From IMG/VR virus record IMGVR_UViG_3300042555_001005, positions 1 to 28,288 of that record: a stretch of 28,288 nt of DNA; one strand, 5' to 3'. The notes beneath the pieces are model-generated. The model saw only the letters and a program-made list of their open reading frames with translations. It searched no databases and was not told where the DNA came from. The translations under genes and the position numbers were made by a program. Source of the stretch: a virus. The stretch's first letter is position 1. Every line of letters begins with the position of its first letter. This document shows positions 1 through 28,288 of this stretch, piece after piece.

Positions 1-30
1 AAAAAAACCTCATCCGAAGATGAGGTTTAG
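1..30 (-). terminator. Intrinsic terminator of the tmRNA gene
   Basis: On the minus strand a seven-pair stem (CCTCATC/GATGAGG), extended by flanking A-T pairs, closes a TTCG tetraloop and is followed by a run of seven T. It starts directly after the tmRNA CCA end, so it should end that transcript. Confidence 0.85.
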
Positions 31-31
31 T

Positions 32-430
32 TGGTGGAGGCGGAGGGACTCGAACCCTCGTCCAGTCTATCCTGTCAGATAAGGACTACATGTTTAGGTC
101 AAGGTTTTTCATACCTTCCGAACTATCTGAGTTCTCACACCGCTCAGTGACGGTGATAGTTCTTTCGGGGAACCATACCCGTTTTGTTTTCTTTTAGAGT
201 GAAAACCAACTCATCAACGACTTCTGTTGCTAGGTTATCTGTCTGACCGACCCCCCGTTTCCGTACTTAAATTAAGCTACAGTAACTTCAGAACCTCTTA
301 CTAATCCAAGAGTTTCCATTTTGTTTAGCACATTGCCAGTTGTTTTCCAAGTCAGTTTTTAAAGAGATTAACTTAGTCCCTACATGCCCTTATTCCTCAG
401 CCAATACCTGTCAAATCCAAAAACACCCCC
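32..430 (-). ncRNA. ssrA: Transfer-messenger RNA (tmRNA), phage-encoded, atypical tag
   Basis: tmRNA rescues stalled ribosomes by acting as tRNA and then as a short mRNA that adds a degradation tag. The 3' part has a T arm (GAGGG, loop TTCGAGT, CCCTC) and an encoded CCA at 32-34. The 5' GGGGGTG at 430-424 pairs over seven positions with CGCCTCC next to CCA, with two G-U pairs, which fixes both ends and gives 399 nt. A long P2 helix (AUAAGG...GCAUGU with ACAUGU...CCUUAU) joins the halves. The likely tag frame starts with GGC at 337 and stops with TAA at 272-274: 21 residues, starting GNVLNKMETL and ending RGSEVTVA. A Gly start fits Bacteroidetes tmRNAs, but the tag is about twice the usual length and ends TVA rather than LAA. 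The tag frame is an inference; the RNA itself is secure. Confidence 0.93.
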
Positions 431-450
431 ATATTTTCAAAGAACTATAT

Positions 451-457
451 ATAAATA
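451..457 (-). promoter_or_regulatory. TATTTAT element upstream of tmRNA
   Basis: On the minus strand the heptamer TATTTAT ends 20 nt before the mature 5' end of the tmRNA. It matches the element found before many other genes here; a short leader would be removed by 5' processing. Confidence 0.45.
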
Positions 458-469
458 CAAATATAATTA

Positions 470-476
470 TATTTAT
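470..476 (+). promoter_or_regulatory. TATTTAT element before the 348-aa gene
   Basis: The heptamer ends only 5 nt before the ATG at 482. If it is a -10-like element, the mRNA would be leaderless or nearly so. There is no Shine-Dalgarno sequence. Confidence 0.5.
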
Positions 477-481
477 CTAAT

Positions 482-1528
482 ATGGCAAGTGAAACTTATG
501 AATTTTTAAAAAAAATTGCTAAAGGTGAAGAAATTAGTAGATGGCATTATCCTGATGATCTAATTTCGTATGTTGATTATAGTAGTAAAACGCCAAAAAT
601 TACAATAACATTTGACGATGACGATGACTTTCTAGCGATTTTTGATATTGATCGTGATAATCCAGATAGATATACCTGGGCTAGATTTGTTGGTGGTCAG
701 TATTATAATGATGATTATGATAGATATAAATACGAAGATGATTGGAAAGAAGGGTATATTATTAAAGACTTCAATCCAATAAATCTTGAAAAACTTAAAA
801 GAATAGTAAAACTTGTAAATCCAACTTTAGAAATTGAGGAAAATGAATCGAATGTTGCCAAATTTCTTGATAAGATGTTTTCAAACCATATTGATAATTT
901 AATATATGACTATGGTACGACACATTCTGAATGTATCGGAAGGGCAGTTAAAGAAGAAATATTGAATGATGTTAAAAATCCATTTTATAAATTTGGTATT
1001 TTTGAGTTGATACCTGCCTATAAATTTATAACTGATGTTAGAATTCTTTTAAGATTGTATAAAATGTTAAACGCTGAAGATGAAGATTTAAAAGGTTTAT
1101 TAAAGTTATTATATGAAAAATATGGTAATAATAATGTTGGGGATTGGTCTGAACTTGAATATAATTCTTGGTGTGATGATTACGATAATGAGGAAACACA
1201 AAAAAATATAGGTAAGGCTTTAGATGATATATTAGAAACAATTGAAGATGATTTGATGGGTGAAAATACTAATTTTGACGAATATAATAAATTATATAAA
1301 AAAGTAATTAGCCTTGGTGGTTTTAACAAATTAATTAAAATTCCGGAAAAAAATATTGAGGTTATTTTTGAAACCTTGGATTTAAAAACAAATAGACTAA
1401 TTATTAAACTTTGGAAAAATAACCAACAAGAAAAAAGGTCTGTTAATAATCTTGATGATTTGAACTTAATCCTCTATCATCCGGAATTATTTGAAAGTGT
1501 TAGAAAAATATTAAGAAAACTTTTATAA
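482..1528 (+). CDS. Hypothetical protein, 348 aa
   Basis: I do not recognise this protein. It is acidic and rich in Asp, Tyr and Asn, with an Asp run near residue 45 and another acidic, Tyr-rich stretch around 75-87. It shows no signal peptide, membrane segment or catalytic motif. The middle and C-terminal parts look helical, with Leu/Lys/Glu repeats. The ATG at 482 is supported by a TATTTAT element 5 nt upstream and is the only reasonable start. It is transcribed away from the tmRNA, and the two share a short AT-rich intergenic region with promoter-like heptamers in both directions. Coding is well supported by one long open frame with strong AT third-position bias. Confidence 0.8.
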   Translation: MASETYEFLKKIAKGEEISRWHYPDDLISYVDYSSKTPKITITFDDDDDFLAIFDIDRDNPDRYTWARFVGGQYYNDDYDRYKYEDDWKEGYIIKDFNPINLEKLKRIVKLVNPTLEIEENESNVAKFLDKMFSNHIDNLIYDYGTTHSECIGRAVKEEILNDVKNPFYKFGIFELIPAYKFITDVRILLRLYKMLNAEDEDLKGLLKLLYEKYGNNNVGDWSELEYNSWCDDYDNEETQKNIGKALDDILETIEDDLMGENTNFDEYNKLYKKVISLGGFNKLIKIPEKNIEVIFETLDLKTNRLIIKLWKNNQQEKRSVNNLDDLNLILYHPELFESVRKILRKLL

Positions 1529-1543
1529 ATCAAATAATGTTTC

Positions 1544-1551
1544 TATATTTG
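1544..1551 (+). promoter_or_regulatory. Host-type -7 element (TATATTTG) before the peptidase gene
   Basis: TATATTTG matches the Bacteroidetes primary sigma -7 consensus TAnnTTTG and ends 4 nt before the ATG at 1556. I see no convincing -33 TTG. The spacing predicts a leaderless or almost leaderless transcript. Confidence 0.5.
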
Positions 1552-1555
1552 TGGT

Positions 1556-2341
1556 ATGGAAAGAAATTTTGAATTATTAAAAGAAGTATTATCAATTCCC
1601 ACAAAAACTTATCAAGAAGGTTTAATGGTTGAATTCATTTGTAATTGGTTGAGCGAAAACAATATACCATTTTATGTGGATCAGTTTAATAATGTTTATG
1701 CAACAAAACAAACTGATGAAGATATTTCTTATTTTCCTTGTGTTGTTGCACATACGGATACGGTTCATAATATTGACACAATAAATGTTGTTGAGGAACA
1801 ATTACCAAACGCACAGAAAGAAATAAAACTGGCACTTAAAGCGTATAATGATAAAGGAAACCCAACCGGAATTGGTGGTGATGATAAGTGTGGTGTCTAT
1901 GCTTGTCTTGAACTTCTAAAAGAATTGCCAAACTTGAAGGTAGCATTTTTTGTGGCTGAAGAAACCGGTTGTAAAGGTTCATTTAACGCCGACCCAGAAT
2001 TTTTCAAGAATGTTGGTTATGTGATTCAATTTGATGCCCCGGAGAATAATATGATTTCCGAATATCTGATGAGCAAACCTATGTTTAATAGAAATTCTGA
2101 ATTTTTTAAGGTTGGTGGTCGTTTGATTACAGAACATTTCCCAAGTGACACAAAATATCATAGTCATCCATATACGGACATTTATCCATTAAATAAAAAT
2201 TTTGATTTATCTTGTTTTAACATATCAATTGGTTATTACAACTACCACACAAAAAATGAATATGTTGTTGTTGAGGATACATACAACGGAATTAAGGTGG
2301 GTAAGCTGATGATTGAAGAACTAGGTTATACCAAACATTAA
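1556..2341 (+). CDS. M20/M28-like zinc metallo-aminopeptidase
   Basis: Likely a cytoplasmic di-zinc peptidase that trims peptides. The family's metal-site motifs appear in order: VAHTDTVH (His66, Asp68), GGDDKCG (Asp109/110), AEETGCKGS (catalytic Glu135 and ligand Glu136), QFDAPE (Asp160) and YNYHTKNEY (His231). At 261 aa it is shorter than cellular PepT-type enzymes (about 400 aa), and there is no room for the usual dimerisation lid domain between the metal motifs. There is no signal peptide. The start at 1556 is set by the TATATTTG element just upstream. It ends at a hairpin shared with the convergent endonuclease gene. The role could be recycling of peptides released by proteolysis during infection, which is inference. 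The family call is fairly secure; the exact subfamily is not. Confidence 0.8.
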   Translation: MERNFELLKEVLSIPTKTYQEGLMVEFICNWLSENNIPFYVDQFNNVYATKQTDEDISYFPCVVAHTDTVHNIDTINVVEEQLPNAQKEIKLALKAYNDKGNPTGIGGDDKCGVYACLELLKELPNLKVAFFVAEETGCKGSFNADPEFFKNVGYVIQFDAPENNMISEYLMSKPMFNRNSEFFKVGGRLITEHFPSDTKYHSHPYTDIYPLNKNFDLSCFNISIGYYNYHTKNEYVVVEDTYNGIKVGKLMIEELGYTKH

Positions 2342-2342
2342 T

Positions 2343-2373
2343 AAAAAAGGAGGGTTTTTAATCCTCCTTTTTA
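2343..2373. terminator. Bidirectional terminator, copy 1
   Basis: A stem AAAAAGGAGG/CCTCCTTTTT with an AT-rich loop lies between the convergent peptidase and endonuclease genes, with A and T runs on both sides so it can work both ways. Almost the same sequence recurs at 3361-3395. Confidence 0.8.
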
Positions 2374-3300
2374 TAAACAGCCCAATATTTTAATTATTTC
2401 GTCATTTGATTGTGAATAATTAACTCTAATTAATTTTATACTGTTTAATTCACAAAAATCATTTTTTATTCTATCTCTTATTTTAACTTTTTCAAACTCA
2501 CTTTCACCACCAAATATTGAAATAGGTTTAAAATGTTGTATCCCATCAAATTCAATACATATATTTTTTTCTGGGAGATAGAAATCAAAACGAAGTTTAT
2601 TTTTATCTCTACAATTTAAAAGAGACTTGTCGTACTGGAATTTTATTTTGTTTTTAGTTAGAAAATCAAAAATTACCTTTTCACCATAACTAATTTTAGT
2701 TCTTTTGTCAATCCCCAGCCAATCGTAATAATCAATCCATCCTTTATCTTTATATGTTTTTTCTGGTTTTTTTGGTATGTTGGTTGGTAATTTTGTTAGT
2801 TCTAATTTTGTCCATTCTTTACCCATTTTTAGATTTAAACTACGAGCCCAATCACGAGCCTCATCAAATGGTTTGTATTTTTTAAGATTATCTTGTATTC
2901 GGTTAGTTCCTAAAAAAATACCCCAACCTTCCCATTCTGATTTATATATTGAGACCGGATTATATGGTATCCCAGTTTCTTCAGACATAATTTTATTTAT
3001 TTGATTATAATAATCATTTTTACTTTTAATATTTAGAAGTCTAATTTGTTTTTTACATTTTTCGTATGTGTAGTACACACCATATTTATTTTTTTTATAT
3101 ATTGGTTTTCCTAAAAATTCAGACCAATTTTTACAAATATTTTTACCGTAAAATGTTATTGGATTTATTGGTGCCTTTTTACCATAAATCTTAAGATTTT
3201 TATAATTAGAAATATATGATTCTTTTGTTGTTATGTTTTGATTTTTAATTAAATCTTTTAATTCAGTATAACTATAATATTGTTCTTTATTAACCAACAT
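2371..3300 (-). CDS. Free-standing homing endonuclease, PD-(D/E)XK/Vsr-like, with integrase-repeat modules
   Basis: Probably a DNA endonuclease that spreads its own gene. The N-terminal two thirds hold three related modules of about 60 residues (roughly 8-65, 77-131 and 144-196), each with a helix-rich start and ending in a tryptophan-rich WSEFLG, WGIFLG or YDWLG motif. This resembles the phage-integrase repeat family used to contact DNA. The C-terminal domain (about 203-309) looks like a Vsr/PD-(D/E)XK nuclease: Glu207 in YGEKVI, Asp239 in RFDFYLP, Glu250/Asp252 in CIEFDG, then QHF at 255-257, Asp276 and Asn286 before a hydrophobic strand. The gene sits between two copies of the same terminator, which suggests insertion. 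A TATTTAT element precedes it on its strand. Active-site integrity looks good, but the target is unknown. Confidence 0.8.
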   Translation of the reverse strand: MLVNKEQYYSYTELKDLIKNQNITTKESYISNYKNLKIYGKKAPINPITFYGKNICKNWSEFLGKPIYKKNKYGVYYTYEKCKKQIRLLNIKSKNDYYNQINKIMSEETGIPYNPVSIYKSEWEGWGIFLGTNRIQDNLKKYKPFDEARDWARSLNLKMGKEWTKLELTKLPTNIPKKPEKTYKDKGWIDYYDWLGIDKRTKISYGEKVIFDFLTKNKIKFQYDKSLLNCRDKNKLRFDFYLPEKNICIEFDGIQHFKPISIFGGESEFEKVKIRDRIKNDFCELNSIKLIRVNYSQSNDEIIKILGCL

Positions 3301-3324
3301 ATCCTATAATATAATTTATATTAT

Positions 3325-3331
3325 ATAAATA
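3325..3331 (-). promoter_or_regulatory. TATTTAT element before the endonuclease gene
   Basis: On the minus strand TATTTATA lies 24 nt before the ATG at 3300 in a very AT-rich leader without a Shine-Dalgarno sequence. Confidence 0.4.
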
Positions 3332-3360
3332 TTTGATAATTTAGATTATGTTGGTTTTTA

Positions 3361-3395
3361 ATAAAAAAAAGGAGGGTTTTTAATCCTCCTTTTTC
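3361..3395 (-). terminator. Terminator of the ClpC gene, copy 2
   Basis: This has the same GGAGG/CCTCC stem, loop and T tract as the hairpin at 2343-2373, differing by two extra A in the A run. The ClpC stop codon (3380-3382) lies in its loop, so the hairpin overlaps the end of the gene. Confidence 0.8.
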
Positions 3396-5629
3396 TTTCT
3401 ACCTCTTTTTTTCGGTTCTGGTTTTGATCTATCTTCAATTTCTATTGTCTGGCCATCACCTTCTCCTTTGACAAATAACACATATTCCTTTTCTTCAATA
3501 ACTTCATTCAATAATATTTTTTCTGAAATTAAATCTTCAATTTTATCCTGGATTGCTCTCTTTATTGGTCTTGCACCATATTGTTCATCAAACCCAACTT
3601 TGGCAATTAAATCAATTACTGAATTTTCATACGAAATTTTATACTTCATTGAATCTAACCGTTTTATTAGTTTATCAATTTCAAGTTTAACAATTTTATT
3701 GATTTGTTCTTTTTTTAATGAATTAAAGACAACAACATCATCAATTCTATTTAAAAATTCTGGTGCAAAAAACTTACTTAGTTCTTTCTTTAGAACATCT
3801 CGTTTATATTCTTCTTGAACAGCTTCACTATTATTTGATGTTTTAAAACCAACACCACTACCAAAATCTTGCAATTTTTTAACACCAATATTTGATGTCA
3901 TTATAATTAAACAATTTTTAAAATTAATTTTTCTACCAAGACTATCAGTAATATGTCCGTCATCTAATACTTGCAAAAGTGTTGAAAAAATGTCTTTGTG
4001 TGCTTTTTCTATTTCATCAAATAATATCACGGAATATGGTTTATTTTTAACTTGCTCTGTTAATTGACCACCTTCGTCTGAATTAACATAACCAGGAGGT
4101 GAGCCGATTAGTCGTGAAATTGTGTGTTTTTCTTGATATTCAGACATATCTACTCTAATTAAACTATCTTTACTCCCAAAAATTTCTTTTGCCAACTTTT
4201 TCGCCAAAAATGTTTTTCCCACACCAGTAGATCCTAGGAAGATAAATGAACCAATTGGTCTATTTGGATCCTTAATACCTACTCTATTTCGTCTAATTGC
4301 TTTTGAAATCTTTTTAACCGCTTCTTCTTGACCAATAACAGAACCATTAAGTGAGTCTTCCAAATTAACAAGTGAATTTTTTTCGTCTATATTAATCTTA
4401 CTAACTGGAATTTTTGTCATATTTGAAACGACTTCGTAAATTAAGTCCTCCGGAATACCTCTTTTACTATTTTTGAGTTCGTCCTCAAATTTTTTCTTTT
4501 CTTCCTCAAGTTTAGATAAAATATTTTTTTCTCTATCACGAAGTTCGGCAGCTAATTCATATTTTTGTTTTTTAATAACATCAACTTTTTCTAGTTTAAT
4601 ATCTGCGGCTTCTTGTTTTAATTTTTCTATATGTTCCGGAAGTTTAATATCAATTTGCATACGAGAACCAATCTCATCTAAAATATCAAAAGCCTTATCT
4701 GGAAATTCACGATCCGTAATATATCTATCCGCTAACTCAACACATAACCAAAGTGATTCATCTGTGTAATTTACTTTGTGGTGTTCCTCATATTTTTCCT
4801 TACTCTGTTTTAAAATTTGAAATGTCTCTTCTTTTGATGAAGGGTCAACAATTATCTTTTGGAATCTTCTTTCTAACGCACCATCCTTTTCAAAATGTTT
4901 TCTGTATTCGTCAAGTGTTGTAGCACCAATACATTGAATTTCACCCCTTGATAGTGAAGGTTTAAGAATATTTGAAGCGTCTAATGATCCAGAACTATTA
5001 CCAGCACCAACCATTGTATGAATTTCATCAATAAAGATTATAATATTTGGGTTTGATTGTAATTCTTCAATTATAACCTTCATTCTTTCTTCAAATTGTC
5101 CTCTATATTTTGTTCCAGCAACAAGTGAGTTAATATCTAATGATACAATTCTTTTATCAGCTAAATTTTTTGGGCATTCACCAGAATGTATCATCATTGC
5201 TAACCCTTCAACAATGGCCGTTTTACCACAATTGTGTGACACAATACCGTTTGAAATATATTTACGCTCATTATCAAGAACTTCAAGATCATATGTATTA
5301 TGAATACCAATTTCATTTTTTTCAATAACATCGTATAAATTATTATCTTCACAAAAAATAAAGTCGCCCAAATTGATATTTTTTAATTTAACCCAAAATG
5401 ATTCATTTATCAATTCTGAATTTTCATTAGTTGTTGTTGAATCAACCTCAACTAAATGATCTTCAGAACCCGATAAAGTATTACCGTTAGATAATTTTAT
5501 TTCATAACAAAGTTTATTTTGTTTTTCATATAAATTACCAATTAATTTATATCCTGATGGAGTTTTAATTTTATATGTCCCCCCTTCTTTTTCAATTAAC
5601 TCGAAAAAATCTTTAATTTTAATTTTCAT
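3380..5629 (-). CDS. clpC: ClpC-type AAA+ unfoldase, C-terminal piece with intein C-fragment
   Basis: Residues 1-133 are an intein C-terminal fragment: a block B-like GSEDHLVEV (His58), a block F-like TYDLEVLDNERKYI, and the end VSHN with penultimate His132 and Asn133. Cys134 then begins the extein CGKTAIVEG, the second half of the D1 Walker A. The rest is ClpC: pore loop KYRGQFEER (174-182), Walker B FIDEIH (Asp201, Glu202), arginine pair 254-255, a UVR-like coiled middle (about 339-390), D2 Walker A GSTGVGKT (466-473), Walker B VILFDE (534-539), a ClpP-docking loop VGF (593-595) and sensor-2 GARPIKR. The tail is basic. Joined to the 71 extein residues of the upstream piece, it gives a 687-aa unfoldase without the usual N domain. 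The start ATG overlaps the endonuclease gene by 11 nt, suggesting translational coupling. The unfoldase call is secure; splicing is inferred. Confidence 0.92.
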   Translation of the reverse strand: MKIKIKDFFELIEKEGGTYKIKTPSGYKLIGNLYEKQNKLCYEIKLSNGNTLSGSEDHLVEVDSTTTNENSELINESFWVKLKNINLGDFIFCEDNNLYDVIEKNEIGIHNTYDLEVLDNERKYISNGIVSHNCGKTAIVEGLAMMIHSGECPKNLADKRIVSLDINSLVAGTKYRGQFEERMKVIIEELQSNPNIIIFIDEIHTMVGAGNSSGSLDASNILKPSLSRGEIQCIGATTLDEYRKHFEKDGALERRFQKIIVDPSSKEETFQILKQSKEKYEEHHKVNYTDESLWLCVELADRYITDREFPDKAFDILDEIGSRMQIDIKLPEHIEKLKQEAADIKLEKVDVIKKQKYELAAELRDREKNILSKLEEEKKKFEDELKNSKRGIPEDLIYEVVSNMTKIPVSKINIDEKNSLVNLEDSLNGSVIGQEEAVKKISKAIRRNRVGIKDPNRPIGSFIFLGSTGVGKTFLAKKLAKEIFGSKDSLIRVDMSEYQEKHTISRLIGSPPGYVNSDEGGQLTEQVKNKPYSVILFDEIEKAHKDIFSTLLQVLDDGHITDSLGRKINFKNCLIIMTSNIGVKKLQDFGSGVGFKTSNNSEAVQEEYKRDVLKKELSKFFAPEFLNRIDDVVVFNSLKKEQINKIVKLEIDKLIKRLDSMKYKISYENSVIDLIAKVGFDEQYGARPIKRAIQDKIEDLISEKILLNEVIEEKEYVLFVKGEGDGQTIEIEDRSKPEPKKRGRKKKED

Positions 5630-6800
5630 AATAATAATTTTGTATTTTATTAATTAATAAGTTATAGTCAAAATCATAAATCAATTTTATATTATTGTCT
5701 ATACAAAATTGATTTTTAAAATCAACTTTTTGTTTATATATCTGTTGATTATCATCTAATTTGTTTAAATTTTTCTTATTTAATAGTCCATATAATTCAA
5801 TGTATGTATCTTTCTCTTTTAGATAAAAATCACACTTTAAATTTGAGTTTGGATAATTTTTTTCGTAGTCGAAATTAATTTTATTTTCTTCCAAAAATAA
5901 CGCAACTCTATATTCACCAACACTTTTATATCTAATACCATTATGATATACAGATATACCATAATATTGTCTATTTTGATTTAGATTTATTTTCTCATAA
6001 AATAAATTTTTTATGATTGTTGGTGTTGTTTTAAATATATTACAAATGACTTTACTATTAACATACTGTGTCAAATCCGAATATTTTTTTATGTCATCAT
6101 TTTTAATGATACAATCAATAAATTCATTAATTGTATTATAGGTAGAACAACCCATAATAATTCCTTTTGTTTTTTCTTTATAGTTTGCGTGTTGTAATAA
6201 CAATTTTGTTTCTTTCACATCATATTTAAATACATTTTTTTTCAACTGCACTTCTTGAAAATTTTCTTTATTTTTTAATGTGTTTATCCATTTTTTTTGT
6301 CTATTTAAGAATTTTTCAGTCCCAACAACTTCACCATATTTATCTATACATTTTTTTAAACTAAAAGTTGATTGACGCTCACTCAATTTAATTTTAGCAT
6401 CATTTAGGTTATATCCCTTATTTAACCAATATTCAATATTTGTAGTTTCACTACTTTTATATTTTTCTGGGTTTGATTGTTTCTTTTGTTTTAAAATATT
6501 AGAATTTTTACTTTGTTTTTCGGATATAAAAATATCAATCATATCCAATTCCCAACCCATACTTAATAAAAAATCTTTATTATAGATACTTTCAGGATAG
6601 TTTAATACCGACCTTAACACTGGTTTTATTTTTTTATAATTTAAAAACTCAGTCTGATTAATTAAGTCATTAACTTTTTGGATGTCTGAATCCCTAAATT
6701 TTATAAAATATTTATAAAATTTTTTATCTAATATAAAATTTTGAAACTCAATGACTGTATTAATTTCAATTAAATTCTTACCGTTTTTCTTGATAAACAT
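5619..6800 (-). CDS. Homing endonuclease gene inside the split intein, PD-(D/E)XK-like
   Basis: I take the ATG at 6800 (393 aa); an in-frame TTG at 6827 would add nine residues. The middle holds a module common in phage homing nucleases: YWLNKGYNLNDAK, then RQSTFSLKKCIDKYGE and RQKKWINTL (about 124-175). The C-terminal domain (about 288-393) has a PD-(D/E)XK layout like the other endonuclease in this window: Glu296 in VGEYRVALF, Asp324 in CDFYL, Glu335 in YIELYG, then FKNQFCIDNNIKLIYDF. The gene lies exactly between the intein halves, has its own TATTTAT element just after the intein N-fragment stop, and overlaps the start of the C-piece by 11 nt. Its likely job is to cut intein-free clpC alleles. 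The Gly-Leu-Leu after IELYG, where the relative has QHF, may mean a diverged active site. Confidence 0.8.
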   Translation of the reverse strand: MFIKKNGKNLIEINTVIEFQNFILDKKFYKYFIKFRDSDIQKVNDLINQTEFLNYKKIKPVLRSVLNYPESIYNKDFLLSMGWELDMIDIFISEKQSKNSNILKQKKQSNPEKYKSSETTNIEYWLNKGYNLNDAKIKLSERQSTFSLKKCIDKYGEVVGTEKFLNRQKKWINTLKNKENFQEVQLKKNVFKYDVKETKLLLQHANYKEKTKGIIMGCSTYNTINEFIDCIIKNDDIKKYSDLTQYVNSKVICNIFKTTPTIIKNLFYEKINLNQNRQYYGISVYHNGIRYKSVGEYRVALFLEENKINFDYEKNYPNSNLKCDFYLKEKDTYIELYGLLNKKNLNKLDDNQQIYKQKVDFKNQFCIDNNIKLIYDFDYNLLINKIQNYYYEN

Positions 6801-6836
6801 AATAATCCAGGTGTTGGGATATACCAATACCTAATA

Positions 6837-6843
6837 ATAAATA
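6837..6843 (-). promoter_or_regulatory. TATTTAT element before the intein-borne endonuclease gene
   Basis: The heptamer lies on the minus strand directly after the TGA of the ClpC N-piece and 36 nt before the endonuclease ATG. It may allow the endonuclease and the ClpC C-piece to be transcribed separately from the N-piece. Confidence 0.4.
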
Positions 6844-7131
6844 TCACAACTTTTTAAAATTGTGAGTATCAACATTAGATACTTTCTCAACCTCAATCCA
6901 AGTGTCTCCTAATACACATCCGGGTTCACCAATTATAATTGGATTATTTTTTTTTCTCCTTGATAATATCTGTGCAATTCTTAACACTTCTTTTTGCCTC
7001 CCAATAACAGGATCCAATTTTCCTTGTTCAGCAGCTTTAATTAAATCTTTGCTGAAATTGTCTAAAATAGGTGTGCTACCATCACCTTTTCTTTTGTTTT
7101 TGTCTCCATCATCTACAAATTCTATTGCCAT
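6844..7131 (-). CDS. clpC: ClpC N-terminal piece with intein N-fragment
   Basis: This 95-aa gene encodes the start of a ClpC-type unfoldase and then the start of an intein. Residues 20-71 ([20 protein letters not shown]... DPVIGR... [10 protein letters not shown]) are the classic beginning of a Clp D1 AAA+ domain; there is no ClpC N domain before it. Cys72 opens the intein sequence [11 protein letters not shown], matching intein block A, followed by 13 residues of no clear structure and a TGA. The protein makes no sense alone: the P-loop stops after its GEPG half. It must join the product of 3380-5629 to be useful. A hairpin covers its start codon and a TATTTAT element lies 27 nt upstream. 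Confidence 0.88.
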
Positions 7132-7160
7132 ATCTAAAAGTTTTATCTAATTTTAGATAT
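7130..7160 (-). promoter_or_regulatory. Inverted repeat over the ClpC start codon
   Basis: ATATCTAAAA (7130-7139) and TTTTAGATAT (7151-7160) form a ten-pair stem with an 11-nt loop in the leader of the minus-strand transcript. Its 3' arm includes the first two bases of the ATG, so it could limit translation initiation. It is AT-only except for one pair and therefore weak. Confidence 0.3.
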
Positions 7161-7165
7161 AAATA
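7159..7165 (-). promoter_or_regulatory. TATTTAT element before the ClpC N-piece
   Basis: TATTTATA lies on the minus strand 27 nt before the ATG at 7131, overlapping the outer arm of the inverted repeat. Confidence 0.4.
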
Positions 7166-7186
7166 GATTTGTTGTCAATATTTGTC

Positions 7187-7230
7187 TTTTTGTCATATAC
7201 TAAAATTTTATACTGACATTTTGTCATACT
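7187..7230. promoter_or_regulatory. TTTTGTCATA repeats and TGACA/TGTCA dyad, possible operator
   Basis: TTTTGTCATA occurs at 7188-7197 and 7219-7228, 31 bp apart (about three helical turns). The second copy forms a dyad TGACA-TTT-TGTCA at 7214-7226. They lie in the divergent region between the ClpC N-piece and the UVR protein genes, which suits a shared regulator. No regulator is identified. Confidence 0.25.
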
Positions 7231-7292
7231 TTTTTGTTTGGAACAAAATTGGTTAAAAAAAATTACAAAATAAACCTTTAAAATATAAAAAA

Positions 7293-7661
7293 ATGTTTAA
7301 CAGAAATTTAGAAAGATTATTTAATGAATTTTTTAATTCGGATCCATTATTTGGGAATACTAATGATTGGGATAAAAAAACTTATCATTCACCAGATGGG
7401 TCAATTTCATTTACCTACATTACAAATAAAAGAGGTAATTTAACCAAATCCGATGAAATAACACTATTAAAACAAAAATTGGATATGGCGGTTGAGGAAC
7501 AAAATTTTGAGGAAGCTGTGGAGTTAAGAGATAGAATAAAAAATCTAGAAGAAAACAAAGAAAAAATAAGTGAGCTCAATAAAGAACTTGAAGATTGTAT
7601 TAAAACACAAAACTTTGAGAGGGCTATAGAAGTGAGAGATAAAATTAACTCCCTAAAATAA
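7293..7661 (+). CDS. UVR-motif protein, McsA-like, possible ClpC partner
   Basis: The 122-aa protein has two UVR motifs, about 58-85 (LDMAVEEQNFEEAVELRDRI) and 96-122 (LEDCIKTQNFERAIEVRDKI). UVR motifs are short helical hairpins found in UvrB/UvrC, in ClpC itself and in the ClpC adaptor McsA. The N-terminal 50 residues (MFNRNLERLFNEFFNSDP...) are not assigned; no Cys-rich zinc site of the McsA type is present. The gene is divergent from the ClpC N-piece and shares its intergenic region, which supports a functional link to ClpC rather than to nucleotide excision repair. It ends in a strong hairpin. The adaptor role is inference from motif and context. Confidence 0.75.
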   Translation: MFNRNLERLFNEFFNSDPLFGNTNDWDKKTYHSPDGSISFTYITNKRGNLTKSDEITLLKQKLDMAVEEQNFEEAVELRDRIKNLEENKEKISELNKELEDCIKTQNFERAIEVRDKINSLK

Positions 7662-7663
7662 AA

Positions 7664-7690
7664 AAACCCCCATTTTTTGGGGGTCTTTTT
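7664..7690. terminator. Bidirectional terminator
   Basis: CCCCC (7667-7671) and GGGGG (7679-7683) form a stem extended by A-T pairs, with T runs in both directions. It serves the convergent UVR-protein and CAP-protein genes. Confidence 0.85.
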
Positions 7691-8201
7691 ATTCAACAAC
7701 CATCACAGCTCTTAATTTAAATTTGGTGTTATATTCTGTGTAAATAACCAAACCAATTTTAGTTGCTTTAACATTTAACATATTTTCATTGTGACCAACA
7801 ATTGATGTCCTCCAAGAATCAAAAATTATTTGGGGCTGTTTATTGAAATATTCAACACTACAAATAAATGTACCGTAAGTAAAAAGTCCATAAATGTTTT
7901 CACCAATTATGTTTGTTCCATTAAAATCTGAATGAACAAGTGTATTTCTATCACACAAAACTTTTGCCCAATTTTTGGAATAGTGAATCAAATTAGTATC
8001 AACAGACAATTTGTTTAATTTATTTTTAACTCTATAATCGTTAATTAAACCAACTAAACAATTATTCAAACTATCAAAATTAGTTTTGTTGTATTCTTTT
8101 TTATTTCTGGCGATAAACATTTCATCTGATTTACTATTTTTTGTTTGGGTAAAACAAATGACAGAAATAAAAATTACAAAAAGACTTGTCAATGATTTCA
8201 T
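7689..8201 (-). CDS. Secreted CAP-domain (SCP/PR-1-like) protein
   Basis: The 170-aa protein starts with MKSLTSLFVIFISVICFTQ, a good signal peptide, so it should be exported across the host inner membrane. The rest shows a CAP fold: LVHSDFNG (His90), IIGENIYG (Glu101), and DSWRTSIVGHNENMLN (His137), followed by the final strands KIGLVIYTEY and RAVMVVE. These His/Glu positions line the cavity in the family. An in-frame upstream start at 8237 would put 12 residues before the signal peptide and overlap the promoter, so 8201 is preferred. A TATATTTG element lies 25 nt upstream. Bacterial CAP proteins are envelope-associated; in a phage it might act in superinfection exclusion or lysis, but nothing shows which. 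Confidence 0.8.
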   Translation of the reverse strand: MKSLTSLFVIFISVICFTQTKNSKSDEMFIARNKKEYNKTNFDSLNNCLVGLINDYRVKNKLNKLSVDTNLIHYSKNWAKVLCDRNTLVHSDFNGTNIIGENIYGLFTYGTFICSVEYFNKQPQIIFDSWRTSIVGHNENMLNVKATKIGLVIYTEYNTKFKLRAVMVVE

Positions 8202-8225
8202 ATTATATATTTTAGAATTATAATA

Positions 8226-8233
8226 CAAATATA
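8226..8233 (-). promoter_or_regulatory. Host-type -7 element (TATATTTG) before the CAP gene
   Basis: On the minus strand TATATTTG matches TAnnTTTG and ends 25 nt before the ATG at 8201. No TATTTAT element serves this gene. Confidence 0.45.
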
Positions 8234-8253
8234 ACACTTTTTTTTTATTATGA

Positions 8254-8260
8254 TATTTAT
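8254..8260 (+). promoter_or_regulatory. TATTTAT element before the 640-aa gene
   Basis: TATTTATC lies 25 nt before the ATG at 8286, in the divergent region with the CAP gene. Confidence 0.45.
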
Positions 8261-8285
8261 CAAATAGAAATTTTATTTAAAAAAA

Positions 8286-10208
8286 ATGAAAAAAAATATT
8301 TTAGAAGAAATAAATAGAATGAAATTCTATTTTGACTATAAACCGGGTAAGGTTATTTCAGAACAAAAAAATACTTGGTTAATAAAAGAACAAGTAACAG
8401 ATTGGACTGACGGTGGTTCTAAAACATTTGAGAATGCCGATATTATAAAAATAATTCAATATATAAAAGAAGTAGATGCTGGAAATAATTTTTCAAAATC
8501 ACCAGTTTATCTTGCGATGTTAAAATGGTTTGAACAAAATGATTCATCAGAAACCAGACAATCTCTTAAAAATTGGCTTGGTAATGAATTAACATCTGGA
8601 ATTGGACAAAGTCCTGAAACAACATTAAATAAAGTTGTAGACGCATCAACACTTTCTGGTTTTGATAAAACAAAAAAACTTTCAAACAACCAAACAACTT
8701 CTTCAACAGAGCAAACTAATATAAAACAAAAACAAGCATTAGATTTACTTACAAAAGTAAAAACTAAACTATCTACAATTGTAAATCAGGGTTTATATGT
8801 TGAAATGAAAAAACAAGTGGATAGATTATTAACAGAATTAACGGCATTTAATTCTAAAAATGTTATAATGTCAACACAAACAAGTGATGAAATTATAAAT
8901 CTAATGAACCACATATTGGGTGCTTTTGGGTCTGATGTACAATATTCAGTAGATTACGAAAGTCCAACTTATGGGTCATTGACTGGAAATGAAATAAATG
9001 GATATTTAAAAGGTGTTGATTTAAGAAGTTCGGCTGAAAGTGATTCTCGTGTTGTACTTTCAAAAAAACAAGTTGAACCATATAAAGAAAGTATTATTGC
9101 AACATTGACTACTGAAGCTGGAAAACAATTACAAAACAAAGCATTTTTGGATGGGTTTTTTAGAGGTATTAACCCAACTTTAAGTGATATGATTATCAAA
9201 GCCAAAGATATTGTTATTGAATCAGCTGATGTTTCTGTTTTATCAAAATATAAAGAAGAAAAGAAAAAGGATGATGAAACTGGTGTTGAGTTAATTACAA
9301 CAACATATAGTTGGCCGCCAGAAAATATGAATGTTGAACAAAGAGATGAAATTTCCAGAAACTTTTTTGAAGATGATGATGTAACATTAACTGATGAGAC
9401 TAAAACTGAACTTCAGAAAAAAGTAAATGAAGCTGTTGCTGAATACAAAAAAATTATGGCCGATTCTGGAAATAAAGCAGTACCTAAAGGTTTGTATTTA
9501 AATTTTTATTCATCAACAAGTAAAGTTAGAACCGCATATTCAGATAAAAAAGGAGAATATTCGGAAACCAATAATGTACCATTATCTCTTGATAGGATTG
9601 CGACTATGAAAGAGTATTTAAATGAAATTATCGATAATTCTGAATTAAATGTTTTTGAAAAAATAACGGTTTTAGATTTATCAGATCCTAATAGAGGTCC
9701 TGGTTGGAATAACACAGAAAGTACTTTTTTAGATGGTACACCAATGGATTTTAAAACAGCTTATGCAAACGCACCATTATATTTGAAGGCTCGTACTCGT
9801 AACCCAAATTTAACACCAAGACAATTTTATGGTGTAAGAGACGGAAATGCTGTTAGAAATGCAAGTAAATTGGCTGGCGTACAAATTGGTGGTGTAGCAT
9901 TGACAGAAGAGTATGAAAATTTATATAGTGAATTTAGATACGCAACTTGTGGATTTAATATGTCAATAGAAGCACCAAAAGGGGTTTCAAAAGAAGAGAA
10001 AGAATTAGAATTTGTGGTATCTACTTCTGGTGGATTGGGTGTTATGATTACTTGGACAAGTATAAATTGGGATATAAATATAAATATCGGTGACGGACCA
10101 AACAAAAGAAAAAGCGCAAGACATATTGCTTTTGTAAGATTAAAAAGAGCTGTTACTAGAAATAAAGCGGTAATACCAAAAAGAAAAACTAATTGTCCCA
10201 TTTGGTAA
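8286..10208 (+). CDS. Hypothetical 640-aa protein, possible virion component
   Basis: I do not recognise a known domain. The N-terminus is a short amphipathic helix followed by VISEQ (Ile24-Ser25-Glu26-Gln27) and then LIKEQ (to Gln36). These look like T4-type prohead protease sites ([LI]-x-Glu). Residues 40-320 are mostly helical with Ser/Thr/Gln-rich spacers near 120-150. The last 150 residues are more beta-like, contain GGLGVMITWTSINWDINI and end in a basic stretch KRKSARHIAFVRLKRAV. There is no signal peptide or membrane helix. It opens a long plus-strand run of late-type genes behind a TATTTAT element. A structural or internal head role is a guess from context. Confidence 0.75.
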   Translation: MKKNILEEINRMKFYFDYKPGKVISEQKNTWLIKEQVTDWTDGGSKTFENADIIKIIQYIKEVDAGNNFSKSPVYLAMLKWFEQNDSSETRQSLKNWLGNELTSGIGQSPETTLNKVVDASTLSGFDKTKKLSNNQTTSSTEQTNIKQKQALDLLTKVKTKLSTIVNQGLYVEMKKQVDRLLTELTAFNSKNVIMSTQTSDEIINLMNHILGAFGSDVQYSVDYESPTYGSLTGNEINGYLKGVDLRSSAESDSRVVLSKKQVEPYKESIIATLTTEAGKQLQNKAFLDGFFRGINPTLSDMIIKAKDIVIESADVSVLSKYKEEKKKDDETGVELITTTYSWPPENMNVEQRDEISRNFFEDDDVTLTDETKTELQKKVNEAVAEYKKIMADSGNKAVPKGLYLNFYSSTSKVRTAYSDKKGEYSETNNVPLSLDRIATMKEYLNEIIDNSELNVFEKITVLDLSDPNRGPGWNNTESTFLDGTPMDFKTAYANAPLYLKARTRNPNLTPRQFYGVRDGNAVRNASKLAGVQIGGVALTEEYENLYSEFRYATCGFNMSIEAPKGVSKEEKELEFVVSTSGGLGVMITWTSINWDININIGDGPNKRKSARHIAFVRLKRAVTRNKAVIPKRKTNCPIW

Positions 10209-10226
10209 AATTAAAATAAAAAAAAT

Positions 10227-10472
10227 ATGGCAATCACAAGAGAAGAAATTAAAGGAACAAAAATTATAAACGAAATTGAGTCATCTAATATTGTTAGAAC
10301 TGAATATGATGTGGAAACAAAAAAATTGATTACCGAATTTAAAAATGGTATGAAATACGAATACGATGAAGTTCCACTACAAACATATACAGCATTTAGA
10401 GTTGCAAAATCGCAAGGTTCTTTTTTTAACACCAATATTTCAAAAACTTTTAAATATAAGAAATTAAGTTAA
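10227..10472 (+). CDS. KTSC-domain protein
   Basis: The 81-aa protein matches the small KTSC domain: a beta hairpin TEYDVETKKLITEFKNGMKYEYDEVP, then a helix with FRVAKSQGSFFNTNI and the ending KTFKYKKL. The family is common in phages and bacteria, often next to nucleic-acid enzymes, and its role is not established. It follows the 640-aa gene by 18 nt with an A-rich leader, so it is probably co-transcribed with it. The start is the first ATG after the previous stop. Confidence 0.8.
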   Translation: MAITREEIKGTKIINEIESSNIVRTEYDVETKKLITEFKNGMKYEYDEVPLQTYTAFRVAKSQGSFFNTNISKTFKYKKLS

Positions 10473-10485
10473 ATCATTTCTGGTA

Positions 10486-10492
10486 TATTTAT
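10486..10492 (+). promoter_or_regulatory. TATTTAT element before the nucleotidyltransferase gene
   Basis: TATTTATA ends 5 nt before the ATG at 10498, the same spacing as at 470-476, again predicting a leaderless or very short leader. Confidence 0.5.
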
Positions 10493-10497
10493 ATATA

Positions 10498-11229
10498 ATG
10501 GAAAAAGATTTAATTAAAAGTTTTGAACCAAAAAAAGAACTAAATCCAAATGTCTGGGATATTAGTGGGGAGGAACCAAAAATTAAAAATGATATTAGAA
10601 AAAAATTATTAGAAATCGCATATGAATTTATCGATTTTTTAGATGTTGATATTGTTATAACAGATATTATTCTAACCGGATCACTATCAAACTACAACTG
10701 GTCAAAATATTCGGATTTTGATCTTCACATTGTTGCAAACTTTCAACAATACCCAGAAAACCAAGTTGAACTATATGAAAAATTATTCAACTTGAAAAAA
10801 ATGTTATTTAATCAAAAACACGATATTAAAATTAAAGGTTATGAAGTTGAACTATATGTTCAAAGTGAAGCCGAGACACATTTTTCTAGTGGTGTCTATT
10901 CTATCTTATTTGACGAATGGTCAAATAAACCAAAAAAGGAGACCGTTGAAATTGACAAAAGTCTATTGAAAGAAAAATCTAAACAATGGATGAAAATGAT
11001 TGATGAACTAATTGATAGCTTAAAAGACGAAGATATTGATTCGGCTAAAAATCTAGTAAAAAAATATAAAGAAAAATTAAAAAAGTATAGAACTTGCGGA
11101 CTAGAAAAAGACGGTGAATACTCAACTGAAAATTTGGTATTCAAAATATTAAGGAGAAACGGATATATTGAAAAATTACATAATTTGACAAGTGATATTA
11201 TAGATAAAAAATTATCTATGAACCAATAA
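10498..11229 (+). CDS. Nucleotidyltransferase-fold protein
   Basis: The 243-aa protein carries a minimal nucleotidyltransferase active site: LTGSLSNYNWSKYSDFDLHI gives Gly61-Ser62 and the metal-binding pair Asp73 and Asp75, and the strand YEVELYVQ offers the third acidic residue, Glu118. Such domains move a nucleotide onto RNA, protein or small molecules. Residues 150-243 form a helical region, Lys/Glu-rich, with YSTENLVFKILRRNGY, which may bind the substrate as in antitoxin-like or adenylyltransferase proteins. No partner toxin or antitoxin gene is next to it. All catalytic positions look intact. The substrate cannot be deduced. Confidence 0.8.
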   Translation: MEKDLIKSFEPKKELNPNVWDISGEEPKIKNDIRKKLLEIAYEFIDFLDVDIVITDIILTGSLSNYNWSKYSDFDLHIVANFQQYPENQVELYEKLFNLKKMLFNQKHDIKIKGYEVELYVQSEAETHFSSGVYSILFDEWSNKPKKETVEIDKSLLKEKSKQWMKMIDELIDSLKDEDIDSAKNLVKKYKEKLKKYRTCGLEKDGEYSTENLVFKILRRNGYIEKLHNLTSDIIDKKLSMNQ

Positions 11230-11264
11230 TTTATTAAAAAATAAAATAATCTTAAATATTGATA

Positions 11265-11271
11265 TATTTAT
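11265..11271 (+). promoter_or_regulatory. TATTTAT element before the 11306 operon
   Basis: TATTTATT lies 34 nt before the ATG at 11306 in the leader of a four-gene cluster that ends at the terminator near 15530. Confidence 0.45.
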
Positions 11272-11305
11272 TAAGAAAAAATAATTTAACTAAAAAAATT
11301 ATATT

Positions 11306-12754
11306 ATGGGAGGATTAAGACCTATCGGAAGTGAAAAGTTACAAGGGATGGACAAAATTCGTAGAATTATGGAAATTGCCACATATAACGAAAACATACC
11401 AAATCCGGTAAATGAGAATAGAAACACAGAATACACCGTTAAACTTGCTGATGGAAATGTTTATGCTATTGTAAGAGAGAAGTTGGGGTATATTATCAAA
11501 TCTGCGATAAATGAAAATGAAACTGACTATATTGAACCAATACAGGAAAGAAAATATTATAGATCATATTCTGAAGCTTTAAAAAGATTGAATATTATAA
11601 CCAAAGAGTTAAACACTCTTCACGGTAATAAAAAAGGTATTTCTTTGTTTGAGCAAGACGAAAAAAAAAAGGATAAACAATACTTTTTAAAAACACCAAG
11701 TTCCGATAAAAAGGAGGCAACGCCAGCTCAAGTATCAACACCAGTAAGTGGTGCGACAGCTCCTACAGCTGAATTGGGTGAACAAGCTGTTGACCCAACT
11801 GCCGTTCCAGCTCCTGCTCCAGTTGATCCGACTGCAACTACGGCTCCTGCTCCAGTTGACCCTACGGCAGCACCAGCAGAACCAGATATGGTTGCGGGTG
11901 ATGAAGTTCCAATGGAAGAGCCAGATATGGATATGGAAGAACCAGAAGGTGAAACTGAAGGTGATAAAAAAGAAGAGGTTTCTTTTAAGTCAATTCAAAA
12001 ACTTACAGGTAGATTAACACAAAAAATTAGAAAATACACAGAAGAGGAAGAAATGACTTCTGATGATACAAAATATATTATCAACTCAATTTTATCGTCC
12101 CTTGAATTGGATGTTTTAGATGATGAAGATGTTGATGAAATTATTGACAGATTAGAAGGTGAGGAAATTGAAGGTGAAGAAGAAGGGATGGATCCAGAAG
12201 AAATGGCCGGTGAAGAAATGGGTGGTGAAGAAGGTGGAATGCCAGAACCAGGATTAGAAGGAGCACCAGTACCACCAGAAGGTAATGCTGAGGCAGCAAT
12301 AGAACCAGAATTAGAAGAAGGTTATGAAAATCTTTCAGATGCTTTTACAAATAAGTTTAAAGGTGCTTATACAGCAAATGTTGCCGACCAAATGATGGAA
12401 GAAGGTGATGATTATCCAAAACACGGAGCTGCCGGTAAAAGACATAGACATTTAGCACACGGAACATTCGGTGAGTCAAAGGTTGATAAAATAATTTCAA
12501 GCTACTTCAAAATAGACGAAAACGAAATTTTAGTAAAAGAAGAAGAAAATAGAAAAAAAATTGAAAAAAATATAAATCTTACTTCAAAAAGAATCAAAAA
12601 TCTTTCAGAGAGTATTTCACAAGAAAGAGCTTCTTTAAAGTTTATTGAGCAATACCCAACATCAAATTTATTAGGAAAATCAAAAACTGGAAATTTGATT
12701 TTCCAAAATAAAAATAAAAATTATAGAGTTTCACCTACTGGAAAATTACTATGA
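11306..12754 (+). CDS. Acidic, Pro/Ala-rich 482-aa protein, possible prohead core or virion protein
   Basis: This is not a known family to me. Residues 1-110 look folded (TEYTVKLADGNVYAIVREKLGY). ISLFEQ follows (Leu114-Phe115-Glu116-Gln117), a possible prohead protease site. Residues 135-195 are a low-complexity Pro/Ala/Thr linker with two copies of PAPAPVDPTA. Residues 195-225 and 270-340 are very acidic with many Gly, Glu and Met, separated by a helical block (about 226-285). A His/Lys-rich patch HGAAGKRHRHLAHGTFG precedes a coiled C-terminal region. Such composition suits internal head proteins. Its TGA overlaps the next ATG by four bases (ATGA), so the two are translationally coupled. Confidence 0.75.
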   Translation: MGGLRPIGSEKLQGMDKIRRIMEIATYNENIPNPVNENRNTEYTVKLADGNVYAIVREKLGYIIKSAINENETDYIEPIQERKYYRSYSEALKRLNIITKELNTLHGNKKGISLFEQDEKKKDKQYFLKTPSSDKKEATPAQVSTPVSGATAPTAELGEQAVDPTAVPAPAPVDPTATTAPAPVDPTAAPAEPDMVAGDEVPMEEPDMDMEEPEGETEGDKKEEVSFKSIQKLTGRLTQKIRKYTEEEEMTSDDTKYIINSILSSLELDVLDDEDVDEIIDRLEGEEIEGEEEGMDPEEMAGEEMGGEEGGMPEPGLEGAPVPPEGNAEAAIEPELEEGYENLSDAFTNKFKGAYTANVADQMMEEGDDYPKHGAAGKRHRHLAHGTFGESKVDKIISSYFKIDENEILVKEEENRKKIEKNINLTSKRIKNLSESISQERASLKFIEQYPTSNLLGKSKTGNLIFQNKNKNYRVSPTGKLL

Positions 12755-13158
12755 ATTATTTAATTTACATAAATGGTTTGGGTCCTAATTATAAGGGTGA
12801 GAATATTTATGAATTTATTTTTTCCGACACAACTGAAGTTTGGGGTGAAAATTGGGAAACAAGACCAGCAAATGGTTACCCATCACCACCGGACATTGAA
12901 TACATCAAAAAGGTTGGGATATTACATAAAGGGAATATAACATTAGATTTGGTTCAAGAGTCTGATGTTTTTTCTGTTTTAGATTCTATGGATGGTGTGT
13001 TATGTTTAGGTTGGGAAAAAGAAAGTAATGAAGTTGATTTTTCTGTTATCAAAAGGTTGGTTTTCAAATTCGGAGAAACAGAACAAGAAATAAAAGATAA
13101 ATTGTACGAAAGAGACATAATTTTAGAATTTGAAAAAAAAATGGTTTATGAAAACTAA
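12751..13158 (+). CDS. Hypothetical 135-aa protein
   Basis: This is a compact globular-looking protein that I do not recognise. It begins MNYLIYINGLGPNYKG, contains a Trp-rich stretch EVWGENWETRP, a strand LDLVQESDVFSVLDSMDGVLCLGWE, and ends with a helical tail. There is no signal peptide or catalytic motif. Its ATG overlaps the stop of the upstream gene (ATGA) and its last 11 nt overlap the next gene, so it is locked into one operon with both. This tight packing suggests that the three proteins are made in fixed ratio. Confidence 0.75.
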   Translation: MNYLIYINGLGPNYKGENIYEFIFSDTTEVWGENWETRPANGYPSPPDIEYIKKVGILHKGNITLDLVQESDVFSVLDSMDGVLCLGWEKESNEVDFSVIKRLVFKFGETEQEIKDKLYERDIILEFEKKMVYEN

Positions 13159-14221
13159 AGAATACATAAAAGTGTTATTGGAAAACGGTATTAAAGCAAA
13201 CACGATTGAAAATTTGAACTTATCACAAATTGAAGTTTTGGCTAAAAGATTCATTGTTTCCGAACAATGGACAAAACAACAAAGTACCGAGATTAAATAT
13301 TCAACACCGATTACTAATTTACAAGGTGGAAAACCAGCAGCTATTCCACCACCAACAGATCCTTCCAAAAAAACAATGGTTGGTCTTGAAGGTGGAAAAC
13401 TTGTGGTTACTCAAGCTGAAGGTGAAATGACAGAAGACGAAACAATGGACATTGTTAATGATCCGGATGCTACTGCTGATGGTATGCCAACAACTGAAGG
13501 TGAAATGAATGAAAAATTTGAATCTAAAGCACAACAAGGGTTATTCTGGGCTAAGTGTAATAACTCAACCGGAAAAACAAAAGAAAAATGGTGTAAGATG
13601 GCTAAAGAATTTTCTGATAGTACATCAAAAAAACAATACAAAGATATGCCGGAGAAAAAACATCCAGAAAAAACTGTTAAAAAGAAAACAACAAAAGAAA
13701 ATTATGAGAAGTTTTTGGAAAACAGAATTGTTGAGATGTTAGGTGATTATATCAATCCTGCGATGACAAAAGGAAAATTAATTCAATCTGTTAATGAGAG
13801 AAAAAATTCTGAGTCTTTTATGTTGAAACAACCTAAAAAAAATAGTATGTTTTCACAAGACGAAGGAAAAGAAATGAAAAAACCAATTGGAAGAATGTTC
13901 TCTATGGGTGGAGAAATGTCAGAAGAAACAAAAGAAAAAACAAGAACAAAACCGGATACAGATACAGACAAAAAAGAAAAAAATCCAGGGAAGAAAAATC
14001 CTTTTGAACCAAAACATAAACCGGCACCAAAAGCAGGAAAAGGCGAATATAATGAACAAACTATAGCACCAACGAAACCGGGAACAAAGGAAAGAACAAA
14101 AGAAAAAAATCCAGGGAAGAAAAATCCTTTTGAACCAAAACATAAACCGGCACCAAAAGCAGGAAAATCATCTTTACCGAACTTCTTAACTTGGGATAAA
14201 CTTGGAGTTAATTTAAAATAA
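13148..14221 (+). CDS. Basic, repeat-containing 357-aa protein
   Basis: The ATG at 13148 is preferred over an in-frame TTG at 13130; it lies inside the end of the previous gene. The N-terminal 40 residues are helical and end with FIVSEQ (Glu39-Gln40), similar to motifs in neighbouring proteins. Around residues 122-160 it has SKAQQGLFWAKCNNSTG, then KEKWCKMAKEFS and KKQYKDMPEKKHPEK, a Cys/Trp/Lys-rich segment. The last 100 residues are disordered and Lys/Pro-rich, with a 23-residue segment repeated twice (KEKNPGKKNPFEP... then KHKPAPKAGK) that comes from an exact 70-bp DNA repeat. No enzyme motif is seen. A DNA-binding internal virion protein would suit the charge, as inference. Confidence 0.75.
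   Translation: MKTKEYIKVLLENGIKANTIENLNLSQIEVLAKRFIVSEQWTKQQSTEIKYSTPITNLQGGKPAAIPPPTDPSKKTMVGLEGGKLVVTQAEGEMTEDETMDIVNDPDATADGMPTTEGEMNEKFESKAQQGLFWAKCNNSTGKTKEKWCKMAKEFSDSTSKKQYKDMPEKKHPEKTVKKKTTKENYEKFLENRIVEMLGDYINPAMTKGKLIQSVNERKNSESFMLKQPKKNSMFSQDEGKEMKKPIGRMFSMGGEMSEETKEKTRTKPDTDTDKKEKNPGKKNPFEPKHKPAPKAGKGEYNEQTIAPTKPGTKERTKEKNPGKKNPFEPKHKPAPKAGKSSLPNFLTWDKLGVNLK
13972..14041 (+). repeat. 70-bp direct repeat, copy 1
   Basis: Identical by eye to 14098-14167 and in the same reading frame, offset by 126 bp. It encodes the Lys/Pro-rich repeat of the 357-aa protein. Identity at DNA level implies a recent duplication. Confidence 0.85.
14098..14167 (+). repeat. 70-bp direct repeat, copy 2
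   Basis: Second copy of the repeat at 13972-14041; the sequence between the copies (14042-14097) is unrelated to them. Confidence 0.85.
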
Positions 14222-14227
14222 TTTAAA

Positions 14228-15502
14228 ATGAGAAATATTACAAATAGAGAAATTGACAACATTGTAAAAAGAGTTTTAAAAGAAGCTCCGATTGATTATG
14301 ACGGTCCAGAAAGAATGGATCCAAGTATTGAAAGAAAAATATTGGGTAAGGAAACTCCATATTCAAAACATCCGGCAATGCCAAAAATGGATAGAGATTT
14401 TGTTGAACTTATTTCTTCAAAAAGGTTTAAAGATACTGTTAGTAAATTAAGAACTATTCTACAAAGAACAACCGGAACAACTTCTCAACTTACGAGTCGT
14501 AATCCTATGGTGAGTTTATTGATGTTGGTTTCACAAGCAATCAACCAAACTTCAAGAATTGAATCTCAACATAAAGAAGATCTTGAAAATATGGCCGTTG
14601 AATTGGTTAAAAAAGAATTGGGTATTCCTTCGGGACAATTACAATTTGACGCAAAACTTGTTGGTATGGGTCAAAGTGAGTCAAATGAAAGAATGAGAAG
14701 ACAAGCTGAAGAACCTTCACGAGAAGACATGACACAAGCATTTAAAAATGCGCAAAAACACGAAAATGATGTTGAGGCTTTTTTGGATGCTATGGATAAT
14801 TTTGATATGGAGAGAGCAAAAAGAAGAATGATTAACGCTCTTATTGGTGGTGCAGCAAAAAAGGGACAATATATGTATCATTTGGTTTCAGAAAAATTAA
14901 ATGACATTCACCCAGATTTAATTGAATATTATAGTTTATCAACTGCTATTATAGACCACTTATACTGGTTGTATCCAGAACAAACTTTAGCCGCAATGTC
15001 AGCACAAGGAGGTAGTGAAGCTGGAACATCAGAAATTGACGATACAACAGATCCACCAACAGTAATCGCAAGAGGAGTTAATTTTCCGACATTAGTTCAT
15101 GAACTTATTAAAGGTGTTCACGAAATACTTGGGACACAAGGATTACCAGATGACCCAAGACAAGCTGAAATGGTTATGGCAGCTGAAGATACAGTTCCAG
15201 CTGAAGCTTGGGATTTAAAGTTAGGTCCAGTATTTTGGGAATTATTACAAAGATCATATCCAATTGACATTTTAAGTGATGAAGATAAAAAACACATTCA
15301 ACTATATCTTTTTAGTAAAATAAGTGCTATGCCGGCTAAAGAATTTTTTGACTTATTTAAGGAAATTTTAGAAGAAAAACCATCTGGAAAACAAAAAATA
15401 CAAAGAATGGTTGATGAACTTGTAAGAGAGTTAGAAGAAAATGACGAAGACGAAGAAGAGGACGAAGAAGATGATGATATTCTTTCTCAATTGGGATTAT
15501 AA
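14228..15502 (+). CDS. Hypothetical 424-aa protein with acidic tail, late operon
   Basis: I do not recognise this protein. It starts with a short helix ending VLKEAP (Leu17-Lys18-Glu19), a possible prohead protease site of the [LI]-x-Glu type. The body is mainly helical (for example DNFDMERAKRRMINALIGGA and ELIKGVHEILG). A Gly/Ser/Thr-rich loop lies near 264-280. The last 20 or so residues are a run of Glu and Asp (EENDEDEEEDEEDDD). There is no signal peptide or membrane segment. It is six nt after the previous gene and ends before a strong terminator, so it closes the operon that starts at 11306. A neck, core or scaffold role would fit the position before terminase. Confidence 0.75.
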   Translation: MRNITNREIDNIVKRVLKEAPIDYDGPERMDPSIERKILGKETPYSKHPAMPKMDRDFVELISSKRFKDTVSKLRTILQRTTGTTSQLTSRNPMVSLLMLVSQAINQTSRIESQHKEDLENMAVELVKKELGIPSGQLQFDAKLVGMGQSESNERMRRQAEEPSREDMTQAFKNAQKHENDVEAFLDAMDNFDMERAKRRMINALIGGAAKKGQYMYHLVSEKLNDIHPDLIEYYSLSTAIIDHLYWLYPEQTLAAMSAQGGSEAGTSEIDDTTDPPTVIARGVNFPTLVHELIKGVHEILGTQGLPDDPRQAEMVMAAEDTVPAEAWDLKLGPVFWELLQRSYPIDILSDEDKKHIQLYLFSKISAMPAKEFFDLFKEILEEKPSGKQKIQRMVDELVRELEENDEDEEEDEEDDDILSQLGL

Positions 15503-15521
15503 GTAATATATAAGAATAATT

Positions 15522-15550
15522 AAAACCCTACCAACCGGTGGGGTTTTTTA
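15522..15550 (+). terminator. Intrinsic terminator of the 11306-15502 operon
   Basis: A stem AAACCCTACC/GGTGGGGTTT with an AACC loop (one T-G pair) is followed by a T run interrupted by a single A. Confidence 0.85.
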
Positions 15551-15596
15551 TTTTTAATAAAAAAATAAAAAATATTAAATTTTATAAAATTGTAAA

Positions 15597-15603
15597 TATT
15601 TAT
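15597..15603 (+). promoter_or_regulatory. TATTTAT element before the small-protein cluster
   Basis: TATTTATT lies 32 nt before the ATG at 15636, just after the terminator, so it starts a new unit. Confidence 0.45.
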
Positions 15604-15635
15604 TAGTAAATAAACAATTTAAAAAACAAAAAAAT

Positions 15636-15920
15636 ATGCCTTTAAAAATTGATAAACTAATAGCAACCGAAGTTTTTGTTGACGGAAATGAGGTTACTGG
15701 TAAAGAAGGATCTCTTACAAACATTTGGATTCCATTACAACTGAATGGGGATCAAAGCGGTGGTGTTATTAATCTTTATGGAATTGAAAACAATTTATTT
15801 TATGGTGATGGATCAGTTTTAAATTCTGGGAACTTATCAAACCAACCTTTTTCATTCTACGAAGATAATAATGGTTTAATCCATATTGGTGTTCGCACTG
15901 ATGTAGGAGGACCGGCTTAG
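15636..15920 (+). CDS. Small 94-aa protein ending Gly-Pro-Ala
   Basis: An unknown small protein with a beta-rich look: LIATEVFVDGNEV, LTNIWIPLQLNGD, SGGVINLYGIEN, LIHIGVRTDVGGPA. There are no Cys, signal peptide or membrane helix. It is the first of three small genes between two terminators, all ending in Pro-Ala. The position just before terminase and the beta-rich, Gly/Asn-rich composition suit a small decoration or tail-tip protein, but this is only inference. Confidence 0.7.
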   Translation: MPLKIDKLIATEVFVDGNEVTGKEGSLTNIWIPLQLNGDQSGGVINLYGIENNLFYGDGSVLNSGNLSNQPFSFYEDNNGLIHIGVRTDVGGPA

Positions 15921-15954
15921 TAAATAAATAAATAAAAATTAAAAAAATAAAAAT

Positions 15955-16242
15955 ATGGGACAAAGTTTTACAGAAAAAATATTACTTCCAAAAGGATCAA
16001 CAATTGTTGAAGGAAGTTTCCAAGTTCAAGTAGGAACATATTGGATAGATGGTAATGGTGAGATTTCACAAAAATTAACAGCACAACAGTTATTAAACCA
16101 ATATGGTGTGATAATTACAGCATCAAATAGGGATGAAGAATTAGTTGGAAGTCTTGGACTTTTAGAATATTCAGATATTGAAGTTGTGATTGATCAAAAA
16201 CCAACTGGTGGATGTGCTTTTAAACTACAAATACCAGCATAA
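15955..16242 (+). CDS. Small 95-aa protein ending Ile-Pro-Ala
   Basis: An unknown small protein starting MGQSFTEKILLPKGSTIVEG. It appears beta-rich (FQVQVGTYWIDGNGEIS, YGVIITAS, EVVIDQKPTGGCAFKLQIPA) with one helix LTAQQLLNQY. It follows the 94-aa gene by 34 nt with an A-rich leader and no Shine-Dalgarno. Its ending resembles those of its two small neighbours. Function cannot be deduced. Confidence 0.7.
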   Translation: MGQSFTEKILLPKGSTIVEGSFQVQVGTYWIDGNGEISQKLTAQQLLNQYGVIITASNRDEELVGSLGLLEYSDIEVVIDQKPTGGCAFKLQIPA

Positions 16243-16275
16243 CTAGAAAATAAACAATAAAAGAAAATTAAAAAA

Positions 16276-16383
16276 ATGAAGACAACACCTGAAAATAGTT
16301 ACATTAAATTTGATGTTAAATTACCTAATAATAAAATAATTACAGTTACAATACCTTTACGACAACCAGCGGTACCGGCTTAG
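16276..16383 (+). CDS. Very small 35-aa protein ending Val-Pro-Ala
   Basis: This short open frame reads MKTTPENSYIKFDVKLPNNK and ends RQPAVPA, with TAG at 16381-16383. It is preceded by the same A-rich leader (TTAAAAAAATG) as the other genes, lies 33 nt after the 95-aa gene, and ends ahead of a terminator. The Pro-Ala ending shared with the two genes before it argues that it is real. It looks like a beta hairpin (KFDVKLPNNKIITVTIPL). Confidence 0.55.
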   Translation: MKTTPENSYIKFDVKLPNNKIITVTIPLRQPAVPA

Positions 16384-16407
16384 TAATTATTTATTTTAGA
16401 ATATTTT

Positions 16408-16438
16408 TAAACCCCCATCTATTATATTTGGGGGTTTT
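16408..16438 (+). terminator. Intrinsic terminator before terminase
   Basis: AAACCCCCA pairs with TTGGGGGTTT around an AT-rich loop, and the T run follows. It ends the small-protein unit. Confidence 0.85.
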
Positions 16439-16440
16439 GA

Positions 16441-16447
16441 TATTTAT
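16441..16447 (+). promoter_or_regulatory. TATTTAT element before terminase
   Basis: TATTTATA lies directly after the terminator and 14 nt before the ATG at 16462. Confidence 0.5.
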
Positions 16448-16461
16448 ATTAAAATATCTTT

Positions 16462-19400
16462 ATGGGTTTAACAAAAGAACAGGTGATGTTGGAGTATGTG
16501 AGATGTATGAAAGACACTCCATATGCTTTAAGAACATATTTACAAACATATGATAATACCGTTTCCAAATATGTACCATTAGAGTTATTTCCAGATCAAA
16601 TATCACTACTTAAAGATTATGAAGATTTTGAAGAAAATATAGCTTTAAAATATCGTCAGGCTGGTGTATCAACAGTAACCGCTGCTTGGATATCAAAAAG
16701 ACTGGTTTTTGCAAAAAAAGAACGACCAGAAAAAATATTGATTATTGCCAACAAACTTGATACATCAATGGAGATGGCAAATAAAATTAGAGCCTTTGTA
16801 GAACAATGGCCTTCTTGGGTTGGAACCGGATTTTCAGCTGATAAAAACTCACAAAGACACTATAAACTAACAAATGGTTGTGAAGTTAAAGCTGTTGCAA
16901 CATCACGAGATGCGTTGAGGGGTTATACACCAACAATACTTGTATTTGATGAGGCGGCGTTTATCGAAGCTGATGGTGATTTCTGGGCAGCTTGTATGGC
17001 GTCCCTATCTACCGGTGGTAAAGTTATTGTTGTTTCAACACCAAACGGTTATGATCCAATTTATTATGAAATATATAATCAGGCAAATAAAGGAATTAAC
17101 AATTTTAAAATTTCTGAAATGTTTTGGTGGAAAGACCCAAGATATTCAAAAGATTTATATTTAGTTCCAACTGATGATATGGTTGATTATCTACTTAATA
17201 AAGATGAAAGAGATCATTCTGGGAATATATCATTTGAGGACTCGGATCCATATAATAGGGATTATGAGAAAATAAGAGAATATTTTTCACAAGGATATAA
17301 ACCATGTTCTACTTGGTATGAGAAGATGGTTAAAAAATTAAAATACGATAAAAGAAAAATTAACCAAGAGTTAAATTGTGAATTTTTAGGGTCTGGAGAT
17401 AATGTATTTGACGGAAAACAACTTGATTACATAAAACAAAACACAATACAAGAAGCTCCAACAAAAATGATGGGTAATGCTCTTTGGATTTGGAAAGAAC
17501 CAGTACCGGGACATAAATACATTTTAGGTTGTTTGCCACCTAGTGAAAAAGTATTAACTGATTGTGGGTTAAAAAATATTGAAGATGTTACATTAGATGA
17601 TAAGTTAGTTAGTGAAAATGGTGAATATGTTAAGATTTATAATAAACAAATATACCCAGTCGTTGATGAGGATATTTTTACAATTAAGGTCGACAACACT
17701 TTTAGAAAAACGACATTCACAAAAGAACATCCGTTGTTAATAAGTAATCCAGTTTTAAAACGTAATTATAGTAAAAAACATAATTCATTAGATTTTAATG
17801 AAAGATATTGGGATTTTAATTTTAAATACACAAGGGTTGAGGAAGTTGAGGTTGGTGATTGGGTTAAAACTCCGAATATTTATAATAAAGAAATTGAAAA
17901 TATATTAGAGGATAAATGGGTTATTTCTGAAAATATTAGAACCGATTTTAATATTAAATCACCATTAAAGGATAAAGATTTTTGGTGGTTTATAGGTATG
18001 TGGTTAGGTGATGGTTGTATGTATGATGTTGGTCATAGTTTTACAATAAATATCTGTTTTGATTCTAAAGATTTGTATTATTTGGATAAAACAAAAAATA
18101 TAATAAAAAGATTATTTGACAGAAGTCCGTCATTTTTTGATAAAGATCAGAATAGTTATGAATTAGTGTTTAATTCAAAATTTCTATATCATTTTATATT
18201 AGAAAATTTTGGTAAATATTCATATGGTAAAAAAATATCAGAATGGGTTAAATTTATACCTAAAGAATATAAAATTGAATTGATAAAAGGTTATTTAGCT
18301 AGTGACGGTTGTTGGTTGAAAACCAAAAAAAAAGGTAAAGTAAATTCTAAAATAACATTTGTTAGTATAAATTTGGAACTATTGGAGTCAATCCAAGACA
18401 TATTGTTTTCATTTGGTGTTGTTTCATCGTTAAGTAAGTTACGAAATGAAAAACAATCACAAATAAAGGGTAAAACTATAAAACATAAAGAAACATACAG
18501 TTTATCATTATCAAATCAAGATAGTTTGGATTTAATTAAAATTTTGAATAATGATAAACTTGACCCCAAATTAAATAGATTTGAGTTAAGTGATTTTAGT
18601 ATTAATAATAAAAGGATTATAAGTGGGTGTCATTTTAGTAAGGATAATAAATATATTTACTTTAGGATTAAAGATATTGATAAGAATCAATTTACTGGAA
18701 ATGTGTATAACTTTGAGTGTGAAACACATACTTTTATGTGTCACCACATTACCACACACAACTGTGATGTTTCTCGTGGTGATAGTGAGGACTTTTCCTC
18801 ACTCCAGATTATTGATTTTGATGAAAGAGAACAAGTATTAGAATATGTTGGAAAGATCCCTCCTGATGCTTTAGCTGAAATTGCGTATAAATGGGGGATA
18901 ATGTATAACGCATTTTGTGTTGTGGATATCACCGGTGGTATGGGAATCACAACTGTAAGAAAAATGCAAGAACTTGGATATAAAAACCTTTATATTGATG
19001 GTGTTGATTCTATGAATATTTGGGCTGTTAATAAAACATCGGCAGATAAAATACCAGGAATAAATTTTAATAACAAAAGAGTTCAAATTATTGCGGCATT
19101 TGAGGAATATGTAAGACATAAATTTAAAATCAGAAGTGTTCGTTTGTATAATGAGATGAATACGTTTGTCTATATAAACGGAAGGCCAGATCACCAAAAA
19201 GGACAACACGATGATCTTATAATGGGTATATCAATGGCAATATATGTTGGTGAGTCATCATTCTCAAAACTTGAAAAAGTTACAGAAAAAACAAAAATAA
19301 TGATTGAATCTTGGACTGTTGCAAATAATGATAATATTGGAAAACAAATTCATTTTGATCCTGTAATACCAAATATGGGAGTTAATAACGATAGATTTAA

Positions 19401-19467
19401 TAGAAATAATTCCGGACCGTCAAGAAGAGATTATATGGAATATGGTTGGTTATTTGGTAAAAGATAG
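16462..19467 (+). CDS. Terminase large subunit (gp17-like) with intein
   Basis: TerL is the ATP-driven DNA packaging motor and headful nuclease. The ATPase half shows a degenerate Walker A KYRQAGVST (63-71), Walker B ILVFDEAAF (159-167) and motif C VIVVSTPNG (188-196). The nuclease half shows Asp769 (CDVSRGD), Asp822 (VVDITGG) and Asp917/918 (GQHDDLIMG), the acidic triad of the RNase H-like fold. Residues 357-767 are an intein of 411 aa; removing it gives 590 aa, a normal size for gp17-type terminases. The intein splits the first nuclease motif between Gly356 and Cys768, so unspliced protein cannot cut DNA. The start follows a TATTTAT element. No small terminase gene is recognised nearby. Confidence 0.95.
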   Translation: MGLTKEQVMLEYVRCMKDTPYALRTYLQTYDNTVSKYVPLELFPDQISLLKDYEDFEENIALKYRQAGVSTVTAAWISKRLVFAKKERPEKILIIANKLDTSMEMANKIRAFVEQWPSWVGTGFSADKNSQRHYKLTNGCEVKAVATSRDALRGYTPTILVFDEAAFIEADGDFWAACMASLSTGGKVIVVSTPNGYDPIYYEIYNQANKGINNFKISEMFWWKDPRYSKDLYLVPTDDMVDYLLNKDERDHSGNISFEDSDPYNRDYEKIREYFSQGYKPCSTWYEKMVKKLKYDKRKINQELNCEFLGSGDNVFDGKQLDYIKQNTIQEAPTKMMGNALWIWKEPVPGHKYILGCLPPSEKVLTDCGLKNIEDVTLDDKLVSENGEYVKIYNKQIYPVVDEDIFTIKVDNTFRKTTFTKEHPLLISNPVLKRNYSKKHNSLDFNERYWDFNFKYTRVEEVEVGDWVKTPNIYNKEIENILEDKWVISENIRTDFNIKSPLKDKDFWWFIGMWLGDGCMYDVGHSFTINICFDSKDLYYLDKTKNIIKRLFDRSPSFFDKDQNSYELVFNSKFLYHFILENFGKYSYGKKISEWVKFIPKEYKIELIKGYLASDGCWLKTKKKGKVNSKITFVSINLELLESIQDILFSFGVVSSLSKLRNEKQSQIKGKTIKHKETYSLSLSNQDSLDLIKILNNDKLDPKLNRFELSDFSINNKRIISGCHFSKDNKYIYFRIKDIDKNQFTGNVYNFECETHTFMCHHITTHNCDVSRGDSEDFSSLQIIDFDEREQVLEYVGKIPPDALAEIAYKWGIMYNAFCVVDITGGMGITTVRKMQELGYKNLYIDGVDSMNIWAVNKTSADKIPGINFNNKRVQIIAAFEEYVRHKFKIRSVRLYNEMNTFVYINGRPDHQKGQHDDLIMGISMAIYVGESSFSKLEKVTEKTKIMIESWTVANNDNIGKQIHFDPVIPNMGVNNDRFNRNNSGPSRRDYMEYGWLFGKR
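17530..18762 (+). mobile_element. TerL intein with LAGLIDADG endonuclease
   Basis: The intein runs from Cys357 to Asn767 of the terminase with Cys768 as +1 residue. Block A starts CLPPSEKVLTDCGL, block B is TFTKEHPLLIS, block F is VYNFECETHTFMC, and block G is HITTHN-C with penultimate His. Two LAGLIDADG motifs, FIGMWLGDGCM (510-520) and IKGYLASDGCW (608-618), mark a homing endonuclease with both catalytic Asp present. All class 1 splicing residues look intact, so it should splice. Confidence 0.92.
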
Positions 19468-19474
19468 TATTTAT
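19468..19474 (+). promoter_or_regulatory. TATTTAT element before the TP-repeat protein gene
   Basis: TATTTATC overlaps the end of terminase by its stop region and ends 4 nt before the ATG at 19479, again predicting a leaderless transcript. Confidence 0.5.
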
Positions 19475-19478
19475 CTAT

Positions 19479-20429
19479 ATGGGGTTAGAAAGACGAAAAA
19501 AATCTGGCAGATTGATTGGTGGATCAAGATTGGTTGTTGATGGAGAACCAATTTATTCCGTATTAAAATTTATCCCAGATATTAAAAAAGAAAGAAAATT
19601 AGATGAATTTATTGATGGTGAAGAAATTCCAACCCCAACACCAACACCAATACCAACTTTAGAAACTTGTAGAATTGAAACACAATTTTATGAAGATATT
19701 ATAACACAAGATAACTTCAAACTAGTTTGGGATATTTGTAATATAACGCCAACACCTACCCCTACACCGACACCAATACCTATAAGTTGTGACTGCATAC
19801 AAGTTACATATCAATTAATAGGTGAAGAACCTGTTACGGTTAATGTAATAAAAGAACCTGAATCATATAATGGTAAAAATGTTTATTCATTCGAGGTAAA
19901 TGAAGAAACCAATATAATATATTGGAGAAATGATTTTGAAGGCGATATAAATTGGGTTGTTGAAAATGTAGATGGGGAAGGACCCTTCTACCAAGCAAAT
20001 TTAGAATCCGATACATTTTGTCCTTTTGGGATATACACAATACAAGAAGGTAGTATTTTTGAATCATTTGTAGTTTCTGAATGTGGTCTAACACCTACTC
20101 CTACACCAACACCAATACCTATAAGTTGTGATGAATGTATTCGTGTATCTTTTACTTATAATGGTGTTGATTATGAATATGATGTACCAAAATCAGATGA
20201 AATAGTTAATGGAAGAAATAAATATGCTTTCGATCCAGATGCTCCAGTATTTATTGAAATATTTTGGAATGAAACTTATTGGCTAATAATAATACAAGGA
20301 GTAGCTTTAGATAATATTGTTTATACAAATAGTGCTGATGTTTTATGTCCTACGTTTGATAATTGGGTTTTTGATGGTGGTTATGAAGTAGAAAACCTTG
20401 TAACAACTTTATGTTACCCAACAATTTAA
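19479..20429 (+). CDS. Modular protein with TPTP linkers and a duplicated domain
   Basis: The 316-aa protein has an N-terminal basic segment (MGLERRKKSGRLIGGSRLVV), then three Thr-Pro linkers (50-60, 90-102, 205-214). The last two end in the identical sequence PTPIPISCD and each opens a domain of about 100 residues (103-202 and 216-312). The domains are alike: CIQVTYQLIG/CIRVSFTYNG, NGKNVYSF/NGRNKYAF, a Trp-containing strand, then a Cys-Pro motif (FCPFG/LCPTF) and a final Cys, suggesting beta-sandwich units with paired Cys. Repeated beta domains on rigid Pro linkers are typical of surface-exposed phage head fibres or decorations. No signal peptide is present. It sits between terminase and portal where T4 has sheath and tube genes. 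Confidence 0.75.
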   Translation: MGLERRKKSGRLIGGSRLVVDGEPIYSVLKFIPDIKKERKLDEFIDGEEIPTPTPTPIPTLETCRIETQFYEDIITQDNFKLVWDICNITPTPTPTPTPIPISCDCIQVTYQLIGEEPVTVNVIKEPESYNGKNVYSFEVNEETNIIYWRNDFEGDINWVVENVDGEGPFYQANLESDTFCPFGIYTIQEGSIFESFVVSECGLTPTPTPTPIPISCDECIRVSFTYNGVDYEYDVPKSDEIVNGRNKYAFDPDAPVFIEIFWNETYWLIIIQGVALDNIVYTNSADVLCPTFDNWVFDGGYEVENLVTTLCYPTI

Positions 20430-20464
20430 GCTTAATCAATAATATCACATAAATAATTTTAAAC

Positions 20465-20471
20465 TATTTAT
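20465..20471 (+). promoter_or_regulatory. TATTTAT element before the portal gene
   Basis: TATTTATA lies 60 nt before the ATG at 20532, so the portal mRNA would have a longer leader than its neighbours. Confidence 0.4.
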
Positions 20472-20531
20472 ATAATAAATTAATTTGGTGTTAAACATTT
20501 AGAATTGAAAAAATATAAATAAATTTTAATT

Positions 20532-23500
20532 ATGGAAAAAAATAACTTGACAATATGGCAGAAATTATCCAAAACATTTGGCCCCAACTCACTTTTGAAT
20601 CTAGACCAACCAACAGTTAAATTGGATAAAACGGTTTTATTAAAAACAACAGATAAACAAGAATACGAAAAAGAAAAATTAGAATACCAACAAAGTTTAT
20701 TTTTAAGTAATCAATGGCAAAAAATTGAGAATAATTTATATGCTCAAGCGGTGTATTATGAACCTAATAGAATTGCGGCTTTTTATGATTATGAATCAAT
20801 GGAATATTGTATTGCGGGAGATACTAAAATCGCAACCACAGATGGTTTTATAACAATTAAAGAATTAGCCGAAAAAGGTAGAGATTATGAATTTATTACG
20901 TACGCATATGACCACAATTTAAAAAAAGTTGTTCCGGCTTTAGCTAGAAATGCTCATTATACGAGAGATGAAATGACATATAAAATTACATTTGACGACG
21001 GTTCATATATTGTAACAACATGGGAACATCAACTAATGAAAAGAGATGGTTCATTTGAACGTGTAATGAACTTAAAAGAAGGGGACTCAATGATGCCTTT
21101 TTATAGAAAATCATTTTACAATAATGAAAAATATAATTGGGTATATACTTGTAATTCAGAAGAAGGTCATAATGGATGGGTTTCGGAACATAATTTAATT
21201 GCAGAATGGTTTTATGGTAAAAAAATTAACAAAGATGAAGAAGTTCATCATATAGATTTTAACGGTAAAAATAACAAACCGGAAAATTTACAAATAATGA
21301 ATATTTCCGAACATAGAGCTTATCACGCAAGATTAAACAACGAAAAATTGTGGACAAACCCAGAGTATAGACAAAAAATGTCTGAAGTTGCAAAAAGAAC
21401 AGGTGAACATAGTTGGGATGGTAAGAGAAGTGGTATTAATAACCCAGCTTACTTTAAAATACCTTTTGATAGTATCATAGAAACCGCCAGAGAAATAAAA
21501 ACATTAAAGGGTACTGCAAAAAAATTAAATGTATCATATAGAAAAATACAAAGAGAAATCGTAAATAGTGGGTATAAAGATTGGTCCACATTTTTAGAAG
21601 CATACGGGATTAAAAAATCAATATACGCAACAGTAAAAAGTAAGGGAAACACATTAGTATTTAATCATAAAATAGTATCAATAGAAGAAAATGGTGTCAT
21701 ACCTGTTTATGATTTAACAGTTCCAGGATATAAAAACTTTGCAACTGATACTATATTTTCACATAATACTCCTGAAATATCAACGGCTTTAGACATTTAT
21801 TCTGAGGAATCTACAACACCAAATCAAGATGGTTATGTTCTACAGATATATTCAGAATCAAAGAGAATCAAATCAATTTTAACTGATTTGTTTAATAATG
21901 TTTTGGACATATCAATCAATTTACCAATGTGGGTAAGAAACACTCCAATTAGAGAGAATACTATGATACCATTATTAGATGGTACAGAAGTATCAATAAA
22001 AGAATTGAGTGATAGGATTAAGAATGGTGAGGAGATTTGGTCTTACTCAATACAAGATGGAACTAAAGCAATTGTTCCTAGTAAAATTATATGGTGTGAC
22101 CTAACTAGAAAAAATAGTGAGTTGTATAGGGTCACACTAGATGATGGTACATATATTGACACGACACCAGATCACGAATATATGCTTAGGGATGGGTCAT
22201 TTAAACGAGCTGATAAATTAACTAAAGGTGAATCATTAATGCCGTTTTACACTAAAAAAAGTGAAAAGAAAAAAGACCGAATTGTCGGTTATGAAAAGGT
22301 ATTTAACCCAAGTACAGGAAAATATAAATTTACCCACACAATGGTTTCACATGAATGTGTTAGAGATTTGGAAAATGAAAAAATAATTGGTGAGCAATTT
22401 GACACACATCACATTGATTTTAACAAACTAAATAATCACCCAAAAAATTTGAGTAGAATGAGACATTCGGATCATTTTAAATTACATGTGGAACATTTTA
22501 ATAAAATATTAGGTTCGCCAGAAGTTGTTAAAAAAAGAATGGATGGAATTGATAGGTATTTGCGTTCAGAAAAACGAAGACAAAGACTATCCAAAGAAAT
22601 GACTGGTGTCTATAATAGATATTTTGAAAATTATAATAATAGTGAATTACATGTCAAACACAATATAATTCGTTCAAATAAAATGTTAAATCATTGGAGA
22701 GATAATAATTTTATAGAAAAAACAAAAAAGGGGATGACAATTGAAATTAATGATACTTGTTTATCGTATATTTCTAATTTAATTAAAAATTGTGAGACAT
22801 ATGTGGGAGTAAATGAGTTGTCAAAAATTCTCAAATCAGATAATGAGTTTATCAAACTATTCAAAGAAAATTATAAATTAAATAAAAATATCACAAAATC
22901 AATTAATCCAACAACATTAAAAAAAGTTATTTTAAGAAAAACAAATAAAAATTATTTTGATTTTATATCTGATATTAAACCAGAAATTATTTTAGATGAA
23001 AAATATATTAAAGCTAAGTCAATTTTTGAAGGAAAAACTAAAGTAAAAGTTATTAACCATAAAGTTGTTTCAGTAATTAAGTTAGATGAAACATCTGATG
23101 TTTATTGTTTAGAAGCTGTTGGTCCGAACGGAGAACATGATAGACATAATTTCCCAGTCTGTGGTTTTGATGTAAATGGTAATCATTCAAGAGAAACCGG
23201 TGTGTTTTTGTCCAACTGTAAATATGGCGATAATTTCGTTTATTTAAAATTAGACCCAGAAAAAGGTGTTGTCGGCTGTCTTCAACTACCAAACATAGAA
23301 ATTGAAAGACTAGAAAGAGGAATGGAAGCCAGAACTATGAATTCGGTTTTGGGTCCTGAAGTTCAATTCAAAAATAAAAATTTAAAGTTTGTTTGGAAAA
23401 ACAAAGACATGGAGTTTAACACTTGGGAAATGGCTCATTTCAGATTATTAGGTGATGATAGAAAACTTCCATACGGAACATCAATGCTTGAAAAAGCTCG

Positions 23501-24554
23501 TAGAATTTGGAAACAACTTGTTTTGGCTGAAGATGCGATGTTAATATATAGAACATCAAGAGCACCAGAAAGAAGGGTGTTTAAAGTGTTTGTTGGAAAT
23601 ATGGATGATAAGGATGTTGAGGCTTATGTACAAAGAGTTGCAAACAAATTTAAAAGGGATCAGGTTGTTGATTCTAAAACTGGTAATGTTGATTTAAGAT
23701 TTAATCAAATGGCCGTAGATCAAGATTATTTTATTCCTGTTAGAGATCCAGCGGCAACTATGCCAATTGAAACATTACCTGGTGCTCAAAACTTATCGGA
23801 GATTGCCGATATTGAATATATCCAAAAGAAACTTGTAACAGCGTTAAGAATACCAAAAGCATTTTTAGGTTTTGAAGAACCGGTTGGAAATGGTGATAAT
23901 CTATCATTACTTGATATTCGTTTTGCTAGAACCATAAATAAAATACAAAAAAGTATGATTGCCGAACTGAATAAAATTGCAATCATTCATTTATTTTTAT
24001 TAGGTTTTGAAGACGAACTACACAACTTTACTCTAGGACTTACTAATCCCTCAAAACAAGCTGATTTACTTATGGTTTCAGTTTGGAAAGAAAAAGTTTT
24101 ATTGTATAAAGATATGGTTACAGAAATTGCAAACACATTACAACCAACTTCTGCAACTTGGGCTAAAAAACACATATTTGGGTTCTCCGACGAAGAAATT
24201 AAACTTGAAATACAACAAATAAGATTAGAAAGAGCTGTTGCCGCTGAGCTAGCAAATACCGCAACCGTAATTACTAAAACTGGTATGTTTGATAATATTG
24301 ATAAATTATATAAAACAGTATCGGGTGAAACTGTAACAGCAGGAGGAGCACCACCCCCACCACCAGGAGGAGAAGGAGCACCACCCCCACCACCAGGAGG
24401 AGGAGAACCAATGATGGATAGTGTAGAAAAAAGAAACTTTAACATCTTACTTGAGAGTAATGATTTGGTCGAAGATGAATATATTGATCTATCAAAAGGT
24501 CGTAATTCATTGGGTGATATTGAAAAAGAATTGGACAAATTACTAAATGGGTAA
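20532..24554 (+). CDS. Portal protein (gp20-like) with two inteins
   Basis: The portal is the dodecameric ring at the head vertex through which DNA enters. Extein segments are 1-92, 413-471 and 896-1340; joined they give 596 aa, near T4 gp20 (524 aa). Recognisable portal sequence includes TPEISTALDIYSEE, NLPMWVRN, CKYGDNFVYLKLDPEKG, LPYGTSMLEKARRIWKQLVLAEDAMLIYRTSRAPERRVFKV (in parts) and DYFIPVRDPAATMPIETLPG, in the order seen in T4-like portals. Residues 93-412 and 472-895 are inteins. The C-terminus has two copies of a Gly/Pro-rich unit (GAPPPPPGG) and then a helical, acidic tail. Both inteins interrupt conserved portal blocks, so packaging needs two splicing events. The gene is behind a TATTTAT element. 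Confidence 0.93.
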   Translation: MEKNNLTIWQKLSKTFGPNSLLNLDQPTVKLDKTVLLKTTDKQEYEKEKLEYQQSLFLSNQWQKIENNLYAQAVYYEPNRIAAFYDYESMEYCIAGDTKIATTDGFITIKELAEKGRDYEFITYAYDHNLKKVVPALARNAHYTRDEMTYKITFDDGSYIVTTWEHQLMKRDGSFERVMNLKEGDSMMPFYRKSFYNNEKYNWVYTCNSEEGHNGWVSEHNLIAEWFYGKKINKDEEVHHIDFNGKNNKPENLQIMNISEHRAYHARLNNEKLWTNPEYRQKMSEVAKRTGEHSWDGKRSGINNPAYFKIPFDSIIETAREIKTLKGTAKKLNVSYRKIQREIVNSGYKDWSTFLEAYGIKKSIYATVKSKGNTLVFNHKIVSIEENGVIPVYDLTVPGYKNFATDTIFSHNTPEISTALDIYSEESTTPNQDGYVLQIYSESKRIKSILTDLFNNVLDISINLPMWVRNTPIRENTMIPLLDGTEVSIKELSDRIKNGEEIWSYSIQDGTKAIVPSKIIWCDLTRKNSELYRVTLDDGTYIDTTPDHEYMLRDGSFKRADKLTKGESLMPFYTKKSEKKKDRIVGYEKVFNPSTGKYKFTHTMVSHECVRDLENEKIIGEQFDTHHIDFNKLNNHPKNLSRMRHSDHFKLHVEHFNKILGSPEVVKKRMDGIDRYLRSEKRRQRLSKEMTGVYNRYFENYNNSELHVKHNIIRSNKMLNHWRDNNFIEKTKKGMTIEINDTCLSYISNLIKNCETYVGVNELSKILKSDNEFIKLFKENYKLNKNITKSINPTTLKKVILRKTNKNYFDFISDIKPEIILDEKYIKAKSIFEGKTKVKVINHKVVSVIKLDETSDVYCLEAVGPNGEHDRHNFPVCGFDVNGNHSRETGVFLSNCKYGDNFVYLKLDPEKGVVGCLQLPNIEIERLERGMEARTMNSVLGPEVQFKNKNLKFVWKNKDMEFNTWEMAHFRLLGDDRKLPYGTSMLEKARRIWKQLVLAEDAMLIYRTSRAPERRVFKVFVGNMDDKDVEAYVQRVANKFKRDQVVDSKTGNVDLRFNQMAVDQDYFIPVRDPAATMPIETLPGAQNLSEIADIEYIQKKLVTALRIPKAFLGFEEPVGNGDNLSLLDIRFARTINKIQKSMIAELNKIAIIHLFLLGFEDELHNFTLGLTNPSKQADLLMVSVWKEKVLLYKDMVTEIANTLQPTSATWAKKHIFGFSDEEIKLEIQQIRLERAVAAELANTATVITKTGMFDNIDKLYKTVSGETVTAGGAPPPPPGGEGAPPPPPGGGEPMMDSVEKRNFNILLESNDLVEDEYIDLSKGRNSLGDIEKELDKLLNG
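20808..21767 (+). mobile_element. Portal intein 1 with HNH endonuclease
   Basis: It runs from Cys93 to Asn412 (320 aa) with Thr413 as the +1 residue. Block A is CIAGDTKIATTDGF, block B YIVTTWEHQLM (His166), block F VYDLTVPGYKNF and block G IFSHN-T. The endonuclease is HNH type: EVHHIDFNGKNNKPENL (238-253) with a following His, then a helix-turn-helix-like region (GTAKKLNVSYRKIQREI). All class 1 splicing residues are present, with Thr rather than Cys as the C-extein nucleophile. Confidence 0.9.
21945..23216 (+). mobile_element. Portal intein 2 with HNH endonuclease and Pro at position 1
   Basis: It runs from Pro472 to Asn895 (424 aa), with Cys896 as +1. Block A reads PIRENTMIPLLDGT, aligning residue by residue with CIAGDTKIATTDG of intein 1, so Pro stands where Cys1 should be. 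Block B is YIDTTPDHEYM (His548). Block F is DVYCLEAV, with Cys859 where most inteins have Asp. Block G ends VFLSN-C with Ser rather than His before Asn. An HNH motif (THHIDFNKLNNHPKNL) is intact. These features exclude the standard class 1 pathway and resemble class 2 or 3 inteins. Confidence 0.85.
24344..24403 (+). repeat. Two tandem 30-bp Gly/Pro-coding repeats in the portal tail
   Basis: Two consecutive 30-bp units each encode GAPPPPPGG-type sequence near the portal C-terminus. The repeat makes a flexible linker before the last helix. Confidence 0.8.
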
Positions 24555-24561
24555 TATTTAT
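24555..24561 (+). promoter_or_regulatory. TATTTAT element after the portal gene
   Basis: TATTTATA directly follows the portal stop and lies 14 nt before the ATG at 24576, the same spacing as before terminase. Confidence 0.5.
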
Positions 24562-24575
24562 AAAAAAAAATTGTT

Positions 24576-25289
24576 ATGAAATTTGGTTTAATAAAAAGTA
24601 GAATAGAAAATATACTAACAGAAGGTTTCACAAATAACACATTTAAAGACCAAATGTTTGTTTTTGAAGAACTTGTTTTGAAAAATAAAAACATCAAAAA
24701 ATTATATTTTCTTTATGATGAACTTTCATCAAATAAAGGTCTAGACAAAAATTTGGCAGAAAGTTTTATTAACGAATGTATTATTGTATTTGAAAATACT
24801 GTAAATAAAATTACAATAAACGAAATTAAAGAACTTGAACTTTGGACTAATGAAATAAAAGGTAAAAATAATTATGAAGATATAGATAATTTATTCTCAT
24901 CTAATGTTTCTCTGTTAGAAAACAAATTAAAAAGTAAAAATTTAATTTTGGAAAATTTACAAAAAAAATCAGAGGATGAGGTGGAAATTAATACATCATT
25001 ATCAGAATTAGTTGAGGTTGGGAATAAAACAATAAATGATTATTTATCAACATTAAGTGAATCTGAAAAACTAAAAGTAAAAAATGTTTTAAAAGAATCT
25101 GACGACAAACTACAAGTAAAATTTGATTTATTAAAAGAAACGATTGTTGAGAAATTAACAGAACTCAAAGAAAAGGAAAATGATAATGAGGTGTTGAGTA
25201 AAATAGATCAAACAATCAATAAAGTTCAAACTGAAAATTTTGATAAGTTAAATTATTTAAAATTAAAAGAACTGGAAAAAGAATTATAA
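24576..25289 (+). CDS. Coiled-coil 237-aa protein, possible prohead core component
   Basis: I do not recognise a family. The protein is almost all helical and rich in Lys, Glu, Leu and Asn, with heptad-like runs (for example about 85-135 and 180-237). The N-terminus has a short helix ending ILTEGF (Leu14-Thr15-Glu16), a candidate prohead protease site. T4 has small core proteins (gp67, gp68) between portal and protease, and this gene holds that position, though it is larger. It has its own promoter-like element. Its stop codon is adjacent to the stop of the convergent bS21 gene, and its terminator hairpin lies inside that gene. Confidence 0.75.
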   Translation: MKFGLIKSRIENILTEGFTNNTFKDQMFVFEELVLKNKNIKKLYFLYDELSSNKGLDKNLAESFINECIIVFENTVNKITINEIKELELWTNEIKGKNNYEDIDNLFSSNVSLLENKLKSKNLILENLQKKSEDEVEINTSLSELVEVGNKTINDYLSTLSESEKLKVKNVLKESDDKLQVKFDLLKETIVEKLTELKEKENDNEVLSKIDQTINKVQTENFDKLNYLKLKELEKEL

Positions 25290-25466
25290 ATTTAAAAACT
25301 TTTGTTTAAATTTTGCTTTATTTAAAATCTGTCTTTTTATGACAGATTTTTTTTTGTATTCTTTTCTTTCGTTTAGATGTGAGCTTTGTCTGGTTTTAAT
25401 TACCTTACCTTTTAATTCCTTTAGAGCCCTTTCAATCCCACCCTTTTTAACATTTACTATTAACAT
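25284..25466 (-). CDS. rpsU: Ribosomal protein bS21, phage-encoded
   Basis: The 60-aa protein starts MLIVNVKKGGIERALKELK and continues with basic helices to KRQILNKAKFKQKFLNL, matching bS21 of Bacteroidetes (MLI-x-V-K-x-G, ID/ERALK, KPSV-x-KR-like KKSVIKRQ). bS21 sits on the 30S platform near the 16S 3' end. In Flavobacterium johnsoniae Tyr54 of bS21 helps hold the anti-Shine-Dalgarno in a closed state; by alignment this phage protein has Phe53 there. It is the only minus-strand gene among the late genes, starts from a host-like TAATTTTG element, and has no Shine-Dalgarno. It could replace host bS21 in ribosomes during infection. Family call is secure given length and motifs; effect on translation is inference. 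Confidence 0.88.
   Translation of the reverse strand: MLIVNVKKGGIERALKELKGKVIKTRQSSHLNERKEYKKKSVIKRQILNKAKFKQKFLNL
25324..25355 (+). terminator. Plus-strand terminator inside the antisense bS21 gene
   Basis: AAATCTGTC (25325-25333) pairs perfectly with GACAGATTT (25341-25349) around a 7-nt loop and is followed by a long T run. It reads in the plus direction and so ends the portal/coiled-coil transcript, but it lies within the coding region of bS21. Confidence 0.85.
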
Positions 25467-25481
25467 ATTTGATATATATCA

Positions 25482-25489
25482 CAAAATTA
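25482..25489 (-). promoter_or_regulatory. Host-type -7 element (TAATTTTG) before bS21
   Basis: On the minus strand TAATTTTG matches TAnnTTTG and ends 15 nt before the ATG at 25466. Confidence 0.45.
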
Positions 25490-25532
25490 CATATATTTTA
25501 ATAAAATAAACCGAAAATTATGAAAAATTTTT

Positions 25533-26000
25533 ATGAAAAAAGGAAAAACATTAAAACTAACTGGTTTTAGAACATCCAAGGTTCATTATGGAACTGTAGA
25601 TTCGAAAGAATTTAAATCCCTCTATTTAAACATTCAAACTTGGGTTGAACCAAAACAAGACCCCGAAAATTGGACTCGTGTTGTTTTAAATTTAACACGA
25701 GCAGTTAAACATTCCGTGTATGAGCACATTGATAAAAAAATGTTTGACGACAAATTTATTGTTGATTTGGATTTAAGAACATCTGGATTACAATTAAAAA
25801 AGAAATCATTTATGAACTTGGAGATAAATTTGTTTTTAACACAAGAAATTGATTTTAAATCTTTAAAATTAAAACGAACTCTAAAAAAATTAACAAAAGA
25901 TATATATTCTGATGTCTTTTCAAATAACGAATATTTTAAATTTTATTTAACAAAAAACGGAAATTCAAAGGTTGCTGTATTAAAAACTGAAAAAACTTGA
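25533..26000 (+). CDS. Hypothetical 155-aa protein between core and protease genes
   Basis: I do not recognise this protein. It is basic and looks beta-rich in the first 100 residues (SKVHYGTVDSKEF, YLNIQTWVEP, TRVVLNLTRAV, FIVDLDLRTSGL, FMNLEINLFLTQ), followed by a Lys-rich helix and a last hairpin (YFKFYLTKNGNSKVAVL). The ATG at 25533 is chosen because the upstream ATG at 25519 is in another frame. It is divergent from bS21. There is no signal peptide or catalytic motif. Its place between the core-like gene and the protease suggests a head assembly role, as inference only. Confidence 0.75.
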   Translation: MKKGKTLKLTGFRTSKVHYGTVDSKEFKSLYLNIQTWVEPKQDPENWTRVVLNLTRAVKHSVYEHIDKKMFDDKFIVDLDLRTSGLQLKKKSFMNLEINLFLTQEIDFKSLKLKRTLKKLTKDIYSDVFSNNEYFKFYLTKNGNSKVAVLKTEKT

Positions 26001-26007
26001 TATTTAT
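26001..26007 (+). promoter_or_regulatory. TATTTAT element before the GIY-YIG remnant
   Basis: TATTTATA begins right after the stop codon of the 155-aa gene and lies 19 nt before the ATG at 26027. It may also be the ancestral promoter of the protease gene. Confidence 0.45.
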
Positions 26008-26026
26008 ATGAAAGTAATATTAAGTA

Positions 26027-26443
26027 ATGTCAGAATCCGTAACATATATTTATGTATTGAAAGATCCGGTTAATAATGATGTTAGATATGTTGGTAAATC
26101 TGATAAACCAAAAGAAAGGATTATTGAACACATAAGAAAAAGTAAGTATAAAAAAACATATAAAAATATTTGGATTCAAAAACTAATTAAAGAAGGTAGA
26201 AAATCATTATCTGAAAAAAGAAAAGGTGTAAAAAACCCTATGTTTGGTAAAAAACAATCAAAAAATTGTATTGAAGGTAAATATAAACAAGTAAATCAAT
26301 ATGATTTAAATGTTGATTTTATAAAAAGTTGGAAATCACTAAAAGAAGTATCAGAATATTTATCTATAAACCGAAACTCAATTAGGATGTGTGCAAATAA
26401 TCAACGAAAGAGTGCTGGTGGATATAAATGGAAATTTAAATAA
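26027..26443 (+). pseudogene. Internally deleted GIY-YIG homing endonuclease (138 aa)
   Basis: The start is a GIY-YIG domain: YIYVLKDPVNNDVRYVGKSD with the Tyr pair, then RIIEHI (Arg). After KNIWIQKLIKEGRK the sequence jumps straight to SLSEKRKGVKNPMFGKKQS, a NUMOD3-like DNA-binding motif that normally follows a complete domain. The part with the catalytic Glu and the second half of the nuclease is missing, an in-frame loss of perhaps 40-70 residues. A NUMOD1-like helix-turn-helix (VNQYDLNVDFIKSWKSLKEV to GGYKWKF) ends the protein. The DNA-binding end is intact and the frame is open, so it may still be made, but cutting is unlikely. It sits directly before the protease gene, only four nt away. 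Confidence 0.75.
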
Positions 26444-26447
26444 AAAA

Positions 26448-27176
26448 ATGTATATAAACACAAAGAACGAATTAAATAAAAAATTAATTCTTATCGAATA
26501 CGACGCCGGTTATATTAACCCAAAGAGTGAAAATAACCATTTCATAATGGAGTCAAAATCATTTTTGGACCACTCAAAACCATTTGAATTCTACGCTGTT
26601 TTACAAAAATATAACACACCAAATAGAAATGGAAGGGTATATCCGGAAAAAATATTAAAAAGGGAAGCCGACAATTATAAAAAAATGATTGAGAAGGGAA
26701 CATCACTTTCCGAACTTAATCACCCAGAATCTTCTTTAATTGACCTTGATAGAGTATCGCATATAATTACTGATATTTGGTGGGATGGACCAGTATTGTT
26801 GGGTAAATTAAAATTACTTACCTCACCTGGTTTTCACGAAAGAGGAATTGTATCAACAAAGGGGGATATGGCCGCCAATTATTTAAGACAAGGGGTTACT
26901 TTGGGTATTTCTTCTCGTGGTGTGGGATCTTTAAAAAAAGTTGGAGAACAAAATGAAGTCCAAGACGATTTTGAATTAATATGTTTTGACCTTGTATCAT
27001 CACCATCAACACCTGGTGCTTATTTATTTTTGGATAAGGGTGATCGACACAAATTTGAAGAGAATCTGGATGAAGAAAATAAAATTAGAAATCAGAGAAT
27101 TTCCGGAATGGAAGAAGAAAGTCTTGATAAGACAAAAAAATTAATGGATAAACTTTCATCTTTTCTTGATAAATAA
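26448..27176 (+). CDS. Prohead core protease (gp21-like)
   Basis: This serine protease matures the T4-type prohead by cutting scaffold and capsid proteins at [LI]-x-Glu sites. I take the ATG at 26448 (242 aa) right after the endonuclease remnant; the open frame extends upstream but overlaps that gene. Motifs of the herpes/T4 protease fold are clear: LNHPE with His92, LGISSRGVG with Ser155/156, and FDLVSSPSTPGA (Asp181), plus NRNGRVYP in the early part. The C-terminus is helical and Lys/Glu-rich, as expected for a part that is removed on activation. It is followed by a small gene and then the scaffold-like gene, in the order of T4 genes 21 and 22. Confidence 0.92.
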   Translation: MYINTKNELNKKLILIEYDAGYINPKSENNHFIMESKSFLDHSKPFEFYAVLQKYNTPNRNGRVYPEKILKREADNYKKMIEKGTSLSELNHPESSLIDLDRVSHIITDIWWDGPVLLGKLKLLTSPGFHERGIVSTKGDMAANYLRQGVTLGISSRGVGSLKKVGEQNEVQDDFELICFDLVSSPSTPGAYLFLDKGDRHKFEENLDEENKIRNQRISGMEEESLDKTKKLMDKLSSFLDK

Positions 27177-27211
27177 AATAAGTGTTCCTATCATTTGAAA
27201 AAAAAATAATT

Positions 27212-27427
27212 ATGGAGCAAGGAGAAAAGTATTTTGTAGCAAAAATCGCATCAGATCTTTTGGATAGTGAATCTGGTCGTGTAAAAAAAGTAAAAGAAGA
27301 AAAATTGGTATTGGGTTATACACCAACAGATGTTGAGGCCAAAGTAACAAAAGTGTATGAAAACTACACAATGGATTGGAGAATAACATCAATAACTGAA
27401 AGTAAAATTGATGAAGTTATAGATTAA
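27212..27427 (+). CDS. Small 71-aa protein, DUF4494-like
   Basis: The ATG at 27212 is preferred to an in-frame GTG at 27182. The sequence (EKYFVAKIASDLLDSESGRVK, then KVKEEKLVLGYTPTDVEAKV and ITSITESKIDEVID) resembles the small DUF4494 proteins common in Bacteroidetes, which have the same strand-loop-strand with a Lys-Val pair and a helix starting T-x-x-[DE]-[VA]-E. Their function is unknown. It lies 35 nt after the protease and ends before a terminator. The family match is from memory and moderate. Confidence 0.65.
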   Translation: MEQGEKYFVAKIASDLLDSESGRVKKVKEEKLVLGYTPTDVEAKVTKVYENYTMDWRITSITESKIDEVID

Positions 27428-27450
27428 AATAATCTTTTATAATTTTTTAG

Positions 27451-27485
27451 AAAAGGGGATAATTTACATTATTCCCTTTTTTTAT
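27451..27485 (+). terminator. Intrinsic terminator after the protease unit
   Basis: AAAAGGGGATAAT pairs with ATTATTCCCTTTT around a short loop (one G-T pair), followed by T. It separates protease from scaffold transcription. Confidence 0.85.
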
Positions 27486-27517
27486 TGTCAAAAAAATGAT
27501 TTTTTACAAAGTCAATA

Positions 27518-27524
27518 TATTTAT
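27518..27524 (+). promoter_or_regulatory. TATTTAT element before the scaffold-like gene
   Basis: TATTTATT lies 19 nt before the ATG at 27544 and just after a terminator, so the scaffold-like gene forms its own unit. Confidence 0.5.
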
Positions 27525-27543
27525 TATGAAAACAACTTAACAA

Positions 27544-28288
27544 ATGAGTAAAAAATCAATGGTTGAAGAAGCTTTGTTACAGATTAAAAATGTTGAACAA
27601 GCTATTAACAAAAATGCAGAAGGAATACTTTCATCTACAATGAAGAAAGAAATCAGTTCTCTAGTAAAAGAATCTCTTATGGAACAAGAGGAGATTGAAA
27701 ACCCTGAAACAGTAGTTGAACCTACGGAACCAGAAATGGTAGCAGAGCCAGATATGGAAGGTGAAGAACCGGAAATGATTGATGGTGATTCGGCTGACAT
27801 TGAAGGTGATGAATTAGGTATGGACGATGTTGAAGAAATACCTGCTGATGATGATGAGACAGTGGATTTAACCGGAGCATCTGATGCTGAGGTATTAAAA
27901 GTATTCAAAGCTATGGGAGATAGTGATGGTATTGTTGTTACAAAAGATGACAACATTATAACACTTAACGATGGTGATGAAGAATACATAATTAAAATAA
28001 ATGAACAATTAGAAAAAGAGAACATGGAAAAAGAATTAGAAGAAATGTTTAGTGAAGAGTGGGAAGATATGGATGATTTCGACTTTGAAGCTGAAGAAGA
28101 AGAAGAAGAAGAAGATATGTCTGATATTTTTGATTCGGAAGAAGACGAAGATGAAGAACTTTTTGAAATGGATGATTTCGATTTTGACTCAGAAGAAGAT
28201 GATATGGACGACCTTGACTCAGAAGAAGATGATATGGACGACCTTGACTCAGAAGAAGATGATATGGACGATTTCGACTTTGAAGCTG
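27544..28288 (+). CDS. Acidic scaffold/prohead core-like protein, partial (gp22 position)
   Basis: The frame is open from the ATG at 27544 to the window end (248 codons seen, no stop). The first 47 residues are helical and end SLVKESLMEQ (Leu45-Met46-Glu47-Gln48), a likely prohead protease site. The remainder is extremely acidic, with many Glu, Asp and Met, broken by one folded-looking segment (ASDAEVLKVFKAMGDSDG, then VVTKDDNIITLNDGDEEYII). Near the edge a 10-residue unit DSEEDDMDDL repeats. The place after protease, the acidic helical nature and the lack of a stable fold suit a scaffold or core protein that is digested during maturation. The major capsid gene would be expected next. Identity as gp22 is inference. 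Confidence 0.75.
   Translation, partial: MSKKSMVEEALLQIKNVEQAINKNAEGILSSTMKKEISSLVKESLMEQEEIENPETVVEPTEPEMVAEPDMEGEEPEMIDGDSADIEGDELGMDDVEEIPADDDETVDLTGASDAEVLKVFKAMGDSDGIVVTKDDNIITLNDGDEEYIIKINEQLEKENMEKELEEMFSEEWEDMDDFDFEAEEEEEEEDMSDIFDSEEDEDEELFEMDDFDFDSEEDDMDDLDSEEDDMDDLDSEEDDMDDFDFEA
28186..28275 (+). repeat. Three tandem 30-bp units in the acidic gene
   Basis: Units start at 28186, 28216 and 28246; the first two are identical and the third differs near its end. Each encodes DSEEDDMDD plus Leu or Phe. Copy number could be affected by assembly. Confidence 0.85.

What the first reader, a model, noticed from the sequence alone, without database searches (positions are those of the whole stretch)
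5231..7131. ClpC unfoldase fractured in its Walker A motif by a split intein with an endonuclease gene in the gap
Seen: the N-piece ends [14 protein letters not shown] and a stop; the C-piece starts with an intein C-fragment ending VSHN-CGKTAIVEG. Joining the exteins restores GEPGCGKTAIVEG exactly. Between them lies a complete endonuclease gene. Known: split inteins flanking free-standing endonucleases (fractured genes) were described in phage-like metagenomic sequences for replication and nucleotide genes, and atypical inteins with about 25-residue N-fragments occur in TerL. Inference: this is such an element in a Clp ATPase, with an even shorter useful N-part, since the sequence matching AceL-TerL residues 13-25 (KIKIKDF) is on the C-piece here. 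I do not recall a Clp example.
Basis: partly seen in the sequence, partly recalled or inferred. Interest (0 to 1): 0.9.

Follow-up and report, generated by a model that had tools for sequence, protein, structure and literature searches.

The report
Phage ClpC split by mobile intein
A phage gene for a protein-unfolding machine is broken in its most essential motif by a mobile genetic element, whose two halves probably weld the protein back together while an enclosed DNA-cutting gene helps the element to spread; relatives caught before, during and after losing that cutter make its life cycle visible.

Summary
Confirmed. The window's only clpC is in two genes: an N-piece ending GEPG|IntN (24 aa) and a C-piece starting with a 133-aa IntC ending VSHN|CGKT; between them lies an endonuclease gene of probable Vsr/I-Bth0305I fold. 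The intein passes profile, conservation and fold tests; its closest solved relative by fold is the short-IntN split intein VidaL. At this site I found 15 distinct split alleles: 7 with an intact endonuclease gene, 1 broken, 2 with remnants, 5 without it yet still split; one further allele is contiguous. 73 of 80 close clpC loci lack the intein. IntN and IntC are conserved, +1 is always Cys in intein loci (mostly Ala in empty ones), and intein and ClpC histories disagree. A covarying hairpin precedes the endonuclease start. Similar elements sit in P-loops of UvsX, SbcC and PhoH and at two further P-loop sites of phage Clp ATPases; two relatives of the window's clpC are broken in both Walker A motifs and would need two trans-splicing events. 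Splicing and homing are inferred, not shown.

The parts
6919..7131 (-). ClpC N-extein (71 aa, no N-terminal ClpC domain; ends GEPG of the first Walker A)
   Evidence: matches ClpB/ClpA-type models up to Walker A and resembles the N-termini of uninterrupted homologues
6847..6918 (-). IntN, 24 aa [24 protein letters not shown] (core about 1-14, tail 15-24), followed by TGA 6844-6846
   Evidence: C1 kept in 15 of 15 split alleles; core pN/pS 0.19, tail 0.42
6810..6831 (-). RNA hairpin just upstream of the endonuclease ATG, following the conserved TATTTAT after the IntN stop
   Evidence: 89.1% of cells pair and covariation beats all 500 shuffles over 8 alleles; TATTTAT absent after the stop in 7 of 7 alleles with only a remnant of the endonuclease gene or none. 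In the window alone its energy is not exceptional (z -0.16)
5619..6800 (-). free-standing homing endonuclease gene (393 aa from the ATG that matches other alleles; a TTG start at 6827 would give 402 aa)
   Evidence: C-terminal domain 275-393 best matches the I-Bth0305I catalytic domain, VIA Z 9.1; dN/dS 0.20-0.47 in 21 of 21 pairs; no Pfam or NCBIfam hit at E 0.1
5231..5629 (-). IntC, 133 aa, MKIKIKDF...IVSHN; its ATG overlaps the last 11 bases of the endonuclease gene
   Evidence: TIGR01443 over cut-off; PF14890 at E up to 1 in 13 of 13 relatives, E 0.001 and below cut-off for this sequence; PDB profile hits to gp41-1 and VidaL
3380..5230 (-). ClpC C-extein (616 aa), begins CGKTAIVEG; AAA+ modules, VGF loop, second Walker A intact
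   Evidence: best solved match S. aureus ClpC 6em8 E 5e-195; VGF; GVGKT; only ClpC match in the 257-kb contig

Best explanation
A 'fractured gene': an intein of the VidaL type (split at the S1 position, right after the first strands) interrupts clpC between GEPG and CGKT of the first Walker A motif. One message makes three proteins: ClpC-N::IntN, a homing endonuclease of probable Vsr/EDxHD fold, and IntC::ClpC-C, the last probably by coupled (stop-start overlap) translation. IntN docks on IntC, rebuilds the HINT fold and trans-splices the exteins with Cys1, Asn133 and Cys+1, giving a 687-aa ClpC with an intact P-loop. The endonuclease cuts the intein-free clpC P-loop of co-infecting phages, and repair copies the whole cassette (IntN, hairpin, endonuclease gene, IntC, Cys+1) into them. 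Later the endonuclease gene decays or is deleted, but the gene stays split and depends on trans-splicing; one lineage seems to have fused the halves again. Shown here: anatomy, HINT-type fold prediction on a relative, conservation of splicing residues, purifying selection, empty sites, endonuclease-plus, -broken, -remnant and -minus alleles, disagreement of intein and ClpC histories. Inferred: that splicing and cutting happen, the single message, the order of events, the coupling.
For: Sequence. Fold: a relative's in-frame reading (L096, TAA read as Q) gives pLDDT 79.1 and VidaL 6vgv as best Foldseek match, E 4.5e-11, TM 0.92 by target, rmsd 2.1. C1 in 15 of 15 split alleles; H58, D114, H132, N133 of IntC invariant in 13 of 13 rows, 12 ClpC and 1 SbcC. 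+1 is Cys in 34 of 34 split intein loci and in the contiguous one, against A60/C9/S4 in 73 empty ones. Empty sites: 73 of 80 loci; L016 (empty) and L004 (filled) agree in 141/150 and 146/150 bases beside the site. Allele series. L104 (with endonuclease) and L091 (without) share 75/75 bases of IntN+stop and 295/298 of IntC. Transfer: W and L085 share 81% of IntC but 58% of C-extein; L098/L099 share 396/399 of IntC against 181/210, 265/300, 266/300 and 237/300 in the exteins beside it. IntC is out of frame with IntN in L086, L187, L188, L098 and L099 (coordinates), so read-through cannot join them there. Endonuclease. No second clpC in the 257-kb contig.
Against: No splicing, cutting or expression data. 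The window's own joined intein was not folded; a relative was used. The endonuclease assignment rests mostly on a predicted fold (pTM 0.34): Foldseek E for 3r3p is 0.27, probability 0.94, and Z 9.1 is only a little above the 7-8 that models without clear relatives reach by the tool's own note; its active site was not mapped. The hairpin's energy is exceptional in some alleles only (z: window -0.16, L088 -1.7, L085 -4.7, L104 -4.0, L095 -1.7, L100 -1.1, L103 -2.5, L110 -0.6), L103 and L110 are predicted to fold otherwise, and the number of doubly changed pairs (4 of 8) is not above shuffles (268 of 500). dS is near saturation in most pairs and IntN has only about 14 synonymous sites, so dN/dS values are rough. 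IntC is not more alike than the C-extein in 40 of 66 pairs, so much of the intein's history may be vertical. Whether phages need this ClpC is not known.
Confidence: 0.91

Rival explanations
1. RNA-level splicing: a group I or II intron carrying the endonuclease gene sits inside a contiguous intein gene and is removed from the mRNA.
For: Phage introns with endonucleases distantly related to the EDxHD/Vsr type are in print (PMC12350094, passages), and a structured element precedes the endonuclease gene.
Against: No intron family in the window at the gathering score or at E up to 10 in 5200-7200. The endonuclease ORF runs into the IntC ATG, leaving no separate 3' intron stretch. The five alleles without any endonuclease gene keep the IntN stop codon and only 6-29 nt before the IntC ATG (L096, L187, L188, L091, L086), too short for an intron.
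Confidence: 0.02
2. A dead gene: the endonuclease gene destroyed clpC, the intein no longer splices, and the pieces are decaying.
For: Nothing here shows splicing; the Walker A motif is broken at the DNA level.
Against: IntN and IntC have dN/dS of 0.18 or less wherever it could be computed (9 and 8 of 11 pairs), also between two alleles without the endonuclease gene (L086/L091: 0.09 and 0.05). The split reading frames are open in all 15 alleles as far as the contigs reach (L104 and L188 are cut).
Confidence: 0.04
3. The two pieces work as non-covalently joined halves without splicing.
For: Split proteins can in principle assemble (general knowledge).
Against: The break is inside the phosphate-binding loop, each piece would carry an intein part of 24 or 133 aa next to it, and the splicing residues are kept.
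Confidence: 0.02
4. Assembly or sequencing artefact.
For: Metagenome contigs.
Against: Same stretch letter for letter in three other contigs, 15 distinct split alleles, and a precise empty site in relatives.
Confidence: 0.01

Closest known systems
VidaL split intein (PDB 6vgv/6vgw)
   Same: Best fold match and second-best profile match of the ClpC intein; S1 split with the KIKI-type strand on IntC. Among my loci L210 (IntC to 6vgv E 1.3e-32) interrupts a UvsX P-loop GESG|SGK, the same P-loop position as in ClpC, with N-piece, endonuclease gene and IntC; L209, L211 and L212 look the same.
   Different: Extein of these relatives is UvsX, not ClpC; IntN is 16 aa for VidaL in print (PMC13014065, passages) against 24 here; the L210 endonuclease is in phrog_22677, to which the window's shows no match at E 0.01.
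Fractured genes of Dassa et al. 2009 (recalled; paper not held)
   Same: As recalled: enzyme gene broken by a split intein with a free-standing, often Vsr-related, endonuclease gene in between, sometimes with a control element brought in.
   Different: As recalled, those were DNA synthesis and repair enzymes, mostly with the canonical long IntN; ClpC is a protein unfoldase and IntN is short here.
AceL-TerL / GOS-TerL split inteins; Aeromonas phage PX29 gp17A/17B
   Same: Natural atypical split with short IntN (PMC11766414 and PMC13014065, passages); in the cultured phage PX29 terminase is in two genes annotated as carrying N-intein and C-intein, with a GIY-YIG endonuclease part between.
   Different: S2 split: the next strand is on IntN. 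Extein TerL. GIY-YIG nuclease fused to IntC.
PolB16 OarG split intein (PMC10189870, abstract and section 6)
   Same: Short IntN (15 aa); S1 split according to PMC13014065 (passages).
   Different: Serine nucleophiles, PolB extein, sheep gut metagenome.
I-Bth0305I / EDxHD (Vsr-like) homing endonucleases
   Same: Predicted fold of the C-terminal nuclease domain, VIA Z 9.1.
   Different: No match by sequence to its solved structure; catalytic residues not mapped.

Membership tests
Intein (HINT splicing domain, class 1) | Cys/Ser/Thr at 1 and +1, C-terminal His-Asn, block-F Asp, block-B His | tested here: met
   C1 in 15 of 15 split alleles; +1 Cys in 34 of 34 split loci; H58, D114, H132, N133 invariant in 13 of 13 IntC rows. 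Which residue is block B or F is assigned from recall.
Intein (HINT splicing domain, class 1) | HINT fold | tested here: met
   Model of a relative's in-frame reading; best matches are inteins, VidaL E 4.5e-11. Window's own joined form not folded.
Intein (HINT splicing domain, class 1) | Protein splicing activity | not testable with these tools
   needs expression of both pieces
Fractured gene with split intein and endonuclease gene (Dassa et al. 2009, recalled) | Enzyme gene in two pieces, split intein parts at the break, complete endonuclease gene in the gap | tested here: met
   7 of 15 split ClpC alleles, 13 of 27 contigs, have an intact endonuclease ORF
Fractured gene with split intein and endonuclease gene (Dassa et al. 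2009, recalled) | Intein-free alleles exist at the same site | tested here: met
   73 of 80 loci; these were chosen for likeness to the window's ClpC
S1 atypically split intein (VidaL type) | IntN ends after the first strands; next strand on IntC | tested here: met
   IntC K2 aligns to VidaL chain residue 25; strand 27-34 of the model is IntN 7-14, strand 46-51 spans the start of IntC
EDxHD / Vsr-like homing endonuclease | Vsr-type nuclease fold | tested here: inconclusive
   3r3p_B Z 9.1, 3hrl 8.1, 1cw0_A 8.0, 1vsr 7.1, but Foldseek E 0.27 and no sequence match; a faint PHROG link (phrog_4538, E 9e-4) is shared with the window's other endonuclease gene
EDxHD / Vsr-like homing endonuclease | E-D-x-H-D catalytic residues | not tested
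   E296, D324, E335 are invariant in 7 of 7 but were not superposed on the I-Bth0305I site
EDxHD / Vsr-like homing endonuclease | Cuts the intein-free clpC site | not testable with these tools
   needs the purified enzyme
ClpC | AAA+ modules closest to ClpC, ClpP-binding loop | tested here: met
   6em8 E 5e-195 ahead of ClpB; VGF, its role as ClpP loop recalled
ClpC | N-terminal Clp_N domain | tested here: not met
   N-extein is only 71 aa, as in the uninterrupted phage relatives: a ClpC-type phage protein without that domain
Group I / II intron | Rfam core match | tested here: not met
   none at gathering score in the window or at E up to 10 in 5200-7200

The most novel reading that the evidence does not exclude
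P-loops of large-phage ATPases are a shared hunting ground of split inteins with endonuclease genes, and phage Clp ATPases are built from up to three polypeptides by two separate split inteins that must not cross-react: the window type at GEPG|CGKT, another at GxGK|T of the first Walker A, and an S2-like one at GVGK|T of the second. In the window type the element alternates between contiguous, endonuclease-loaded split and endonuclease-free split states, and a conserved IntN tail ([ST]18-H19) promotes docking in trans. Splitting by an endonuclease gene would then be reversible, and trans-splicing could delay ClpC assembly during infection.
Probability: 0.3. Interest if true: 0.8.

Novelty: new variant of a known kind. 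Interest (0 to 1): 0.66.

Why it matters
It puts a mobile split intein into the active site of a protein-quality-control unfoldase, and the natural allele series (empty, split with endonuclease, broken endonuclease, remnant, split without, contiguous) lets one test how split inteins arise from endonuclease insertion, whether they can go back, and why genes stay split after the invader has gone. Relatives broken in both Walker A motifs pose the question how one protein is assembled in order from three pieces. It also supplies natural short-IntN inteins for protein labelling.

Tried and rejected
RNA intron: no Rfam match. Read-through: IntC out of frame with IntN in L086, L187, L188, L098, L099. 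Assembly error. Second clpC copy in the 257-kb contig: none. ClpP partner: found in 2 of 10 contigs searched, not in the window's own 257-kb contig; contigs may be fragments. Cellular hosts of the intein: 84 pattern matches in genome contigs, no relative. PDB sequence search for the endonuclease: chance-level hits only. Caulobacter phage Cr30, which has a piece of the endonuclease's middle module, was looked at: that hypothetical protein stands upstream of a terminase gene that I did not examine for intein parts. The docking role of the IntN tail is untested, and its weaker constraint (pN/pS 0.42 against 0.19) speaks rather against it. Literature: 'intein' with 'ClpC' is in 9 held papers (listing); I read passages of one (PMC2410131: inserts in a chloroplast ClpC, an intein only in dnaB). 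'intein', 'Clp protease', 'phage', 'split' are in 2 (passages of PMC5784728: ClpP inteins in green algal chloroplasts and bacteria). None of the 12 rows shown of 264 has a title or abstract start about a ClpC intein. The library lacks most subscription journals and Dassa 2009, so I do not claim that no ClpC intein is in print.

Rows left out, and limits. Near-copies were merged to 15 alleles (L093 differs from L091 in one IntC residue). L104 is left out because its contig ends in IntC (its IntN equals that of L091). L099, L103 and L188 drop out of the 66-pair table, and of the ClpC tree, because their first C-extein reading is short: L188 ends with the contig, L099 and L103 are broken a second time. 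So the fall of L098/L099 likeness beyond 900 bases downstream is no evidence of transfer and is not used. In one search exteins were compared without gap alignment, so their values are not used.


Full report
What is there. On the minus strand lie, in order, an N-piece (7131-6844), an endonuclease ORF (6800-5619 from its ATG) and a C-piece (5629-3380). The N-piece is 71 aa of ClpC ending GEPG, then 24 aa starting [11 protein letters not shown] and a TGA. The C-piece begins with 133 aa ending VSHN and goes on CGKTAIVEG. The exteins add up to 687 aa. The C-extein is closest to ClpC (S. aureus ClpC 6em8, E 5e-195) rather than ClpB and has a VGF motif; the N-terminal ClpC domain is missing, as in uninterrupted relatives. 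The window belongs to a large phage: 19,001 of its bases are identical in a 257-kb contig, in which this is the only ClpC match.

Is it an intein. NCBIfam's intein C-terminal model scores 20.5 bits against a cut-off of 15.6. Pfam's Intein_splicing matches 13 of 13 IntC relatives at E up to 1 (best 4e-7), the window's sequence at E 0.001, below cut-off. A profile of 13 IntCs finds gp41-1 (3e-10), VidaL (5e-9) and CatC (1e-4) among solved structures. A joined form of the window may not be folded; in a relative, L096, the halves lie in one frame with a single TAA between, and read with TAA as Gln it gives a model of pLDDT 79.1, pTM 0.74. Its best Foldseek match is VidaL, E 4.5e-11, TM 0.92 by target length, rmsd 2.1. 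In the model a strand covers IntN 7-14, and residues 18-22 are below pLDDT 50. So the useful IntN is probably about 14-17 residues and the rest a tail.

Split position. KIKI(K/E)(D/E)F, the strand that by eye is on IntN in TerL-type split inteins (L191/L192, PX29 17A), is on IntC here, as in VidaL. PMC13014065 (passages) states that natural short-IntN splits are known at S1 (VidaL 16 aa, PolB16 15 aa) and S2 (AceL and GOS TerL). The ClpC intein is an S1 split.

Allele series. The first scan kept 80 of 340 clpC relatives, chosen for likeness to the window: 73 have an uninterrupted first P-loop, 7 are split. Scans with IntC bring the contigs with an intein at this site to 27 split and 1 contiguous, besides the window. 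They hold 15 distinct split alleles, near-copies merged: 7 with an intact endonuclease gene (W, L004, L051, L061, L103, L104, L110; 13 contigs, ORFs of 389-393 aa from the first Met), 1 with it broken (L085), 2 with remnants (L098, L099; L099 keeps its last 35 codons), 5 with none (L086, L091, L096, L187, L188). IntN is 24 aa in 14 of 15 (26 in L188). L190 is contiguous: CVLGDTLIEIEKISDKICQKIKIKDFF. In the intein tree it groups with the split alleles L100, L098, L099 (91/88), which suggests that it was fused again; the tree is midpoint-rooted and short, so an old contiguous form is not excluded. L104 (with endonuclease) and L091 (without) share 75 of 75 bases in IntN plus stop and 295 of 298 in IntC. 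In 5 of the 7 alleles without endonuclease or with a remnant (L086, L187, L188, L098, L099) IntC is out of frame with IntN (coordinates), so read-through cannot make the protein there.

Selection. Across 11 allele pairs dN/dS is 0.18 or less wherever it could be computed (IntN 9, IntC 8 of 11), at synonymous differences mostly of 40-80%; the rest are saturated. Over 91 pairs the IntN core has pN/pS 0.19, the tail 0.42; [ST]18 and H19 are kept in 14 of 14. The endonuclease has dN/dS 0.20-0.47 in 21 of 21 pairs.

Mobility. The +1 residue is Cys in 34 of 34 split intein loci and in the contiguous one; 73 empty loci have Ala 60, Cys 9, Ser 4. These counts include near-copies; by distinct C-exteins it is Cys 16 of 16 against Ala 43, Cys 7, Ser 2. 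In the ClpC tree W sits beside L013 (90/83) and L004 beside L016 (100/100), both empty. L004 and L016 agree in 141 of 150 bases before and 146 of 150 after the site, and the empty sequence continues without a scar; upstream of clpC the two differ. Intein and ClpC histories disagree: W and L085 share 81% of IntC but 58% of the C-extein. Against a strong claim: in 40 of 66 pairs IntC is not more alike than the C-extein.

Endonuclease. No Pfam or NCBIfam family at E 0.1, a faint PHROG match (phrog_4538, E 9e-4) shared with the window's second endonuclease gene. The AlphaFold model's C-terminal part (275-393) aligns to the I-Bth0305I catalytic domain at Z 9.1 and to Vsr at Z 8.0, while Foldseek's E is 0.27; by the tool's note Z 7-8 is common by chance, so I call the fold probable. 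The middle carries a module (about CI.KYG...G...F..RQ.KW) that also occurs in the endonuclease of L106 and, with some changes, of L204.

Hairpin. In 8 of 8 alleles with an intact or broken endonuclease gene TATTTAT follows the IntN stop, then a hairpin, then the endonuclease start; in 7 of 7 alleles with a remnant or none TATTTAT is absent there. On the 8 copies 89.1% of cells pair; the covariation score is 0.433 against 0.162 shuffled (0 of 500 as high), and no slid version pairs above 59.4%. Against it: the number of doubly changed pairs (4) is not above shuffles (268 of 500), energies are exceptional in some alleles only and not in the window (z -0.16), and L103 and L110 are predicted to fold otherwise. 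Its role (perhaps delaying endonuclease translation) is inference.

Wider family. IntC searches reached similar designs in other P-loops: SbcC/gp46 (L106, L214, L215, L218 with endonuclease; L213, L222 split without; L219, L221 contiguous; L224 with another ORF in the gap), PhoH (L204, L206), and UvsX (L209-L212; IntC of L210 to VidaL 1.3e-32). UvsX is broken at GESG|SGK, the same P-loop position as GEPG|CGK. The 70 bases after the IntN of L106, L215, L214, L210 and L204 also fold into long hairpins (no shuffle control). In the cultured phage PX29 terminase is split in the same spirit and annotated so.

Clp ATPases broken twice. Checking why two alleles had short C-exteins showed that L099 and L103 break again in the second Walker A: GSTGVGK|C..., a stop, a second endonuclease-like gene (391 and 406 aa), then a second IntC ending LSHN|T(Y/L)LAK. 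The two IntCs of L103 share 29% over 127 columns; the second is closest to CatC, the TerL consensus intein (4.6e-7), and gives no TIGR01443 hit at E 0.01. Only one of the two second endonucleases is clearly in phrog_22677. A scan with the second IntC gave 23 loci: 21 are followed by the second-Walker-A extein, with the N-side GVGK|C found in 18 of them; L253 and L254 sit at GxGK|T of the first Walker A, and L241 shows N-sides at both that site and the second Walker A. In the window the second Walker A is intact. So such ClpCs would need two trans-splicing events without cross-reaction. This was not followed further.

Verdict. A genuine fractured clpC with an S1-split intein and an endonuclease gene. 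Its kind is known, which rests on recall for Dassa et al. 2009 (not held; in the reference lists of PMC12350094 and PMC13014065, passages) and on PMC13014065 (passages), PMC10189870 (abstract, section 6) and PMC11766414 (passages) for short-IntN inteins. The host gene, the set of natural intermediates at one site and the twice-broken relatives make it a variant worth following.

Noticed in passing
L099/L236 and L103/L234; L241: Clp ATPase genes with both Walker A motifs broken by split inteins, so three polypeptides (L099, L103); L241 shows N-sides at both motifs.
   Followed up: partly
L234-L256: 23 loci of a second split-intein family in phage Clp ATPases, 21 at the second Walker A (GVGK|T), 2 at GxGK|T of the first; L243 looks contiguous.
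   Followed up: partly
window 17530-18762 (+): Contiguous intein with LAGLIDADG domain in the T4-type terminase large subunit gene.
   Followed up: partly
window 20808-21767 and 21945-23216 (+): Two contiguous inteins in the portal gene, one with an HNH domain. The second seems to start with Pro (PIRENTMIPLLDG), ends LSN|C and has a Cys in VYCLEAV, which resembles class 3 inteins (recalled).
   Followed up: partly
window 2371-3300 (-): Free-standing homing endonuclease gene (phrog_9084) directly downstream of clpC, behind a terminator-like GGAGG..CCTCCTTTTTTTT.
   Followed up: partly
window 26027-26443 (+): GIY-YIG endonuclease with NUMOD motifs.
   Followed up: no
window 32-430 (-): Phage-encoded tmRNA, 105 bits.
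   Followed up: no
window 7293-7661 (+): Small protein with two UVR motifs divergent from clpC; UVR motifs occur in ClpC adaptors such as McsA (recalled), so it may be a phage ClpC adaptor.
   Followed up: no
L106, L213-L226: SbcC/gp46 P-loop intein (GGK|T) with the same kind of series: split with endonuclease, split without, contiguous.
   Followed up: partly
L204:1087-4349 and L206: PhoH P-loop (GKAG|TGKT) split by IntN, a 430-aa endonuclease gene and IntC; a hairpin of 27 pairs follows the IntN stop.
   Followed up: partly
L209-L212: Relatives of VidaL in a UvsX P-loop with an endonuclease gene in the gap: a likely natural setting of a laboratory intein.
   Followed up: partly
L193, L194: ClpP genes in 2 of 10 large phage contigs that carry this clpC family.
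   Followed up: no
window 6847-6876 (-): IntN tail keeps Ser/Thr-His in all split alleles seen but is replaced in the contiguous L190; unexplained.
   Followed up: partly
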